From the NCBI GenBank assembly GCA_023954155.1, contig JAMLIO010000002.1, positions 256,221-320,220 on the forward strand: a stretch of 64,000 bases of DNA. The letters are read 5' to 3'. The stretch's first letter is position 1, and each line of letters starts with the position of its first letter. Positions 1 to 64,000 of this stretch are shown in pieces. Source of the DNA: Pseudobdellovibrionaceae bacterium. GTDB lineage: Bacteria; Bdellovibrionota; Bdellovibrionia; Bdellovibrionales; UBA1609. The notes under the pieces are model-generated. The model did no database searches. It had not been told where the DNA came from and saw nothing but the letters and a program-made list of their open reading frames with translations. The position numbers and the translations under genes were made by a program.

Positions 1-85
1 CATGCAGGACCTGTCAGCGAGAGGGCACTGGCTCCACCTAAAAACTGAAGAAAGCTTCGGCGGGAGGTGGGTCTCATCATGTCTT
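1..85 (+). ncRNA. ssrS: 6S RNA, 3' part (left end outside window)
   Basis: The first bases resemble the 3' half of 6S RNA, which binds sigma70 RNA polymerase and lowers transcription in stationary phase. The pattern CCACCTAAAAACTG, a short variable stretch, then CGGCGGGAGGTGGG closely matches the E. coli 6S signature CCTTAAAACTG...CGGCGGCAT, which forms the closing side of the central bubble. CCACCT can pair with AGGTGG, and GGACC near the start can pair with GGTCT near position 73. The 5' half lies before the window, so the whole fold cannot be checked. No 5-formyl-THF cyclo-ligase gene follows, unlike in gammaproteobacteria. Confidence 0.6.
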
Positions 86-90
86 CATTC

Positions 91-117
91 CTTTTCAGAA
101 TACAAATTCTGTGTAGG
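91..117. repeat. small hairpin repeat, copy 1
   Basis: A perfect 6-bp hairpin CAGAAT-acaa-ATTCTG (96-111) sits inside a block that recurs 72 bp further on. CCTTTT precedes it and TGTGTAGG follows. Compared with copy 2, both stem positions that differ change together (A-T to G-C), so pairing is kept. No T-run follows, so it is not a classic terminator. Confidence 0.55.
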
Positions 118-161
118 CACATCTGATTGGTGAGTGTAATACAACCAAGGCCTCTATAAGT

Positions 162-189
162 CCTTTTCAGGATACGAATCCTGTATAGG
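162..189. repeat. small hairpin repeat, copy 2
   Basis: The hairpin CAGGAT-acga-ATCCTG (168-183) has the same flanks as copy 1 (CCTTTT before, TGTATAGG after). It lies between the 6S RNA end and the first coding gene. It could be a processing or protein-binding site in the 6S read-through transcript, or one half of a duplicated small RNA. The sequence alone cannot decide. Confidence 0.5.
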
Positions 190-329
190 GTTTATACATC
201 TGTCTAGCAAGTGAAAGTTATGTTTGGATTCAGTTAGAGCGAAAAAAAAGTCTCAAGTTGGTACACAAAGTGGTCGAAAATAAGACATCTGGCCGTAAGT
301 CGAAACCAATAAAAACAAGGGGAAAACGC

Positions 330-1112
330 ATGAAGAGCTTTAAAGCTTTTTTGGTAGGAGTTTTAATTTCATTGATGAGCATTTCGCAGGCCCAGGCCTG
401 TATTGCTGACTTTTTGGCAAAGGTGGATTTCCATCCCAAGGATGGAAGTGAGCTGGTGATCCATATTGAAGATGGAATATCAGGAAAAAAAAGAGCCATT
501 TATCGTTATAAGTCTGACTTTGATGGTTCCTTAAAACTGACCGCCATTGCTTTAGCAGGTAAGAACTTGGATGAGAGTCAGTTGCAAGCTTTAAAAGTAG
601 AACTCAGAGATGGGTTGATCAAATTCATTAACTATTGGGATGATCCACAAAGAAGTAAAAGGACCAGCAAGGCCGTCAAGCAGGCTGTATTTGAAGCCAG
701 AAAGATGTTGGCTTCATTAAAAGAAAATAAACTTTCAGAAGATGATTTAGAAAGACTGACTGCAAATGTGATTAGCAAAGTGAACGAAGAAAAATCTGAC
801 AGTTTAAGAACAAATAGTTTTCTTGTTTACAATGAGCATGGAAAACTTGAAAAAGAGGGCGAGATGACAGGGATATCTAAATCTTTAGAAACTCAGTTGC
901 CCAAAGGATTTTATTCCTCAGCCATGGATCGCACTATTAGCCGAAGTTTTGGCGAAGACACAGCAAGCTGTGGTGGTAAGTCCTATGTTGCTGAAGTACT
1001 CAGCAAGCCTCGTGATAGAAAAGAAGGGTTTCTTCAACAGGTTGAGGCCCCTCCTGCGGCACGCCAATCAGATGCTCAATTAGGAGATATCAGTGCCACA
1101 GCTACCGAATAG
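330..1112 (+). CDS. exported protein of unknown function
   Basis: The product has 260 residues with a clear signal peptide: Met-Lys start, hydrophobic stretch, then a probable cut after AQA, leaving a Cys near the mature N-terminus. The ATG at 330 was chosen over an in-frame start at 258 because it follows AAGGGGAAA and begins directly with the signal peptide. The mature part is charged and mostly helical in character, with a second Cys near the C-terminus (SCGG), so a periplasmic disulfide is possible. The last 30 residues are Pro/Ala/Gln-rich and look disordered. I recognise no family. A strong hairpin terminator follows 31 bp after the stop. Confidence 0.75.
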   Translation: MKSFKAFLVGVLISLMSISQAQACIADFLAKVDFHPKDGSELVIHIEDGISGKKRAIYRYKSDFDGSLKLTAIALAGKNLDESQLQALKVELRDGLIKFINYWDDPQRSKRTSKAVKQAVFEARKMLASLKENKLSEDDLERLTANVISKVNEEKSDSLRTNSFLVYNEHGKLEKEGEMTGISKSLETQLPKGFYSSAMDRTISRSFGEDTASCGGKSYVAEVLSKPRDRKEGFLQQVEAPPAARQSDAQLGDISATATE

Positions 1113-1143
1113 CTAGCCGTACAAGCTTTATATTTAAGGTCTT

Positions 1144-1171
1144 AAAAAAAGAGGGGAGTCCCTCTTTTTTT
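1144..1171 (+). terminator. intrinsic terminator after the exported protein gene
   Basis: A 12-bp stem made of seven A plus GAGGG and its complement has a GAGT loop and ends in seven T. The A-run on the 5' side means it could also work on the minus strand. Confidence 0.85.
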
Positions 1172-1301
1172 GTTTATCATGGATTTGCGTCGCATCAATC
1201 AAGTTATTGATAGCTGCTACAGTCATGTTTGAGTACCCTAGTCTGGAAATTACAAGCACACAAAATAATAGATGAGATTAAAAAACAAACTTATTTAGGG
1301 C

Positions 1302-1328
1302 AAAAAAAATGGGCTCCGAAGAGCCCAT
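1302..1328 (-). terminator. intrinsic terminator, minus strand
   Basis: Read on the minus strand, this is ATGGGCTC-TTCG-GAGCCCAT followed by a T-run: an 8-bp stem with a stable tetraloop. It lies 178 bp beyond the stop of the small gene at 1506-1775. The transcript would therefore carry a long 3' tail with further hairpins (GACCC-TTTT-GGGTC at 1478-1491 and a pairing around 1350-1378). That tail may be a separate small RNA, or simply a structured 3' UTR. I see no gene in 1329-1505. Confidence 0.8.
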
Positions 1329-1505
1329 AAAAGCCAAAAATAGGCTTGTTGTTCAAGAAGGGGGAGGACTTGAAGCAACGCTCTTATTAAAGCAAGGCGC
1401 AGACCAGTCCCAAACCCCTTTATTTTTTATTTCAGAATAAACTTAAGCAAAATTTCGACCCTTGGCCCTACTCTTGTGACCCTTTTGGGTCCTTGCGGGA
1501 TGGGC

Positions 1506-1775
1506 TTAAAAATCGAACTTTTGTTTCCAATTTAGGGGTGCAAAGCGTAGGCGAAAGATATTGAGGTCATAGTCGGTGTCTAAGAGGTCGCGAAGACGGC
1601 TTAAGACGTACTCTTCGATATGATTTTGAGTGATGAAACTGTGGCTGTCGTTCAGATTAAAAAAGCGGTAGCACACTTCAGCGATGAACTCGTAGGGAGT
1701 TTCGTTTTCGTGATCTAAATCAAACAGGTGATCTTCGATGATGCTATCAATTTGTTGTTTTGAGACAATTTCCAT
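1506..1775 (-). CDS. small acidic protein of unknown function
   Basis: The product has 89 residues, is acidic and probably helical, with no signal peptide, membrane segment or known motif. It is divergent from the NFACT gene across a 68-bp gap that carries a good promoter for that gene. The downstream terminator and lack of frame disruption support a real gene. Function cannot be inferred. Confidence 0.6.
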   Translation of the reverse strand: MEIVSKQQIDSIIEDHLFDLDHENETPYEFIAEVCYRFFNLNDSHSFITQNHIEEYVLSRLRDLLDTDYDLNIFRLRFAPLNWKQKFDF

Positions 1776-1804
1776 ACCTGCTTATCGGGGAAGAATTTAA
1801 AATT

Positions 1805-1834
1805 TTGACCTGCCTAAAGAATAGGTTTTAGAAT
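1805..1834 (+). promoter_or_regulatory. sigma70-type promoter for the NFACT gene
   Basis: TTGACC (-35, 5/6 match) and TAGAAT (-10, 5/6 match) are 18 bp apart. Transcription would begin near 1841, only a few bases before the ATG at 1844, so the mRNA may be leaderless or nearly so. No convincing Shine-Dalgarno precedes the ATG. Confidence 0.55.
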
Positions 1835-1843
1835 GCTAAGGCT

Positions 1844-3136
1844 ATGAATACGTTAGAAATAGACCAAAGCCTTGAGGAAATTGAAGCCTATTTGGGCGCA
1901 GAGGTGCAAAGCATAGGCTTTACGCGTGGGACTCTCGTCGTGGGTCTCTTTCACGGTCTCACATCGCAGGTGGCCCACCTGATCCTTTGGGCTAAGCCTC
2001 CTAAGTCCGCCCTTGTGCTCACTGAAGAGCCCCTTAAAAAGATCAAATCCGAGACCAAACCGCTTTACCTGTTTGCCAAGGCTCATCTTTTAGGGGCAAA
2101 GCTTGTCGCGGTCAAAAGAGATCAAGAGCTGGGCCGCGTGGTGCATTTAGATTTTGTGGGAGGACATGATCAGGGGCTGTCTACGGATATTCGCTTAGAG
2201 CAGAATCTAGTCCCTGTGGCATGGAATATCAGTTTAACTGTGGGGAGCAAAAGTGTTTTTCTGAATAAACCTAAAGAGCTAGTGGTTCAACCCTCTCAAG
2301 GTGATGTAAACGCTCAGATGTCTTCACAGTTAGAGAGAATCAAAAACGAAACTCTGAGTGCACTGTGGGGTGTAAAAACAGAGAAGGTCAAAGACCTTAA
2401 GGTTCCGCCTCTGTCACAAGAGGTAGCTAAAAAACAAAAGCTCTTACAAAAACTCAAAGCAGATGAACGGGATAAACGCAATTTACACTATGATCAGTTT
2501 GCCGAGCTTGTAGTGGGAGATCCCAAGCAAGCCGCTCTTGAATTTCCACACTTTTACGATGGTTCACAAAACGTCTATGTGCAACAGAAAGACGCTTATG
2601 AAAAGCACAAAAAAAATCAACAAAAGATAGAAAGATTATTAGAGCGTCAACACGAGGTTCAATCGGAGCTTCAAACTCTTCAAGATCTTTCACCTGCAGA
2701 GTGGACTAAACTGTATCAACAAAAACAAAGTCAACGTTTACAAACGTCAAAAACAAGTAAGCAGAAAAGTTCCAATATTGAGGCTCGCAAGTTGGAAGTG
2801 TCCGCCGACAGTGTGGTGTATTTAGGTAAATCCGCACAAGACAACTTACGTCTGTTACGTCAAGCCAAAGCTTGGCATTATTGGGTTCATATTAAAGATC
2901 GCTCTTCTGCGTACGCACTTTTGCAATGCCCCAAGGATAAAAAAATCACCTATGACGAAATAGTGAGAATCGTGCGGTGGTGGCATGAGGCTTCGGCAAG
3001 TTTCGCAAAGTCGTTCCAAGAAGGGGATAAAGTAAGCATTTTAGTGACACAGTGCCGTTATGTGCGACCGATTAAAGGGGATAAGTTAGGGCGAGTGACC
3101 TACTCTCACGAACAGGTGTTTACAATCTCTCTGTAG
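1844..3136 (+). CDS. NFACT-family (RqcH/FbpA-like) protein
   Basis: The product has 430 residues. The N-terminal part matches the NFACT-N region of RqcH/Tae2/FbpA proteins in a diverged form. A Lys/Gln-rich coiled coil spans roughly residues 180-320. The C-terminal part carries the NFACT-R (DUF814) signature: a Gly-Lys-Ser-Ala-x-x-Asn motif near residue 332, then WVHIKDRSSAYALL. RqcH proteins bind stalled 50S subunits and add alanine tails to trapped nascent chains. This copy is shorter than the usual 550-600 residues. Whether it keeps tailing activity is unknown; fold and family are more certain than function. Confidence 0.8.
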   Translation: MNTLEIDQSLEEIEAYLGAEVQSIGFTRGTLVVGLFHGLTSQVAHLILWAKPPKSALVLTEEPLKKIKSETKPLYLFAKAHLLGAKLVAVKRDQELGRVVHLDFVGGHDQGLSTDIRLEQNLVPVAWNISLTVGSKSVFLNKPKELVVQPSQGDVNAQMSSQLERIKNETLSALWGVKTEKVKDLKVPPLSQEVAKKQKLLQKLKADERDKRNLHYDQFAELVVGDPKQAALEFPHFYDGSQNVYVQQKDAYEKHKKNQQKIERLLERQHEVQSELQTLQDLSPAEWTKLYQQKQSQRLQTSKTSKQKSSNIEARKLEVSADSVVYLGKSAQDNLRLLRQAKAWHYWVHIKDRSSAYALLQCPKDKKITYDEIVRIVRWWHEASASFAKSFQEGDKVSILVTQCRYVRPIKGDKLGRVTYSHEQVFTISL

Positions 3137-3207
3137 TCCGTTAATTTTTTGTATTGGGTTTGATTCCTAGAGAATAAACACGAGCCTTTTAAGACTGAGG
3201 TGCAGCT

Positions 3208-4137
3208 ATGATTAAGGTTTCTGAAGTCAGCAAAAGTTATGGCCAAAGAAAAGCCATTGATAATATGAGTTTTGAAGTTCAAGAGGGTGAGGTCGTAGGA
3301 TTCTTAGGTCCTAACGGTGCAGGCAAGACCACTACCATGAAGATGCTCACGGGCTTTATGGCTCCTACTCAAGGACAGATTTTAATTGATGGCGTGGATG
3401 TCTTTGAAGACCCTCTTCGTGCCAAAAAAGTGATGGGATATTTACCAGAAACACCTCCTCTTTATGTGGACATGTCGGTTAAAAAATATCTGGCGTATGT
3501 CAGTGACCTTAAGGGTGTAAAAAAAGAGGATAAGACTAAAAATATTGAATACGTCATTGAAAAGCTTAAGCTTGAAGATGTTAAAAATCGTATGATCAAA
3601 AATCTGTCCAAAGGCTATCGCCAAAGAGTTGGCATTGCACAGGCCTTAGTTTCAAAACCAAAAATTCTGATTCTAGACGAACCCACTGTGGGGCTTGACC
3701 CCACCCAAGTGGCGGAGTTCAGAAATTTGATCAACGAACTGCGCGGAGAGCACACCATCATTTTATCCACACACATCTTGTCAGAAGTGCAAGCCACATG
3801 TGAGCGTGTCATCATCATCAATAAAGGGAAGATCGTTGCAGAGAACAGCATCGACGGTCTGGCCCACATGATGACAGGGGCAAAAAACTTAGTTCTTCGA
3901 GTAAGGAAAAACACTCCAGAGTTCATCAAACACCTTCAGGCTTTAAGTTACGTGCGGGCCGTAGAGGCCGAGGGGCCACGTTTAAAAGTTCAGTGTGATG
4001 AAACTGAAACTGCCTTAGAAAAACTAGCCATAGAAACCATTGAGTTTAAGGCAGGACTTCTAGAAATCCGCGAAGAAGAAGTGCAACTAGAAAAGATATT
4101 TATTGAACTCACGCATAAACAGGAGGCTCAAGCATAA
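3208..4137 (+). CDS. ABC transporter ATP-binding protein (GldA-like)
   Basis: The product has 309 residues. Walker A GPNGAGKT lies at 34-41, the ABC signature LSKGYRQR at 133-140, Walker B ILILDEPT at 153-160 with catalytic Glu158, and the H-loop His at 189. A C-terminal extension of about 90 residues follows, as in ABC-2 exporters of the GldA/NatA type. It is the first of four tightly linked genes with an ABC-2 permease, a GldG-like protein and a DUF4340 protein, and its stop overlaps the next start by one base. In Bacteroidetes, GldA-GldF-GldG serve gliding motility. In other phyla the same set is a general export module whose substrate is unknown. Confidence 0.92.
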   Translation: MIKVSEVSKSYGQRKAIDNMSFEVQEGEVVGFLGPNGAGKTTTMKMLTGFMAPTQGQILIDGVDVFEDPLRAKKVMGYLPETPPLYVDMSVKKYLAYVSDLKGVKKEDKTKNIEYVIEKLKLEDVKNRMIKNLSKGYRQRVGIAQALVSKPKILILDEPTVGLDPTQVAEFRNLINELRGEHTIILSTHILSEVQATCERVIIINKGKIVAENSIDGLAHMMTGAKNLVLRVRKNTPEFIKHLQALSYVRAVEAEGPRLKVQCDETETALEKLAIETIEFKAGLLEIREEEVQLEKIFIELTHKQEAQA

Positions 4138-4895
4138 TGGGTATCTGGGTGATTTATAAAAAAGAAGTGAAGACATTTTTTACCAGTCCGTGGTTTTGTT
4201 TTGTATTTTTTCTGGTGACGTTTTTACTTTCTATTCTGTATTTGATGAGTTTAGAAAATTTTGCGCAAATGTCATTGATGCCTGGGCAAGGGCAACCGCC
4301 TTTAAACATTCACACATTTGTATTCATGCCACATTTGAATTGGTTGTATCTGACGTTTTTGGTTCTGATTCCTTTATTGACCATGAGAACTTTGTCTGAA
4401 GAGAAAAAAGAACGCACTATGGACCTTCTTCTCACATCACCTTTGACGTCTTTGGACATTGTACTTGGAAAGTTTTTTGCGTGCTGGACGGCGGTGCTTT
4501 CTATTGTGGGCGTGACCTTTTTATTTCCACTGGCCACATCTCTTGTGGCAGACTTTGATTGGGGGCCTTTATGGGGTTCTTATTTAGGCATGGTGCTGTT
4601 AACGGCTTTTAACGTGTCTTTGTGTTTGATCGCTTCAGCATTGACAGAGTCGGCACTCTTAAGTGGATTTTTAGGATTTTTATTTATTCTTTCAACTATG
4701 GTCGTAGGATCAGGTGTGGGGAAGTTTTCTAATCCGATTCTCTCTGCAATTTTTGAACAGATGGCTTTGGTGTTACATTTAGAAGATTTTTTTCAAGGAA
4801 CATTGGACATCAGCGCTTTTGTGTATTTGATCAGTGCCGTGGTGTTCTTTTGTTTTATCACACAAAGAGTCGTTGAATCGGCAAGGTGGAGGTAA
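4137..4895 (+). CDS. ABC-2 permease (GldF-like)
   Basis: A 252-residue integral inner-membrane protein with about six hydrophobic segments. Just before the third segment is the conserved ABC-2 stretch PLLTMRTLSEEKKERTMDLL, which couples the permease to the ATPase. AGGAGG lies 11 bp before the ATG, inside the end of the ATPase gene (TAATG overlap), so translation is probably coupled. It should form the transmembrane channel with the ATPase and the following GldG-like subunit. Confidence 0.9.
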   Translation: MGIWVIYKKEVKTFFTSPWFCFVFFLVTFLLSILYLMSLENFAQMSLMPGQGQPPLNIHTFVFMPHLNWLYLTFLVLIPLLTMRTLSEEKKERTMDLLLTSPLTSLDIVLGKFFACWTAVLSIVGVTFLFPLATSLVADFDWGPLWGSYLGMVLLTAFNVSLCLIASALTESALLSGFLGFLFILSTMVVGSGVGKFSNPILSAIFEQMALVLHLEDFFQGTLDISAFVYLISAVVFFCFITQRVVESARWR

Positions 4896-4900
4896 GTCAA

Positions 4901-6514
4901 ATGGTAAAGAAGTGGGCGTTTTTATATTTATTTGTAGCCGCTTTTTGTTTGGCCTTAGCGGGAATTCCTTTTTTATTAGGTGTATGGTTTCCATTTTTAT
5001 ATTTAGTGGTGGTGTTAGGGTTAGCCTCTTTTGGGGCTTGGGTGTATTACAATCGCTCACAGTTAGTGGAATTTCTCGGTGCGCGCTCGACTAAGAACGG
5101 AATGAGCAATGGGGCGATCATCTTCTTAGGGTTTTTAGTTTTGATTGGCATTAACTTTTTGTCAGTCCGTTATAATAAATCTTGGGACATCACCAAGGAT
5201 CAAGTAAACAGCTTATCCGCAGAGTCCTTTAAAGTGTTAGATGAGCTAGATGAACCCGTAAGCATTATTGGATATTACCAAGGCAAACAGCACGCCGCTC
5301 AAAGAATGGTGCTTAAAAGAATTTTTAAACTTTATGAAAATGCAGGTGTAAGCAAAGTCAAAACAGAACTGCTAGATGCTCACATGGCCCCTTCAGCCAG
5401 TGCTGACTTAACGGCCGAAGATTTTAATAAGATCGTGGTTGTGGTTAAGCAAGGGGACAAAACAGAAAGAGTGGCTGAGCCCATTTCAGAAGAGTCCATC
5501 ACGACGGCCATGATTCGTCTTAAAACCCAAATCCATAGCCAAGTGTATTTTACAATGGGTCATGGAGAGCGTTCGCCAGGTGACGAGTCAGGTTTTGGCG
5601 TTTCACATCTTAAACAACTTTTAGAATCCAGAGGCTTTAAGGTTTCTGACTTGTCTTTGTTTAATGCTCCAGACGGAAAGGTTCCTGCGGATGCTTCTGT
5701 TTTAGTGATCATGGGACCCAAAAAAGATTTTTTATCTAAAGAGATGGAAATCCTACAAGAGTATGTGCAAAGAGGGGGTAAATTATTTGTAGCCCTTGAT
5801 CCTGAGGCCGAGGTGAACTTAAGCGCCCTCTTTAAACCTTGGGGACTGGAGTACAATAAACATTTTGTAGCCTCTTTTCAGTCTGTGATGCCTTTGATCG
5901 TGATTGGGTCTGAGTTTGATGGGGGTTCTCCTATCACAGATAAATTTTCTAATGCTCAAGTGCTCTTTCCTTTGTCGGGCTCATGGACAGGGGATTTAGA
6001 ACATGAAACTTTTCAGTACGAACCTTTAGTGAAAACCAATGAATACAGTTTTTCTGTCCAAGCCCCTCAAGAGATTCAACGAGTGATGGAAGAGGCTCAA
6101 GCCACAGGTCAAATTCAAGGCCAAGTTTTTGATTTGGGAGTCATGGTCACTAGACGTCCTGAAAAACCAAATCCACTTGATCCCCATGGAGTAGAAGCCA
6201 AAGACAACGAATCTTTTCTTAAAGACGAGAAAGAGGGTGATCCTGAGAGTTTCATCTCTGTTCTTTTTGCTGACAGCGATTTTGTCTCTAATGAATATAT
6301 TTTTAATGGTTTTAATAAAGATCTTGCTTTAAATGCTCTGACTTATTTGTCAGGACAAAAAGACCTGATCACAATTCGTTCCAATGAAGCCCAACCTACA
6401 ACTATTAAACTCAGTCCTACAGGTTTTAATGTGGCGTCTTTATTTGGCTTATCAGTTCCTTTTGTGTTTTTGGTTTTAACATTTGTTTTTTGGATCAGAA
6501 GGAGAGCCATGTAA
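4901..6514 (+). CDS. GldG-like ABC transporter accessory protein
   Basis: A 537-residue protein with hydrophobic segments near the N-terminus (around residues 5-50 and 70-90), a large extracytoplasmic region, and one C-terminal membrane segment. The stretch WDITKDQVNSLS just after the membrane region is the hallmark of the GldG/ABC-type uncharacterised transport family, followed by a DUF4350-like domain. The ATG at 4901 was chosen over an in-frame GTG at 4886 because GGAGG ends 8 bp before it. It lies in the operon between the permease and the DUF4340 gene. Confidence 0.85.
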   Translation: MVKKWAFLYLFVAAFCLALAGIPFLLGVWFPFLYLVVVLGLASFGAWVYYNRSQLVEFLGARSTKNGMSNGAIIFLGFLVLIGINFLSVRYNKSWDITKDQVNSLSAESFKVLDELDEPVSIIGYYQGKQHAAQRMVLKRIFKLYENAGVSKVKTELLDAHMAPSASADLTAEDFNKIVVVVKQGDKTERVAEPISEESITTAMIRLKTQIHSQVYFTMGHGERSPGDESGFGVSHLKQLLESRGFKVSDLSLFNAPDGKVPADASVLVIMGPKKDFLSKEMEILQEYVQRGGKLFVALDPEAEVNLSALFKPWGLEYNKHFVASFQSVMPLIVIGSEFDGGSPITDKFSNAQVLFPLSGSWTGDLEHETFQYEPLVKTNEYSFSVQAPQEIQRVMEEAQATGQIQGQVFDLGVMVTRRPEKPNPLDPHGVEAKDNESFLKDEKEGDPESFISVLFADSDFVSNEYIFNGFNKDLALNALTYLSGQKDLITIRSNEAQPTTIKLSPTGFNVASLFGLSVPFVFLVLTFVFWIRRRAM

Positions 6515-7897
6515 ATGAAGTCTAAAAAAAATCTAATTCTAGGTTTTTTACTTTTAGCTTTCTTTGCCTTTGTGGGATACGAAATGTATGCCACAGTAAA
6601 AGATGAGTCCATCAGTGCCACGGCAGACCAAATCACTCGGATCAAGTCAGAAGATGTGGTGAAGGTTCATATCCAGTATGGACAGATGGACTTTCAAGTC
6701 GTTAAAACCGCAGAAGAGTGGCAAGTCTTGGCCCCAGCAGAAGACATGGCTGACACCGAAAGTCTGGTGTACTGGTTAGATGAAGTTTTAGGACAAGAGG
6801 GGCGAGAGCTTCAGTCTGGCGCAGACATCAATTGGGAGCAGTATGGCTTAAATGATCCTATCGGGACGGTGACCGTCTTTGCAAAGAAAAATAAGAGCTA
6901 TCAAGTGACTGTGGGAGCTAAGGACACTTTTGATCGTCAAACATATCTCAAAGTTGTGGAAGACGGAAACACGAAGACGCCTAAATTGTATGTGAGTGCT
7001 TCGCGTTGGCGCGCACTGATACTTAAAAACCATGAAGAGTTTCAAGATTTAAGTTTAATGTCTTGGAACGCTCAAAGATGGAAGAACTTAGAACAGATTT
7101 CATGGACCAGATCCAAAGACTCCTTTGCTCTGGTTAAAGAAGATAAAGTGTGGACCTTAAAACCCAGCGCATCTTATCCTTCGGACAGTGCAAAAATCTT
7201 TTCCTTTTTGGATGATCTAAGAAAGTTTAAAAGTGCGGGCTTTGTGGACGAAACAGAAGCCAAATCAGTGGTCAGCCAAACTCCAACCCTAAATATAAAG
7301 GCCAAATTCACAGGATCAAATCAAGAAAGTGAGGAGCAGAGTCTTAGTTTTTATAAGGTGGCCAAGTCCAATCCCCAAGATCAGTTTGATTATTTTGTCT
7401 ACAATAGTTTACGTAATAAATGGTTTGGTTTGAACAAGTCTTTTTTACAAGTGGTGAGTCCTGATACAGTGGACTTTTTGGATTTCCAGTTTGGCGTGGA
7501 CATTAAGGCCGCCCACAAATTGGTGATTTCTGGTCTTGGCATTTATGAAAAGAAAAACAACATGTGGCAAGAGTCTAAAGAGATGGTCTCTAAAGCTCAA
7601 AATGGTTTAAGTTTTGATGGGGCTAAAGTTTATAAATTTTTATCTGACCTCTCAGATTTTAAGGCCGAGCGATTTGAACCTTCCATCGAGCCTGCCAAAA
7701 AAAATGTTTTAAAAGAGATAGAACTCAGTGGCGAAGGGTGGCGTAAGCATTTCGTGATTTACAATCAAGTGGGTTCATCTATAGCCAGAGACAATTTAGA
7801 GGACTGCTACCTTGTGGTTGAAACAGGTAAGGACCTTCCCTTTTGGGTGCAAAAGAAATCTATTGAAAACCTTTTGTTGCTTGAGTTTTACAAATAG
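6515..7897 (+). CDS. DUF4340 domain protein, export operon partner
   Basis: The product has 460 residues: a single N-terminal membrane anchor (about residues 5-25), then a long periplasmic region with repeated strand-rich units typical of DUF4340. Its ATG follows directly on the stop of the GldG-like gene, with AAGGAGAG about 9 bp upstream. DUF4340 proteins often accompany GldA-F-G type exporters; the family has no known biochemical activity. A 15-copy heptamer repeat begins 15 bp after its stop. Confidence 0.85.
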   Translation: MKSKKNLILGFLLLAFFAFVGYEMYATVKDESISATADQITRIKSEDVVKVHIQYGQMDFQVVKTAEEWQVLAPAEDMADTESLVYWLDEVLGQEGRELQSGADINWEQYGLNDPIGTVTVFAKKNKSYQVTVGAKDTFDRQTYLKVVEDGNTKTPKLYVSASRWRALILKNHEEFQDLSLMSWNAQRWKNLEQISWTRSKDSFALVKEDKVWTLKPSASYPSDSAKIFSFLDDLRKFKSAGFVDETEAKSVVSQTPTLNIKAKFTGSNQESEEQSLSFYKVAKSNPQDQFDYFVYNSLRNKWFGLNKSFLQVVSPDTVDFLDFQFGVDIKAAHKLVISGLGIYEKKNNMWQESKEMVSKAQNGLSFDGAKVYKFLSDLSDFKAERFEPSIEPAKKNVLKEIELSGEGWRKHFVIYNQVGSSIARDNLEDCYLVVETGKDLPFWVQKKSIENLLLLEFYK

Positions 7898-7912
7898 GTG
7901 ACAATATTTTTA

Positions 7913-8020
7913 AGCTGATAGCTGATAGCTGATAGCTGATAGCTGATAGCTGATAGCTGATAGCTGATAGCTGATAGCTGATAGCTGATAGCTGATAGCT
8001 GATAGCTGATAGCTGATAGC
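7913..8020. repeat. heptamer tandem repeat (AGCTGAT)15
   Basis: Fifteen perfect copies of the 7-base unit AGCTGAT run from 7913 to 8017, followed by a partial AGC. It lies between the DUF4340 gene and the GHMP kinase gene. Perfect identity over 105 bp implies recent slippage. A possible -10 (TACTAT, 8023-8028) just beyond the repeat would place the -35 inside it, so copy number might alter expression of the kinase gene. Confidence 0.97.
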
Positions 8021-8073
8021 GATACTATGGGCGCAATAGCTTTAGGATGGGCCGATTTCACGGGGGAAAAGGA

Positions 8074-9063
8074 TTGACCACTCACACATCTCATTTACGC
8101 ATTGATATTTCTGGTGGCACTTTAGATTTATGGCCTTTGTATCATCTTGTGGATGGGGCCAAGACGGTCAACGCCCCTTTGAATTTACATGCAAAAGCGT
8201 CAGTGAAAATTGGGCAACGCATGAAAGATCCCAAAGGGGCTCGCATTTGCATCTCCAATTTGAACTACGATAAAAAATTTTCCACAGTAGAAGAGCTTCT
8301 TGTTTGCAATGATGAGGAGTTAGCCATTTTGCAACCTGTGTTAAAAATTTACCCTATTCCTAAAATCGTAGGTTTAGAAGTCATCACTGAGTCCCAAAGC
8401 CCTGTCGGAGGTGGTCTTGGTGGAAGCTCTACTTTATTGGTTGCGCTTCTTAAAGCCTTTGATGCGGAGTTAAAAATTTTGCGTACAGAAGAAGACTATG
8501 TCACTCTTGCGTGCGGTCTGGAGTCTGCAATTTTAAAATCCCCAGCAGGTACACAAGATTATTATCAGGCGATCGAACCTGGATTATCTTGTATAGAATA
8601 TTCTTATGAAGGACGTCGTCGAACTTTTTTTAAAAGTCCTTGGTTAGAAAAACATAAAAAAGATTTTATGTTGATATATTCTGGCCATCCTCATCATTCA
8701 GGGCTGAACAATTGGAATATTTATCAGGCGGCTATCAATAAAGACCCCGTGACCCTTAAAGTACTTCAAGGGTTAAAAGATGTTTCAGAACACATCTATC
8801 AAGACTTACAAACTGCTGAAGGCTCACAGATGCAGGCTTTGTTAGAAGAAGAACTGAGGCTGCGCACAGAATTGGCATCAGGTTATGTGAATGAACCTCT
8901 CAGTGCCTGTATTGAAATTTTAAAAGCCCATTCGGTGAAACATTTTAAAATTTGTGGTGCTGGGGGCGGTGGATGTTTGTGGGCCATCGTTCCCCAAGAT
9001 TTAAGATCGCAACTGGATTTTGGAACTCATGCACAGATCATAGAGTGTGAGATGATCATTTGA
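8074..9063 (+). CDS. GHMP-family sugar kinase (HddA-like)
   Basis: About 329 residues. It has the GHMP motif 2 as PVGGGLGGSST, which forms the ATP phosphate loop, and the C-terminal motif 3 KICGAGGGGCLW. The N-terminal LRIDISGGTLDL resembles motif 1 of heptose-7-phosphate, fucose and related sugar kinases rather than homoserine or mevalonate kinases. That suggests a role in making sugar precursors for LPS or capsule. The TTG at 8074 was preferred because GGGGG ends 7 bp before it; an ATG at 8047 in the same frame has no spaced ribosome site. It overlaps the next gene by 4 bp. The substrate is unproven. Confidence 0.8.
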   Translation: MTTHTSHLRIDISGGTLDLWPLYHLVDGAKTVNAPLNLHAKASVKIGQRMKDPKGARICISNLNYDKKFSTVEELLVCNDEELAILQPVLKIYPIPKIVGLEVITESQSPVGGGLGGSSTLLVALLKAFDAELKILRTEEDYVTLACGLESAILKSPAGTQDYYQAIEPGLSCIEYSYEGRRRTFFKSPWLEKHKKDFMLIYSGHPHHSGLNNWNIYQAAINKDPVTLKVLQGLKDVSEHIYQDLQTAEGSQMQALLEEELRLRTELASGYVNEPLSACIEILKAHSVKHFKICGAGGGGCLWAIVPQDLRSQLDFGTHAQIIECEMII

Positions 9064-9881
9064 GTCTTCCTAAAAGTATTCGGTTTTTAGGTGTGGCCTT
9101 GAGTGGAGTAAAAACCCCAAGGACATCTATGGCCATCGTGGAGTATTACCCTGCTACGGAACGTTATGTGCTGGCTCATATTTACGATCAGATCACATCT
9201 AAAGACGATCATTCGCCTGATCATGTTTTAATAGAATATATCACTAAGACTAGTAATGTAAAAAGCATCCACATAGATGTTCCACTCCAGCTTCCCAAAA
9301 CTATTTTAAATATTTTAAAAGGGCAAAGCACAGAAGTGGATCATCATGAAGAGTTAAGGTGGATGAAGAACTTTTACTCACAAGAGGTGAGCACTAAAAA
9401 ACTCAGTCGCAGTTTAAGCCCCTACACGGAAAGGGTGGCAGAGCTTTACTGGAAGAACAAGCTGGATGAAAAATTCATTTTAGATCATGCAGGAGGAGCC
9501 AACAAAGCCCCTTTAATGTTTCGTGCGATGTATTTAAATCATCTACTTCCTAAATATAAAATGTATGAATTTTATCCCAAAGTTTCTGTATGGCAGATTG
9601 GCCGTGCGTACAAAGTCGCAAAATCAGTCTTAAGAAGTTATGCTCACTCTGTGTACGGTCAAGAAAGCCGCGAGCAGATTCTGACTCAACTTGAAAAGCA
9701 CATGAAGCTATTTTCCTATGATGTAGAAAAGCGCAAGATGCTTAAAGACATCAATGCCTTTAACGCCTTTGTCGGAGCACTCACGGGAGTCTACCACCAC
9801 AACAAGCTCATCCACACCAAAGACCTCAGTCTCCCCAAAGCCACCGCCTGGCCCCACGTCCCCCTAGAAAAAAAACTTTAA
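9060..9881 (+). CDS. DUF429-like protein
   Basis: A 273-residue cytosolic protein starting with TTG that overlaps the kinase stop (TTGA). It begins with a beta strand containing FLGVALSG. It has an internal IHIDVPLQLP segment and ends with DINAFNAFVGALTGV. This layout fits the DUF429 fold (RNase H-like), in which the acidic residues form a putative metal site. Function is unknown. Translational coupling to the sugar kinase suggests a shared task. It ends 15 bp before a giant palindrome. Confidence 0.55.
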   Translation: MSLPKSIRFLGVALSGVKTPRTSMAIVEYYPATERYVLAHIYDQITSKDDHSPDHVLIEYITKTSNVKSIHIDVPLQLPKTILNILKGQSTEVDHHEELRWMKNFYSQEVSTKKLSRSLSPYTERVAELYWKNKLDEKFILDHAGGANKAPLMFRAMYLNHLLPKYKMYEFYPKVSVWQIGRAYKVAKSVLRSYAHSVYGQESREQILTQLEKHMKLFSYDVEKRKMLKDINAFNAFVGALTGVYHHNKLIHTKDLSLPKATAWPHVPLEKKL

Positions 9882-9896
9882 TCGTGCAGTCTCGAC

Positions 9897-10215
9897 GCTT
9901 TATCTCTTAGGGTTTGAAATTCTCTTGAGTTTCTTAGTTTAGACTTGATTTTGGAATTGAGATTATACCTTAGCTTCCAACGCAGCAGAGAGCGGGTGCA
10001 AAGCGTCTTCGGCTTTCATCATACCTTTGGGATTCAACTTGGAAATAAGAGAAACCCCTTTGGGGCCTCCCTTATTTCCAAGTTGAATCCCAAATCTATG
10101 CCGCAAGTCGGATACGCATAGCTCGCCTCTGGAGGTTGTAATCTAAGATATAATCTCAATTCTCAATCGAATTAAACTTAGAAACTCAAGGAATTTCAAG
10201 GCTAAGAGATGAGGC
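9897..10215. repeat. giant palindrome P1 (family A)
   Basis: A 319-bp near-palindrome between two convergent genes, 15 bp after one stop and 19 bp after the other. Reading inward it has outer arms that pair with each other, a conserved imperfectly paired middle module, and a variable but perfectly paired inner stem (10029-10049 with 10071-10091). A conserved tip contains CCCC-TTT-GGGG. The conserved parts appear on the minus strand: CCTCCAGAGGCGAG... on one side, GAAAGCCGAAGACGC... on the other. The outer arms resemble those of P2. Confidence 0.9.
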
Positions 10216-10234
10216 TAGGTAATTAAAGTTTTTT

Positions 10235-11029
10235 TTAGTCGATTGACTCGGAGTCTTCGGATGTGCCGACGGGGACAGTGATGGTTTCTTGAGGTTTTGG
10301 TGTTCTGACGTATTTGCCGCTGAGGCTTCTTACGAGTTTGGATTTAAAGGATGTTTTTTCGTTAAAGCCGTCAATGTCGGTTTTACTTGGGGTGTACTTA
10401 CGGTTGAGAGGAAGTTCGGCTAGATTTTTAACATTGCGTTCGCTCTTATCAGTAATGGCTTGAGGACTGTTTTCGTATAGGCCTTTAAGATACAGATAGG
10501 TCATCATTTTAGTGTCTGCATTCATGTCGTCATAAATTTCTTTAAAGCGAGAATCTTTTTGTAAATCCTTAAGATTAGCCCCTCTGTTGATGGTGTAATA
10601 CGTGCGTACGTGATCCACGACATCTAAGGCTTTAATGATCTCTTTGCGTTTTTTTGGAATAGACTCATTTAATCTTTCTAATGTGTCACGCACAACCACC
10701 TTCGGAGCAGGAGCTGTTGCCACTGAAGCTGTGGATCTTGTTTTATTAGAAGGAGTTGTTTTAGAGGACGTCTTCTGAGATTTTTTAGCAGCAAGAGCTT
10801 TACGTTTAGCCAACTGTGCTCTTTTTTGCGCTGACTTTCTTTGAGTTGCCATCGCTTTTTTTCTAGCTTCAGCCTTACGAGCCGCCTTTTCTTTTTTGGC
10901 TTGCTGTTGGGATTTTTGTTGCAATTCATCTGCACTTAAATAACGGATATCCTCTTCGGCCCAAGATACACTTGGACCAATAATCAGGATTCCGATTATG
11001 TAAAAAATAATAAATAAATTACGACTCAT
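10235..11029 (-). CDS. Lys/Ala-rich exported protein of unknown function
   Basis: The product has 264 residues with a signal peptide (hydrophobic residues 5-22, cut probably after SWA). A highly charged Lys/Ala/Gln stretch at about 30-110 looks like a long helix or coiled coil; a helical domain follows, and the tail is polar. The charged region recalls TolA- or histone-like low-complexity linkers, which could span the periplasm, but I see no family motif. It is bracketed by palindromes P1 (19 bp beyond its stop) and P2 (95 bp before its start). Confidence 0.7.
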   Translation of the reverse strand: MSRNLFIIFYIIGILIIGPSVSWAEEDIRYLSADELQQKSQQQAKKEKAARKAEARKKAMATQRKSAQKRAQLAKRKALAAKKSQKTSSKTTPSNKTRSTASVATAPAPKVVVRDTLERLNESIPKKRKEIIKALDVVDHVRTYYTINRGANLKDLQKDSRFKEIYDDMNADTKMMTYLYLKGLYENSPQAITDKSERNVKNLAELPLNRKYTPSKTDIDGFNEKTSFKSKLVRSLSGKYVRTPKPQETITVPVGTSEDSESID

Positions 11030-11123
11030 CCTAATTATACATTTCGACTTTTAAGCCTAAAGACTTTAAAAAAACCGTCTCATTCTGAGAATACCGACTT
11101 CAGTCCATATAAGCGAGCAACAC

Positions 11124-11448
11124 TTCCGCCTCAGTGTTTGATTTGAAGTTCTTTTGAGTTTCTTGGTTTAGACTTGATTTTAAAGTTCAGATTATATCTT
11201 AGATTGCAACCTCCAGAGGCGAGCGATGCGTATCCGACTTGCGGCATAAGTTTGGGTTGAGATTTAGATTGAGGGAAGCTCCAAAGGAGTTTCTCTCAAT
11301 CTAAATCTCAATTCAAAGTTATGACGAAAGCCGAAGACGCATTGCACCCGCTCTCTGCTGCGTTGGAAGCTAAGGTATAATCTGAACTTTAAAATCAAGT
11401 CTAAACCAAGAAACTCAAAAGAACTTCAAATCAAACACTGAGGCGGAA
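11124..11448. repeat. giant palindrome P2 (family A)
   Basis: A 325-bp near-palindrome whose right edge is one base from the stop codon of the radical-SAM gene. The outer arms (about 77 bp) pair almost perfectly. The middle module starts with CCTCCAGAGGCGAGCGATGC at 11210 and its partner starts with TATGACGAAAGCCGAAGACG at 11320. An inner stem built on GAGATTTAGATTGAG and a tip with GCTCC-AAA-GGAG complete it. It also occupies the upstream region of the Lys/Ala-rich gene. Confidence 0.92.
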
Positions 11449-11449
11449 C

Positions 11450-12607
11450 CTAGGGTTGCAAGTGGCGGGGAGAGAAGAGGTCTTCGAGGCCTTCGACTTT
11501 GCGGGGTGTGGCTTCAAAGGTGGCAAGCCAAGTCTCGGGACTTTCCATACACAGAAAGACATTCCATTTAGGATTGTGAGCTTTAAATCTATCAATGATG
11601 AATTTAAACATCTGGTTACGCACATCTTGATCATAACGAAGTTTGCCATCACGCCCAACAAACATCTCGGCAGAGTTAACAAGGCTATTCATTCCAAAAC
11701 GTTCTTTCATGATGTAGCGCTGTTCAGTTTGAAATCTCAATGCACCCAAAGAAATATAAGGGATGTCTTTAGGATTAAAAGTGTCACAGATCAGGTCCAC
11801 CAGTTCGCCATAGTTCATCTGCCATTCAGGGTGCCAGATGACGGGGTCAATGTGAAAGGACAAACGGAAGTCTTTCTGCACGCACTTTAATGCGGCTTGA
11901 ACGCGAGCCGTAAGGCAAGCCGTGCCGTGCTCTTCAGCCTCAATGATATTTTGTGGATTGATGGACCAGCTGACGATGACATTTCTGGCATGGGGTACAT
12001 CTAAAAACTGATCTACATAATCGCTCTTGGTTTTAAACTCTAAAAGCAAATTGGGGCGAGTACGAAAAAACTCGATCAAAGATTTTGAATATAGAGTCAA
12101 AGGATCAAGGCTGAGACTGTCGATCACCTCTCCTGTGCCAATGCGCACACTCATGCCCTTAAAATCAGAGACCAACTCGTCAAGCTCCCTGAGAGCCTGA
12201 TCCATGTTTGCGTAAATAGTCATCACAGGGGTATTGATAAAGCTTTGTAAATAACAATACGAGCAGTTCATATTGCACTGTAAACCCAGATTTAAAACAA
12301 AGTAATTGCAACAGGCCATACGTTTGTGAGCACCTGGACATTTTTTAAAAAATTCGCCTTTAAAGTTACAAATGTAGATGTTCTTCTTGCTGCGATCAAA
12401 ATCAGATTTGGTCAAAGTGCCTTTGTAGGTGCTGTCTGCAAAAGGCTCAGAGTCTACTTTTTGAATTTGCGATTTTGCAAAGAGACGTTTAAAACGTTTA
12501 GCGACTTCACTTTCCCAGCAGTCTTTGTGAATAAAGATGCGATCAAACTTAAGAAGCTCACTAGGAATAGAATTAAAAATTTCTGAAGCGGAATTTTCAC
12601 TGCTCAT
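11450..12607 (-). CDS. radical SAM protein, spore photoproduct lyase-like
   Basis: The product has 385 residues. A radical-SAM cluster motif CNMNCSYC (Cys111, 115, 118) is followed by a TIM-barrel-like region with IGTGEVIDS and sequences typical of the SPL (DNA photorepair) family. More cysteines precede it (C80, C90, C99, C100). SPL family members split thymine lesions using an adenosyl radical. In non-sporeformers the substrate is unknown, though DNA repair is the usual guess. The start at 12607 follows AAGGGA. It overlaps the upstream gene by 11 bp, so the two form an operon. Confidence 0.8.
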   Translation of the reverse strand: MSSENSASEIFNSIPSELLKFDRIFIHKDCWESEVAKRFKRLFAKSQIQKVDSEPFADSTYKGTLTKSDFDRSKKNIYICNFKGEFFKKCPGAHKRMACCNYFVLNLGLQCNMNCSYCYLQSFINTPVMTIYANMDQALRELDELVSDFKGMSVRIGTGEVIDSLSLDPLTLYSKSLIEFFRTRPNLLLEFKTKSDYVDQFLDVPHARNVIVSWSINPQNIIEAEEHGTACLTARVQAALKCVQKDFRLSFHIDPVIWHPEWQMNYGELVDLICDTFNPKDIPYISLGALRFQTEQRYIMKERFGMNSLVNSAEMFVGRDGKLRYDQDVRNQMFKFIIDRFKAHNPKWNVFLCMESPETWLATFEATPRKVEGLEDLFSPRHLQP

Positions 12608-13451
12608 GGGATGTCCCTTGGTAAAATTCCTTAAGATGCTCCAAACTTTGTTTAATCTGTTGGTCCACCTTAGTGATTTCGTTTTCTGAGGCAATGAAAG
12701 CTGATAACACAAATCCTTTTTTGTCGCCTTGACGTTTAAATTGACAAGGTAAAGACCAACGCTTTTTATCTATAAAAGCGCGATAGGTTTGATCTATATT
12801 TTCTGTCATAGGGTAACGCTTTTTTCTTAGCCTAGAAATCCAAGACTCATTGTCTTTGGCCTCATCACCTAGCCGCAATATAGAGTCTTCGTCTTGGTGT
12901 AAAAGATAAAGGTCCACAAGCAGTTCAAGTAAAGTCTTGCCCTCAGCATGAGAAACCTTGCGTGCCTCAAAAGAGCTAAGTGCCAAAGTCCAAAATTCTT
13001 GCTTTATATCGTCTGTGCTTAAGAGATTCAGTGGGCGTGCATCATTCAGTCGGAATCCTTTGGCCTTACCCCAATTCTGAAAAGTGATAGGGAATTCCAC
13101 ATAACGCAGTAGGAGCTGATCATAGGAGTCATTCCAAAAAAAGCCATAGGCCTTGGCTAAATGTGAGGGATCAAAACTTAGACCTCGATGTTCTTTCATA
13201 AACAGAACCAAATCAAAGAGGTCAAAGAGCCCTTTTTCTGGGTACATCTCTGCAAGAACAGAGTAAATGGCGTCTTCAGCAATTTCTGTGAAAGCAGACG
13301 CGCTAGAGTTTAATGAGGAGTGACATAGGGCTAGATCTTTCCAAGTCAATACAGGTCTAGAGTGAAATGTTGTGCACCATGGAATCTCTAAAAAGGAATC
13401 TGATGGCGTTTCTTCTGGCTTTTGGACTGTCATAGTGTCAGTTTTTAGCAT
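12597..13451 (-). CDS. unknown protein paired with radical SAM gene
   Basis: A 284-residue cytosolic, mainly helical protein without signal peptide or recognised motif. AAAGGA lies about 8 bp before the ATG. Its 3' end overlaps the radical-SAM gene start, so the two products are probably made together. It is divergent from an App1-like gene across 52 bp. A role as partner or substrate-recognition factor of the radical-SAM enzyme is a guess from context. Confidence 0.65.
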   Translation of the reverse strand: MLKTDTMTVQKPEETPSDSFLEIPWCTTFHSRPVLTWKDLALCHSSLNSSASAFTEIAEDAIYSVLAEMYPEKGLFDLFDLVLFMKEHRGLSFDPSHLAKAYGFFWNDSYDQLLLRYVEFPITFQNWGKAKGFRLNDARPLNLLSTDDIKQEFWTLALSSFEARKVSHAEGKTLLELLVDLYLLHQDEDSILRLGDEAKDNESWISRLRKKRYPMTENIDQTYRAFIDKKRWSLPCQFKRQGDKKGFVLSAFIASENEITKVDQQIKQSLEHLKEFYQGTSHEQ

Positions 13452-13503
13452 CCTTCATTCCTTTTCTTTACTCTATCTACAGGAAATGGTAATTTTTTCA
13501 AGC

Positions 13504-14565
13504 ATGGATACGAATGTTCAAATACAGCGCAGTGATGTTGTCGGTTTTTTATATGAATCCCCAGAAAAGCTTAAGTCTTATAAACAGGTGTTTATTTGGG
13601 ACCTAGATAAAACTTATTTGGACACCAAATGGGAGAGCTTTCGTGGCTTAATTAAAACCATTTTTGAAAAGGGCGAGTCCAAGGTGAATGTACCTGGGAC
13701 AAAGACTCTGGTGCAAGGGATGCAAGAGGTGTACGGAAGTCGTTTGCCTATATTTTTTGTTTCAGCTTCACCACCGCAACTTGAACGCAAAATTTATCAG
13801 AAACTCACTACCGATGGGATCAAGCCTTTAGGTTTTATCAGTAAAGACAACCTAAAAAACATTTACCCTGGACGGTTTTGGCGATTGAACAAACAGATCG
13901 GCTATAAGTTGCAAGCTCTGATGGAATTGCGTTTGCGTTTAAACCCTGAGGTCCAGATGGTGTGCTGGGGGGACGACAGTGAGTCAGATGCCTCTATCTA
14001 TTCTTTGTTTTCGGATCTTTGTGGTCATCGTATGACGGATAAAGAAGTGCGTGAACTTTTAAAAAATTATTCCGTGTTAGACACTCAGATTGATCTGATT
14101 TTAGAACTTAGGGACATGTTAGACAGTGGGGACCCTGTGCAAAGGATTTACATCAATCTGGCAGATGACACCGATCCCGAGTATTACACAAAATATGGAC
14201 GTCGCCTTTTTGTCATGGAAGATTCCTTTCAAGGTGCGGTAGATTTATATCAGTACGGATATTTGCGTCGCGAACATGTGGTCACTGTGGCCAAAGATCT
14301 TATGCGAAACTTTTCGTATTCAAGGGACCAGCTTGAAACCTCTTATGACAACTTGTTTCGTCGTGTGCGCATGAGCCATTTCGTGAACGAGACACTGACC
14401 CCTCTTCTGATCAAAGAAAAAGTGCTGTATTCAGAGTTTGAACCCAGTTTGCCCTCGCAGCCCTTGGTTTTGCCTGTAGATCAGAAGGCCGCTTTTGTGG
14501 ATTTACATTCTATCCCCGACGCTTGGGTGCCCGATCGCATAGATTACTTAGATCAAATTTATTAA
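13504..14565 (+). CDS. App1-like (DUF2183) HAD-fold phosphatase
   Basis: About 353 residues. The HAD motif I is IWDLDKTYLD with Asp33 and Asp35. The stretch PIFFVSASPPQL resembles motif II of App1-type phosphatidate phosphatases, and CWGDDSESDASIY supplies the acidic motif III/IV. A lipid- or phospho-substrate phosphatase is therefore likely, cytosolic as there is no signal peptide. The ATG at 13504 fits the domain start. An in-frame ATG at 13486 is also possible, and neither has a well-spaced ribosome site. Confidence 0.7.
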   Translation: MDTNVQIQRSDVVGFLYESPEKLKSYKQVFIWDLDKTYLDTKWESFRGLIKTIFEKGESKVNVPGTKTLVQGMQEVYGSRLPIFFVSASPPQLERKIYQKLTTDGIKPLGFISKDNLKNIYPGRFWRLNKQIGYKLQALMELRLRLNPEVQMVCWGDDSESDASIYSLFSDLCGHRMTDKEVRELLKNYSVLDTQIDLILELRDMLDSGDPVQRIYINLADDTDPEYYTKYGRRLFVMEDSFQGAVDLYQYGYLRREHVVTVAKDLMRNFSYSRDQLETSYDNLFRRVRMSHFVNETLTPLLIKEKVLYSEFEPSLPSQPLVLPVDQKAAFVDLHSIPDAWVPDRIDYLDQIY

Positions 14566-14586
14566 ATGGCAGGAGATAAACCGTCC

Positions 14587-15129
14587 TTATTGAAATTCGA
14601 GGGGAATAGAAACAATAAAGTTTTTGTCGGCCTTTTCAAATTTGAAACGCAAACGTTTGATCACGCTTTCTAGGCAAGAGGCAAAAAGAGGGTCGCTCTC
14701 AAAGTCCGACTTTTCAACCCTTACGGTTTGCACCTTTCCAAAAGGAGTCATGTGTAAGGCCAAATAGATCTCGCCACGGCTTTCGGGTTGGTTTCGTAGA
14801 TGGTTTTCATAACATCTCTGTAAACGATGTTTGTTTTGCATGATGACTTTAAGAATCAGATCATTGTCTGTGACTTTGCGACTTGCAGTAGAGTCCGTAT
14901 TTGCAGTCGTAGGATCTTCATTTTTAAGCTCTGAAGTGTAAATGAAAAGTTTGGGCAAGGTGAGGTCCCTCAGCGTGGGATCGTCTGAAACTTCCGCAGT
15001 AGGCCCCTCTTCCATTTTTAATGGAGGAAGATCAAAATACAGCGACCTAAGCCCCCATACACAGGACACAATCACTACAACCGCAAAGAGGGTGAGCATT
15101 GTGGTTGGAAAAGGGCGTGTGCGTTTCAT
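14587..15129 (-). CDS. AgmX/PglI C-terminal domain protein
   Basis: The product has 180 residues: one N-terminal membrane anchor (about 10-30), a Pro/acidic linker, and a C-terminal TonB-like domain. That domain carries the HRLQRCYENHLRNQP motif and a second Cys in SCLESVIKRL, typical of AgmX/PglI proteins of Myxococcota and Bdellovibrionota. AgmX belongs to myxobacterial gliding and trafficking loci, but short single-domain versions such as this are common and uncharacterised. It is convergent with the App1-like gene (21 bp gap) and in line with secG. Confidence 0.8.
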   Translation of the reverse strand: MKRTRPFPTTMLTLFAVVVIVSCVWGLRSLYFDLPPLKMEEGPTAEVSDDPTLRDLTLPKLFIYTSELKNEDPTTANTDSTASRKVTDNDLILKVIMQNKHRLQRCYENHLRNQPESRGEIYLALHMTPFGKVQTVRVEKSDFESDPLFASCLESVIKRLRFKFEKADKNFIVSIPLEFQ

Positions 15130-15183
15130 TTAAGAATCCTTGAAATCCCTAAGGCTGAGGCCAGTCTTAAGGTGAATGAAAAT

Positions 15184-15543
15184 CTAGTTTGTGTTTTCTG
15201 GCAGAGCAGGGCTTGCTGTGGTCTCTTCAGCAGGCACACCCGCTTCACCAGGAACTGCGGGAGCTTCTTGTTGTAAGCTTGTTGCGGGAATAGAATCAAT
15301 CACACTCTTTCCAGATTTAGAGGTGGTGACATACACCAGAGCAATACTTGAAACAGCAAAGAAAAACGCAATGGTTCTTGTGGCTTTGACTAAGAAATTA
15401 GAAGCCCCAGTGGAACCAAAAACAGACTGGTTTCCACCACCGCCGATGATGCCTGAAGCGTCGCCCTTAGAGTCTTGTAAAAGGACAAATAAAATCAAAA
15501 GTACGGCGATGAATAAGTGTAAAATGGTCAAAGCTGTTAGCAT
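15184..15543 (-). CDS. secG: preprotein translocase subunit SecG
   Basis: A 119-residue inner-membrane protein with two hydrophobic segments (about 3-22 and 52-72) separated by the hallmark LLQDSKGDASGIIGGGGNQSVFG loop. This is the SecG partner of SecYE. The start at 15543 follows AGGAG with a 5-6 base gap. The C-terminal Pro/Ala/Glu-rich tail is longer than in E. coli. Confidence 0.93.
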   Translation of the reverse strand: MLTALTILHLFIAVLLILFVLLQDSKGDASGIIGGGGNQSVFGSTGASNFLVKATRTIAFFFAVSSIALVYVTTSKSGKSVIDSIPATSLQQEAPAVPGEAGVPAEETTASPALPENTN

Positions 15544-15677
15544 AGTTTCTCCTAGCATTAAAAATCGAGACTTACATAAGTACGCAAACCCCATTAGTGT
15601 GTCAAATTCCCATTAAAAGGTCATGTTTATTGCTGCGCGTAATACATCCCCAAGTCAATATAAGCTAGATTGTCAGC

Positions 15678-16310
15678 ATGTTCTTAGTTTTTGAAGGTTT
15701 GGATGGTTCCGGAAAATCCACATTGATGAAAAATTTTAAGCTTTGGTTGGAGGATCACCGAGGCGACACCGTATATATGACTCGCGAACCTGGAGGCACT
15801 CCCTTAGGTGAAGAGATCCGCAAAGTGCTTTTAGAAATCAAAGGCGACACCGATTATAAAATTTCCCCACGTGCCGAACTTTTACTGTATGAAGCTAGTC
15901 GTGCTCAACATGTTGAGCAGGTGATCCGTCCTCGGGTGAATCGCGGGGAAGTGGTTCTGTGTGATCGTTTCACTGCCTCCTCTTTGGCCTTTCAAGCAGG
16001 GGGGCGCGAGCTTTTAGACGAACAGGTGGTGTGGCTCAATGAATTTGCCATTTCAGACTGCGCCCCAGATTTGCAAATTTTAGTGGACCTAGATTTTGCA
16101 GGCTGCCAGGAACGAAAAAGAAACTTAAATGAACCTTTAGACCGTATGGAATCTGAAGCGGGGGATTTTCATCAACGCGTTTATGAGTCTTACAAAAGAC
16201 AAGCCCTTACTGAGCCGCAAAAATGGTCGGTACTAGATGGAAGCCAGAGCCCCGAAGCCATTTTGAATCAACTTATAGAAGTCTTAACCCAAAGAGGTCT
16301 TTTAAAGTGA
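15678..16310 (+). CDS. tmk: thymidylate kinase
   Basis: A 210-residue cytosolic enzyme that converts dTMP to dTDP. The P-loop GLDGSGKS lies at 7-14, the dTMP-binding TREPGGTPLGEEIR near 35-48, and CDRFTASSLAFQ supplies the DRF motif. The length is typical. The ATG is preceded by no clear ribosome site but by a -10-like TAGATT 12 bp upstream. Its stop overlaps the holB GTG start (GTGA). Confidence 0.97.
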   Translation: MFLVFEGLDGSGKSTLMKNFKLWLEDHRGDTVYMTREPGGTPLGEEIRKVLLEIKGDTDYKISPRAELLLYEASRAQHVEQVIRPRVNRGEVVLCDRFTASSLAFQAGGRELLDEQVVWLNEFAISDCAPDLQILVDLDFAGCQERKRNLNEPLDRMESEAGDFHQRVYESYKRQALTEPQKWSVLDGSQSPEAILNQLIEVLTQRGLLK

Positions 16311-17227
16311 GCAAGGACAGTGTCTCCCCTAACAGCTCAAGCCCTCAAAATGAACAAGCGCAAAAGATCATTCGCGAGTTCATTCTAGGGGAACTCAGTG
16401 AGCGTCTGAGCAGGTTTACTCAGATGACTTCCCCCTTGCTGATTGTGGGTGAGGTGGGACTGCCCCTAGTGGACATTGCTGAGTTTATGGCCCAAACACG
16501 AATTTGTGGTGGGAAAAAAATTACAGCCCCTTGCGGTCAATGTTCTGACTGCGTCGCCTTTTTGGCGGGGCAAAGCACGCGTGTAAAAAAGATCGAGCCT
16601 GATGGGCAATTCATCAAGGTGGAACAGGCCAAAGACGCCATAGACTATTTGTCCTACAAGCGCGACCGAGATGCCGTGCTGATTCTGCATCGAGCGGATA
16701 AGCTCAATGTGCAAGCCGCCAACTCTTTACTAAAAACCATCGAAGAGCCCCCAGAAAACTGCTGGATTCTTTTGACCACACCTTCAGCTAAAAGTGTTTT
16801 GCCTACCATTCGCTCAAGAGTGCAGGTGGTGAATGTTCCGCCGTTGTCAGAGGCCTTTGTCCAAAAACACTTACAAACGGAATTTCAAGACAAAGGAACA
16901 ACTTGGGTGCAAGGGCGTTTAGATCGACTTTTAAATCAAAATGATTTTTTTGCCGACCTCTTAGAGATGGAAAAATGGTTAGGACAAGTGGCGCGCAAGG
17001 CCCAACCTGAACCTTTAGAATGGATGGACAGCCGCGAAGGATTTTTAGAGGGGCTAGAAAAGATTCGCCTTCTGCTTAAAGAGAAGCTCTTAAGTGGACA
17101 ATTTCAAAAACCAATGTCATGGATAGAGTTATCAGAAAAAGTGGATGAACTTGAATCTGCATGTTTACAAAATGTGGACCGCAAACTTTTGATGGACCAC
17201 TTGTATATGGCCATAGAGGATTTATAA
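16307..17227 (+). CDS. holB: DNA polymerase III subunit delta'
   Basis: About 306 residues, starting at a GTG overlapping the tmk stop with AGAGG upstream. It has a clamp-loader AAA+ fold. The P-loop is degenerate (IVGEVGLPL), as expected for delta', which does not hydrolyse ATP. A zinc-binding set CGGKKITAPCGQCSDC is present. The KLNVQAANSLLKTIEEPP stretch is conserved, and IRSRVQ supplies the arginine-finger region. The tmk-holB-tatD order is common in bacteria. Confidence 0.93.
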   Translation: MSKDSVSPNSSSPQNEQAQKIIREFILGELSERLSRFTQMTSPLLIVGEVGLPLVDIAEFMAQTRICGGKKITAPCGQCSDCVAFLAGQSTRVKKIEPDGQFIKVEQAKDAIDYLSYKRDRDAVLILHRADKLNVQAANSLLKTIEEPPENCWILLTTPSAKSVLPTIRSRVQVVNVPPLSEAFVQKHLQTEFQDKGTTWVQGRLDRLLNQNDFFADLLEMEKWLGQVARKAQPEPLEWMDSREGFLEGLEKIRLLLKEKLLSGQFQKPMSWIELSEKVDELESACLQNVDRKLLMDHLYMAIEDL

Positions 17228-17228
17228 A

Positions 17229-18014
17229 ATGTATTGGATAGACACCCACACGCACTTAGATATGTTAGAGCAAGGTGCAGAAGCCGCCATTGCCCACGCG
17301 GAAAGTTTGAATGTGCGCCAGTTCATCAATATTGGGACCAATGCCGACGATCATCCGCGAGTTTTGGCTGTGGCTCAGAAGTTTTATCCTAAAGTGTACT
17401 GCGCTTTGGGTGTGCATCCCCATGATGCCAAAGACTACGCTTTAGCCCAAGAGTTTTTAAAAAATAATTTAGACCACAAAGAGGTGGTCGCAGTGGGTGA
17501 AATTGGCCTTGATTATTATTACAACCACTCTTCACAGACCGAACAGTTAGCGGCTTTTGAACAGCAGCTTGAGTTAGCGGCAGAAAAGAATCTCCCTGTG
17601 GAGATTCACACCCGAGATGCAGAGGCTGAGACCATTGCGATGCTGAAAAGATACAAAGATTCTGTCAAAGGACTTCTGCACTGTTTTACAGGAACGCAGT
17701 GGCTTGCGGACCAAGCCTTAGATATTGGATTTAATATTTCAATCAGTGGTGTGGTGACCTTCAATAAGGCCGAAGAGTTACGCAGTGTCGTGAAATCTGT
17801 GCCTTTAGACCGTTTACATGTGGAAACGGATGCGCCATTCTTAGCTCCTGTGCCTTTGCGTGGAAAGAAGAATGAACCTGCCTTTATGGTGCACACAGCC
17901 CAAAAAGTTGCGGATTTAAAAGAGGTTTCACTTGAAGAACTGGCAAAACAAGTGCAAATAAATACTCAAAAGTTATTCCCAAAAATTAAAGTCTTGGAGG
18001 AGTCCCATGTCTAA
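17229..18014 (+). CDS. tatD: TatD-family metal-dependent hydrolase (DNase)
   Basis: A 261-residue cytosolic amidohydrolase-fold protein. The metal-binding HTH pair lies at residues 7-9, GEIGLDYYY near 91-99, EIHTRD gives the next His, HCFTG the following one, and HVETDAPFLAP ends the active site. TatD proteins act as 3'-5' exonucleases or D-aminoacyl-tRNA deacylase-like hydrolases. It starts one base after holB and overlaps gap by 8 bp; the gap ribosome site lies inside its last codons. Confidence 0.92.
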   Translation: MYWIDTHTHLDMLEQGAEAAIAHAESLNVRQFINIGTNADDHPRVLAVAQKFYPKVYCALGVHPHDAKDYALAQEFLKNNLDHKEVVAVGEIGLDYYYNHSSQTEQLAAFEQQLELAAEKNLPVEIHTRDAEAETIAMLKRYKDSVKGLLHCFTGTQWLADQALDIGFNISISGVVTFNKAEELRSVVKSVPLDRLHVETDAPFLAPVPLRGKKNEPAFMVHTAQKVADLKEVSLEELAKQVQINTQKLFPKIKVLEESHV

Positions 18015-19014
18015 ATTAAAAGTTGGTATCAACGGTTTTGGTCGTATTGGTCGTCAGGCGATGAGATTAGGTTTTGAAGATGTGGAAATTGTAGCCATCA
18101 ACGGGATGATGAGTGCGGCAGAGATGGCCCACTTGATCAAGTATGACTCTGTCCACGGGGTATGGAACGCAGACATTAACGCCACCGAAGAAGAACTGAC
18201 TGTGAATGGTAAAAAGATTCATCTTTCTGCAGAAAGAGACCCTGCCAATATTGATTGGAAGTCTTATGGTGTGGATGTTGTTTTAGAATGTACAGGAGCT
18301 TTCAAAAAGAAAGAAGATTTTGAAAAGCATCTCACTGCAGGTGCAAAAAAAGTGATGGTGTCAGCCCCAGCTCCTGGTGCGGACTTCACTTTGGTGTATG
18401 GAGTGAATCACACACAGTATAACAGTAAAGCCCATAGCATCATCAGTAATGCGTCTTGTACGACCAACTGTCTTGCGCCTTTGGCTAAAGTTTTAAATGA
18501 TGAGTTTGGCATTGTGAAAGGTCTAATGACTACGGTGCACTCTTACACCAATGATCAGCGCATTTTAGATGGCAATCACAAAGACTTAAGACGTGCGCGT
18601 GCGGCGGCGGTGTCTATGATTCCTACGACTACGGGGGCGGCAAAGACTGTGGGTAAAATTTTGCCAGAGCTTGAGGGCAAGATTGATGGATTTTCTGTTC
18701 GTGTCCCCACACCCAACGTCTCTTTAGTGGACTTTACTTTTGAGTCTGCCAAAACCACTTCTATCGAAGAGGTGAATGCGGCTTTGACTAAAGCGGCTCA
18801 GTCTTCTGAGTTAAAAGGAATTTTAGCAGTAGAGACGGCTCCACTTGTCAGTGTGGATTTTAATGGCCGCAAAGAAAGCTCCATGGTGGATTTGCCTTCT
18901 ACGATGGTGATGTCAGGCAACTTAGTGAAAGTTTTATCTTGGTATGACAACGAGGTTGGATTTTCACAAAGAATGATTGATATGTGTAAGTACATGGCAG
19001 AAAAAGGCATCTAA
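18007..19014 (+). CDS. gap: glyceraldehyde-3-phosphate dehydrogenase
   Basis: A 335-residue glycolytic enzyme. The NAD-binding motif NGFGRIGR lies at 10-17, and the catalytic Cys151 is in SNASCTTNCLAP. SWYDNEVGFSQRM is the conserved C-terminal segment. GGAGGAG precedes the ATG by about 5 bases. It is followed after 60 bp by pgk, a common glycolytic pair; a separate promoter may lie in that gap. Confidence 0.97.
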   Translation: MSKLKVGINGFGRIGRQAMRLGFEDVEIVAINGMMSAAEMAHLIKYDSVHGVWNADINATEEELTVNGKKIHLSAERDPANIDWKSYGVDVVLECTGAFKKKEDFEKHLTAGAKKVMVSAPAPGADFTLVYGVNHTQYNSKAHSIISNASCTTNCLAPLAKVLNDEFGIVKGLMTTVHSYTNDQRILDGNHKDLRRARAAAVSMIPTTTGAAKTVGKILPELEGKIDGFSVRVPTPNVSLVDFTFESAKTTSIEEVNAALTKAAQSSELKGILAVETAPLVSVDFNGRKESSMVDLPSTMVMSGNLVKVLSWYDNEVGFSQRMIDMCKYMAEKGI

Positions 19015-19074
19015 ACTTTAGATTCAAGTTCGGGCTCATTGAAAATTTAAATATGTTTAACAGTAGGTAAAGGC

Positions 19075-20367
19075 ATGAAATCCATAATTCGTTCAGTAGA
19101 AGATTTTAAATTCAAAAATAAAAATGTCTTTCTTCGTGTAGACTTTAACGTTCCTGTTAAAGACGGAGTGATTCAAGACACTCGACGCATTGATGAAGCC
19201 TTGCCTACGATCCAATATATTTTAGAAAACGAAGGCAAGATCATTTTAGCCTCTCACTTTGGTCGTCCTAAAGGCAAATACAACGAAGAATTTAGCATGG
19301 CACCCATTGCAGAGTACTTAGGTGAAACTCTTAAAAAAGATGTGATCCTAGTGGAAGAACCTGACAGTGATGCGCCTAAGGCTTTATTTCAAGGACTGAA
19401 AAGCAACCAGATCATGATGCTTGAAAATTTACGTTTTCTTGAAGGCGAAGAGGGCAACGACACGTCTTTAGCTAGCCAGTGGGCCTCTTACACCGACATT
19501 TATATCAATGACGCTTTTGGAGTTTCCCACCGCAAGCATTGCAGTGTGGATGCTTTGCCTCGTTTGATCAAAGATCGTGGGATGGGTTTTTTAATCAAAA
19601 AAGAGATCAAGTACCTTTCAGGTTTACAAAAAAAACCAGAGTCTCCGTTTTGTTTAATTCTAGGTGGTGCTAAGGTCAGTGATAAGATCAACATCATTGA
19701 AAATCTTTTATTAAAAGTGGACACCTTTGTTGTGGGTGGAGCCATGGCCTACACCTTTCTTAAGGCTCAAGGTATAGATGTAGGAAGCTCTTTGGTGGAA
19801 GAGAATTTAGTGTCTTACGCTAGGGACCTTTTAAGAAAGCTTGAATATAAAAATAAAAAAATGCTTTTGCCCGTAGACCACATCATTTCTAAAGATTTAA
19901 AAAACACACAAGACGCCACAGAGTCTAAACACATCCCTTCAGGATTTATGGGTTTAGATATTGGTCCAAAAACACTACAAATTTATGCCGAAGAATTAAA
20001 AAAAGCTAAAACTGTTTTATGGAACGGCCCCATGGGTGTATTTGAAGTCCCAGAATTTGCTAACGGCACAAAGGGCATCTGCGAAGTCCTAAGCGGATTG
20101 CAGGACGCTACAACTGTTGTGGGTGGAGGCGATTCTGCTTCTGCGGCGCAAATGTTTGGTGGGAACTTCACTCACATTTCCACAGGTGGTGGAGCGTCTT
20201 TAGAATATCTTGAAGGCAAAGTCCTACCAGGTCTTAAATCTCTAGAACTCACACGCGAAGAGATCGCGGGCTTGCAAAGAGTCGAGTGGGTGGCCGCTGA
20301 GTATGAAGACCTAGAAGAAGATGAACCTTCATCGCCAGCATCTACTGTGATTCGTAATAAATCGTAA
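19075..20367 (+). CDS. pgk: phosphoglycerate kinase
   Basis: The product has 430 residues. N-terminal [11 protein letters not shown] and HFGRPKG bind 3-phosphoglycerate. The C-terminal [10 protein letters not shown] and [14 protein letters not shown] bind nucleotide. It is about 30 residues longer than usual: an acidic, Ser-rich C-terminal tail follows the normal end. The gene ends three bases before the stop of the convergent ATP-grasp gene, so transcripts probably overlap; no terminator is visible between them. Confidence 0.97.
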
Positions 20368-20370
20368 TAA

Positions 20371-21834
20371 TTAAGACTCATCAATCAGATCATAGAACTC
20401 TTCCATGATTTTAAGGTAAAGGTCGTCGCCTAAGTAGGCGTCTTCGGTGCCTGCATCAATGTTGGGGTTGTCGTTGACTTCGATGACATAGATTTGTCCG
20501 TCTTTTTCTTTCAGGTCTACCCCATATAATCCATCACCTATGGCTTGGGTGGCTTTAAGGGCGGCTTGGATGACTTTTTTAGGGGCTTTGTTAATAGCAA
20601 TGGCATCAAACCCTCCAGACTTCACATGGGTAGAATCTTTGTGATCATAAATCTGCCAATGACCTTTAGACATATAGTAACGACAGACAAAAAGAGGACG
20701 CTTGTTCAGAACTCCTACTCGCCAATCAAAGTCGGTGTACATATACTCTTGAGCTAAAACCACCACGGACTTTTCAAACAGGGAGCTGGTGATCTTGTTA
20801 AGTTCTTCCATGTCTTTTGCTAAAAACACTCCTGCAGAAAAAGAACTGTCAGGCACTTTAAGTACAATAGGAAATCCCAATTCTTTTACGACCTCGTCGG
20901 TGATCTTATGGTCTTTGTCTAGCAATATGGTCTTAGGTGTTTTGATTTTTGAGGCTTGCAGCAGTTCATGTAAATACACTTTGTTGCAACATCTTAAAAT
21001 CGAAGATGGGGAATCAATCACCACTAAGCCCTCTTTTTCTGCGTTTCTAGCAAAAGTGTAGGTGTGATGATTGATGGCTGTGGTCTCGCGAATAAAAAGC
21101 GCGTCGTATTCACCAATTCTTGTCAGATCACTTTTGGTGATCAGCTCGGCGTGAATGCTGTACTCTTTGGCGGCTTTGATCAGTTTTTTAAGTGCTGTTT
21201 TATTTGAAGGAGGCAGGGCTTCGTCGGGATTTATTAAAATAGCCAGATCGTAATCGTATTTTTTCTTGGCTCTGGGTTTACGCCAGACTTTAGAATCATA
21301 GGCTTCAAGGGCGTGAGCAAATTCGTCCTCTTCTTTGTCTTTAAGTTTGTGGATCGAAGAAGGTTTGACGGTGCTGATATGCCAGTCTTTGATTTTGGTA
21401 AAATGCACATTTAAAATCGGAAACTTAAAAGTTTCAAAAAGTTTCCACGCCAGATCGGCAAACTCGGGAACCGAAGTGCGACCGAAGTACACCATAAGAT
21501 CAAAACTGTCTCGAGCTTTATCTGGGTGCTTTTCAAAAATCTTTTTTACAATTGGATTTAAGTCATCCGTTTGTAAGTTGTAAATCGACTTTCTACTTAA
21601 GTCGTTAATGGAGGTTACAGAAGGAATCACTTTATGTTGCCTAGCTTCGGCCAAGAGGGAGGTGTAATACCCCTTGGACAAGTACCTGTAATGGCGACAC
21701 AGGTTGATCACAAACGCCTGTTTATTTTCAGCCATAGGTAAGTTGATGTACTCTTGAAAACTTAGAAGATTAGAGCTGGGGTAATAAGGAGCCCAGTCTT
21801 GTTTGTCGTCGACTACCACATAAACATTTGCCAT
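20371..21834 (-). CDS. RimK-like ATP-grasp ligase with RLAN N-terminal domain
   Basis: The product has 487 residues. The first ~190 match the RimK-like ATP-grasp N-terminal (RLAN) domain. The rest is an ATP-grasp domain: KVYLHELLQASKIKTPKT, FPIVLKVPDSSFSAGVFL for ATP binding, and YVIEVNDNPNIDAG, which supplies the metal-binding Glu and Asn. RimK-type enzymes join amino acids or peptides through acyl-phosphates. The gene is divergent, by 28 bp, from a GNAT-C39 peptidase fusion. The two gene types occur together in other bacteria and were predicted to form a peptide-ligating system. The product here is unknown. Confidence 0.85.
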   Translation of the reverse strand: MANVYVVVDDKQDWAPYYPSSNLLSFQEYINLPMAENKQAFVINLCRHYRYLSKGYYTSLLAEARQHKVIPSVTSINDLSRKSIYNLQTDDLNPIVKKIFEKHPDKARDSFDLMVYFGRTSVPEFADLAWKLFETFKFPILNVHFTKIKDWHISTVKPSSIHKLKDKEEDEFAHALEAYDSKVWRKPRAKKKYDYDLAILINPDEALPPSNKTALKKLIKAAKEYSIHAELITKSDLTRIGEYDALFIRETTAINHHTYTFARNAEKEGLVVIDSPSSILRCCNKVYLHELLQASKIKTPKTILLDKDHKITDEVVKELGFPIVLKVPDSSFSAGVFLAKDMEELNKITSSLFEKSVVVLAQEYMYTDFDWRVGVLNKRPLFVCRYYMSKGHWQIYDHKDSTHVKSGGFDAIAINKAPKKVIQAALKATQAIGDGLYGVDLKEKDGQIYVIEVNDNPNIDAGTEDAYLGDDLYLKIMEEFYDLIDES

Positions 21835-21862
21835 AGTTTAAGACCTTATATACAAAATAAGA

Positions 21863-22990
21863 ATGGAAATAAAAATCACACCTGCTAAGCTTTCGGATCT
21901 CGGTGAGCTTTTAAGATTAGAGCAGGAGAGTTTCCAATCTGATGTCCTTTCTAAAGCTAGTTTTCGCCATTTCTTACAGTCTGACAAGTCGGATTTCATT
22001 GTGGCTAAAAAATCAAAACGTGTTTTGGGTTACGCTTTATTGCTTTACAAAAGAGGGACAAGTTTGGCCCGCCTTTACTCTATCGCCGTGGACCCCAAAG
22101 CTAGGGGCATGGGAATAGGATCAAAACTGCTTAAAAAGTCAGAAGAGTTGGCTTTAGATCGCGATAAAACTCATTTAAGACTTGAAGTGCGCACGGACAA
22201 CAAAGGGGCCATCGAACTTTATCAAGACAGTGGCTACCGTAAATTTGGAGTGAAGCCCCAGTTTTACGAAGACGGGAGCGACGCCCTTTGCTATGAAAAG
22301 CGGCTTTTACCCACAAACTTAGGCTTTAAATTTAAGGTGCCTTACTTTAGCCAAAACACCGAGTTCACCTGCGGAGCCGCAAGCCTTCTTATGGCTATGG
22401 CGGCACATGATAAAAAAACAACTCCCAGCTTTGAGAAGGAACTTACGATCTGGCGAGAGGCCACCACCATTTTTATGACCTCAGGTCATGGCGGCTGTGG
22501 GCCCAAGGGTTTGGCTTTAGCTGCCCATAAACGTGGTTTTAAGGTCGAAGTCTGGGTGAGCCACGCGGGCCCCATGTTTTTAGATGGGGTAAGGTCGAAA
22601 GCCAAAAAAGATGTGGTCAAATTGGTTCATAAGAACTTCAAAGATCAAATTGAACAACTCAAAGTGCCACTGCGTGTAGGTCGCTTAAACGAAAAACAAC
22701 TGGAAAAAGTTTTTAAAAAACAAGGCATCCCTTTGGTGCTGATCAGCTCTTATAAGATCACTAAATCCAAAGCTCCTCATTGGGTCGTACTTGCGGGCTA
22801 CGATGAGGATCATTTTTATATCCACGACCCAGAACCCGAAGTGCTGCAAGCTATGGATGTGAACATGAGCACCGCTTTTCCAGAGGAAGCCTACATTCCT
22901 GTTCTTAAAAAAGAATTTTTAAAGATGGCGAGGTATGGACGCAAGAAAGATCAAGCTTGTGTGATCGTGTATCCCAAGTCAAAAAGGTGA
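21863..22990 (+). CDS. GNAT acetyltransferase fused to C39-like peptidase
   Basis: The product has 375 residues in two domains. Residues 1-147 are a GNAT N-acyltransferase with acetyl-CoA motif RGMGIG at 81-86. Residues 155-375 are a papain-like C39 family peptidase (DUF3335-like): Cys170 in FTCGAAS, His in APHWVVLAGYD and Asp in IHDPEPE form the triad. There is no signal peptide. It is divergently transcribed from the RLAN ATP-grasp gene. One fits ligation, the other cleavage or aminoacyl transfer, so they may build and trim the same peptide or tag. The start lacks a clear ribosome site. Confidence 0.85.
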   Translation: MEIKITPAKLSDLGELLRLEQESFQSDVLSKASFRHFLQSDKSDFIVAKKSKRVLGYALLLYKRGTSLARLYSIAVDPKARGMGIGSKLLKKSEELALDRDKTHLRLEVRTDNKGAIELYQDSGYRKFGVKPQFYEDGSDALCYEKRLLPTNLGFKFKVPYFSQNTEFTCGAASLLMAMAAHDKKTTPSFEKELTIWREATTIFMTSGHGGCGPKGLALAAHKRGFKVEVWVSHAGPMFLDGVRSKAKKDVVKLVHKNFKDQIEQLKVPLRVGRLNEKQLEKVFKKQGIPLVLISSYKITKSKAPHWVVLAGYDEDHFYIHDPEPEVLQAMDVNMSTAFPEEAYIPVLKKEFLKMARYGRKKDQACVIVYPKSKR

Positions 22991-22998
22991 AGAGCAAA

Positions 22999-23027
22999 GG
23001 GCTCTAAGAACAAAGCGTCCTAGAGCC
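22999..23027. terminator. hairpin between convergent genes
   Basis: GGCTCTA pairs with TAGAGCC across a 15-base loop between two convergent stops. The T-run is missing on both strands, so it is a weak or Rho-assisted terminator candidate. Confidence 0.45.
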
Positions 23028-23041
23028 AAGAGATTTGTAAG

Positions 23042-23596
23042 TTAGTTGATTTTTACGCAACGAGCTTTAGGGTTGTCAGCGATCTTACGAGCGGCAAGGT
23101 TCATGTCTTTTTGTTGTGGAACTATGCCAATCACGCACGATTTTTCTTTGTTAAGGCGTACTACGATTAAATTGGATTTATTCACTTCGTTGCCGTTAGT
23201 GTCGTAGTCAGAATAATAGATACGGTAAATTAAAGCTTTAAGTTGCAGCTCATTAGAATGGAAGCCCGTAGATTTTAAGGCGTATCTCCATTCTGCAAGA
23301 TTACCAGTTTCATGAAATTGGTAATAAGAAGGTAAAGAGATCTCAGTGCCATTATAGCTTAGGAATAAGCTGTAACGTAAATCACCACCACTGACCCCTA
23401 CAGTGTAACCACCATAACTAGGGCAAACACCAGTGTAATAGTCAATTTCACGCTCTTCTTCTGGCAAAAGCATCACGGATTCAACTGTAAGACAGTCCTG
23501 AATATTTAAACTTGTGTATACAGATTGTGGACCTGTTTGGGCCCAAGCAGCACCTGTAAATCCTAAAGCCATTACTAATACTAAAATTGTTTTCAT
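23042..23596 (-). CDS. small exported protein of unknown function
   Basis: The product has 184 residues: signal peptide cut after AWA, then a strand-rich, Tyr-rich domain with four Cys (DCL, VCPS, SCVI, ARCV), which suggests two disulfides in the periplasm or outside the cell. A good ribosome site (AGGAGGG) precedes the start. I know no matching family. Confidence 0.75.
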   Translation of the reverse strand: MKTILVLVMALGFTGAAWAQTGPQSVYTSLNIQDCLTVESVMLLPEEEREIDYYTGVCPSYGGYTVGVSGGDLRYSLFLSYNGTEISLPSYYQFHETGNLAEWRYALKSTGFHSNELQLKALIYRIYYSDYDTNGNEVNKSNLIVVRLNKEKSCVIGIVPQQKDMNLAARKIADNPKARCVKIN

Positions 23597-23757
23597 AGTC
23601 CCTCCTAAAAGTGGCCATTAAGTACCGCACAAATATGTAAAAAGCTAGGGTGGGTCTCGAATTAGGCGTTTCATAACGAGAAACTGTAAGTTTTAGCCCT
23701 TCAGTCTGTTTTTAAGGCATCCGATTTATATTTATAGCTAATATATTGGAGTTTAGA

Positions 23758-24465
23758 ATGAAAATTCAAAAGTCTTTGCTGTGTTATCTCATGACTTTAT
23801 GTGTAAGTGCGCAGGCCTTTGCCTGTGATCAGGTAGCAGATGCAGAAAAAGATGAAAACTTGTATAAATTTAGCTTTTCGTTTGAAGGTGAAAACCTAGT
23901 CTTACGCCGAGAGATCAATAGCCAACCCAGCGAAGAACTCTTGGATGATACGGGATATTTGGGGATTAGAGTTGGATTAGCCTCAATCATAGATGGAAAA
24001 GAACCCACTGTCAGATATGCAAAAAACAAGGCTCAAATAGCCTTTGTTAAAGAACGCATCGACACCTATTTAAAAGCTATTAAACCAGTCACCTCAGCAG
24101 ATACAGAACAAATGGCAATCAAAGAAAAAATTATACAACAACTGGGTAAACTTAAACAGCTTATAGATCAAGACCCTTCATCAAATGATATCCATGCACT
24201 ATGGAAGTCTATTGAGTCTATGAATCCCAAATTTGTCACTATAACGGCCAAAGCCAGAAAAGATTCAGGTGCAGCATGGGGAGATGAGAAATTATTAAAG
24301 ACCTTTACTTTACCGTCTCCCAAATTACATGATCCTACAAAGCCTAAGTTAAGATGCTTTACTCTTCCTTATGTAAATATGGAGTTAGAGACATATAATC
24401 CACCAAGAACTCCTACCAGAGGTAAAGATCCGCAAACTAAAGACGCCATCGGCATTCCAGGATAA
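23758..24465 (+). CDS. exported protein of unknown function
   Basis: About 235 residues. The start was set at 23758 because GGAG lies 6 bases upstream and the signal peptide begins there; the signal probably cuts after AFA, leaving a Cys close to the mature N-terminus (ACDQ). The remainder is polar, and the C-terminal 40 residues are Pro/Thr-rich and probably disordered. Signal and Ala-Cys start are like the protein at 330-1112, but I see no clear similarity beyond that. Confidence 0.7.
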   Translation: MKIQKSLLCYLMTLCVSAQAFACDQVADAEKDENLYKFSFSFEGENLVLRREINSQPSEELLDDTGYLGIRVGLASIIDGKEPTVRYAKNKAQIAFVKERIDTYLKAIKPVTSADTEQMAIKEKIIQQLGKLKQLIDQDPSSNDIHALWKSIESMNPKFVTITAKARKDSGAAWGDEKLLKTFTLPSPKLHDPTKPKLRCFTLPYVNMELETYNPPRTPTRGKDPQTKDAIGIPG

Positions 24466-24583
24466 GGGGTTTAAGCCACTTTGTGATCCCACTTGTTAAG
24501 ATTTATAGTTTATCGTCTTTATACTTAAGGGCGATAGGGTCCTTAATATGGGTTGCATTACAAACACATATCTAAGGTTTAGG

Positions 24584-25429
24584 TTAAAAGGTCATCTTTG
24601 TCTTTTGGGCTTTGGTAAAGGCAAAGTCCTTCACGTAATAGGCGGCTTCGTTAATAAAAATAGGGTAAGTGTCCTCGCCTTCGTAATGTAAGGTTTTTCC
24701 ATCTTGCGAAATAAAGATGGGGTCACCAGTTTGAAGCAGTTCAAAATCTTTATTTTGTAAATGAGGATGAATATGTGAAGAGTAGCGTTTGTCTTTCCAC
24801 ATCGGATACAGAACCTCATCTCCTTCTAAAAACCCTTCTAGCACTACGGGTTCTAAAAAATTAGGTGGATTTTGGGGTAAAGCCTTTAAAATTTCCAGAG
24901 TAGCGGCTTCCATAAGCTCAATGGCTGAACCTAAGAGTAAATTTTGTGGTGCAGGGCCAATTTCCACTAAAGCTCCGTAGCGGCTTAATGAGTTTAAATA
25001 AATATTTTGCTGATCAAAAAAAGAAAATAACAAACGGGCTTCAGGAATTTGTATTTGAGCCTTTTTTAAAACCCAGGCGTTTAAACGCTCTTGATCAGAA
25101 AGGATAAGAGTCGTACCCATATTAGACGTGGTGGTGTGCAGATCAATTAAAAAAACATCGTCACCTTTTGACCATTCTTTGACCTTATTTTTTAATTCTC
25201 GGGCTCTGTGGTACTCATAAGTTTTTGAGTCTTGGTTGCCTCCATTAAAACTACGGTTAAGGTCAAAATCCACATAACGTGTGTTCTGTTCAAGAGCTTT
25301 GGGGTTACCGATCATAAGTAAATACTCATGCTGTGAAGGCAAAAGATCAGGATGAGTCTTCCATTTTTCAATAAGCCAAGCCCCAGTCTTTTCGTTCCCG
25401 TGGGTTGCGCCCACAATGACCACCTTCAT
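24584..25429 (-). CDS. aspartoacylase / succinylglutamate desuccinylase family protein
   Basis: About 281 residues. The zinc site is visible: GATHGNE gives His and Glu, and LIDLHTTTSNMG gives the second His; DFDLNRSF supplies the substrate-binding Arg. ALVEIGPAP gives the catalytic Glu region. Closest to the aspartoacylase branch, which removes acetate from N-acetylaspartate; the actual acyl-amino acid is unknown. The start at 25429 follows GGGAG and removes 29 unlikely leading residues. The promoter region faces the divergent lipoprotein gene. Confidence 0.85.
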   Translation of the reverse strand: MKVVIVGATHGNEKTGAWLIEKWKTHPDLLPSQHEYLLMIGNPKALEQNTRYVDFDLNRSFNGGNQDSKTYEYHRARELKNKVKEWSKGDDVFLIDLHTTTSNMGTTLILSDQERLNAWVLKKAQIQIPEARLLFSFFDQQNIYLNSLSRYGALVEIGPAPQNLLLGSAIELMEAATLEILKALPQNPPNFLEPVVLEGFLEGDEVLYPMWKDKRYSSHIHPHLQNKDFELLQTGDPIFISQDGKTLHYEGEDTYPIFINEAAYYVKDFAFTKAQKTKMTF

Positions 25430-25471
25430 ATTTTTCTCCCTGAAAATAATGCTTGGGTTCCTTGAACGGAC

Positions 25472-25500
25472 TTGACAAGGGAAAGCCCAAAGTTTTTTAT
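25472..25500 (+). promoter_or_regulatory. possible promoter of the caspase-like lipoprotein gene
   Basis: A perfect -35 TTGACA (25472-25477) is followed after 17 bp by the weak -10 TTTTAT (25495-25500). Transcription would start at about the ATG at 25508, giving a leaderless mRNA. No ribosome site lies before that ATG. Confidence 0.4.
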
Positions 25501-25507
25501 CCTGCAC

Positions 25508-26230
25508 ATGCCACAAAAAATAGCTCTATTATATTTTATTCTTTTTCTTTCTGCGTGTCAGTTAGTTCCTGTATATGAAATGCATCATGCCCAACATCGA
25601 AGTCAGGCTCAGGAATCACAAAAACAAAAACACGTGACCTCTCAGAAGGTCTTTATCAATGCTTTTGATAAAAGAAGTGACTCGGCCTTATTTCAGATTG
25701 CTAAAGCAGAGTTTACAAGTCTTTATAAAGACCAACCCCATTGGCATTATTTAGAAATTTCAAAAATTCCTGAGATAGGTCCTGCCTTGGATGAGATGGC
25801 GCAAAAGGCTCCCATAGATGAACTTGTTTTACATGCCCATGGCTCACCCTTTCGCATGAAAATCGGAACCAAGAGCCTTCATCGTTTCAATATACATAAA
25901 CTGAATTTTCAAGGTTCTTTAGCGCCTAGAGCGAAGGTGTATCTCTACTCCTGTTCTGTAGGGCAAAAAAGTCTTTTTAATTTAGGAACACCCTTTGTAG
26001 AAAAACTAGGGAAGTACCTCTTAAAAGAAAAAGGCACAATCTATGCCAGCACAAAAGTGATGTTTTACCCCACGGATTATTTTGTGAACGATCTCGACCT
26101 TCCTGAACTGCGTCCCAATTTATTTTCGAAGGTTCTTTCTATTTTATTTGTTCCGATCACCTTGCCCACTCTTCAGTACATCACTTGGAGTCCGTGGGAT
26201 ACGCAACGCATTCGAAAAATAGAAATTTAA
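25508..26230 (+). CDS. lipoprotein with caspase-like His-Cys motif
   Basis: About 240 residues. A lipoprotein signal ends in LSAC (Cys17). The domain has the two-motif layout of caspase-like folds such as DUF4347/CHAT: a strand ending in LVLHAHGSP (His109/His111-Gly), then after about 37 residues a strand ending in VYLYSCSVG (Cys149). In those families His and Cys form the protease dyad. Exact family and activity are unproven. The C-terminal 60 residues include a hydrophobic helix. It could be an envelope protease; a pseudo-enzyme is also possible. Confidence 0.6.
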   Translation: MPQKIALLYFILFLSACQLVPVYEMHHAQHRSQAQESQKQKHVTSQKVFINAFDKRSDSALFQIAKAEFTSLYKDQPHWHYLEISKIPEIGPALDEMAQKAPIDELVLHAHGSPFRMKIGTKSLHRFNIHKLNFQGSLAPRAKVYLYSCSVGQKSLFNLGTPFVEKLGKYLLKEKGTIYASTKVMFYPTDYFVNDLDLPELRPNLFSKVLSILFVPITLPTLQYITWSPWDTQRIRKIEI

Positions 26231-26294
26231 AATCACCTAGACGTTTGGGTATATTAAAATATAATGATTCTAGTCTAAATAAATGGGAGGGGCG

Positions 26295-26996
26295 ATGAGA
26301 ACAATCATTGTAATGACGGTGCTTATGACAGCACAGACAACATGGGCCAAGTTGATTTTAAAACCAGGGGCATACCGTATGCAGAGCACTATGACGGTAG
26401 ACGGAAAAGAAGTGGACGTACAAAAAGAAATGCAAAATGCGATGAAAGAGATGCAGAAAAGTATGGAAGGCATGGACTTAAGTATGTTGCCTCCAGAAGC
26501 TCGTAAACAAATGGAAAAAATGAGTGGTGAAAATAAGTTGGCAGAAAAGCTGTTAGAGATGTGTATCAGCCAAGAAGACGTAAATATGGACAAAAAAACC
26601 ATTGCTAAAATGATGGCCCAAAATGAAAGTAATGATATGAAAGACTGCAAGTCAAAAGTGGTAAAGTCGACATCCAAAGAGGTCGAAACAAAAACTACTT
26701 GTAGCGATGGATCAATGACTTTTAATATGAAAGCACTAAGTCCTACAAAGTTTGAACAGGTCATGACCGAATACAAAAAAAATGGCAAAAAAGGAGATAC
26801 TGTGAAAATCACAGGAACTTTCTTTGCCTCAAAGTGCCCAGATCATGTTTTAAAAAGAGATGCTGAACTTAAAAAGTTAGCAAAAAAGTGGGAGAACATT
26901 CAGACGGATGAAGAGAGCCTTCAAAAGCTAGTGAACCCACCAGCAGCCAAAGAAGCAAAAAAAGCTCCAGTTCAAAAAACCAAACCTAAAAAATAA
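26295..26996 (+). CDS. exported DUF3617-like protein
   Basis: About 233 residues. The start at 26295 follows GGAGGGG directly; an in-frame ATG at 26283 lies before that site. A signal peptide ends in WA, then LKPGAYRMQSTMTVDG, a typical DUF3617 opening. A Met-rich helical segment is in the middle, paired Cys positions (MCIS, DCKS, TCSD, KCPD) fit disulfides, and the tail is Lys/Pro/Ala-rich. A -10-like TATAAT is at 26260. Function of DUF3617 is unknown. Confidence 0.75.
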   Translation: MRTIIVMTVLMTAQTTWAKLILKPGAYRMQSTMTVDGKEVDVQKEMQNAMKEMQKSMEGMDLSMLPPEARKQMEKMSGENKLAEKLLEMCISQEDVNMDKKTIAKMMAQNESNDMKDCKSKVVKSTSKEVETKTTCSDGSMTFNMKALSPTKFEQVMTEYKKNGKKGDTVKITGTFFASKCPDHVLKRDAELKKLAKKWENIQTDEESLQKLVNPPAAKEAKKAPVQKTKPKK

Positions 26997-27000
26997 TATT

Positions 27001-27708
27001 TTACTGGTGAATTTTATACTCTTGCGGCCACGGATTTTGTGCAATCATACTTTCTATGGTTTGAATGTGGCCCAAGACCAGATTGGACAAGATCAGCCTA
27101 CCGCTAGGTCTGTTGTAATTGACAGAGTGAGGACTGTACCTCACTCGACCTTCTAAAAAATCTAAAATTTCTTTTTCATTGGCTTTGTCGTTATGGGTGA
27201 GGAATGTTTTTTGAGACTCTATTAAAGCTTTTTCGGTAATGAATAAAGTTACAATTTCAGTGATAGAGTTTAAGGCCTTGTCGCTAAAAAATCCTTGTTT
27301 GAATTCTAACTGTTCGATGTATCTTCCAATGAGAATAGCCATGTAGGGACGCACAGCACGTCTTTGCACCAAGGATAAAATTTTAGCACGGGTAGTGACG
27401 TTCATTTTCGCTGTCAAAGGGGATGCCTTTAGGGCTTTTGCGGCCGCGACTTGTAAGTTTGGGTTTTGCGGACGCTCAAAGACGGCGTATAGAGCTTTGT
27501 CCAAACTAGGAGTAAGAGTGCCATAGCTTTTAAACACCTCGGTCTCTAAAGCTTTGCGTTTTTCTGATAGGGACACACGACGCTCGGTCAACTGGGAACC
27601 TAAACTTTGTGTACTGGGGCCTAAAAACGTCACACAGGAAAGCCTTGCGCTGGCTTGAAGCGGTAAAAGACAGGTTAAAAAGAGGCCTAAGCACCCCATA
27701 AGTTTCAT
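27001..27708 (-). CDS. exported helical protein of unknown function
   Basis: The product has 235 residues with a signal peptide cut after ASA. The mature part is basic and helical, with one Cys near its start. No family recognised. It is convergent with the DUF3617-like gene, with only four bases between stops, and divergent from tpiA. Confidence 0.7.
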   Translation of the reverse strand: MKLMGCLGLFLTCLLPLQASARLSCVTFLGPSTQSLGSQLTERRVSLSEKRKALETEVFKSYGTLTPSLDKALYAVFERPQNPNLQVAAAKALKASPLTAKMNVTTRAKILSLVQRRAVRPYMAILIGRYIEQLEFKQGFFSDKALNSITEIVTLFITEKALIESQKTFLTHNDKANEKEILDFLEGRVRYSPHSVNYNRPSGRLILSNLVLGHIQTIESMIAQNPWPQEYKIHQ

Positions 27709-27788
27709 CCCTTGATAAATGCATAAAATAGACCACTGGCGCGCCGCGACGTCACTCTTTTTGGGTGGGCATGGTAGTGTCCCAAGCT

Positions 27789-28514
27789 ATGGAATTCATT
27801 TGTGCAGCCAATTGGAAGATGAACCAAGACGTGTCATCGTCCCGACAGTTTTTAGTAGATTTTTTTAATCAGGTGTCCCTACAAGATGTGGAACGCTTTA
27901 TGTTTTTTCCACCCGCTCTGCTGTCTTATGAGTTCGAGGCTCACAACAGTAAAGGACTTCTTTGGGGAGCCCAAAACTTTTATGCCGAAAATTCAGGTGC
28001 CTTTACAGGTGAAAATTCGCCTGAGCTTTATAAAAAATTAGGGGCCAAGGTGATGCTTATTGGTCATAGTGAGCGTCGTTCTTTATTTGCAGAAACCAAC
28101 GCCATGATCAAAAGTAAAATCGAGAAGTGTGTGGAGTTAGGGTTAAGACCCGTTCTTTGTGTGGGCGAAACTTTAGCCGAGCGTGAGTCAGGACAAGCCG
28201 AGTCGGTGGTCAAGCAGCAGTTAGCAGAGGCACTAGGCGAAAAGGGACCTAAAGACTTAGTTGTAGCTTACGAGCCAGTATGGGCCATTGGTACGGGCAA
28301 AGTAGCAAGTGTTTCTGATGTGCAGAGTATGCACAGTTATATCAAAACTTTAGTGGGACAGAGTACGCCTATTTTATACGGAGGCAGTGTAAAACCAGAA
28401 AATGCGGGAGAGCTTTTTGCGTTAGAAAGCGTGAACGGCTTTTTGATTGGTGGTGCCTCTTTAAAGTGTGAAAGTTTACTCAGTATCTTTTCAGAGATGA
28501 AAAATAAACTCTAA
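27789..28514 (+). CDS. tpiA: triosephosphate isomerase
   Basis: About 241 residues. AANWKMN near the start carries the substrate-binding Asn and Lys, IGHSERR the catalytic His, AYEPVWAIGTGKVAS the catalytic Glu and mobile loop, and YGGSVKPEN the phosphate-binding end. The ATG at 27789 fits family alignment; in-frame ATG 27771 and GTG 27765 are alternatives, and no start has a good ribosome site. It completes the set with gap and pgk 8 kb away. Confidence 0.95.
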   Translation: MEFICAANWKMNQDVSSSRQFLVDFFNQVSLQDVERFMFFPPALLSYEFEAHNSKGLLWGAQNFYAENSGAFTGENSPELYKKLGAKVMLIGHSERRSLFAETNAMIKSKIEKCVELGLRPVLCVGETLAERESGQAESVVKQQLAEALGEKGPKDLVVAYEPVWAIGTGKVASVSDVQSMHSYIKTLVGQSTPILYGGSVKPENAGELFALESVNGFLIGGASLKCESLLSIFSEMKNKL

Positions 28515-28539
28515 GTCAAAGACTGTAAGTGGGGGAAGT

Positions 28540-29769
28540 ATGAGTTTAAAGCATCCAATTTGTTTTGATGACATTGTCGCAGCTAGAGAACGAATTTCAA
28601 AAGCCGTGTTTAAAACTCAACTTGAACTGTCTGAGTCGGCCAGTAAGTGGATTGGCAAAAAGATTTTTTTTAAATATGAAAACCAACAGCGCACAGGCAG
28701 TTTTAAAATTCGCGGTGCCTATAATCGCATCAGTCAGCTCAGTGCCGAACAACTCAAAGCGGGAATTTCGGCGTGCTCTGCGGGAAATCATGCCCAAGGT
28801 GTCGCCTTATGTGCCAAGCTTCTGGGCTCTCAGTCTTACATTGTTATGCCTGAAGTTGCTCCTCTGGCTAAGGTGGTGGCCACTCAAGGGTATGGGGCTA
28901 ATGTGATTCTTAAAGGCTCTATGTTTGATGAGGCTTATGACCACTGCATGCAAATTTCCAAAGAGAACTCGTACACCTTGGTTCACCCTTACGAAGACCC
29001 AGAAGTGGTCGCAGGACAGGGCACAATAGGTTTAGAGTTGTTAGAGCAGTGTGCAGAACTGGATACGGTGGTTGTACCCATAGGTGGCGGTGGACTCATT
29101 TCGGGAATCGCTTTAGCACTTAAAACTCTTAAACCACAAATTAAAATTATTGGTGCCGTTCCAGAACGAGTGCCCGCTATGAAGATGCTTTTTGATTCTA
29201 AAGGTGATCTACCAGAAAAGGCGCCTTACAAGTCTACCATTGCTGATGGAATTGCAGTTAAAAAACCATCCAAAATGATTTATGACACTTACATTTCTAA
29301 GTACGTTGATGACATTGTTTCAGTCTCTGATGACGAAATCGCCAGAGCCATGGTGTTCCTGTTGGAACGAGCTAAGGCCGTAGTGGAAGGTTCAGGCGCA
29401 GCCAGCTTGGCTGCTGCCAAAAAAGCTAGCCATGAATTAGGTGATAATGTCGGGATCGTGATTTCAGGAGGAAATGTGGATCTTAATTTATTGGCTTCAG
29501 TGATTGAAAAAGGTTTAGAACACGAAGGACGGCTTTGCCGAATTTCAGTTGTTGTGGACGATGTGCCAGGAATGCTGAACTCTTTGACCCAAACCATTGC
29601 CTCCCATGGAGCTAATATCTTAGAGGTGACTCACCGACGACTGGCGCAAGGGATTGATATTCGCCAAACGGAAATTGAAATTCTTTTATCCACTCGAAAC
29701 CAAGAACATGTTGAAAAGATCAAAAATGCGTTGCTTGCAGGTGGCATTTTTATTAAAGACATTCTTTAG
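28540..29769 (+). CDS. ilvA: threonine dehydratase (threonine ammonia-lyase)
   Basis: A 409-residue PLP enzyme. The PLP-lysine is Lys56 in GSFKIRGA. SAGNHAQG binds the substrate carboxylate and GGGGLISG the PLP phosphate. A C-terminal ACT-like domain of about 80 residues starts at RISVVVDDVPGML. This length with a single ACT domain fits the catabolic/short biosynthetic class rather than the 500-residue IlvA. It makes 2-oxobutanoate from threonine. It is followed by hisC after 9 bp. Confidence 0.93.
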   Translation: MSLKHPICFDDIVAARERISKAVFKTQLELSESASKWIGKKIFFKYENQQRTGSFKIRGAYNRISQLSAEQLKAGISACSAGNHAQGVALCAKLLGSQSYIVMPEVAPLAKVVATQGYGANVILKGSMFDEAYDHCMQISKENSYTLVHPYEDPEVVAGQGTIGLELLEQCAELDTVVVPIGGGGLISGIALALKTLKPQIKIIGAVPERVPAMKMLFDSKGDLPEKAPYKSTIADGIAVKKPSKMIYDTYISKYVDDIVSVSDDEIARAMVFLLERAKAVVEGSGAASLAAAKKASHELGDNVGIVISGGNVDLNLLASVIEKGLEHEGRLCRISVVVDDVPGMLNSLTQTIASHGANILEVTHRRLAQGIDIRQTEIEILLSTRNQEHVEKIKNALLAGGIFIKDIL

Positions 29770-29778
29770 AGGTGAGAG

Positions 29779-30915
29779 ATGAACATCGAAGTTTCTAGTG
29801 AAATTTTAAATTTGGTCCCCTATAAACCTGGGAAACCTTTGTCAGAGGCCCAAAGAGAGTTTGGAATTACGGATTTTGTTAAATTGGCTAGTAACGAATG
29901 CCCTCTGGCTCCTCATCCCAATATTGTAAAGGCCATCGCACAAGCTGCTGCTGACTGCCATCGTTATCCTGACCCCAGTGCCTTTGAGCTTAAAAAAGCT
30001 GTAGCCACTTATTATCGTGTGCCAGAAGCCCATATCACTTTTGGAAATGGATCAGATGAGTTAGTAGATCTTTTAGTACGTGCCTTTTGTACTCCCCACG
30101 AAGACAGTATCCTAACTTCTGAAGGGGCCTTCATTGCTTATGCGATTTCAGCCCAAGTGCAATCGGTTAAAGTTGTTCAGACTCCGTTGACTTCAGATTA
30201 TAAATTTGACCTTGAGGCCATGTCTAAGATTCTTGAAAATCCACAACAAAGACCTAAACTGGTTTTTATTCCTAACCCCAATAACCCCACAGGAACTTAC
30301 CTAAATTCTAAAGAGGTGTTTGAGTTCTTGGATCGTTGGGGCCAGTGCGAAGATTTTTTAATTGTATTTGATGAAGCTTATAACGAGTTTGTCAGAGCCT
30401 CTGATTATCCTTTTGATCTGGCTCAAAGTATTCAAAAGTATCCGAACCTAGTGGTGCTAAAAACCATGAGTAAGGTCTTTGCTCTTGCAGGTGCAAGAAT
30501 CGGCTCTTTGATGGCTGACCCCTTTGTGATTGATATCATCAACAGAATCCGTAAGCCTTTTAATGTGAATGTGTTTGCTCAAGCCGCAGCCCTTCAGGCC
30601 TTAAAAGAGACCGAGTTTTTAAAAGAAATTCAACAGATCACTTGGAAAGGTTTAGATTATATGTACGAAAGCTTTGATGAAATGGGTATAGATTATATCC
30701 CTTCTCAGGCCAACTTTATTCTATTTGACACTCACAAGGATGCGATCAAAATAAACCAAGAACTTTTAAAAGAAGGTGTGATCTTACGTCCTGTCGACAA
30801 TTATGGACTGCCTGCACAGCTTAGAATTTCTGTAGGTTTGCCACATGAAAACGAAAAGGCCATGGGTGCTATTGCAAAAGTGTTGGGATTGAAATGGTCG
30901 AAGAGCAAGAAGTAG
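29779..30915 (+). CDS. hisC: histidinol-phosphate / aromatic aminotransferase
   Basis: A 378-residue class I/II PLP aminotransferase. FIPNPNNPTGTYL at 163-175 and FDEAYNEF near 197-204 are conserved, and the PLP-lysine is Lys232 in TMSKVFALAGARIG. The sequence is HisC-like. Position next to cmk and rpsA, a place often held by aromatic amino-acid genes (tyrA/aroA), makes a role in Tyr/Phe synthesis as likely as histidine. No other his gene is present. It overlaps cmk by 22 bp. Confidence 0.88.
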   Translation: MNIEVSSEILNLVPYKPGKPLSEAQREFGITDFVKLASNECPLAPHPNIVKAIAQAAADCHRYPDPSAFELKKAVATYYRVPEAHITFGNGSDELVDLLVRAFCTPHEDSILTSEGAFIAYAISAQVQSVKVVQTPLTSDYKFDLEAMSKILENPQQRPKLVFIPNPNNPTGTYLNSKEVFEFLDRWGQCEDFLIVFDEAYNEFVRASDYPFDLAQSIQKYPNLVVLKTMSKVFALAGARIGSLMADPFVIDIINRIRKPFNVNVFAQAAALQALKETEFLKEIQQITWKGLDYMYESFDEMGIDYIPSQANFILFDTHKDAIKINQELLKEGVILRPVDNYGLPAQLRISVGLPHENEKAMGAIAKVLGLKWSKSKK

Positions 30916-31592
30916 TACAGTTAGATAAATTTGATAAAGTGGTCACCATAGATGGTCTGGCGGCTTCTGGAAAATCCAGCGTAAGCCGAAATTTAGCCAA
31001 AAAATTAAATTTTGAATGGGTGTCCACAGGTGCTTTTTATCGTGCCATAGGTCTTTTATGTTTAAGAAAAGAAGTGAATCTTGCTGACGAAGAACAAGTC
31101 CTTGCCGCTTTTAAAAACGAAGATTGGCAGATCGTTAAGGACCATGAGCGCACCCAAGTTTTTATTGATGGCAAAGATGCTACGGAACAAATTTATCAAG
31201 AGGCCGTAGGTACTGCTGCAAGCAATATCAGTGTGCATACTAAAATCCGTAAGGCCATCTTGCAGGCCCAAAGAGACTGCCTCACAGAAAAAGGTCTTGT
31301 GGCAGAGGGTCGAGACTGTGGGAGTGTGATTTTTCCTTCTGCGGGGCTTAAAATTTTTCTGGTCGCCGACCCCGTAAAACGCGCCCAAAGACGGGCGATA
31401 CAAGAGGGTTTAGACCCCAACGAGGTGCTTCAAGTCCAAAAACAAAGGGATAAAAGGGATTCTATTAGAATTGAGGCTCCTACTGTGGCCCCCGAAGGGT
31501 CCATCACCCTTGACACTTCCGAGTACAGCTTAGAAGAAGTGGTCGAGAAGATTTACGCCCTAGCCCAAAAGAAGTTTGACATAGTGCCTTAA
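30894..31592 (+). CDS. cmk: cytidylate kinase
   Basis: A 232-residue enzyme phosphorylating CMP/dCMP. The P-loop GLAASGKSS is at 21-29, STGAFYRAIG is the CMP-binding segment, and EGRDCGSVIFP is the conserved (D)xG core. The first ~15 residues, before the usual start, are charged. It lies just before rpsA, the order seen in most proteobacteria. A -10-like TATAAT is at 31617 in the 92-bp gap before rpsA. Confidence 0.96.
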   Translation: MVEEQEVVQLDKFDKVVTIDGLAASGKSSVSRNLAKKLNFEWVSTGAFYRAIGLLCLRKEVNLADEEQVLAAFKNEDWQIVKDHERTQVFIDGKDATEQIYQEAVGTAASNISVHTKIRKAILQAQRDCLTEKGLVAEGRDCGSVIFPSAGLKIFLVADPVKRAQRRAIQEGLDPNEVLQVQKQRDKRDSIRIEAPTVAPEGSITLDTSEYSLEEVVEKIYALAQKKFDIVP

Positions 31593-31684
31593 CAACCTAT
31601 AAAAAAGACCTCTGTCTATAATAAGGCAAAATTGTTGGTCGACATCGCCTAAGATGCGTCCACGAGGAGGAACGAACAATTAAT

Positions 31685-33496
31685 ATGGTAAATACAAACA
31701 ACGGTAATTCAAAAGGGTACAATCAGGCTTTAGCAATTCTTGATGAAGCTGATAAAGAAGTCTTGGGAAAAGACAAAAACGAAGGTGCAGATTCTTTTGC
31801 CGCACTTTTTGAAAAGTCGATCCAAGGTAACGATCTAAAGCCAGGCGACATCACAACGGGAACAGTGGTGGAAGTGCAATCTGATTATGTACTAGTAGAC
31901 ATCAACTATAAAAGCGAAGGTTTAATTCCTATCAGCGAATTTCGTATCATTGATGGCCAAAACTCTGTGGCTGTAGGTGATAAAGTTGAGGTGATGATCG
32001 ATAAAATCGAAAATGACAACGGCATGGTTGTTCTGTCAAAAGACAAAGCTGACATGCTAAGAGCTTGGAGTGACATCTCTAAAGCTGCTGAAAATGAAGA
32101 GATCATTGAAGGTGTTGTTATTTCCAAAGTTAAAGGCGGTTTAAGCGTAGATATTGGTGTAAAAGCCTTTTTACCTGGTAGCCAAATTGACTTACGCCCT
32201 GTGAAGAACATTGATTCGTTCATTGGCAAAAAATTTAAATTCAAAGTAATTAAGTTCAACAAAAAACGTGGCAACATTGTATTGTCTCGTCGTGCTCTTC
32301 TTGAAGAAGAAAGAGAAAAACTAAAAACTCAAACTCTAGATCAAATGGAAGAAGGCTCGATTGTTAAAGGTTATGTGAAGAACGTCACAGACTACGGTGC
32401 TTTCATTGATCTTGGTGGTATTGATGGTCTACTTCACATCACTGACATGAGCTGGGGACGTGTAAAACATCCTTCTGATTCTATCACTGTGGGTGAAGAG
32501 ATTGAACTTAAAGTCTTAAAGTATGATCAAGAAAAACAACGTGTAAGCTTAGGCTTAAAGCAGTTATCTGAAGATCCTTGGGGTCTTGTAGCTGAGCAAT
32601 TCCCAATCGGTAAACGTATTAAAGGTAAAGTTGTGTCTTTAGCTGAGTATGGTGCTTTCGTGGACCTTTCTGAAGGTGTTGAAGGCTTGATTCACGTGAA
32701 TGAAATGAGCTGGACTAAGAAAGTAAAACACCCTTCACAAATTGTTAAAGTGGATGATGAAGTGGAAGTACAAGTTCTTTCTATTGATTCAGAAAACCGT
32801 CGCATCAGCTTAGGTTTAAAACAACTTGAAAGTAACCCATGGTTAGAGCTGAAAGAAACTTATGCTCCAGGTACTATTATTGAAGGTGAAGTGAAGTCTA
32901 TCACTGACTTTGGTATCTTCGTAGGTATTGAAGACGGCATTGATGGTCTTGTGCACATTTCTGACTTCTCTTGGACTAAGCGTGTAAATCATCCATCTGA
33001 AATGTACCAAAAAGGCGATAAAGTTCGTGCGGTAGTTTTAGGTGTAGATATTGAAAACGAAAGATTCAGCCTTGGTATTAAGCAACTTGAAGCAGATCCT
33101 TGGTCATCTATTGAAGACAAGTTCCCTATCGGTTCACAACTAGATGTGAAAGTGACAAAGCTTGCTGACTTTGGTGTGTTTGTACAAGTAGAAGATGACA
33201 TCGAAGGTTTAATCCACATTTCTGAACTTTCAACAAAGCGTGTGGAAAAGCCAGAAGATATCGCTCAAGTGGGTGAAACCATTAAAGCAGAAATCATCTC
33301 TATCGACCAAGACGCAAGAAAGATCGGCTTAAGTGCAAAACTGGTCACTTTAAGAGAGCAAAAAGCTAACGTAGACGACTATGTTAAAAAAGCCACATCT
33401 TCTTCTAAAACTAGCTTAGGTGAAGCTTTTGGTGATGCTTTCAAAGAGATCAAAAAAGAAACAACCGTAACTCCAAACACCACTAACGAAGACTAA
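31685..33496 (+). CDS. rpsA: 30S ribosomal protein S1
   Basis: A 603-residue protein with six S1 RNA-binding domains, starting near residues 55, 140, 225, 312, 399 and 486. The last four carry the clear repeat G(A/I)F(V/I)...GIDGLLHITDMSW. S1 helps the 30S subunit unfold and bind mRNA leaders, important where Shine-Dalgarno sites are weak. GAGGAGG lies just before the start. A terminator follows 26 bp after the stop. Confidence 0.97.
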   Translation: MVNTNNGNSKGYNQALAILDEADKEVLGKDKNEGADSFAALFEKSIQGNDLKPGDITTGTVVEVQSDYVLVDINYKSEGLIPISEFRIIDGQNSVAVGDKVEVMIDKIENDNGMVVLSKDKADMLRAWSDISKAAENEEIIEGVVISKVKGGLSVDIGVKAFLPGSQIDLRPVKNIDSFIGKKFKFKVIKFNKKRGNIVLSRRALLEEEREKLKTQTLDQMEEGSIVKGYVKNVTDYGAFIDLGGIDGLLHITDMSWGRVKHPSDSITVGEEIELKVLKYDQEKQRVSLGLKQLSEDPWGLVAEQFPIGKRIKGKVVSLAEYGAFVDLSEGVEGLIHVNEMSWTKKVKHPSQIVKVDDEVEVQVLSIDSENRRISLGLKQLESNPWLELKETYAPGTIIEGEVKSITDFGIFVGIEDGIDGLVHISDFSWTKRVNHPSEMYQKGDKVRAVVLGVDIENERFSLGIKQLEADPWSSIEDKFPIGSQLDVKVTKLADFGVFVQVEDDIEGLIHISELSTKRVEKPEDIAQVGETIKAEIISIDQDARKIGLSAKLVTLREQKANVDDYVKKATSSSKTSLGEAFGDAFKEIKKETTVTPNTTNED

Positions 33497-33521
33497 GTCT
33501 TAAAAGTTAAACCGTGTACAC

Positions 33522-33554
33522 AAAGGCAGATCCACTTAGGTCTGCCTTTTTTTT
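33522..33554 (+). terminator. intrinsic terminator of rpsA
   Basis: AAAGGCAGA pairs with TCTGCCTTT across a 10-base loop, then an eight-base T-run. Confidence 0.9.
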
Positions 33555-33674
33555 ATTGAAAAACAAAATAAAGCCTTCTACCTCAATTTCATATCAATAA
33601 GAAAAACTAAGATGCCATCGAGATCTAGTTAATTTTCCCCCTATAAAATCTGACAAACTATCCCTTGCGGCGAC

Positions 33675-33919
33675 CTTGCGTCCTGTCTCTGAGAGTTGAG
33701 TTTCGAGTGACCCTTAGAGGCCGACCTCCAGAATCGAGCGATGCGTATCCGACTTGCGGCATAGATTTGAGATTTAAGGTTGAGGGGGGAGCCCAAAGGG
33801 TTTCTCCCAACCTTAAATCTCAAATCTATGACGAAAGCCGAAGACGCTTCGCACCCGCCTTCTGCTGCGTCGGCGTCTAAGGGTCACTCGAAATTTAACT
33901 CTCAGAGACAGGACGCAAG
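33675..33919. repeat. giant palindrome P3 (family A)
   Basis: A 245-bp near-palindrome between rpsA and the HIT gene. The outer arms (about 50 bp) start CTTGCGTCCTGTCTCTGAGA and differ from those of P1 and P2. The middle module (CCTCCAGAATCGAGCGATGC on one side, TATGACGAAAGCCGAAGACG on the other) is nearly identical to theirs. The inner stem TTGAGATTTAAGGTTG and tip GCCC-AAA-GGG follow the family A layout. It is the only family A copy close to a gene start. Confidence 0.92.
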
Positions 33920-33997
33920 AGGCCCTGTGAGGGAAATTTGGAGAGTGATGCTTTGGACCATGGCGTGCTTGGGAAATTTGCGTTAGCATATTGGGGC

Positions 33998-34558
33998 ATG
34001 CAAGACGATAAGAGTAAAAATTCATCTATTTTCAACAATGTTTGGCCTCAAGAGCGGGATGTGATCAGTCGTCCTGATCGGTTACGTTATGTTCGTGGTC
34101 TTAAGACTGAGACACAGGGGTGTGTGTTTTGTGAGATTTTACAGCGTGGTGAATTTTCGGCTGAAAGTCTTTTGTTATTTAAAAGTAAGCATTCCATGGT
34201 TGTGATGAATAAGTATCCTTACAATCCTGCTCATCTTTTGGTGTTACCTTTGATTCATGAGGGGGACCTAACGGCATTGAATTTTGAGGTGTTGTCAGAC
34301 TTAGCGGTGAATGTTCAGCGTTGTGTGCGGATTTTGAAAGCAGAGTACAGTTGTGCGGGGCTCAATATTGGGCTTAATCATGGGCAGGTTGCGGGCGCAG
34401 GGATTCCTGGGCATTTGCATTGGCATATTATTCCTAGATGGGCAGGGGATACAAACTTCTTCCCTTTAATTGCTGAAACTAAGGTGCATCCTGAAACTAT
34501 GGAAGAGACTTACAAACGCTTAAAGCCCCACTTTGACAAAGAGGAGAGTGCAACATGA
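33998..34558 (+). CDS. HIT-family hydrolase (Ap4A hydrolase-like)
   Basis: About 186 residues. The histidine triad HLHWH (139, 141, 143) is in GHLHWHIIPRW, and CVFC (Cys42, Cys45) fits the zinc site seen in FHIT/Ap4A-phosphorylase-type members. It likely cleaves dinucleoside polyphosphates or AMP-linked substrates. The ATG at 33998 was chosen because the domain begins soon after. The ribosome site is poor. It overlaps the rhomboid gene by 4 bp. Confidence 0.85.
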   Translation: MQDDKSKNSSIFNNVWPQERDVISRPDRLRYVRGLKTETQGCVFCEILQRGEFSAESLLLFKSKHSMVVMNKYPYNPAHLLVLPLIHEGDLTALNFEVLSDLAVNVQRCVRILKAEYSCAGLNIGLNHGQVAGAGIPGHLHWHIIPRWAGDTNFFPLIAETKVHPETMEETYKRLKPHFDKEESAT

Positions 34559-35367
34559 GACACTCAGGACGACGAGGTGGAGGTCACTCTGGTAGTAGTG
34601 GAGTGATGGTGGTGCAGATGACTCCTGTTGTGAAGATTCTGCTCATTGCCAATATCGCCATTTGGTTGGGTGTGGTTCACATGTTGCCCTTTCTTATGTC
34701 TCAATTGGCCTCGTCTGTGGAATGGGCAGGGGCTATTACTCGATCTTCTCTCTTTCAGTGGGTGGGTTTAGTTCCTTACTCTACTGTCTTTGAGTTCAAG
34801 CTTTGGCAGCCCTTAACTTATCTTTTCTTACACTCACCAGATCTTACACACATCTTGTTTAATATGCTTCTCTTGTGGTGGGTAGGTAGTCAGATTGAAC
34901 GCACCATGGGGACGAAGCAGTTCTTACGCTACTACCTAGTGTGTGGTGTTGGGGCTGGGATTTTGTATTTGGTGTCGGCCTTTTTTATGACTTCTATTTT
35001 GGGCATGGGCCAAGATGTGATGACTATGCCAGTTGTGGGGGCCTCTGGGGCGATTTTTGGGCTTCTACTTGCCTTTGCCATCTTTCATGGTGAGGAAGTG
35101 GTGTACTTCATGATGATCTTTCCTATGAGGGCCAAGTACTTTGTGGCCATCTTAGCTTTGATCGAAGTCTTTATGATCACCACACTTGGGGTGTCTGGAC
35201 CCGTGGCCAATTTGGCGCATTTAGGTGGTTTTATTGTAGGATTTGCTTACCTATGGTTTCAAACCTACCTGAAACGTAGAGCTAAAAGACGTTGGTTCAG
35301 AAAAAATGGACGAAATTTAAGGCTTGTGGTAGATAACGAAAAGAAAAGTAAGACAACATACCATTAG
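34555..35367 (+). CDS. rhomboid intramembrane serine protease
   Basis: The product has 270 residues with six or seven hydrophobic segments. The catalytic Ser164 is in GASGAIFG and His222 in NLAHLGGF. The conserved HILFNM sits before the second membrane segment. The N-terminus is Gly/Ser/Arg-rich and the C-terminus is strongly basic, both probably cytosolic. It cleaves membrane proteins within the bilayer; the target is unknown. ATGA overlap with the HIT gene. Confidence 0.93.
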   Translation: MRHSGRRGGGHSGSSGVMVVQMTPVVKILLIANIAIWLGVVHMLPFLMSQLASSVEWAGAITRSSLFQWVGLVPYSTVFEFKLWQPLTYLFLHSPDLTHILFNMLLLWWVGSQIERTMGTKQFLRYYLVCGVGAGILYLVSAFFMTSILGMGQDVMTMPVVGASGAIFGLLLAFAIFHGEEVVYFMMIFPMRAKYFVAILALIEVFMITTLGVSGPVANLAHLGGFIVGFAYLWFQTYLKRRAKRRWFRKNGRNLRLVVDNEKKSKTTYH

Positions 35368-35380
35368 TGATGAGGTGAAC

Positions 35381-35560
35381 ATGGGTCAATTTCGCAAATC
35401 TGTAAAAAGACTAGAAAACGATAAGAGAATTGTAGATATCTTAGTAAAGGCTAACGAAAAGAATGCCGCTGAAATCCAAAAGGATTTAGCTGACCTTCCT
35501 GATCTTAGTGCCAAGGCGAAAAAGGTTCCTATGTCTGATATTGCTCAACGTAAAGAGTAA
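35381..35560 (+). CDS. small charged protein of unknown function
   Basis: A 59-residue, Lys/Asp-rich, helical protein without signal peptide. GAGGTG lies 4-5 bases before the ATG, 13 bp after the rhomboid stop, so it is the last gene of the operon. A good terminator follows. No family recognised. Confidence 0.6.
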   Translation: MGQFRKSVKRLENDKRIVDILVKANEKNAAEIQKDLADLPDLSAKAKKVPMSDIAQRKE

Positions 35561-35647
35561 CACCGAAGTCTAACATCAATAAGTGCGAGCTAAGAGGCAG
35601 TTCTTTGCGAGACGAAGTCCGCACTCAAAAATATAGACTTAGTTTAT

Positions 35648-35684
35648 AAAGCCTAAGCATACATATGTGCTTAGGCTTTTTTGT
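35648..35684 (+). terminator. intrinsic terminator of the HIT-rhomboid operon
   Basis: AAAGCCTAAGCA pairs with TGCTTAGGCTTT, an uninterrupted 12-bp stem with an eight-base loop, ending in a T-run. Confidence 0.9.
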
Positions 35685-35732
35685 CTACGCTAGATGAACA
35701 TTTACCAAGTTGCGGAGGTTGAAAGCTCAGCC

Positions 35733-36977
35733 TTAGGCTTTTTTCTGATCTTTGGGGAAGAAAATAAGGCCTAAGATCAAATAAATAGATAGGGACGTGA
35801 GTCCTATGCGGTGGGATCCTGTAAGGCTTGTGACTAGGCCCGTGGTCAGAGGCCCAAACAGTGCTGAAAATTTACCTAACATATTGTAAAGGCCAAAATA
35901 ACTTCCTGTTTCTTCTTTACTGGGAATCAGCTCGCAAAAGTAAGAACGACTTAACGCTTGCACCGAGCCTTGGAATATCCCAATCAAAACACCGCAAGCA
36001 ATGAACTGAGCCGCTGTGTGAATCTGTGTGGCGAGTAGAATCACAACTAAGTAGGCCAAGATACCTAACTTTAAAATCAGAAATTTTGAAACCCGATGGC
36101 TCAGCCAAGTAAAAAGCAAGGCCGCAGGGAAGCCCACAAATTGTACGATCAAAAGGGTGAGAATCATGGTTGAGCTTTCAAGTCCAATGGAGAGTCCATA
36201 GTCGACAGCCATCTTATAAACGGTATGAACGCCATCAATATAAAAAAAGTATGAAATTAAAAATAAGCTTAGAGGTGTGGGTGAGAGGATCAATCCTTTA
36301 AGTTTTTGAAAAAATGCTTTCAGATCCACTTGATCATCATTTTCATTGTAATGGTGCAAGGGTTTGGACATGAGAAGGGGAGCCGAAAAAAACAACCACC
36401 ACAAAGCCGTGGTCACAAACGCTCCATACACAGCGGTCACCTTGTCGATGCCAAAAATTTCTGGTTTCTGAATCACTAAACTTTGCAGTAAGAAGATCAG
36501 ACCACCTCCCAAGTAGCCTAGACCATAGCCCATAAGCGAATTGGAATGATAGTCATCACTACCTTGTGAGTATTCGGGAAGAAGGGAGTCATAAAACAAA
36601 TGACTGAGATTAAAGCAGATCGAAGACACAATAAAAATCACACCAGCCCACCACCATTGGTCTTCGCCTACGGTGACAAAAAGCAAACATGCAGTGACAC
36701 CAAGGAGGGTAACCACGCGAAGGTTGCGCATTTTTGATGAGGTGGTGTTGCTGATTTGACCCAGTAAGGGAGAGAAAAAGAAAATAAATGCGGAGATCAG
36801 ACTGCTAAAAATACCAAGCCAATAAGTGGAGTCTGTAGAGTCTAAGTCTATGGCCCAGTAAGATTTAAAAAAAATCGGAAAAAAACCAGAGATAATGCAA
36901 ACGGCGAATGCAGAGTTCGCCCAATCATACATGCACCAGTAAAAAGATTTCTTTGTCGTTGGTTTTAAAGCAAACAT
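35733..36977 (-). CDS. MFS transporter, UMF1/Atg22-like
   Basis: A 414-residue inner-membrane protein with about 12 membrane segments. The start WCMYDWANSAFAVCI is the hallmark of the UMF1 (Atg22-like) family, and the segment ALSRSYFCELIPSKEETGSYFGLYN is conserved. These proteins export small molecules, amino acids in yeast; the bacterial substrate is unknown. The start at 36977 follows AAAGG with a 7-base gap. Confidence 0.88.
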   Translation of the reverse strand: MFALKPTTKKSFYWCMYDWANSAFAVCIISGFFPIFFKSYWAIDLDSTDSTYWLGIFSSLISAFIFFFSPLLGQISNTTSSKMRNLRVVTLLGVTACLLFVTVGEDQWWWAGVIFIVSSICFNLSHLFYDSLLPEYSQGSDDYHSNSLMGYGLGYLGGGLIFLLQSLVIQKPEIFGIDKVTAVYGAFVTTALWWLFFSAPLLMSKPLHHYNENDDQVDLKAFFQKLKGLILSPTPLSLFLISYFFYIDGVHTVYKMAVDYGLSIGLESSTMILTLLIVQFVGFPAALLFTWLSHRVSKFLILKLGILAYLVVILLATQIHTAAQFIACGVLIGIFQGSVQALSRSYFCELIPSKEETGSYFGLYNMLGKFSALFGPLTTGLVTSLTGSHRIGLTSLSIYLILGLIFFPKDQKKA

Positions 36978-37101
36978 GACTGGACCTTTCAAGTGAGGTT
37001 AGGATTTTGTGTGTTATTAGCAATAATGTTCTCATTATTTTTAGCTTAATGAAAATGGATGTTGTGTCAGAAAAAATTGGATACCTCTACCTATTACTTC
37101 T

Positions 37102-37129
37102 TTGCACAACGAAAAGACTTAGCTATAAT
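37102..37129 (+). promoter_or_regulatory. promoter of the acyl-CoA dehydrogenase gene
   Basis: A perfect -10 TATAAT at 37124-37129 has a weak -35 TTGCAC 16 bp before it. The leader would be about 20 bases and holds AGAGGAGA, a strong ribosome site, before the ATG at 37158. Confidence 0.55.
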
Positions 37130-37157
37130 TATAGACATAATCATCAGAGGAGACGTT

Positions 37158-39641
37158 ATGGACACCTTGACTCAGTTACTACAGCCTATTTATGAATGCA
37201 GCTCTTACGTATTGCTCGCTGGTATTCTTGCTATTCTGATAACGGGATTTTTTGGATTGCCGTTTGTGGCTTGGGTGCTGTCGCTGACGATTGTGCTTTT
37301 GGGATTTCACGCTTCGCCTCTTTGCATTTTGATCTTTTGGGGTCTAAGTTTATTGTTTATCATCCCGCCAGTTCGTAGAACACTGGTCAGTAATCTGGTG
37401 ATGAAAGTCATGAAAGGGATTTTGCCCAAAATTTCGGATACAGAACTTGAGGCTATTGAAGCAGGGTCCGTTTGGATTGAAGGTCAACTGTTTGCAGGTT
37501 ACCCTAAATTTAAAAAAATTTTTAAAGAGAACCCTTATCCAAAATTAACTGCCGAAGAACAAGCCTTCTTAGATGGGCCTGTGGAAGAACTGTGTAAAGC
37601 TGTCAACGATTGGGAAGTGTGGCAGAAAAGAGAGATCCCGAAAGAGGCATGGGATATCATCAAAAAAGAGAAATTTTTTGGGATGATTATTCCCAAGGAA
37701 TATGGCGGTTTGGGATTCTCAGCTTTGGCTCATGGTGCAGTGATTTCTAAATTGACGTCAAGATGTATTCCCCTTGCGGTTACGGTGATGGTTCCGAACT
37801 CTTTAGGACCTGCAGAACTGCTTTATCATTACGGTACAGATGAACAAAAGAAAACGCTTTTGCCTAAGCTTGCAACGGGCGAAGAGATCCCTTGCTTTGG
37901 TTTGACAGAACCTACTGCGGGAAGTGATGCTGGCTCGGTTCTTTCTTATGGTGAGCTTTATAAAGACGCTCAAGGTGAGCTGCGTATTCGTTTAAACTGG
38001 AACAAACGTTGGATCACCTTGGCGGCCATTTCCACTTTAATTGGTTTGGCGTTTCGTTTACGTGATCCAGAGAATCTATTAGGTAAAGGCGAAGACTTGG
38101 GAATCACTTGTGCTTTAATCCCTGCAAAAACACCTGGTGTAGTTGTGGGCCGCCGTCACGATCCATTGGGCGTCCCTTTTTATAATTGTCCAACGCAAGG
38201 TAACGATGTGGATGTATCTATTGATACCGTTGTGGGTGGACTCAGTGGTGTAGGTAAAGGCTGGTCTATGTTGATGGCATGTTTGGCGGCTGGGCGAGGT
38301 ATTTCTCTGCCTTCACAAGCTGTGGGAGGGGCGCAGACCCTGACCCGCATTGTGAGTGCGCACTCGGCGATCAGAATGCAATTTGGAGTTCCTATTGCTT
38401 CCTTTGAAGGTGTGGAAGAGCCTTTGGCTAGAATTTTCTCTTACAATTATATTTTGGAGGCGTGCCGTAATTATACTTGTGGTTCCATTGATGCGGGAAA
38501 CAAACCCGCTGTTGTGACTGCGATGTGTAAATACCACTCTACAGAAATGGGTCGTATTGCGGTGAATGATGCCATGGATGTGATGGGAGGAACGGGAATC
38601 TCTTGCGGACCCAGAAACACAGTGGCCCACGCTTACATTGCCAACCCTATTGGTATCACAGTCGAGGGAGCAAACATTTTGACTCGAACACTGATGATCT
38701 TTGGGCAAGGTCTATTAAGAGCCCATCCTTTTGTGTTTCAAGAAGTGATGGCGGCTACTAATGGTGACCTTAAAGCTTTTGATAGAGCCTTTTGGGCCCA
38801 TGTGGGTTCAGTGGTGAGAAATATGTTTCGTTCTTTCTTGCTCAGTATCACTCGTGGGTACTTGGCCTCCCGTGGACCTGGTGGAGCTTTAGGGCGTTAT
38901 TACCAAAAGCTGTCTTGGGCTTCAGCAAGTTTTGGACTTTTGACCGATATTTCTATGGGGACTCAAGGAGGCTCGTTAAAGTTTAAAGGTAAACTCACAG
39001 GACGATTTGCTGACATCTTGTCTTGGATGTACTTAGCCACTTGTATCCTTAGACGTTATGAAGGGGAAGGCCGTCGTGAAGAGGACCTTGTGATCGTCAG
39101 ATACTCTTTGGACTATGCTTTTGCGCAAATTCAAAAAGGATTCTCAGGTTTATTTTTTAACTTATCTGTTCCTGGATTTTCATGGGTGTTCCGCTTGTTT
39201 GGATTGTGGTCAGAGATCAATCCTATCGGCACACCTCCTTCAGATCGACGAGGACATGAGTTGGTGCGTGCGTTTGTAAAACCTTCTGAGTTCAGAGACC
39301 GACACACTCAAGGAGCCTATATCACTGACGACACTCAAGAGCCTATGGGGCGTCTGGATTACACACTCACAAAAATTACTGAAGCCCGAGAAATCGAAAG
39401 AAAAATCAAGAAGGCGATCCGTGCGAAAACCTTACCCAAAGGCCCACTGGCTTCTTTGGTCGATGAAGCGGTCAGCAAAGGTGTGATCTCATCCGATGAA
39501 AAAGAAATCTTATTACTTGCGGAATCCCTAAGATGGGATGCGATCCAAGTGGATGATTTTGACGATGATGAGTACAAAGCCCACACGATTAAATCCAAAG
39601 TGACAGGGCTTGAGCCGAACTTAACCAAACACCACCCTTAA
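37158..39641 (+). CDS. fadE: FadE-like acyl-CoA dehydrogenase
   Basis: The product has 827 residues, the size of the proteobacterial FadE rather than the 380-residue standard enzyme. Two or three N-terminal hydrophobic segments (about 15-70) are followed by the dehydrogenase region: FGLTEPTAGSDAGS near 255 for FAD/substrate binding, and DVMGGTGISCGPRN for the catalytic-loop area. A long C-terminal FadE-specific domain follows. It does the first step of fatty-acid beta-oxidation on the membrane, passing electrons to ETF; ETF-QO is encoded 8 kb away. The ATG at 37158 follows a strong ribosome site. Confidence 0.93.
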   Translation: MDTLTQLLQPIYECSSYVLLAGILAILITGFFGLPFVAWVLSLTIVLLGFHASPLCILIFWGLSLLFIIPPVRRTLVSNLVMKVMKGILPKISDTELEAIEAGSVWIEGQLFAGYPKFKKIFKENPYPKLTAEEQAFLDGPVEELCKAVNDWEVWQKREIPKEAWDIIKKEKFFGMIIPKEYGGLGFSALAHGAVISKLTSRCIPLAVTVMVPNSLGPAELLYHYGTDEQKKTLLPKLATGEEIPCFGLTEPTAGSDAGSVLSYGELYKDAQGELRIRLNWNKRWITLAAISTLIGLAFRLRDPENLLGKGEDLGITCALIPAKTPGVVVGRRHDPLGVPFYNCPTQGNDVDVSIDTVVGGLSGVGKGWSMLMACLAAGRGISLPSQAVGGAQTLTRIVSAHSAIRMQFGVPIASFEGVEEPLARIFSYNYILEACRNYTCGSIDAGNKPAVVTAMCKYHSTEMGRIAVNDAMDVMGGTGISCGPRNTVAHAYIANPIGITVEGANILTRTLMIFGQGLLRAHPFVFQEVMAATNGDLKAFDRAFWAHVGSVVRNMFRSFLLSITRGYLASRGPGGALGRYYQKLSWASASFGLLTDISMGTQGGSLKFKGKLTGRFADILSWMYLATCILRRYEGEGRREEDLVIVRYSLDYAFAQIQKGFSGLFFNLSVPGFSWVFRLFGLWSEINPIGTPPSDRRGHELVRAFVKPSEFRDRHTQGAYITDDTQEPMGRLDYTLTKITEAREIERKIKKAIRAKTLPKGPLASLVDEAVSKGVISSDEKEILLLAESLRWDAIQVDDFDDDEYKAHTIKSKVTGLEPNLTKHHP

Positions 39642-39652
39642 TACGAGGGATG

Positions 39653-39679
39653 AAGGCCACCATGAGTGGCCTTTTTTTT
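39653..39679 (+). terminator. intrinsic terminator of fadE
   Basis: AAGGCCAC-catga-GTGGCCTT with a run of eight T. Confidence 0.92.
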
Positions 39680-39737
39680 AGATAAATAGAGATTTAATTT
39701 TAAATTCTAGAGAATTCTAAGACCAAAATCAGAGAGG

Positions 39738-40688
39738 TTATTCTGCGGTTTTGGCCTCAAATACAGATCTTCGTTGATCTTGAAATTGCTGTTGTCTTTG
39801 GCATTCTTTAAGAACTTGTTTTTCAAAATCGAGGTTGTGATGGTAGCCCACGACCAGAGCCACACTGTGTGGGCGTGCAAGCATAGACTTTAACATATAC
39901 TCGTTACGCTCTGGCACTTGAGAGAGTAAGAAGGCATTGTACTCAAGATACTCGGCAAGATATCGTCTCAGATCAGGGTCTTTTTCTAACCTGACTACTT
40001 CTTTAATGTACTCGGGCGTAATTTCAAAACCCATGCGCTCTTGTTTTTTTAATAACTCCAAAGTTCTTTCAGAAAGTTGGCTATAAAGATGAGCGTTTGA
40101 AGCGGCCCAAACAGGCATTCGTTTTTCTGCTTCTGTCAGTAGTTTTCCGTTTTCTACAGCTAGTAGAGGTTTTTTTAAACGGGCATAAGAGTACATAGCA
40201 TCAGGTCCTGGAACGATAAGTAAACTTTCATTGATCTTATCTTTTAAATGCGGGCAGCGTTCCATATACTTTTGTGCTCCTGCAATGATCTTTTGATAAA
40301 GTGTGTTCACATCTTTTTGTTCTTGGGCAGCACGCTCAGTAGCGATCTCTTGAAATTTTCCACTCTGAGATAATTTGGTGTACACACGCTTGGCGTGATT
40401 TAAAATGTTTTTGTTGTCTTCTAAAAAGCCTTTAAGGGCTATTTCTACATTACTGCAACTTCGATCCATAGAGTCCCCGTAAAGTTCCAAGGAATACGCA
40501 AAATCCCCATTACCAGGATGGTGCCAACCATAAATCCCTATGGTTCTGCCATCAGGAAAGTCCACTTCAAAGGTGTACTGATCTATCTTCCTGAGTTCAC
40601 ACTGCTTGGACCAAACCCCAGAGGAGAAACCTAAGGCACCTACGAACACTAACATTTTAAAAATTGAATTTTGAATTGATAATTTCAT
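39738..40688 (-). CDS. exported protein, possibly TraB/Tiki-like
   Basis: The product has 316 residues with a signal peptide (cut near VWS). Two segments recall the TraB/GumN/Tiki metalloprotease-like fold: IGIYGWHHPGN near residue 50 and, near the end, RNEYMLKSMLARPHSVALVVGYHHNLDFEKQVL. The latter has the Arg-Asn...Met and VGxxH pattern of that family. Between them it is helical. The assignment rests on pattern memory and needs a profile search. Palindrome P4 is 103 bp upstream of the start. Confidence 0.5.
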   Translation of the reverse strand: MKLSIQNSIFKMLVFVGALGFSSGVWSKQCELRKIDQYTFEVDFPDGRTIGIYGWHHPGNGDFAYSLELYGDSMDRSCSNVEIALKGFLEDNKNILNHAKRVYTKLSQSGKFQEIATERAAQEQKDVNTLYQKIIAGAQKYMERCPHLKDKINESLLIVPGPDAMYSYARLKKPLLAVENGKLLTEAEKRMPVWAASNAHLYSQLSERTLELLKKQERMGFEITPEYIKEVVRLEKDPDLRRYLAEYLEYNAFLLSQVPERNEYMLKSMLARPHSVALVVGYHHNLDFEKQVLKECQRQQQFQDQRRSVFEAKTAE

Positions 40689-40791
40689 GCTTTAAGCAAA
40701 GCAAGTAACATACCTAAACCAGCTCCAAACCATTGATTTTCATAAGCTATTTGCGTCTAAATTCTTAACACTAGACTAAAATAAAACATGC

Positions 40792-40968
40792 CACAGTTTC
40801 TTCCTCCTTTTACTCTTCTCTTTTGGGATACCTCTTTGAAGGCGGACCTCCAGCAAGCGGGACGCGTTTTGCCCGAAAGGGCAAATGCTGGCAGAGCCCA
40901 TGGATGGGCGTGTCCGCCTTCAAAGAGGTATCCCAAAAGAGAAAGGCAAATAGGAGGAAGAAACTGTG
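40792..40968. repeat. giant palindrome P4 (family B)
   Basis: 177 bp: arms of 56 and 57 bases that pair almost perfectly (one mismatched stretch), around a 64-base core (40848-40911). On the plus strand the core reads CTCCAGCAAGCGGGACGCG, then TTTTGCCC-GAAA-GGGCAAA, TGCTGG, AGAGCCCATGGATGGGC. CCAGC pairs with GCTGG, and GCCCAT with ATGGGC, so the core folds into two hairpins on top of the arm stem. It lies between the FKBP gene end and the TraB-like gene start. Confidence 0.95.
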
Positions 40969-41019
40969 TGAAGTGGGCGATTGTGAGTTTAGAGAGCAGA
41001 ACCAGAGGGGGGCGTCCAT

Positions 41020-41059
41020 AAAAAAAGGCCACCCGAAGGTCGCCTTTTATTTTTTTTGG
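41020..41059 (-). terminator. intrinsic terminator of the FKBP gene
   Basis: Read on the minus strand, AAAAGGCGACC-TTCG-GGTGGCCTTTT with a long T-run, 17 bp after the stop of the FKBP gene. Confidence 0.88.
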
Positions 41060-41072
41060 AATTATTAAAAAC

Positions 41073-41783
41073 TTAGTTTGTTTTTAAGATTTCAAGAAGC
41101 TCGATTTCAAAAGTTAAAGGAGCACCTGGTTTGATTTTTGGTGGAGCACCACGATCGCCATAGGCAAGATCAGAAGGGCAAGTCACTTTGGCCTTACCAC
41201 CGACTTTGATCTTTTGCACAGCTTCTGTCCAACATGGAATCACACGATTAAGTGGGAACACCATTGGGCTAGGCTCTTTAGCTAAAGGACCATCTAGTTT
41301 TTCAATAGAACTGTCAAACACAGTGCCATCACGAAGTTGACCGTGATAGTTCACCTTTACAGTGTCCTCAGCCGAAGGAGTATCACCGCTACCTGCTTGA
41401 ATCTCCTTGAAGACGATTCCTGTAGCAGTCACTTCCGCTCCCTCTTCTTTTTGCATTTTTTCTATATAAGCTTTTGCTCCGTCTCTTTCTTTGTCAGCAA
41501 TTGCTTTTGTTCTTTTGTCAGCAAATTTATTGATCTCTAAACCAATGTTAGGCACCTCAGCTTTAAGTTGAGAACCTGCCAATGAATCTGCGACACCAGT
41601 AAGCAAAATCTTTTGCTCAGCAGCTGTGAGTTCGTAAGGCTTTAATCTTTCGCCAAAGTTTGCGCCCAAAGCATAGATCACTTTTTCATCATCTGTTTTA
41701 ATTGAAGAGGCACTGACCCCTCCGATTTTATTACAAGCTGTTAGGGATAAAGCTAACCCAAGTAATAGCCATGTTGCTTTCAT
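41073..41783 (-). CDS. FKBP-type peptidyl-prolyl isomerase lipoprotein
   Basis: A 236-residue envelope lipoprotein: the signal ends in LTAC (Cys17). A helical dimerisation domain typical of FkpA/Mip (about 25-120) precedes the FKBP domain. That domain has VKVNYHGQLRDGTVFDSS, then PLNRVIPCWTEAVQKIKVGGK and YGDRGAPPKIKPGAPLTFEIELL. It assists folding of exported proteins. A strong minus-strand terminator lies just past its stop. Confidence 0.93.
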   Translation of the reverse strand: MKATWLLLGLALSLTACNKIGGVSASSIKTDDEKVIYALGANFGERLKPYELTAAEQKILLTGVADSLAGSQLKAEVPNIGLEINKFADKRTKAIADKERDGAKAYIEKMQKEEGAEVTATGIVFKEIQAGSGDTPSAEDTVKVNYHGQLRDGTVFDSSIEKLDGPLAKEPSPMVFPLNRVIPCWTEAVQKIKVGGKAKVTCPSDLAYGDRGAPPKIKPGAPLTFEIELLEILKTN

Positions 41784-41962
41784 AATTATTATCTCCTTAT
41801 TTAATCCAACCCTAATAATTTACTTGCCTTTGAGGCTATTGCCAAAACAAGCCATAGCCTAATGCAAAGTATTATGCCTGCTAAATGAACAGATTTAGCA
41901 GATACCCGTTTTCAGGCATTTAAAGGTTACATATTTCGTAAAAGCCATGTAAGTTGGCCCTC

Positions 41963-42898
41963 ATGCGACCCGAAAAGTTTAAATTCCTATGGAAGTTTCT
42001 TTTAGCTTACACTTGGTTTGTCATTCTCTGGGGAGCTTTTGTTAGAGCTTCAGGCTCAGGAGATGGGTGTGGAAAGAACTGGCCCACCTGTCATGGGCAG
42101 CTGATCCCTAAAAATTCTGACATTCAAACATGGATCGAATACATCCACCGCTCTACATCGGGTCTGTATGGCATCTATGTCTTAGTTTTAGTGGTTTTAG
42201 CTTGGCGATTTTTTACTCCTCTTTTTAAAGTCAAAAGTGCTCAAGGTGAACAGTTCCAAGCCAAAAAGTTTTGGCGTTCCACTCATTTTCTACTTCCCCT
42301 AGGAGTTTTATTTTTCACCATCACTGAAGCCCTGATTGGTGCTCAACTTGTTCTGTCAGGGCTGGTCGGATCTAATGAGTCATGGGCTCGTGCTCTGGTT
42401 ATGGTCATTCACTTGGTGAATACGTTTTTTCTGACAGGATGTATTGTCGGCACCATCAGCCTGATTCTTCCGCCACGCCCATCAGAGAAAGCCGCAAGAT
42501 GGAATTACGCGTTTTTTACACTGAATGCTCTAGGTCTTTTTGCTGTAGCAAGCCTTGGTGCTATTGCGGCCTTAGGGGATACCCTTTATCCTTCTGAAAC
42601 CCTTAGAGACGGTATCCAAAAAGACTTTGCTGAAAATGCTCATTTTTTAATAAAACTCAGAGTCTGGCATCCGATCATTGCTGTTCTAGTCACATGGAGC
42701 GTGAGCACCATGGCGTTTCAAAATATTGAAAAACCTTATGCTAAACATCTTTTATTTTGGATGTGTTCCACCCTTTTTATTGGTCTTATCAACTTGTTTT
42801 TGCTAGCTCCCATTGCTCTGCAACTGACTCACCTGTTGTGGGCCCAAATCCTCTGGGCTCAGTTTTGCCTTTTTGGTTTTAAAAACATCCACTCTTAA
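41963..42898 (+). CDS. ctaA: COX15/CtaA-family heme A synthase
   Basis: About 311 residues with seven or eight membrane segments. The conserved GAFVRASGSGDGCGKNWPTCHG contains the cysteine pair. His ligands for heme are in YIHRSTSGLYG, VIHLVN and RVWHPIIA. CtaA oxidises the heme O methyl group to give heme A for aa3-type oxidases, so such an oxidase is expected elsewhere. The ATG at 41963 lacks a clear ribosome site; a TTG at 41954 is in frame. Confidence 0.88.
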   Translation: MRPEKFKFLWKFLLAYTWFVILWGAFVRASGSGDGCGKNWPTCHGQLIPKNSDIQTWIEYIHRSTSGLYGIYVLVLVVLAWRFFTPLFKVKSAQGEQFQAKKFWRSTHFLLPLGVLFFTITEALIGAQLVLSGLVGSNESWARALVMVIHLVNTFFLTGCIVGTISLILPPRPSEKAARWNYAFFTLNALGLFAVASLGAIAALGDTLYPSETLRDGIQKDFAENAHFLIKLRVWHPIIAVLVTWSVSTMAFQNIEKPYAKHLLFWMCSTLFIGLINLFLLAPIALQLTHLLWAQILWAQFCLFGFKNIHS

Positions 42899-42913
42899 GC
42901 GAGTTCCGCCTGT

Positions 42914-42985
42914 TCCATTTAGCTTTGTTCTTGGATTTATAGGACAAAGTCTTCTTCTATAAAGCCAAGGACAAAGCTAAATGGA
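42914..42985. repeat. palindrome P10 between convergent genes
   Basis: A 72-bp hairpin: arms of 29 bases (TCCATTTAGCTTTGT... and its complement) with two mismatches and a 14-base loop. It sits 15 and 19 bp from two convergent stops (ctaA and pdxH). There is no T-run. It lacks the A or B core. It may act as a bidirectional terminator or RNA end-protector. Confidence 0.8.
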
Positions 42986-43004
42986 GCAAGTGCCGTAAAC
43001 GTAA

Positions 43005-43628
43005 TCAGGGGTTGAGGCGTGTGATTTGCCATTGTTGGGGGGAGGTTTTGGTGTAGGTGAAACGGTGGTGGAGGCGAAATTCGCCCTCTTGCCAGAATTC
43101 AAAAGACTCGGCTTCAAGTTGTAGGCCACCCCAATGTGGGGGGCGAGGGATGGGTGTGCCTTTGAATTTTTCTTCTATGGCTTTCACGTTGTTAAGCAAA
43201 GTTTCATAGTCAGCAATCGGAGCGCTTTGTGCCGAAGCCCACGCATGGATTTGGCTTTCGCGGGGACGAGTGTTCCAGTAGTTATCGCTGTCCATTTCAG
43301 TACAGGGTGTGACTTGTCCTAGGATGCGAATCTGTTTTCCGAGTTCTTTCCAGAAGAATAAAAGGCTGGCTTTAGGATGTTTTTGCAACTCGGTGGATTT
43401 GTTACTGTTGTAGTTAGTAAAAAACTGAAAGTAAGGAGATTTAAATCCTCTTAGTAAAACCACACGGGACTGAGGGTAATCCCTTTCGTCCACAGTGTTT
43501 AGGATCATAAACTCAGGGTAAAGTGCAACTTGTTGTTGAGCAATAAGCCACCACTTTTGAAATTGCTCAAAAGGATTTGGATCGAGATCTGATTTTTGAA
43601 GTCTTTGAAATCTTGATTGCGTGTCCAT
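43005..43628 (-). CDS. pdxH: pyridoxamine 5'-phosphate oxidase
   Basis: A 207-residue FMN enzyme making pyridoxal phosphate. It has SRVVLLRGFKSPYFQFFTNYNSNKS for FMN binding, RPRESQIHAWAS in the middle, and the C-terminal RPPHWGG...FEFWQEGEFRLHHR, all PdxH signatures. Supplies PLP for enzymes such as the aminotransferase and threonine dehydratase here. A TTTTAC repeat lies just upstream. Confidence 0.95.
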   Translation of the reverse strand: MDTQSRFQRLQKSDLDPNPFEQFQKWWLIAQQQVALYPEFMILNTVDERDYPQSRVVLLRGFKSPYFQFFTNYNSNKSTELQKHPKASLLFFWKELGKQIRILGQVTPCTEMDSDNYWNTRPRESQIHAWASAQSAPIADYETLLNNVKAIEEKFKGTPIPRPPHWGGLQLEAESFEFWQEGEFRLHHRFTYTKTSPQQWQITRLNP

Positions 43629-43643
43629 CTGTGTGATCCTGTT

Positions 43644-43673
43644 TTTTACTTTTACTTTTACTTTTACTTTTAC
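43644..43673. repeat. hexamer repeat (TTTTAC)5 upstream of pdxH
   Basis: Five perfect copies of TTTTAC, then an imperfect copy, and CTGT repeats. It starts 16 bp before the pdxH start codon (pdxH is read on the minus strand), within its leader or promoter. Confidence 0.95.
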
Positions 43674-43704
43674 TTTTCTCTGTCTGTCTGTGGCGCTTTT
43701 TATT

Positions 43705-44307
43705 TTAACGATAGTAAGGGTTTGAGCCTTCGGAGTGGTCGGTGACGTCTTTTACAGCGACGACGTAACTGAATTCATTTTTTAAGGCCACTTCGATACC
43801 GTCACGCATGGTTTGGGCGGCTAAACCACAGCCCTGACAACCCCCTAACATCTGCAAGTACACTACGCCATCTTGGTAGTCTAAAAACTTAACTTCACCA
43901 CCATGGGAGGCGAGCTGGGGGTTGATGTTTTCTTCTAAAAATTCATAAATAGGTTTTGTTTCTGCGGTGAGTTCCATAGACTCATCTTCTACTTCGCGAA
44001 CAATAGGTTCTTGGTTTTCTTCTGGGGTGACGTCTTCATCATAGATGGAAAAGTGATGCTCTATCATATCCACCAAAGGTTGGGCTAACATGTCCCAATC
44101 CACCCAATCAGCACGAGTGATCGTGATCTTTTGTGGTTCTAAGGTGAGTTCTTCCACCCATGGAAAACCAAAAATTTTAGACCCCAGAGGGGAATACTGC
44201 GCGTCTTTAGAGACTTTATAAGTTTTGGTCTTTTGTGAAATAGCTTGATCTAAAATAAAATCTAAAGATTTGTCTTTTAGTTGTTCTTTGGAAAAGGTCA
44301 CTTTCAT
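43705..44307 (-). CDS. Nfu-type iron-sulfur scaffold protein
   Basis: The product has 200 residues. An N-terminal Nfu_N-like domain (1-90) contains SPLGSKIFGFPWVEELTL. An acidic linker and a C-terminal NifU domain (about 118-190) follow, with the cluster-binding GGCQGCGLA (Cys157, Cys160). It carries and delivers 4Fe-4S clusters, for example to aconitase. No isc/suf genes lie nearby. Confidence 0.92.
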   Translation of the reverse strand: MKVTFSKEQLKDKSLDFILDQAISQKTKTYKVSKDAQYSPLGSKIFGFPWVEELTLEPQKITITRADWVDWDMLAQPLVDMIEHHFSIYDEDVTPEENQEPIVREVEDESMELTAETKPIYEFLEENINPQLASHGGEVKFLDYQDGVVYLQMLGGCQGCGLAAQTMRDGIEVALKNEFSYVVAVKDVTDHSEGSNPYYR

Positions 44308-44375
44308 GGGACACCTCAGATCATAGAGATGTCATAGTACATAGTGATTCCATGTGCAAGCATAAGGCGTAAAGC

Positions 44376-44643
44376 CTTTCAAACTGGCCTATCTCCTGAG
44401 TATTTCAAATTTAGATTCCCTTTGTTGTTCTTGAGTTTTTTAAGATCATCTAAAGCTCTTATATCTTTCAAAGGAGCCCCGCCCGTCCATGGGCTTGCCA
44501 GTATTTGCCCTTCGGGCAAAACGCGTCACGCTTACTGGAGGGCTCCTTTGAAAGATATAAGAGCTTTAGATGATCTTAAAAAACTCAAGAACAACAAAGG
44601 GAATCTAAATTTGAAATACTCAGGAGATAGGCCAGTTTGAAAG
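44376..44643. repeat. giant palindrome P5 (family B), 103-bp perfect arms
   Basis: 268 bp. Arms 44376-44478 and 44541-44643 are exact reverse complements over all 103 bases. The 62-base core is in minus-strand orientation: CTCCAGTAAGCGTGACGCG, TTTTGCCC-GAA-GGGCAAA, TACTGG, AAGCCCATGGACGGGC. Compared with P4, the outer hairpin pair changes from CCAGC/GCTGG to CCAGT/ACTGG, keeping the pairing. The right edge is two bases from the M48 gene stop codon. Confidence 0.97.
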
Positions 44644-44645
44644 AC

Positions 44646-45887
44646 CTACTGTGCTTTGGTTGGAAAACCATGCTTTGTAGCATGTTGTTGCAGGCGCTCG
44701 ATGCGCTCTGTGGTGAGGGGGTGAGTCGAAAGAATGCCCATCAGCCTGTCTGAATTTTTTTCTAACTCTTTACGACTTTGTTTCTTGTTTTTTTCGGTCG
44801 TCTTGGAAGTGTCATCAGCCGCAACAGGGCTGGTTTTGTCTGTGCTGGTGTCAGCTTTTGCATCTATATAGGCAGTTTTTGAATCAGTATCTTTTTTTGT
44901 ATCTTTAGCTGTTGTGTCGGTCTTGGTTTTTGTTTTAGTCAGTCGATCTAAACGTTGATACATGTACTCTTTGGCTGCGGCTTCGATCTTACTTAAACCA
45001 TCAGCAAGCAAAAGAGGATTGAGCTGCTGCTTGGCAAGAGCTTCTGCGCTGAAGTCATCGGCCTCTCTTTCATCGTCACGCGAGTAAGCGGCGTTAAGTA
45101 GAGTCAGCGTTAAACTGCCAAAGTCGGTGACCCCAAAAGCTAAACTGAGCATCGCATAGAGCCCCGCACTTTTGATAAGACCTTGTAAAGAGTGTCTATG
45201 ATACACATGCCCTACTTCGTGAAGTAAAATGGCGTGAAGCTCTTCGGGAGTGACTAAATCCAGCAGTTCTTTGTTGATAAGAATCTGTCCCGCAGGCAAG
45301 GCAAACGCGTTAGCTGTTGTGATCATCGAATGGGGTGAGATCATATCAATTTTTAAATTTAAATCAGGGTAGGTGGCGAGCACATTTTCTATCACAGCAT
45401 AAGACTCAGAATACTTTTGCGCATCAACGGGAACAAGTTTGACTTTCCATGCAAGGCTTAGTGTTTTTTTGGTACTGGTTTCTAAAACGTTTAAAACTGT
45501 TTTTGGGGTGCTAAAGGCCAGGCCTTTGGAACTCCAGGGAATAAGGTAGAAATGGGTGAAGAGCAAAAGCGCAAGGCCTATCACTGCGGCGGCTACAGCG
45601 TAGGTGATACGATTCTCCATTTGAAAGACCCAGCTTTGATGTTTGGCAGAAGGGAAAAAACTTTCAAACTTTTGATAATCAAAGCTTTCAAATCTGGCAC
45701 CATCAGTAAACTCGATGATTCTAGACGAAGAAGCCAGAGGACTGTGAACTTTAAATTCGTTTAAGGCGTAACTTTTAAGTTTTTCGCCTTGGTAAAAAAG
45801 GACAATACCGTGCGTGTGAAGTTCCAATTCGACTTCAAACTTGCGAGAGTCTTGTCCGTTAAAATAAAAACCATTTAAGTTTTGCAT
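44646..45887 (-). CDS. M48-family membrane metalloprotease
   Basis: The product has 413 residues. A short N-terminal beta domain is followed by one membrane segment (about 95-115) and the peptidase domain, with zinc motif HEVGH at 223-227 and downstream DDEREADDFSAEAL giving the third ligand. A Lys/Thr/Asp-rich, disordered insert separates the last conserved part (STHPLTTERIERL). It is similar to the BepA/LoiP/M48C type, degrading misfolded envelope proteins. It follows a YjgN-like gene, a frequent pairing. Its stop abuts palindrome P5. Confidence 0.9.
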   Translation of the reverse strand: MQNLNGFYFNGQDSRKFEVELELHTHGIVLFYQGEKLKSYALNEFKVHSPLASSSRIIEFTDGARFESFDYQKFESFFPSAKHQSWVFQMENRITYAVAAAVIGLALLLFTHFYLIPWSSKGLAFSTPKTVLNVLETSTKKTLSLAWKVKLVPVDAQKYSESYAVIENVLATYPDLNLKIDMISPHSMITTANAFALPAGQILINKELLDLVTPEELHAILLHEVGHVYHRHSLQGLIKSAGLYAMLSLAFGVTDFGSLTLTLLNAAYSRDDEREADDFSAEALAKQQLNPLLLADGLSKIEAAAKEYMYQRLDRLTKTKTKTDTTAKDTKKDTDSKTAYIDAKADTSTDKTSPVAADDTSKTTEKNKKQSRKELEKNSDRLMGILSTHPLTTERIERLQQHATKHGFPTKAQ

Positions 45888-45934
45888 AAGTCACATCTCA
45901 TAAGCCTCAGGGTAAACTGAGACTCTTTTAATTT

Positions 45935-46999
45935 TTAAAGCCCAAAATCAATATCCCAAAAGTCTGTGGCGGCCTCTGCGGCATAACCCTCAGGATTTTC
46001 TTGGGAGGCCAAAAATTGATTAAAGTCCTCTTCGGTGGCTTCGACAGATGTGTTTTCTAAGCGATATTTTAAAGCACGCACTTGGGCCCATGGTGTACCA
46101 AATCCTAGAGTGAATACAATAAGAAGTAAATTGGTCAACACTATAAATCCAAACTCAAAAGTGCCAAGATGAGCTTTTAATTTGACGTTGGCAATGCTGG
46201 AGTTGTTGGTGATCTCATTTACAATCATGGCTCGTTGAAATCCATACACAAGCGCCATGCCTAAATAAATTATACTTGCAGCTATAGGAATAATAAAAAG
46301 AGTAGCTGAACTTGTTGACCCCATTGCCATGGTTAATAAGGTGCTTATTAAGACAACTGGAATAAAAACAATAACAAAACCTAATAAAATCGAAGTGTAG
46401 AACAATTTAAAAAATGCACCAGCTCTGGCGTTATAGTGAAGTTCCGCTTTGCCATAGCGAATGTTATTCAAAATGAATCTATAGTGTCTGTAGAGTGCAT
46501 AAGGAAATGCAAGATACAAGGTGAAGGCGGTCACTATGACAGACAGGATGTAACTGAAATAGGAGTCTGCATAATTTTTGTTAAAGCCAAAGCGGATGTT
46601 GCGGTAAGAGCTATTACGATATTTAAAAATTGCTGAACGCACAATCACCCATGGAAAAGCTATAAGAAGTAAAATTAAAAATATACCCCAAAGCATAGGG
46701 CTTATGGCTTGGCTGATATTCAGCCCCAAGAATAAAACTAAGATGATAACACGACCGATTAAAATTTTGATGGGATCGGCATGATAGTCAAAAGAATCTC
46801 CCGCAAGGTAGGTGTTGCGGTAAAAGTATTTCATTTTTCTAACTTTAGCCCATGGAGAATAAATCCCTAAGGTGACAATGGTCAGTAAGGTGTTGATGAT
46901 CCAAATGCGGAAGTATTCAGAACCTGACCCTCTGAATTCCACGGTGTGGGTTTGGGGAGGACGTGTCCCGTATAAAGGTGAAGATATCTCTGTCGTCAT
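45935..46999 (-). CDS. YjgN-family (DUF898) membrane protein
   Basis: A 354-residue inner-membrane protein with about eight membrane segments. It has the two DUF898 signature stretches: FRGSGSEYFRIWIINTLLTIVTLGIYSPWAKVRKMKYFYRNT at the start and the related FGFIVLTNLLLIVFTLGFGTPWAQVRALKY near the end. Function unknown. The M48 protease gene lies 47 bp downstream on the same strand, so the protease and this protein may work together. Confidence 0.9.
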   Translation of the reverse strand: MTTEISSPLYGTRPPQTHTVEFRGSGSEYFRIWIINTLLTIVTLGIYSPWAKVRKMKYFYRNTYLAGDSFDYHADPIKILIGRVIILVLFLGLNISQAISPMLWGIFLILLLIAFPWVIVRSAIFKYRNSSYRNIRFGFNKNYADSYFSYILSVIVTAFTLYLAFPYALYRHYRFILNNIRYGKAELHYNARAGAFFKLFYTSILLGFVIVFIPVVLISTLLTMAMGSTSSATLFIIPIAASIIYLGMALVYGFQRAMIVNEITNNSSIANVKLKAHLGTFEFGFIVLTNLLLIVFTLGFGTPWAQVRALKYRLENTSVEATEEDFNQFLASQENPEGYAAEAATDFWDIDFGL

Positions 47000-47116
47000 A
47001 AGCTTTTACCTCTGATGTAATAGATTTTATGTTGTCACTTTAGTGTAGACAGCGGCCCACCAAATGACAACACAGCAGAGTAAGTTTGCTTAAAACTAAA
47101 TCAAAAGTCTTTAAAA

Positions 47117-48763
47117 CTACATAAAAGTATAGTTAGGGCCACTGCCACCTTCACGAGGCTGCCACCTTGGGCCCAGTACGTCTGTGGCTTTGCAGTCCAC
47201 ACAATTAGGCGCGTTGACGACAAGCTGATCGCCCTGACGTTCATAAACTCCTGCAGGGCAGAGGCTAGAGTAAAAGTCCGCAAGTTCGGCTGTGATGTCT
47301 TGGCCTACGGTCAGATGGGAGGGGATATCGTCACGGGTCTTGTTACCTGACTGATAAACGCCATCCACTTTTTTAAGCCCAGGATAATTTTTAGGATCTT
47401 TAAATAATTTCTGTTCATCGGCATCCTCTTCAATATGAGGAGCTTGCGGAGGAAAAGCACCTCCAGTCAACGTCATCAGTAAAGCTTTGATGCCACCAAT
47501 GATGAAGCCAGATTTAAAGGCCTGGCGCATGTTGCGCACTTTATAGAGGTCTTTATAAATAAAACTATTTTTTACGGCGTCATCATAGGATTTGAGGACT
47601 TCTCTTGAAAATTCAGCTTTGGGGATGGCAACACTGAGAGTGTCTGCGGCTAAAATTCCACTTTTCATAGCGTAATGAATGCCTTTAAGTGCGGGCACGT
47701 TCACCATACCTACCGCATCACCACAAAGCATAATGCCGTTGCCACTGAGCCTTTCAGGTAGGCTGTGAAATCCGCCCTCAGGAATAGTTTTAGCTCCCCA
47801 TTCTACAAGTTCAGCCCCTTCAAGTAAGGAGTGAAATAAAGGGTGAGCTTTAAGGTTTTGCAATTCTCCGTGCACATCTAGGTTGGAACTCTTGTAATCT
47901 AGTCCTCCTACAAGTCCTATCGCCATTTGATCATCGCCCATGGGATAGGCAAAGCTTCCGCCAAAGGTATCCCCTAAGGGCCAGCCCATAGTATGGATCA
48001 CGGAATCTAAAGGCTTTTTAAGGCGCCAAATTTCTTTCACACCTAGAGCATAAATTTGTGGCGCCATAGACTCTTGCCCCGACCACTTCAAATAACTTTG
48101 TGTTAAAGGGCCACGAGTGCCTTCGCAAAGTACTGTGACTGAAGCTAAAATATCTGTGTGGGGCATGTGTTGGGCACCAGGGGTACCATCACGATTTAGT
48201 CCCGCTTCCACTGTGCGCACTCCTATCACTTGGCCATCTTTGATCAGTAGACTTTCTGCAGGAAAGCTGGTGAACACGTTGATGCCTAAAGCTTCTGCTT
48301 TTTCACCCAGCCATCTTGTGACTTCACAAATAGAAGCGGCATAAAAGCCGTGGTTTTTCATTGTAGGAGGAGTGGGAATTCTAAAACTCTTTTTGGGGGT
48401 GAGCACATATACTTTTTCTGAATCCACTTTGTGTTTGAAGGGAAATTCTGAAGGGTCAAGCTCTGGGAAGAGTTCCATCAGGGCTACGGGGTTAATGATG
48501 GCACCAGATAAAGAGTGACCGCCTAAGGATTGGGCTTTTTCTAAAACGCCAATTTCTACGTCAGGGTAGCTTGGATCTTGAGTTTTAAGTTCTTGGACCT
48601 TTCTGGCTAAGCGAATGGCACCGCAAAGACCTGCGGGACCGCCGCCTACAAACAGCACGTCCATGGGGACGCATTCTTCTTCATTGACCTGGGGGTTTTC
48701 GATAATAAAACGGTTGAGGTCCAATTCTGGCTGATGATTTACTGGTTTAAAGCCTGATGCCAA
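47117..48763 (-). CDS. electron transfer flavoprotein-ubiquinone oxidoreductase
   Basis: About 548 residues. FAD-binding VLFVGGGPAGLCGA is near the start. The C-terminal CPAGVYE...NCVDCKATDV supplies the 4Fe-4S cluster, and the final GGSGPNYTFM is typical of ETF-QO. It passes electrons from acyl-CoA dehydrogenases via ETF to quinone, matching the FadE gene in this window. The TTG start at 48763 was preferred because AGGGAGG lies 5 bases before it; an upstream in-frame ATG at 48805 has no ribosome site. Confidence 0.94.
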   Translation of the reverse strand: MASGFKPVNHQPELDLNRFIIENPQVNEEECVPMDVLFVGGGPAGLCGAIRLARKVQELKTQDPSYPDVEIGVLEKAQSLGGHSLSGAIINPVALMELFPELDPSEFPFKHKVDSEKVYVLTPKKSFRIPTPPTMKNHGFYAASICEVTRWLGEKAEALGINVFTSFPAESLLIKDGQVIGVRTVEAGLNRDGTPGAQHMPHTDILASVTVLCEGTRGPLTQSYLKWSGQESMAPQIYALGVKEIWRLKKPLDSVIHTMGWPLGDTFGGSFAYPMGDDQMAIGLVGGLDYKSSNLDVHGELQNLKAHPLFHSLLEGAELVEWGAKTIPEGGFHSLPERLSGNGIMLCGDAVGMVNVPALKGIHYAMKSGILAADTLSVAIPKAEFSREVLKSYDDAVKNSFIYKDLYKVRNMRQAFKSGFIIGGIKALLMTLTGGAFPPQAPHIEEDADEQKLFKDPKNYPGLKKVDGVYQSGNKTRDDIPSHLTVGQDITAELADFYSSLCPAGVYERQGDQLVVNAPNCVDCKATDVLGPRWQPREGGSGPNYTFM

Positions 48764-48856
48764 TCCATCCTCCCTAGTTGAAAACAAAAAGATAATTGCC
48801 ACCATAGCTTAAATTAGGGGTATTATTCAAGAGCTTTCTGGGCGCTGGGTGGGCCG

Positions 48857-49861
48857 TTAAATTTTAAAAAGCTCTGGAATATCGGATTGGATATTTAGAG
48901 CTTTTTTTGTATGCGGGTGAATAAATTTGAGCGAGTGAGCATGGAGAGCTAGGCGAGGGGCTTCTTTTTCGCCTAAGCCGTAGAAGGGGTCACCTAGAAT
49001 TGGTAAGTTTAAAGATTTAAGGTGCACGCGGATCTGATGGCTTCGGCCCGTAATCGGGGAGCATTCGAGTAAAATTTGATCTGGGGTGAGTTTTAAAACT
49101 TTAAATTGAGTTTCTGATGTTTGTCCTTCTTTGGGGTCCATAGAAAAATAAAAAGGGTGTTTGGCAGTGGGTGTTTTTTTGATGAGGCCTTTGACCTCAA
49201 ATTTTTGTCCCTCTTGCAATTTGATAAGAGCCTCAGGATTATTTTTGACTAAAGCTAAATAGGTTTTTTGAATGCGCTTTTTATTAAATAAATCGGCCAT
49301 GCCTTTATTGATGGATGTTTTTTTAGCAAGCAGCAGTACCCCTGAGGTGTCACGATCCAGGCGATGACATAGGGCTAGGTAAGGGGCTTTGAGTCCTTTA
49401 AGGTTTTTAATGTAGTAGGCATACAGTAAAGATTTGGCGTGATCCTCAAAAAGATGAAAAGTGGATTGGGAAGGTAATCCCTCGGGTTTATTCAATGCCA
49501 CAAGTTCTTCGTCTTCAAAAAGCAAATCCGATTTTTTGATATGAAAGTCTGCGGAAGGAAATCCCAAGGTTTGATTTTCAAAGCCCACTAAAATTTTGGT
49601 TTTGCCTTTAAGTGGAAAAGGCAAATGCGGGATTTTTTTATGATCTACAAACACCAGTCCCTTTCTTACGCTGTCAATGAGATGTTTTTTTTCGATGACA
49701 GTGGTTGGGGCAAAACGTTTGGGAGTTTTAAAATTCTTCTGCTTGGCCATATACGGCAGATTCAGGCCTGGGATTTGTCCTGCAAACCATTGGACCAAAA
49801 AATCAGAAACACACATAGACCTGTGTTCTTTGACAGAAGCTGAGATTTCGATCACTTTCAT
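48857..49861 (-). CDS. RluA/RluD-family pseudouridine synthase
   Basis: About 334 residues. The catalytic Asp is in HRLDRDTSGVLLLAK, and ITGRSHQIRVHL and LALHAHSLKFIHP are conserved. The N-terminal ~95 residues lack a clear S4 domain but include WFAGQIPGLNLPY. It modifies uridines in rRNA or tRNA; which site is unknown. The start at 49861 fits the divergent gene, which starts 25 bp away. Confidence 0.9.
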   Translation of the reverse strand: MKVIEISASVKEHRSMCVSDFLVQWFAGQIPGLNLPYMAKQKNFKTPKRFAPTTVIEKKHLIDSVRKGLVFVDHKKIPHLPFPLKGKTKILVGFENQTLGFPSADFHIKKSDLLFEDEELVALNKPEGLPSQSTFHLFEDHAKSLLYAYYIKNLKGLKAPYLALCHRLDRDTSGVLLLAKKTSINKGMADLFNKKRIQKTYLALVKNNPEALIKLQEGQKFEVKGLIKKTPTAKHPFYFSMDPKEGQTSETQFKVLKLTPDQILLECSPITGRSHQIRVHLKSLNLPILGDPFYGLGEKEAPRLALHAHSLKFIHPHTKKALNIQSDIPELFKI

Positions 49862-49886
49862 GGGGTGGTTATATAATGGAGTGCAG

Positions 49887-50873
49887 ATGAAATACAAATG
49901 TCTTCTTTTTGATCAAGATAGAAAAGCAAAAATTATAGAGCGTGATACCGACTCATGGGTTTTAAACACAGGAGAGTTGATCATCCAAGCCGAATACAGC
50001 AGCATTAACTATAAAGATGCCTTGGGTGTGTTAGATAGAAGCCCTATTTTTAAAATTCATCCCATTGTTCCAGGGATTGATGTGGCAGGTGTGGTTTTAA
50101 AATCTCAATCTAAGTCTTTTAAAGAAGGTGACCTTGTGCTGGTCAACGGCATGGGGTTAGGTGAGGACAAAGACGGTGGATATGCCGAATATGTCAAAGT
50201 CCCAGACTCGATTGTGGTGAAAAGACCAAAGGCACTCACGTCTAGACAAGCGATGGCTTTAGGCACAGCAGGATTTACTGCGGCCTTAGCTGTGGACCGT
50301 ATGCTGACTAATGGACAAACTTTTGAGAAAGGTCCTATTTTGGTTTCTGGTGCCACAGGTGGCGTGGGCAGTTTTGCCATTCAGATTTTATCACAACTGG
50401 GTTTTTTTGTAGAAGCCACCACCTCAAGACCTGAAGAGTATCAGACTTATTTAGAAGATTTAGGGGCTCACCTGGTTTCCAACGTTAAAGAAGTGATACA
50501 AGAGGATGGACCTCCACTGGTGAAGGCCCAGTGGGGTGGAGTGATTGATAATTTGGGTGGTGCCTTTTTACAAAGTGTGCTGCCTGCTGTGGAGTTGTGG
50601 GGGAATGTGGCCTCTATTGGCTTAGCTATGGATGCGAAGCTAACCACCACAGTGATGCCTTTTATTTTAAGAGGGGTCAGTCTTTTAGGAGCAAGTTCTA
50701 ATAACTGTGAAAAGTCCAAGCGTGATGAACTGTGGGAGAGATTAGCTGATTCATGGCGCCCCCGTCACATTGAAAAGCTGATCACAGAAGAGGTGCAGCT
50801 TGAGGATGTTCCTAAGTCCTGTGAAAGGCTCATTGGACATTCTAATCATGGACGAGTGGTGGTTAAAATTTAA
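49887..50873 (+). CDS. YhdH/AcuI-type acrylyl-CoA reductase-like oxidoreductase
   Basis: About 328 residues of the zinc-free medium-chain dehydrogenase/quinone reductase fold. NYKDALGVLDRSPIFKIHPIVPGIDVAG at the N-terminus and LVSGATGGVGSFAIQIL for NADPH binding match the YhdH/AcuI family, which reduces acrylyl-CoA to propionyl-CoA. GGAG lies 5 bases before the ATG. It is convergent with, and overlaps by four bases, the redoxin gene. Confidence 0.9.
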   Translation: MKYKCLLFDQDRKAKIIERDTDSWVLNTGELIIQAEYSSINYKDALGVLDRSPIFKIHPIVPGIDVAGVVLKSQSKSFKEGDLVLVNGMGLGEDKDGGYAEYVKVPDSIVVKRPKALTSRQAMALGTAGFTAALAVDRMLTNGQTFEKGPILVSGATGGVGSFAIQILSQLGFFVEATTSRPEEYQTYLEDLGAHLVSNVKEVIQEDGPPLVKAQWGGVIDNLGGAFLQSVLPAVELWGNVASIGLAMDAKLTTTVMPFILRGVSLLGASSNNCEKSKRDELWERLADSWRPRHIEKLITEEVQLEDVPKSCERLIGHSNHGRVVVKI

Positions 50874-51457
50874 AGGCGAATGATCTGACAACCTAAAGTG
50901 CGGCCATATTTGACTTTAGGTGTTTGGCCCTTTGCCACTTGCCCTAAAGCTTCTCGTAAAAATTTCTTTTTTGCATGAGAAAAGTGCGAACTGTCACTGA
51001 CGCCACCTTTATAAAGAACTTCCCCCTTAGCGTTTAATAAAAAAGTGTGGGGAGTTTTAAGAGCTTTAAACTCATCTGCAATTCGTGCTTTTGGGTCAGA
51101 GATGACGGGAAAAGGAATGTTTTTGCTTTTAAAATATTTAACAGCAGTTTCATGGGGCTCGTTAGTATTGGAGTGCACAAAGACAAATTGAAAATCTTTG
51201 TAAGTGCTTGCCAGCTCTTTAAGTTCCTCAACATGACTGTTAGAACAAGGACAGTAGGCCGACATAAACGTCACTACATAGCCTTTGGGTTTAAACTCTT
51301 TTGATTTCTGTAAGTCCTTCAAGCTAAAGGCCTCAAGCTCAGGTAAAGTTTGCCCATAAAGTCCCCCCAAATCCAAAGTCTCAGCCCCTGCAAAGGCACT
51401 GCTACAAAAGAAAATTAAAAAGACCACACAGCGAAAAAAAACCAATGAAACCCTCAA
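50870..51457 (-). CDS. exported AhpC/TSA-type thioredoxin-fold protein
   Basis: The product has 195 residues with a signal peptide (cut after AFA). It has a redoxin fold: VVTFMSAYCPCSNSHVEEL carries a CPC pair at the active site, followed by the cis-Pro loop KTPHTFLLNAKGEVLYKG. A final GCQI Cys may form a resolving disulfide. Likely periplasmic thiol peroxidase or reductase. Confidence 0.85.
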   Translation of the reverse strand: MRVSLVFFRCVVFLIFFCSSAFAGAETLDLGGLYGQTLPELEAFSLKDLQKSKEFKPKGYVVTFMSAYCPCSNSHVEELKELASTYKDFQFVFVHSNTNEPHETAVKYFKSKNIPFPVISDPKARIADEFKALKTPHTFLLNAKGEVLYKGGVSDSSHFSHAKKKFLREALGQVAKGQTPKVKYGRTLGCQIIRL

Positions 51458-51663
51458 TCAAATTCAGTTAGGCATGAATTTGCAAACACACAGTCATACT
51501 CAACGTCGTCAATTAAACCAAAACATCACTGACTAGGTAACACACCTAAGCGACATTGTGAACGCCAAAGCACCAAAACTTATCCTAAAAAAACTAAAAA
51601 ACAAACCACCACCACTCACTCAAATCGTCGACTGAAACATTTTGTTGCACCCAAAGCCCCGCA

Positions 51664-51819
51664 GGTCTCTTCCTTTTGTTTGTTGTATAGATTTATATAG
51701 GATCAAAATGTGAGTTCGGCTTGGCATGCTTTTGCGAACGCAAAGGCATATGCCAAACGTCACTGTCTGAGCATTTTGATCTCTATATAAATCTATACAA
51801 CAAACAAAAGGAAGAGGCC
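51664..51819. repeat. palindrome P9 (third type)
   Basis: 156 bp. Outer arms of about 38 bases (TCTTCCTTTTGTTTGTTGTA...) continue into GATCAAAATG/CATTTTGATC. Then an unpaired internal loop (10 against 15 bases) precedes an apical hairpin with TTGGCAT and TTTGCG-AA-CGCAAA. The overall shape is that of families A and B, but the core sequence differs. The right edge is 29 bp from the stop of the downstream minus-strand gene. Bases 51458-51663, left of it, hold nothing I can identify. Confidence 0.85.
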
Positions 51820-51848
51820 CCTTGAGACCTTCGAGAGCAGAAAAGGTT

Positions 51849-52568
51849 TTAGTCCAGAGGCAAGGCCCAGTCTATTTTTGTGATTTTATTATCCTCAAAA
51901 GAAAACACCACACATGAACTGCTATAAATAGGCCCAGCTTCGGTCACCTCTTGCAGTTCACACATTTCAAAAAAATCTTGCTCGTCAGTGCTGACTTCAA
52001 AAAGTTTTTCTAATTCTTCACGGGTGCTTTCCACTTGAAGAGGTAAAACACCTTCCAGTCTTTTCTTACGTTCATTGAGGGTCATACCCAAAAAGTTCAC
52101 ATACTCTGGACGGCTTTTGTCGGCATAAAGGTCCATGTCCGCTTTGTTAAAGCTGAGTTTAACTACGGTGTCCATGCTTTGATCATGATGATTTTGGATG
52201 TGTCTTTCTTCACGTTTAGGACGTTCCCCAAAAAGTTTAAGTAAAGCCTTTTCGTTGTGAGGCAGGCGACGAAGCATGATGTACTCGTTACGCACAATTT
52301 GGATAGGCTCAATGCCATTATGGGCTTCAGCTTTTTGTGTATGTTGTGAAGGCGAGGCTTTGGGAGTTGTAGCTGCTGCAGGAGCAGCTTTCTTTTGAGC
52401 GAGATGTTGAGGCAGAGCTTTTTTCTGAACAGGCGATTTAGGAATGGATCTGGTGGCGGTATTTTTCTGCGAAGCTTTGTGAGAGTTTTTTGCAGGTGTG
52501 CGGTATTGGGCCATACTGATGCTGCCAAATCCAAAAATGATAAGAGAAAAAAATAAAATAGACCTCAT
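51849..52568 (-). CDS. exported protein of unknown function, low-complexity linker
   Basis: The product has 239 residues: signal peptide cut near MAQ, a Lys/Ala/Pro/Gln-rich linker to about residue 90, then a compact domain containing FNKADMDLYADKSRPEYVNFLGMTLNERKKRLEGVLPL and two Cys pairs near the end. I recognise no family. Its 3' end is 29 bp from palindrome P9. Confidence 0.7.
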   Translation of the reverse strand: MRSILFFSLIIFGFGSISMAQYRTPAKNSHKASQKNTATRSIPKSPVQKKALPQHLAQKKAAPAAATTPKASPSQHTQKAEAHNGIEPIQIVRNEYIMLRRLPHNEKALLKLFGERPKREERHIQNHHDQSMDTVVKLSFNKADMDLYADKSRPEYVNFLGMTLNERKKRLEGVLPLQVESTREELEKLFEVSTDEQDFFEMCELQEVTEAGPIYSSSCVVFSFEDNKITKIDWALPLD

Positions 52569-52762
52569 AAGTAAATATTAGAAGACTCCTTTTTAAATTC
52601 AACGTCTAGGATGACAATTTTCGTCCACAGGGTGATTTTTTACATAAATCTAGACCAGAAATTCTCATAAATTAGAGGTGAAAAAGGTACAGATATTGAA
52701 GTGGGAAAAGCAGGATGCGAGTTATCGCATTTAAACGATTTGAGACCAAAACAGGGAGAAAA

Positions 52763-53878
52763 ATGTCAGTGCTTAAGAACGACCATGGAACGTCATATCA
52801 GCTGAAAACTAGTGCGCGCACAAAAAGAGGATATTTTGTGCTGGTTCTGTGTCTTTACAGCTTGGGATTCTCGGCTATGGCCTCTGCAAACACTGTAACA
52901 GGGGTTTTACAAAGTGAACTGACTTTAAGAGAAATGCACCCCAGTGAAGAGTTTTTGTCTCTTATTGATGAACTCAGTCCCACAGGCTTCAGGCTGCCTA
53001 AGGGAACAAAAATCAGTTATACTCCAGGAAACACCATAGAGCCGTATTCCTACGAAGATGATGAAAAACCTGGTGAAGTCATCAGCTCTTCTATTTTTCC
53101 ATTTCAACAAAATATTCGTATTGATGTTTTGCCCAGTTATTCAGACGAAGTGAAGGCTGTTTTAAATAAAAAGCGCATTTTTATTTCTGAACCTCAGTTG
53201 CAAACTTTAAAATTAGACACACAAAGTGTATCCAACGCACAAAGTTTTCACCGCTGTGCAGAGACTTTGATTGGAAAAGTGCAAGGAGACAAAGAGCTAG
53301 GGGCTCAGGTCAAACGTAATTTTCCTTCCGTGCTTAAAAGCACCATTGTCGCCAGAGGTAAATATAATGCTAAAGGTTTAAGAGACGACTATGTGGCCTT
53401 TATTGATTATTCGGTGTCTTCGGCAGAAAAACGTTTTTTTCTTGTGAATTTATCGAGCTGTTCTTATTCCACAGAGTTTGTTTCTCATGGGAGTGGTGTG
53501 AAAGGCTCTGGAGGAACGAAATCCATGTTGCAAAGATGTGCGACGGGGCCTTTGGGTTCTTCGACAAGAAAAAATCGCACTCGCGATGGCTTTTACAAAG
53601 TAGCAGGTGGACATACGACGTCTAAATTCTGGCCACTCATTGGAAAGATTAGTGGGAAGAACTACAAAGCTCTTAAGCTGGTGTCCTTAGACGGTAAACA
53701 CAGAGATGTAGAAAGCAGTGGCGTGGTGATGCACGAAGCTCCTGCGTATATGGTCAACGTTCCTCAAGTGCAGGGACGCAGCAGTGGGTGTCCTGCTTTT
53801 GCCAGAGGTCGTTTGAAAAATATGGTCAGTCGAGTTAACGGCTCACTTTTATACATCCACGCTCCGCAATGCCAGTAG
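52763..53878 (+). CDS. L,D-transpeptidase-like murein enzyme (YkuD_2)
   Basis: About 371 residues: N-terminal signal or anchor (about 25-45), a middle region of about 150 residues, then the catalytic domain. That domain has FVSHGSGVKGSGG, VVMHEAPAYMVN and GRSSGCPAFARG, supplying the His and Cys of the murein L,D-transpeptidase catalytic family. Such enzymes make 3-3 crosslinks or edit the wall; predatory bdellovibrios use several on prey and self walls. The start at 52763 follows GGGAG. The stop is three bases from palindrome P6. Confidence 0.88.
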   Translation: MSVLKNDHGTSYQLKTSARTKRGYFVLVLCLYSLGFSAMASANTVTGVLQSELTLREMHPSEEFLSLIDELSPTGFRLPKGTKISYTPGNTIEPYSYEDDEKPGEVISSSIFPFQQNIRIDVLPSYSDEVKAVLNKKRIFISEPQLQTLKLDTQSVSNAQSFHRCAETLIGKVQGDKELGAQVKRNFPSVLKSTIVARGKYNAKGLRDDYVAFIDYSVSSAEKRFFLVNLSSCSYSTEFVSHGSGVKGSGGTKSMLQRCATGPLGSSTRKNRTRDGFYKVAGGHTTSKFWPLIGKISGKNYKALKLVSLDGKHRDVESSGVVMHEAPAYMVNVPQVQGRSSGCPAFARGRLKNMVSRVNGSLLYIHAPQCQ

Positions 53879-53881
53879 GTA

Positions 53882-54048
53882 GGGCTTACTCAGATTTGCT
53901 CTTCTATTTCCTCCCTCCATTTCGTGACAGACCTCCAGCAAGCAGGACGCGCTTTGCCCCATAGGGGCAAATGCTGGCAGAGCCCACGGAGGGGCGTGTC
54001 TGTCACGAAATGGAGGGAGGAAATAGAAGAGCAAATCTGAGTAAGCCC
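53882..54048. repeat. giant palindrome P6 (family B), 51-bp perfect arms
   Basis: 167 bp. Arms 53882-53932 and 53998-54048 are exact reverse complements. The 65-base plus-strand core has CTCCAGCAAGCAGGACGCG, TTTGCCCC-ATA-GGGGCAAA, TGCTGG, AGAGCCCACGGAGGGGC. The inner hairpin has one more G-C pair than in P4, gained on both sides. It starts three bases after the L,D-transpeptidase stop. Confidence 0.97.
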
Positions 54049-54160
54049 CCTTAAAGTGTTTTAATTGCAGTTCAGCTCTAAAATGCTTAAAAAGTAGTGC
54101 TTACGAAACTTTTTACTTCTTTTAAGGTTTCCTCCTTAACACAACTTTGGAGGTGTCCAG

Positions 54161-54766
54161 ATGAGTAAGTTTATCGTAAATCAATCTATTGTTTTAAGTT
54201 TCATTTTGCTGTTCTCCTGGTCAGCATCAGCGCAAGGGCTTTACCTTAAGGGGGCCCTCGGGGGAACTCATCAAGGGTCAAACTCTTTTATGGGTGGCAG
54301 TGTGGACTATCAAGGTTCAATGCTGGGGTCTTTGATGTTTTCTGTGGGCATGAACTGGGGACAGTATTTTGTAACGGAATTAGAATTCAGTTCAAGAACC
54401 GTAGACTTAGATTATGTGAACGGAACGCCCGCCATGGGAGAAGTGTCAGCAGGCATGTTGGGCGTAAATGGACTTTTTAATATTCCCATTGGACTTCATC
54501 ACCGTGGCTTTATTGGAATGGGTTTTGGAGTTTTAGGTGTGGAAATGACAGATGACCTTACGGGGAATTTTGCGGATGGATCGCAGTTGGCTAGGCAGTA
54601 CATCGTAGGTGCGGAAACGGCAGTCAGCCCGCGTTTTGATGTGTCTTTTGAATTACGACATCTCGTCACAGACAACCTTCGTTTGAGTGGCACGTCGGGA
54701 GCATGGGGTGAACGTTTTAATTATAAAAACACCTCGATGCTTTTAGGTTTAAAATACAATTTTTAA
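54161..54766 (+). CDS. outer-membrane beta-barrel protein
   Basis: The product has 201 residues: signal peptide cut after ASA, then alternating strands rich in Gly, Tyr and Phe (LYLKGALGGTHQG, FVTELEFSSRTVDLDYV, FDVSFELRH) and a C-terminal Phe after LLGLKYNF, as expected for an eight-stranded OmpA/OmpW-like barrel inserted by BamA. TTGGAGGTG precedes the start. Function unknown. Confidence 0.88.
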   Translation: MSKFIVNQSIVLSFILLFSWSASAQGLYLKGALGGTHQGSNSFMGGSVDYQGSMLGSLMFSVGMNWGQYFVTELEFSSRTVDLDYVNGTPAMGEVSAGMLGVNGLFNIPIGLHHRGFIGMGFGVLGVEMTDDLTGNFADGSQLARQYIVGAETAVSPRFDVSFELRHLVTDNLRLSGTSGAWGERFNYKNTSMLLGLKYNF

Positions 54767-54777
54767 AAGGATTTCAG

Positions 54778-54813
54778 GGGTATGAGGGAAACACGGTCTT
54801 TTCCTCTCATGCC
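54778..54813 (+). terminator. hairpin after the barrel gene
   Basis: GGTATGAGGGAAA pairs with TTTTCCTCTCATGCC in a 13-bp stem with one bulge, 12 bp after the stop. The following sequence is T-rich but broken, so termination strength is uncertain. Confidence 0.55.
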
Positions 54814-54838
54814 TGCTTTCTTGCTTTATCCCCATCTG

Positions 54839-54875
54839 TGTGGAGCTAGGGAGGCCGTGCAAACCTAGCTCCACA
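54839..54875 (+). promoter_or_regulatory. 12-bp leader hairpin before the PTPS gene
   Basis: TGTGGAGCTAGG pairs exactly with CCTAGCTCCACA across a 13-base loop. No T-run follows. It is 15 bp before a second hairpin that covers the next start codon, so the pair could form a leader switch or attenuator; it could also be a second weak terminator of the barrel gene. Confidence 0.5.
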
Positions 54876-54889
54876 ATGCTTTTGCAATC

Positions 54890-54920
54890 CCATAGGGCTT
54901 ATGCTAGTTAAGCCCTATGG
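54890..54920 (+). promoter_or_regulatory. hairpin hiding the PTPS start codon
   Basis: CCATAGGGCTT (54890-54900) pairs exactly with AAGCCCTATGG (54910-54920) across a nine-base loop. The ATG at 54917-54919 lies inside the 3' arm. No ribosome site is visible outside the hairpin. Confidence 0.6.
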
Positions 54921-55396
54921 CTTTTCGACTTAAAATCACTAAGGATCGCATTAAATTTTCTGTAGCTCACTTTACTATTTTCAGTGAGACTCAGGCAGAG
55001 CGTCTGCATGGCCATAATTACTATGTGAGTTTAGAAGTGCGGGTGAGTGATGTGGACTCGTTGGGGTTTGCGGCCTCTATGGAAGACCTTAAAGCGGCGA
55101 GTTATAAAATTTCTCAAGAGTTAGATGAATATGTACTGGTGCCCACTCAAAATCCGCATTTAAAAATTTCAGAAATTAAAGATCAGGTTGAAGTGCTGTG
55201 GAACAGCAAACAGTATCTGTTTCCTAAAGAAGACGTGCGGCTGTTAGACATTTCAAACGTGACGTGTGAAAATTTAGCCCAGTGGTTTTGGCAAAGGCTG
55301 ATTAAAGAATTGTCACCGACCATTGAGCATTTAGAGATCACTGTGCGTGAGACCCATGGACAAGAGGCCATTTATGGCAAGGAAGTAAGAGTATGA
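54917..55396 (+). CDS. PTPS-family protein, possibly PTPS-III (FolB-replacing)
   Basis: A 159-residue COG0720 protein. Zinc His ligands are His18 (VAHF) and His31/His33 (HGHNY). The place where QueD has its catalytic Cys, four residues before HGH, is Ala27, followed by Glu28: an ExxHGH motif. To my knowledge ExxHGH marks PTPS-III, which replaces dihydroneopterin aldolase in folate synthesis. It could instead be an inactive partner of the second copy. Four-base overlap with that copy implies a shared operon. Confidence 0.75.
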   Translation: MAFRLKITKDRIKFSVAHFTIFSETQAERLHGHNYYVSLEVRVSDVDSLGFAASMEDLKAASYKISQELDEYVLVPTQNPHLKISEIKDQVEVLWNSKQYLFPKEDVRLLDISNVTCENLAQWFWQRLIKELSPTIEHLEITVRETHGQEAIYGKEVRV

Positions 55397-55938
55397 GACT
55401 GTCATTTAAATACAGATTTGAAGCTGCCCATCGTTTTGTGCATTCAGACCATGCTTGTGCGACCCCTCATGGTCACACATGGTATGCCACTCTTAATCTT
55501 ATGGGTGCCACTGAAGACATGGGTGAAAACAACATGGTAGAGGACTTTTTCCTACTTAAAAAAGACTGGAAGCAATTTATCATGGAAACAGTAGATCATT
55601 CTTTTTTTCACAATAGTGATGATCCTATTTTACCAGCTTTAAAACAACACATTCCCAACCTAAGAAGTCTTCCCTTTCCAGGAGACCCCACAACGGAAGT
55701 CATCGCAGGTTTATTTTTTCTTAAAGCCACTGCCTTATGCGAATCTTTACCCGTACGTCCTTTTTCAGTTTTGATTGAGGAGACGCCTACGAATTCCATC
55801 GAATTTTACAATACGGAATTAGAAGACTTTATTAGTAAACTCAATCTCAGTCTAAAGTCGAGCAACTGGTGGGCCAACAACGACCCCACAAGTCGCAGCA
55901 TCTTCGGAGACCCCCAACCCCAATCCGCGACCCTCTAG
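55393..55938 (+). CDS. queD: 6-carboxytetrahydropterin synthase QueD-like
   Basis: The product has 181 residues, longer than the usual ~120-140. It keeps the complete QueD site: His13, Cys22 in CATPHGH (CxxxHGH), His26 and His28. VDHSFFHN and LIEETPTNSIEF provide the other catalytic His/Asp and the pterin-binding Glu. It makes the queuosine precursor 6-carboxytetrahydropterin. The C-terminal 25 residues are polar; the last two codons and the stop lie inside the left arm of palindrome P7. Confidence 0.85.
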   Translation: MRLSFKYRFEAAHRFVHSDHACATPHGHTWYATLNLMGATEDMGENNMVEDFFLLKKDWKQFIMETVDHSFFHNSDDPILPALKQHIPNLRSLPFPGDPTTEVIAGLFFLKATALCESLPVRPFSVLIEETPTNSIEFYNTELEDFISKLNLSLKSSNWWANNDPTSRSIFGDPQPQSATL

Positions 55939-56186
55939 CTCTAGGTCCTTTTATATTCCTACGTAAATTTAAAACCTCCTTATCTATAAGAACATTTAAA
56001 ATTCAAGCATCTATTTTAAAGCAGACGCGCCCATCTATGGGCTCTGCCAGCATTTGCCCCTGTGGGGCAAAACGCGTCCGCTTGCTGGAGGTCTGCTTTA
56101 AAATAGATGCTTGAATTTTAAATGTTCTTATAGATAAGGAGGTTTTAAATTTACGTAGGAATATAAAAGGACCTAGAGCTAGAGGG
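55931..56186. repeat. giant palindrome P7 (family B), 96-bp perfect arms
   Basis: 256 bp. Arms 55931-56026 and 56091-56186 are exact reverse complements over 96 bases. The 64-base core, in minus-strand orientation, has CTCCAGCAAGCGGACGCG, TTTTGCCCC-ACA-GGGGCAAA, TGCTGG and AGAGCCCATAGATGGGC. The left arm contains the queD stop codon (55936-55938), so at least part of the arm is host gene sequence. The region to 56323 right of it is otherwise empty. Confidence 0.97.
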
Positions 56187-56323
56187 CGGGTGCTCTTGGG
56201 GCATTATTAGGGAAGGGGAAATATCTTTGATTATTGTCTCATTTTGAGATTTTTTGAGAAAAATTTAGTAAAGTTGCGAATATGTCATTCCGATACACTA
56301 TATCATGTATGGGGAGGCCAAAG

Positions 56324-57196
56324 ATGAAGTCTAAATTGGTCATGACTTTGTTTGCAACAGTATTTTCATTCCAATCCGCTTTTGGCGCATGGACGTATGT
56401 TCCAGAGCCTACGAGCAAAAGAGACAAGGCCTCTGAGAAGGCCATGTCTATGACAAAAAACGTGAGAGTTGATAAGCTGATTGCAGCCGTCGAACCCTTT
56501 TTCAGTACGGGAGAGGTCGAAGCTCTGTTAAAGTCAGTGAAAGACTCTAGAGTTAAAAAAGTAAAAATAGACAAGATCTCGCACACCAAAGACACATTTA
56601 CGATGCAAAGTGGTGATGTGAAGATTGTTTATAAATGGATAAATAAAAACAATGTGGCTTTCACACTCAATGGCACTCCATTTACTTATGAAGAGGCCTC
56701 TAAGACTGAAGTCTGGCAGCCTAAAGTTCAAGAAGTGATCAAATCTTCTGTGAAAACAGGTGACAATGTGAGTGTTTTCTCTTCTAACAACGCCAGTTTT
56801 GGTTTACTAGGCATTTTAATGCACACTGAAGAGGCAGACGCCTTTTTGACTAACCCGTGGGTTTTAGCAGGCTTGGGTGTGGCTGCCATTGGTTTAATTG
56901 GCTTAAGCTTTTACAACAAGCACAAAGCTGAGCATGAACAAAAGTTTAAAAATGTTCAATCGCGTCTGGCTCAAGCTAAAAAGACTCTTGAAGACAGAAG
57001 AGCTGAGGCAAAAGCTCAAGGTAATGACAACCCAGACCTTTCTGCCTATGAGGCCGAGATTTCTAAACTTGAAGGTTTAGCGGCAGAGTACGGAGCAGGC
57101 ATTGAAGACGTGGGTTACTTTGGTTACCTTTTCGGCAAACGCGTGAAAACTCCTGCTGAGTACAACCGTCAAAACTTGGATTACGGGACTCAATAA
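56324..57196 (+). CDS. exported membrane protein with coiled coil, unknown
   Basis: About 290 residues. Signal peptide (cut after AFG), a polar domain with repeated Lys/Val-rich strands to about residue 170, a membrane segment near 180-200 (NPWVLAGLGVAAIGLIGLSFY), then a helical coiled-coil (HEQKFKNVQSRLAQAKKTLEDRR) and a Tyr-rich tail. GGGGAGG precedes the ATG at 56324. No family recognised. A terminator follows. Confidence 0.7.
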   Translation: MKSKLVMTLFATVFSFQSAFGAWTYVPEPTSKRDKASEKAMSMTKNVRVDKLIAAVEPFFSTGEVEALLKSVKDSRVKKVKIDKISHTKDTFTMQSGDVKIVYKWINKNNVAFTLNGTPFTYEEASKTEVWQPKVQEVIKSSVKTGDNVSVFSSNNASFGLLGILMHTEEADAFLTNPWVLAGLGVAAIGLIGLSFYNKHKAEHEQKFKNVQSRLAQAKKTLEDRRAEAKAQGNDNPDLSAYEAEISKLEGLAAEYGAGIEDVGYFGYLFGKRVKTPAEYNRQNLDYGTQ

Positions 57197-57233
57197 GGCA
57201 GGGCGTAGAATTAACGTCTTAAATGTTTGGACT

Positions 57234-57268
57234 AAGGGCTTTCATTTAAGAGAGCCCTTTATTTTTTA
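57234..57268 (+). terminator. intrinsic terminator
   Basis: AAGGGCT pairs with AGCCCTT across a 12-base loop; a T-rich tail (TTATTTTTT) follows. Confidence 0.8.
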
Positions 57269-57390
57269 AGAACCATTGTCATTAAAGTTTCATTTATGAC
57301 GCCGCTTGACTGAGGGCCTACAGGGGCCCTCATTTGTATTTTTTTGTGCTAGATTCCTTATATACCTAAAAACAAATGAAGGAGTGGAGC

Positions 57391-60054
57391 ATGAGTGAAT
57401 TTTCAGGCGCTAAGAAGAACTTGAGTGTGAACGGCCTTAGCGGGGTGTATTTTGATCTCGGAGTGGTGAAGTCTTTAGGTGACATTTCAAAAATGCCATT
57501 CTCGTTAAAAGTTTTATTAGAAAACTTGTTAAGAAACATTCATCACCCTGAAGTCACAGCGGCTCATGTCAGCTCCTTAGTGGCGTGGACGCCTCAAGAT
57601 GCGGGAGGCTTTGAAATTCCGTTTTATCCTAGTCGGGTGCTGATGCAGGACTTCACTGGTGTTCCAGGGGTTGTGGACCTTGCAGCGATGCGAGAGGGTG
57701 TTAAGGCCCTTGGTGGTGACCCTAAAGTGATCAATCCTCTTGTGCCTGTGGACCTTGTGATTGACCACTCGGTGATGGTGGATTTTTTTGGAACCAGTGA
57801 TTCTTATGAAAAGAACATGGACATCGAATTTGAAAGAAACGCCGAAAGATACGAATTTTTAAAGTGGGGACAAAAGGCTTTTAACAATTTCCGTGTGGTG
57901 CCTCCTGGCACAGGGATCTGTCATCAGGTGAACTGTGAGTACCTAGCTGATGTTGTGACCTCCCGAAATGTGAACGGCGAAAATCAATTCTTTCCTGATA
58001 CTCTGTTTGGAACAGACAGCCACACCACTATGGTCAACGGTCTTGCTGTTCTAGGTTGGGGTGTTGGAGGTATTGAAGCCGAAGCGGCCATGCTTGGAAA
58101 ACCAACCTACATTTTAATTCCTGAAGTGGTGGGTTTTGAACTGACAGGGCAACTTCCTGAGGGAGCCACTGCTACAGACCTCGTACTGACTGTGACTCAG
58201 ATGTTAAGACAGTTGGGTGTGGTAGGTAAGTTTGTAGAGTTCTGTGGTGATGGACTGTCTCAGCTTTCTGTATCTAACAGATTGACCATTGCCAACATGG
58301 CGCCAGAATATGGTGCCACTTGTGGTTTCTTCCCCATTGATGAAGAGACTCTTAAATATTTAAAAATTACAGGCCGTGATGAAAGACAAGTAGAGCTTGT
58401 GAAGCAATACGCTCAAGTGCAAGGCATGTGGAGAGAGGATGGAAAAACTCCTGAGTTCTCGCATAAACTCACTTTAAACCTCAGTGATGTTGTTCCAAGT
58501 TTAGCAGGACCTAAACGTCCTCAGGACCGTATTGAGTTGACTAAAGTAGAAACGGCTTTTGAAGAGTCCTTAAAAACTATTTACAATAAACCTGGAGTCA
58601 AAACAGTTCCTGTTAAGGGTGCAAGCCACTCGTTAAGTACAGGGGATGTGGTGATTGCTGCGATCACGAGTTGCACTAATACGTCTAACCCTTCGGTGAT
58701 GGTGGCGGCAGGTCTTGTGGCTAAAAAGGCGGCTGAAAAAGGTTTGAAGAGCAAACCTTGGGTGAAGACCTCTTTAGCTCCAGGGTCTCAGGTGGTCAGT
58801 GAATACTTGTCTAAATCAGGATTGCAGCCTTACTTGGATCAACTGGGATTTAACATTGTAGGGTTTGGATGTACGACCTGTATTGGTAACTCTGGCCCTC
58901 TTGCAGACAATATCATTGAGGCCATCGAGAGCAATGACCTAGTCACATGTTCTGTGCTTTCAGGAAATAGAAACTTTGAAGGACGTATCTCACCACAAGT
59001 TCAGGCGAACTATTTGGCTTCACCTCCACTGGTTGTAGCGTATGCTTTAGCGGGTACAGTGACTAAAAATTTAACTACTGAAGCCCTTGATTTTGATAAA
59101 GATGGAAATCCTGTTTTCTTAAAAGACATTTGGCCTACACCAGCGGAAGTCAACGCCGTGATTGAGAAGCATGTGTCTGTGGAAATGTTTAAGGAAAGAT
59201 ATGCCGACGTGTTTTTAGGGCCTAAACAGTGGCAGGACTTGCATGTTACAGGATCTGAAACCTACTCATGGGATGACAGCAGCACGTATGTGCAAAACCC
59301 ACCTTACTTTGAAGGTTTGACAAAAGAGGCTCCAAAAACTGTGAACAATGTGATGGGTGCCAATGTGCTAGCCGTACTTGGAGACAGTGTCACTACAGAT
59401 CACATTTCACCTGCAGGTAATATTAAAGCGGACAGTCCTGCGGGATTGTATTTGCAAAACAATAATGTGGCGGTAAAGGATTTTAACTCTTACGGGTCAC
59501 GTCGTGGTAACCATGAGGTGATGATGCGCGGAACTTTCGCCAACATTCGTATAAAAAACGAAATGATAGAAGTTGTTGGTGGATTCACAAAGTTCATCCC
59601 TACAGGTGAACTGATGCCCATTTACGATGCGGCGATGAGATACAAAGAGACCAATACACCTCTAGTGGTCATTGCAGGCAAAGAGTACGGCACAGGAAGC
59701 TCTAGAGACTGGGCCGCAAAAGGAACTTTCTTATTAGGTGTCAAAGCTGTGATTGCCGAAAGCTTCGAGCGTATTCACCGCTCTAACTTGGTGGGCATGG
59801 GCGTGATTCCTTTAGAATTTGTCGACGGCAATTCCCGTGTGACTTATAAAATCACAGGCGATGAAACCTTTAATATTTTAGGTCTTACAAATGGACTTAA
59901 ACCCCAGCAAACATTGAGCGTGGAAATGACCCGTAAAGATGGAAGTGTAGAAACTTTTAAAGTGAAGTCGCGTTTGGATACCTTAGATGATCTCGAGAAC
60001 TACACCAACGGTGGAATCTTACATGCTACTATCCGCCAATTGATTTCTAAATAA
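57391..60054 (+). CDS. acnA: aconitate hydratase A
   Basis: About 887 residues, the size of AcnA/IRP1-type aconitases. The 4Fe-4S ligands are in ITSCTNTSNP and FGCTTCIGNSG; HQVNCEYL and GTDSHTTMVNGL belong to the active site, and the swivelling C-terminal domain has GSSRDWAAKG. It converts citrate to isocitrate. The ATG at 57391 follows AAGGAG; an in-frame ATG at 57376 precedes that site. A terminator and then palindrome P8 follow. Confidence 0.97.
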   Translation: MSEFSGAKKNLSVNGLSGVYFDLGVVKSLGDISKMPFSLKVLLENLLRNIHHPEVTAAHVSSLVAWTPQDAGGFEIPFYPSRVLMQDFTGVPGVVDLAAMREGVKALGGDPKVINPLVPVDLVIDHSVMVDFFGTSDSYEKNMDIEFERNAERYEFLKWGQKAFNNFRVVPPGTGICHQVNCEYLADVVTSRNVNGENQFFPDTLFGTDSHTTMVNGLAVLGWGVGGIEAEAAMLGKPTYILIPEVVGFELTGQLPEGATATDLVLTVTQMLRQLGVVGKFVEFCGDGLSQLSVSNRLTIANMAPEYGATCGFFPIDEETLKYLKITGRDERQVELVKQYAQVQGMWREDGKTPEFSHKLTLNLSDVVPSLAGPKRPQDRIELTKVETAFEESLKTIYNKPGVKTVPVKGASHSLSTGDVVIAAITSCTNTSNPSVMVAAGLVAKKAAEKGLKSKPWVKTSLAPGSQVVSEYLSKSGLQPYLDQLGFNIVGFGCTTCIGNSGPLADNIIEAIESNDLVTCSVLSGNRNFEGRISPQVQANYLASPPLVVAYALAGTVTKNLTTEALDFDKDGNPVFLKDIWPTPAEVNAVIEKHVSVEMFKERYADVFLGPKQWQDLHVTGSETYSWDDSSTYVQNPPYFEGLTKEAPKTVNNVMGANVLAVLGDSVTTDHISPAGNIKADSPAGLYLQNNNVAVKDFNSYGSRRGNHEVMMRGTFANIRIKNEMIEVVGGFTKFIPTGELMPIYDAAMRYKETNTPLVVIAGKEYGTGSSRDWAAKGTFLLGVKAVIAESFERIHRSNLVGMGVIPLEFVDGNSRVTYKITGDETFNILGLTNGLKPQQTLSVEMTRKDGSVETFKVKSRLDTLDDLENYTNGGILHATIRQLISK

Positions 60055-60080
60055 AATCATCGTTTAAATTTTGTTTACCA

Positions 60081-60110
60081 AAAAGAGTCTCTTTTGGGGC
60101 TCTTTTTTTT
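60081..60110 (+). terminator. intrinsic terminator of acnA
   Basis: AGAGTCTC-TTTT-GGGGCTCT (8 bp with G-T pairs) ends in a seven-base T-run. Confidence 0.85.
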
Positions 60111-60129
60111 GACGGGGATGTGGGGCGGC

Positions 60130-60280
60130 GTTGTTGTTTGGGAGGTCTTATAAGACATATCCCTCTTACAATTGGCCTCCAGTAAGCGTGACGCGTTTTG
60201 CCCGCAGGGCAAATACTGGCAGAGCCATGGATGGGCGTGCCTATTGAAAGGGATATGTCAAAGCCTCCCAAACTAACAAC
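60130..60280. repeat. palindrome P8 (family B), decayed arms
   Basis: 151 bp. Its plus-strand core (CTCCAGTAAGCGTGACGCG, TTTTGCCC-GCA-GGGCAAA, TACTGG, then AGAGCCATGGATGGGC) matches the other family B copies, nearest to P5. The arms pair only in blocks (GTTTGGGAGG, GACATATCCCT) with indels between them, so this copy seems older. It lies 75 bp after acnA, beyond the terminator. Bases 60281-60560 are AT-rich; a dyad ATAAT-AG-ATTAT is at 60349. Confidence 0.9.
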
Positions 60281-60548
60281 TGCCTGTGTCCTTATTACTG
60301 GATGAATTGAGTGAAGTGGCGGTCTTTTGCATATAAAAATTCTATTTCATAATAGATTATATATATTTTACCTATATTAAGAAATCATAGTAGCCTAGGC
60401 CTATAAAAGTTGTGATGCTGCAAATTTTGTGTCTACAAAGACTAGATGATGTTTTGTTTTTTGTTTAAGCTTAGTGTTTGAATAATTTTAAGTGGTATGT
60501 GAAATGCTACATTTTTTAAAAATTCTATAAGGAAATACACACAAATAG

Positions 60549-62795
<2,247 letters not shown>

Positions 62796-62821
62796 TTTTA
62801 CTTTTCTAATCTTAAAAACTA

Positions 62822-62855
62822 AAAGCCCGTGGCCTATGTGCTGCGGGCTTTGTTG
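62822..62855 (+). terminator. intrinsic terminator of katG
   Basis: AAAGCCCG pairs with CGGGCTTT across a 14-base loop; the T-run is interrupted by G. Confidence 0.7.
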
Positions 62856-63061
62856 TTTGTGCTGTCTTTATGATCGTAGTTTAAATTAGCGTTAAATTTT
62901 TAAATTCCTTTGAAAGCTTAATTTGAAATCAAATGTCTTAGCATCGGAATCATCAATAGGGTTATAGCAAAAAGTGGATGTTATAAAAATAGCAGTAATT
63001 TCAATGTGTTGTAACCAAAGAAAACCATGCTAAACTTGGTGTGGCTAAAAAGGATAAGATT

Positions 63062-63256
63062 ATGTCAAAACTTAAAATGGGACGAAAGGGTGGACCTCGA
63101 GAATCTGCTAAAAGATTTGAGCAAATTTATAGACGACCACTTAGTAAAAGAATTGTTAATTTTCTAAAGGAAGAAGCTCGTAAAGAAAAAGTATCCAAGA
63201 TAGAAAAAAAGATTGCAAAAAAACTAAATTATAGCCGATGGGGTTCTGTAGTTTAA
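63062..63256 (+). CDS. small basic protein of unknown function
   Basis: A 64-residue, strongly basic protein (many Lys/Arg), helical in its middle, ending in RWGSVV. AAGGAT lies 6-7 bases before the ATG, and a GTG at 63041 is in frame upstream. It could bind nucleic acid, by charge only. A strong terminator follows. Confidence 0.55.
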   Translation: MSKLKMGRKGGPRESAKRFEQIYRRPLSKRIVNFLKEEARKEKVSKIEKKIAKKLNYSRWGSVV

Positions 63257-63296
63257 TCAGTAGCAAGGACCCAGTTGAGGTGTCCACAAGATTAGG

Positions 63297-63323
63297 CCCA
63301 AGGGTTCGCCCTTGGGTTTTTTT
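63297..63323 (+). terminator. intrinsic terminator
   Basis: CCCAAGGG-TTCG-CCCTTGGG followed by seven T: an 8-bp stem with a stable tetraloop. Confidence 0.93.
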
Positions 63324-63377
63324 ATGATTGATCATAGAGACTTGTGGATATATTCTAGGTTCTAAAAGAGGTCATTT

Positions 63378-63692
63378 ATGTATTTGAGTAATATTGAAAC
63401 CATACCAGGGAAGCAGATTGAAAGTGTTGTGGGGCTTGTGCAGGGCAGTAGCGTGAGAGCGAAGCATGTGGGGCGCGACATTATGGCGGGAATCAAGAAT
63501 GTCTTTGGCGGTGAGCTTAAGGGTTACACTGAACTTTTGAATGAGTCTCGTGAAGAAGCCATGCAGCGTATGATTCAAGCGGCCCAAGCACAAGGGGCGA
63601 ATGCGATTGTGAATGTACGTTTTTCTACATCTTCAATTGCAGCGGGTGCCGCAGAAATCTTTGCGTATGGAACGGCAGTTAAAGTCCTATGA
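63378..63692 (+). CDS. YbjQ-family (UPF0145) protein
   Basis: A 104-residue cytosolic protein with the YbjQ hallmarks: SNIETIPGKQI at the start, GLVQGSSVRAKHVGRDIMAGIKNVFGGELKGYTELL, and AQGANAIVNVRFSTSSIA. The family forms pentamers and is called 'heavy-metal-binding' without strong proof. It overlaps a second YbjQ-like gene by four bases. Confidence 0.9.
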   Translation: MYLSNIETIPGKQIESVVGLVQGSSVRAKHVGRDIMAGIKNVFGGELKGYTELLNESREEAMQRMIQAAQAQGANAIVNVRFSTSSIAAGAAEIFAYGTAVKVL

Positions 63693-64000
63693 GTATTCTT
63701 TTATTTTTCTTTTTAATACTTTTTGCAGGTTACATCTTTGGCAAATGGAATGAAGATAAGCATCTTCAGGATTTAGCTCTCAGAGAAAAGAGATTGGGGA
63801 AGATACCTGCACGAAATACAGGCAAAAAAGAAGTCTTCACGGATGTCCAAGGAGTTTTAGTTTCTGGCAGTGTGGTTGTGGCCCAAGATGCTTTTAAAGC
63901 ATTTATTGCTGGAATTGTGGCCCTATTTGGTGGACGAATTAAAGTTTATGAAACTTTAATGGAACGTGCTCGCCGTGAAGCAGTATTAAGAGCTAAAGAA
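63689..64000 (+). CDS. membrane-anchored YbjQ-like protein (cut by window end)
   Basis: At least 104 residues, running off the window. One N-terminal membrane helix (SILLFFFLILFAGYIFG), a charged linker, then a domain with GVLVSGSVVVAQDAFKAFIA...FGGRIKVYETLMERARREA, clearly similar to the YbjQ protein before it (GSSVRAKHVGRDIMAGI...FGGELKGYTELLNESREEA). ATGA overlap shows one operon. A membrane-tethered paralogue may recruit the soluble one. Confidence 0.8.
   Translation, partial: MSILLFFFLILFAGYIFGKWNEDKHLQDLALREKRLGKIPARNTGKKEVFTDVQGVLVSGSVVVAQDAFKAFIAGIVALFGGRIKVYETLMERARREAVLRAKE

Follow-up and report, generated by a model that had tools for sequence, protein, structure and literature searches.

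Perfect inverted repeats in the window

How can uninterrupted inverted repeats with arms of about 100 bp be kept in a chromosome, and from where does the sequence of the arms come? The question is posed by the window, i.e., the whole 64,000-nucleotide stretch of DNA analysed here, and in it above all by two palindromes, P5 and P7, whose arms are given without strand. The left arm of P5 (44376–44479) is 104 nt long and 100% complementary to the right arm (44540–44643), and between them is a conserved core of 60 nt (44480–44539, minus strand; model R1, 114.2 bits at 44452–44565). Between the end of the right arm and a stop codon lie 2 nt; the gene in question (44646–45887, minus strand) is metallopeptidase-like in having an HExxH-type motif. 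The 96-nt arms of P7 (55931–56026 and 56091–56186), also 100% complementary, enclose a core of 64 nt (56027–56090, minus strand; 108.8 bits at 56000–56115). The left one overlaps the final 8 nt of a queD-like gene (55393–55938, plus strand) and the right one is an inverted copy of that gene end; both genes are annotated from sequence. An earlier note on this DNA had given P7 arms of 96 bp and centres of about 63 bases, with which these measurements agree, as they do with its 51 bp for P6. For P5 its perfect arms stand and its 103 bp becomes 104 nt. It had also put the queD stop codon and last two codons inside the P7 arm; the stop (55936–55938) and the last sense codon are indeed there, with only two bases of the preceding codon.

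P6 (53882–54048, plus strand, 115.6 bits) begins 3 nt past the stop of a gene at 52715–53878 and has perfect, 100% complementary arms of 51 nt (53882–53932 and 53998–54048) around the same core, here 65 nt (53933–53997). P4 (40792–40968, plus strand, 125.1 bits), again with that core, has imperfect arms of ~56 nt, with 1 G-T, 2 A-C and 1 gap. P8 (60154–60261, plus strand, 87.9 bits) had been thought decayed, and it is probably a decayed copy of the same element, making five copies of one core in the window if P4–P8 are taken as such.

The length and perfection of the P5 and P7 arms are far beyond chance. Nine other genomes of the order, sampled in 20-kb stretches at a scoring minimum of 28, had no inverted repeat with arms of at least 45 nt; 300 kb of the source genome from outside the window yielded three, and the window by itself has seven that exceed the minimum.

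A common core

P5, P6 and P7 are copies of one dispersed element with 20 copies in the 2.44-Mb genome, six of them clustered in ~24 kb at the end of the contig that holds the window. Of 141 genomes searched in the order, 35 have matches to the element model (E up to 1e-4); their distribution is patchy, and multiple copies are frequent. What is conserved is a ~60-nt core with four short helices, plus ~10–45 nt of the adjoining arm. In the fold of an alignment of 32 copies, taken from the source genome and UBA6776 (a Bdellovibrionaceae assembly), the arms form a basal helix, inside which the stem CCAGCA/TGCTGG encloses a mini-hairpin (AAGC..GA.GCG) and a second, variable hairpin; then comes a small hairpin (GGA loop). 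The mini-hairpin motif is near-invariant across copies, though almost all stems differ. Scattered through the genomes of Bdellovibrio-like bacteria, this palindromic element has a centre common to its copies and arms that are copy-specific.

Is it already known under another name? No Rfam family was matched at the gathering score, the only matches being sub-threshold ones to long-hairpin microRNAs, and in the papers on Bdellovibrio repeats that were consulted no earlier report of this element family was found. Viral contigs had no match to the exact core pattern, on which ground carriage of the element by phage was rejected. One exact match to that pattern occurs outside the order, in Pelagibacterium limicola (L064), and may be chance. 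In G011, which appears to be UBA6776, core copies form a tandem array with a spacing of ~118 bases (C42:494–1029).

Other palindromes have other centres. A second core family (GAGCAATGCGTATCCGAC ... GCCGAAGACGCTTTGCACCCG) is present in the window at 9897–10215, 11124–11448 and 33675–33919, and elsewhere in L056 (10445–10643), L059 (6448–6724), L183 (4530–4767) and L195 (359–614 and 13704–13964). Its inner hairpin and outer arms are variable, with perfect arms up to 74 nt, and it resembles the first family in GCAAGY-GGAY-CGC. A third (TCGGCTTGGCA ... TGCCAAACGTCACTG), also with copy-specific arms, is at 51664–51819 of the window and in L061 (3615–3763 and 6265–6415). A 38-nt perfect inverted repeat in G046 (L168 8645–8786) has a different centre and possibly represents a further core family.

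Local copying and mirrored change in the arms

Are the arms carried along with the core or made anew at each site? In the source genome, arm similarity among copies drops to background ~45–50 nt from the core, and for cores that share at least 90% identity inside a genome the outer arms are near shuffled similarity (G055, G082, G092, G093 and G000). Three copies in G093, e.g., are near-identical in the core and the inner 13–14 nt, and have unrelated outer arms, each paired perfectly or nearly so. Exceptions are G136 and part of the G086 and G000 copies, which retain arm similarity, so that some copies do carry arms along.

The clearest site is L020. One of its arms includes the last 27 nt (nine codons) of a dppC/oppC-type permease gene, whose encoded C-terminus, GDGLRDAFDPKMKK, agrees with that of orthologues from relatives and with solved structures, and the other arm is the inverted copy, terminating exactly at the stop codon of a convergent gene. 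As the gene end is native on one side of the core and inverted on the other, local copying of flank into the opposite arm is, on comparison of the sequences, demonstrated at this site. For the outer arms of P5 and P7 we infer a local origin. The attempt to orient the copying at P7 through QueD orthologues was abandoned: the QueD tail has no counterpart in them, and so the direction of copying there cannot be shown. In L249, L252 and L272 the arms seemed to overlap genes over long stretches, and these cases were set aside, as the open frames look spurious. The earlier note had argued for local copying and against carriage of the arms by the element. Local copying stands, best at L020; the exclusion of carriage falls for the inner arm, since within ~45 nt of the core the arms still resemble those of other copies and only the outer part is local.

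In the source genome many copies lie just 3′ of stop codons, and their orientation with respect to genes is not consistent. In most of the G082 copies (L264–L269) the right arm is directly followed by an 11-nt tail, CGTTTACAAGA, that is conserved although the arm between core and tail varies, and other common tails occur in G093, G092 and G015. Such a tail may be the true end of the element or its target.

Do perfect arms remain perfect by active repair of one from the other? One orthologous site is present in four species with single-contig genomes (G048, G066, G061 and G063) and was undetected in eight more distant genomes. On comparison of its arms for paired substitutions, a check that the earlier note had proposed, all changes proved to be mirrored: between G048 and G061, whose flanks differ by ~6%, each 34-nt arm has 5 substitutions and a 2-bp deletion, every one with its partner in the opposite arm. 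Recent duplicates likewise have mirrored substitutions and a mirrored 1-bp deletion, and the active arm-to-arm repair which that note had raised is thereby borne out. The G048 and G066 arms are identical despite 16–18% flank divergence, and all four species retain a small internal loop, with the arm outside it homogenised; the kept loop and these identical arms imply that selection on structure or sequence also acts. Just before the arm at this site, G066 (L291) has TCA where G048 has TAA.

Building the arms and moving the core

What process could build such arms and keep them paired? We consider it probable, though with a good deal of reserve, that a hairpin core seeds template switching that builds and homogenises them. 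The core would spread by transposition, and at its new site the core hairpin would let DNA polymerase switch strands, such that the other side receives a copy of one arm together with its adjoining flank, and the outer arms become inverted copies of local DNA. Repeated switching could then keep the arms identical while their sequence changes, the enzymology being that suggested by analogy with known quasipalindrome template switching. Such switching creates and maintains perfect stems (PMC8794818). In the source genome the arms would have grown to up to 104 bp, often halting at a gene's stop codon, presumably since overwriting of coding sequence is selected against. Several features of template switching are seen here: multi-base arm changes are mirrored, flank is copied inverted (L020), and in one case, P8 (L032), the core is flipped relative to the flanks it shares with its sister copy L026, orientation being judged against sister copies. 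Such spacer inversion is as template switching predicts (PMC8604942), though arm recombination would look alike.

The earlier note had suggested a search for sbcC and sbcD, and both proved to be undetected in the source genome. With this loss the genome is probably left without the nuclease able to cut hairpins of this kind. Above the cut-off, sbcD was found in none of the same-family genomes searched and in only three from another family. As long perfect palindromes are missing from the samples of relatives negative for sbcD, loss of SbcCD was rejected as a sufficient cause; it is permissive at most, i.e., it permits palindromes and does not make them.

What, then, would move the core? The Y1 (RAYT) transposase (PF01797), present in 5 of 14 control genomes, is absent from the source genome and so was rejected as the mover. 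An origin through reverse transcription was also rejected, the only reverse transcriptase found (L287 1333–2307) having a retron-like neighbourhood, ~9 kb from the nearest copy, and no core beside it. A composite transposon with pairs of inverted cores as its ends (L028/L029 and L026/L027) fared no better; repetitive RHS-like fragments and an IS3-type element occupy the L028–L029 interval, and the common flanks look like neighbourhood duplication. No direct repeats of the target-site duplication type were evident on inspection of copy flanks. That a mobility enzyme was not found among the candidates examined counts against the account given above.

The foremost alternative to template switching at an established core is that target flank of a fixed length is copied, inverted, to the other side in the very act of insertion, with arms that are born perfect and decay later. 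Arm lengths are narrow within some genomes and different between them (28–33 nt in G082, 31–33 in G015, 30–43 in G086 and 52–72 in G092), which is easier to reconcile with a length fixed when the core inserts than with growth without limit, and the almost identical cores with unrelated outer arms, as well as the decayed arms in UBA6776, would also be expected. However, the source genome has a wide range (32–104) that favours later arm growth, no enzyme is known for the reaction, and orthologous arms changed together long after insertion, so later copying exists too. We think mirroring at insertion rather unlikely, and an order-wide mobile core without fixed ends, which at each insertion would take as new ends a set length of inverted target flank, is put forward just as tentatively.

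Template switching has also to be set against a structured RNA, of which the arms would be the basal helix, paired through ordinary compensatory selection. In the 32-copy alignment both partners change in 23 of 23 arm pairs and the core stems covary, which is what such an RNA would yield, and to this can be added the internal loop retained across four species and the many copies right after stop codons. Yet 1017 of the 1047 arm pairs in the source genome are Watson–Crick, with 15 G-T (~1.4%), 8 A-C and 7 other, and that is few G-T (G-U) pairs for a fast-changing RNA helix. The second genome counted has a mild excess of G-T over A-C (62:38), a point against template switching. Deletions are mirrored in both arms, the copies in the source genome lack that consistent gene-relative orientation, and arms of 83–104 bp are beyond any evident need of the core. 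An RNA is an improbable explanation of the arms. Because G-U pairs are rare, arm pairing looks to be maintained by DNA copying, i.e., template switching, more than by RNA selection.

Could the core instead insert into the centre of perfect palindromes that already existed, e.g., terminators? Yersinia YPAL elements do have dyad symmetries, or positions adjacent to them, as their targets (PMC2229807), but bare perfect palindromes with arms of at least 28 nt are nearly absent from the relatives' samples and the dppC-type arm holds native coding sequence, which makes this very unlikely. As for a fold-back chimera of assembly, the assembly has 15 contigs but a mis-join at P5 or P7 is unlikely because every centre is the same ~60-nt core, and as the element is also in many other assemblies, single-contig genomes among them, we give artefact almost no credence.

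In dozens of genomes the same core stands beside independently made arms, and together these copies form a record of arm-to-arm copying that nature has replicated. With it one can test by what route perfect stems come into being and last in chromosomes, and whether covariation of the kind read as structural RNA can come from DNA copying rather than selection. A further question is how an element with a conserved centre but no conserved ends is moved, in bacteria that have no SbcCD to act as hairpin nuclease.

How does the element stand beside known systems? In the quasipalindrome template switching of Lovett and Ripley (PMC8794818, PMC8604942), arms are made identical in one step and the identity is extended into flanks, likewise with spacer inversion and mirrored multi-base changes. 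Here, in contrast, a conserved element present in scattered copies supplies the hairpin that acts as seed, the process recurs at many sites and the arms reach 104 bp. Copies of YPAL often lie beside stop codons. YPAL/RU-2 of Yersinia, RPE, RUP and NEMIS (PMC2229807) are likewise dispersed hairpin elements, of ~100–270 bp; on comparison by description, those are conserved repeat units whereas here only the centre is common and the arms are unique. REP elements with RAYT transposases (PMC3733652) are also intergenic, multi-copy and hairpin-forming, but the present element is longer, has a four-helix core and is in a genome without the Y1 transposase. With MITEs it shares being short and non-coding with inverted repeats. 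MITEs, however, must conserve their ends, and conserved terminal inverted repeats across copies are not what is seen here: similarity is at background beyond ~45–50 nt, outer arms are near shuffled, and the ends are the least conserved part of the element.
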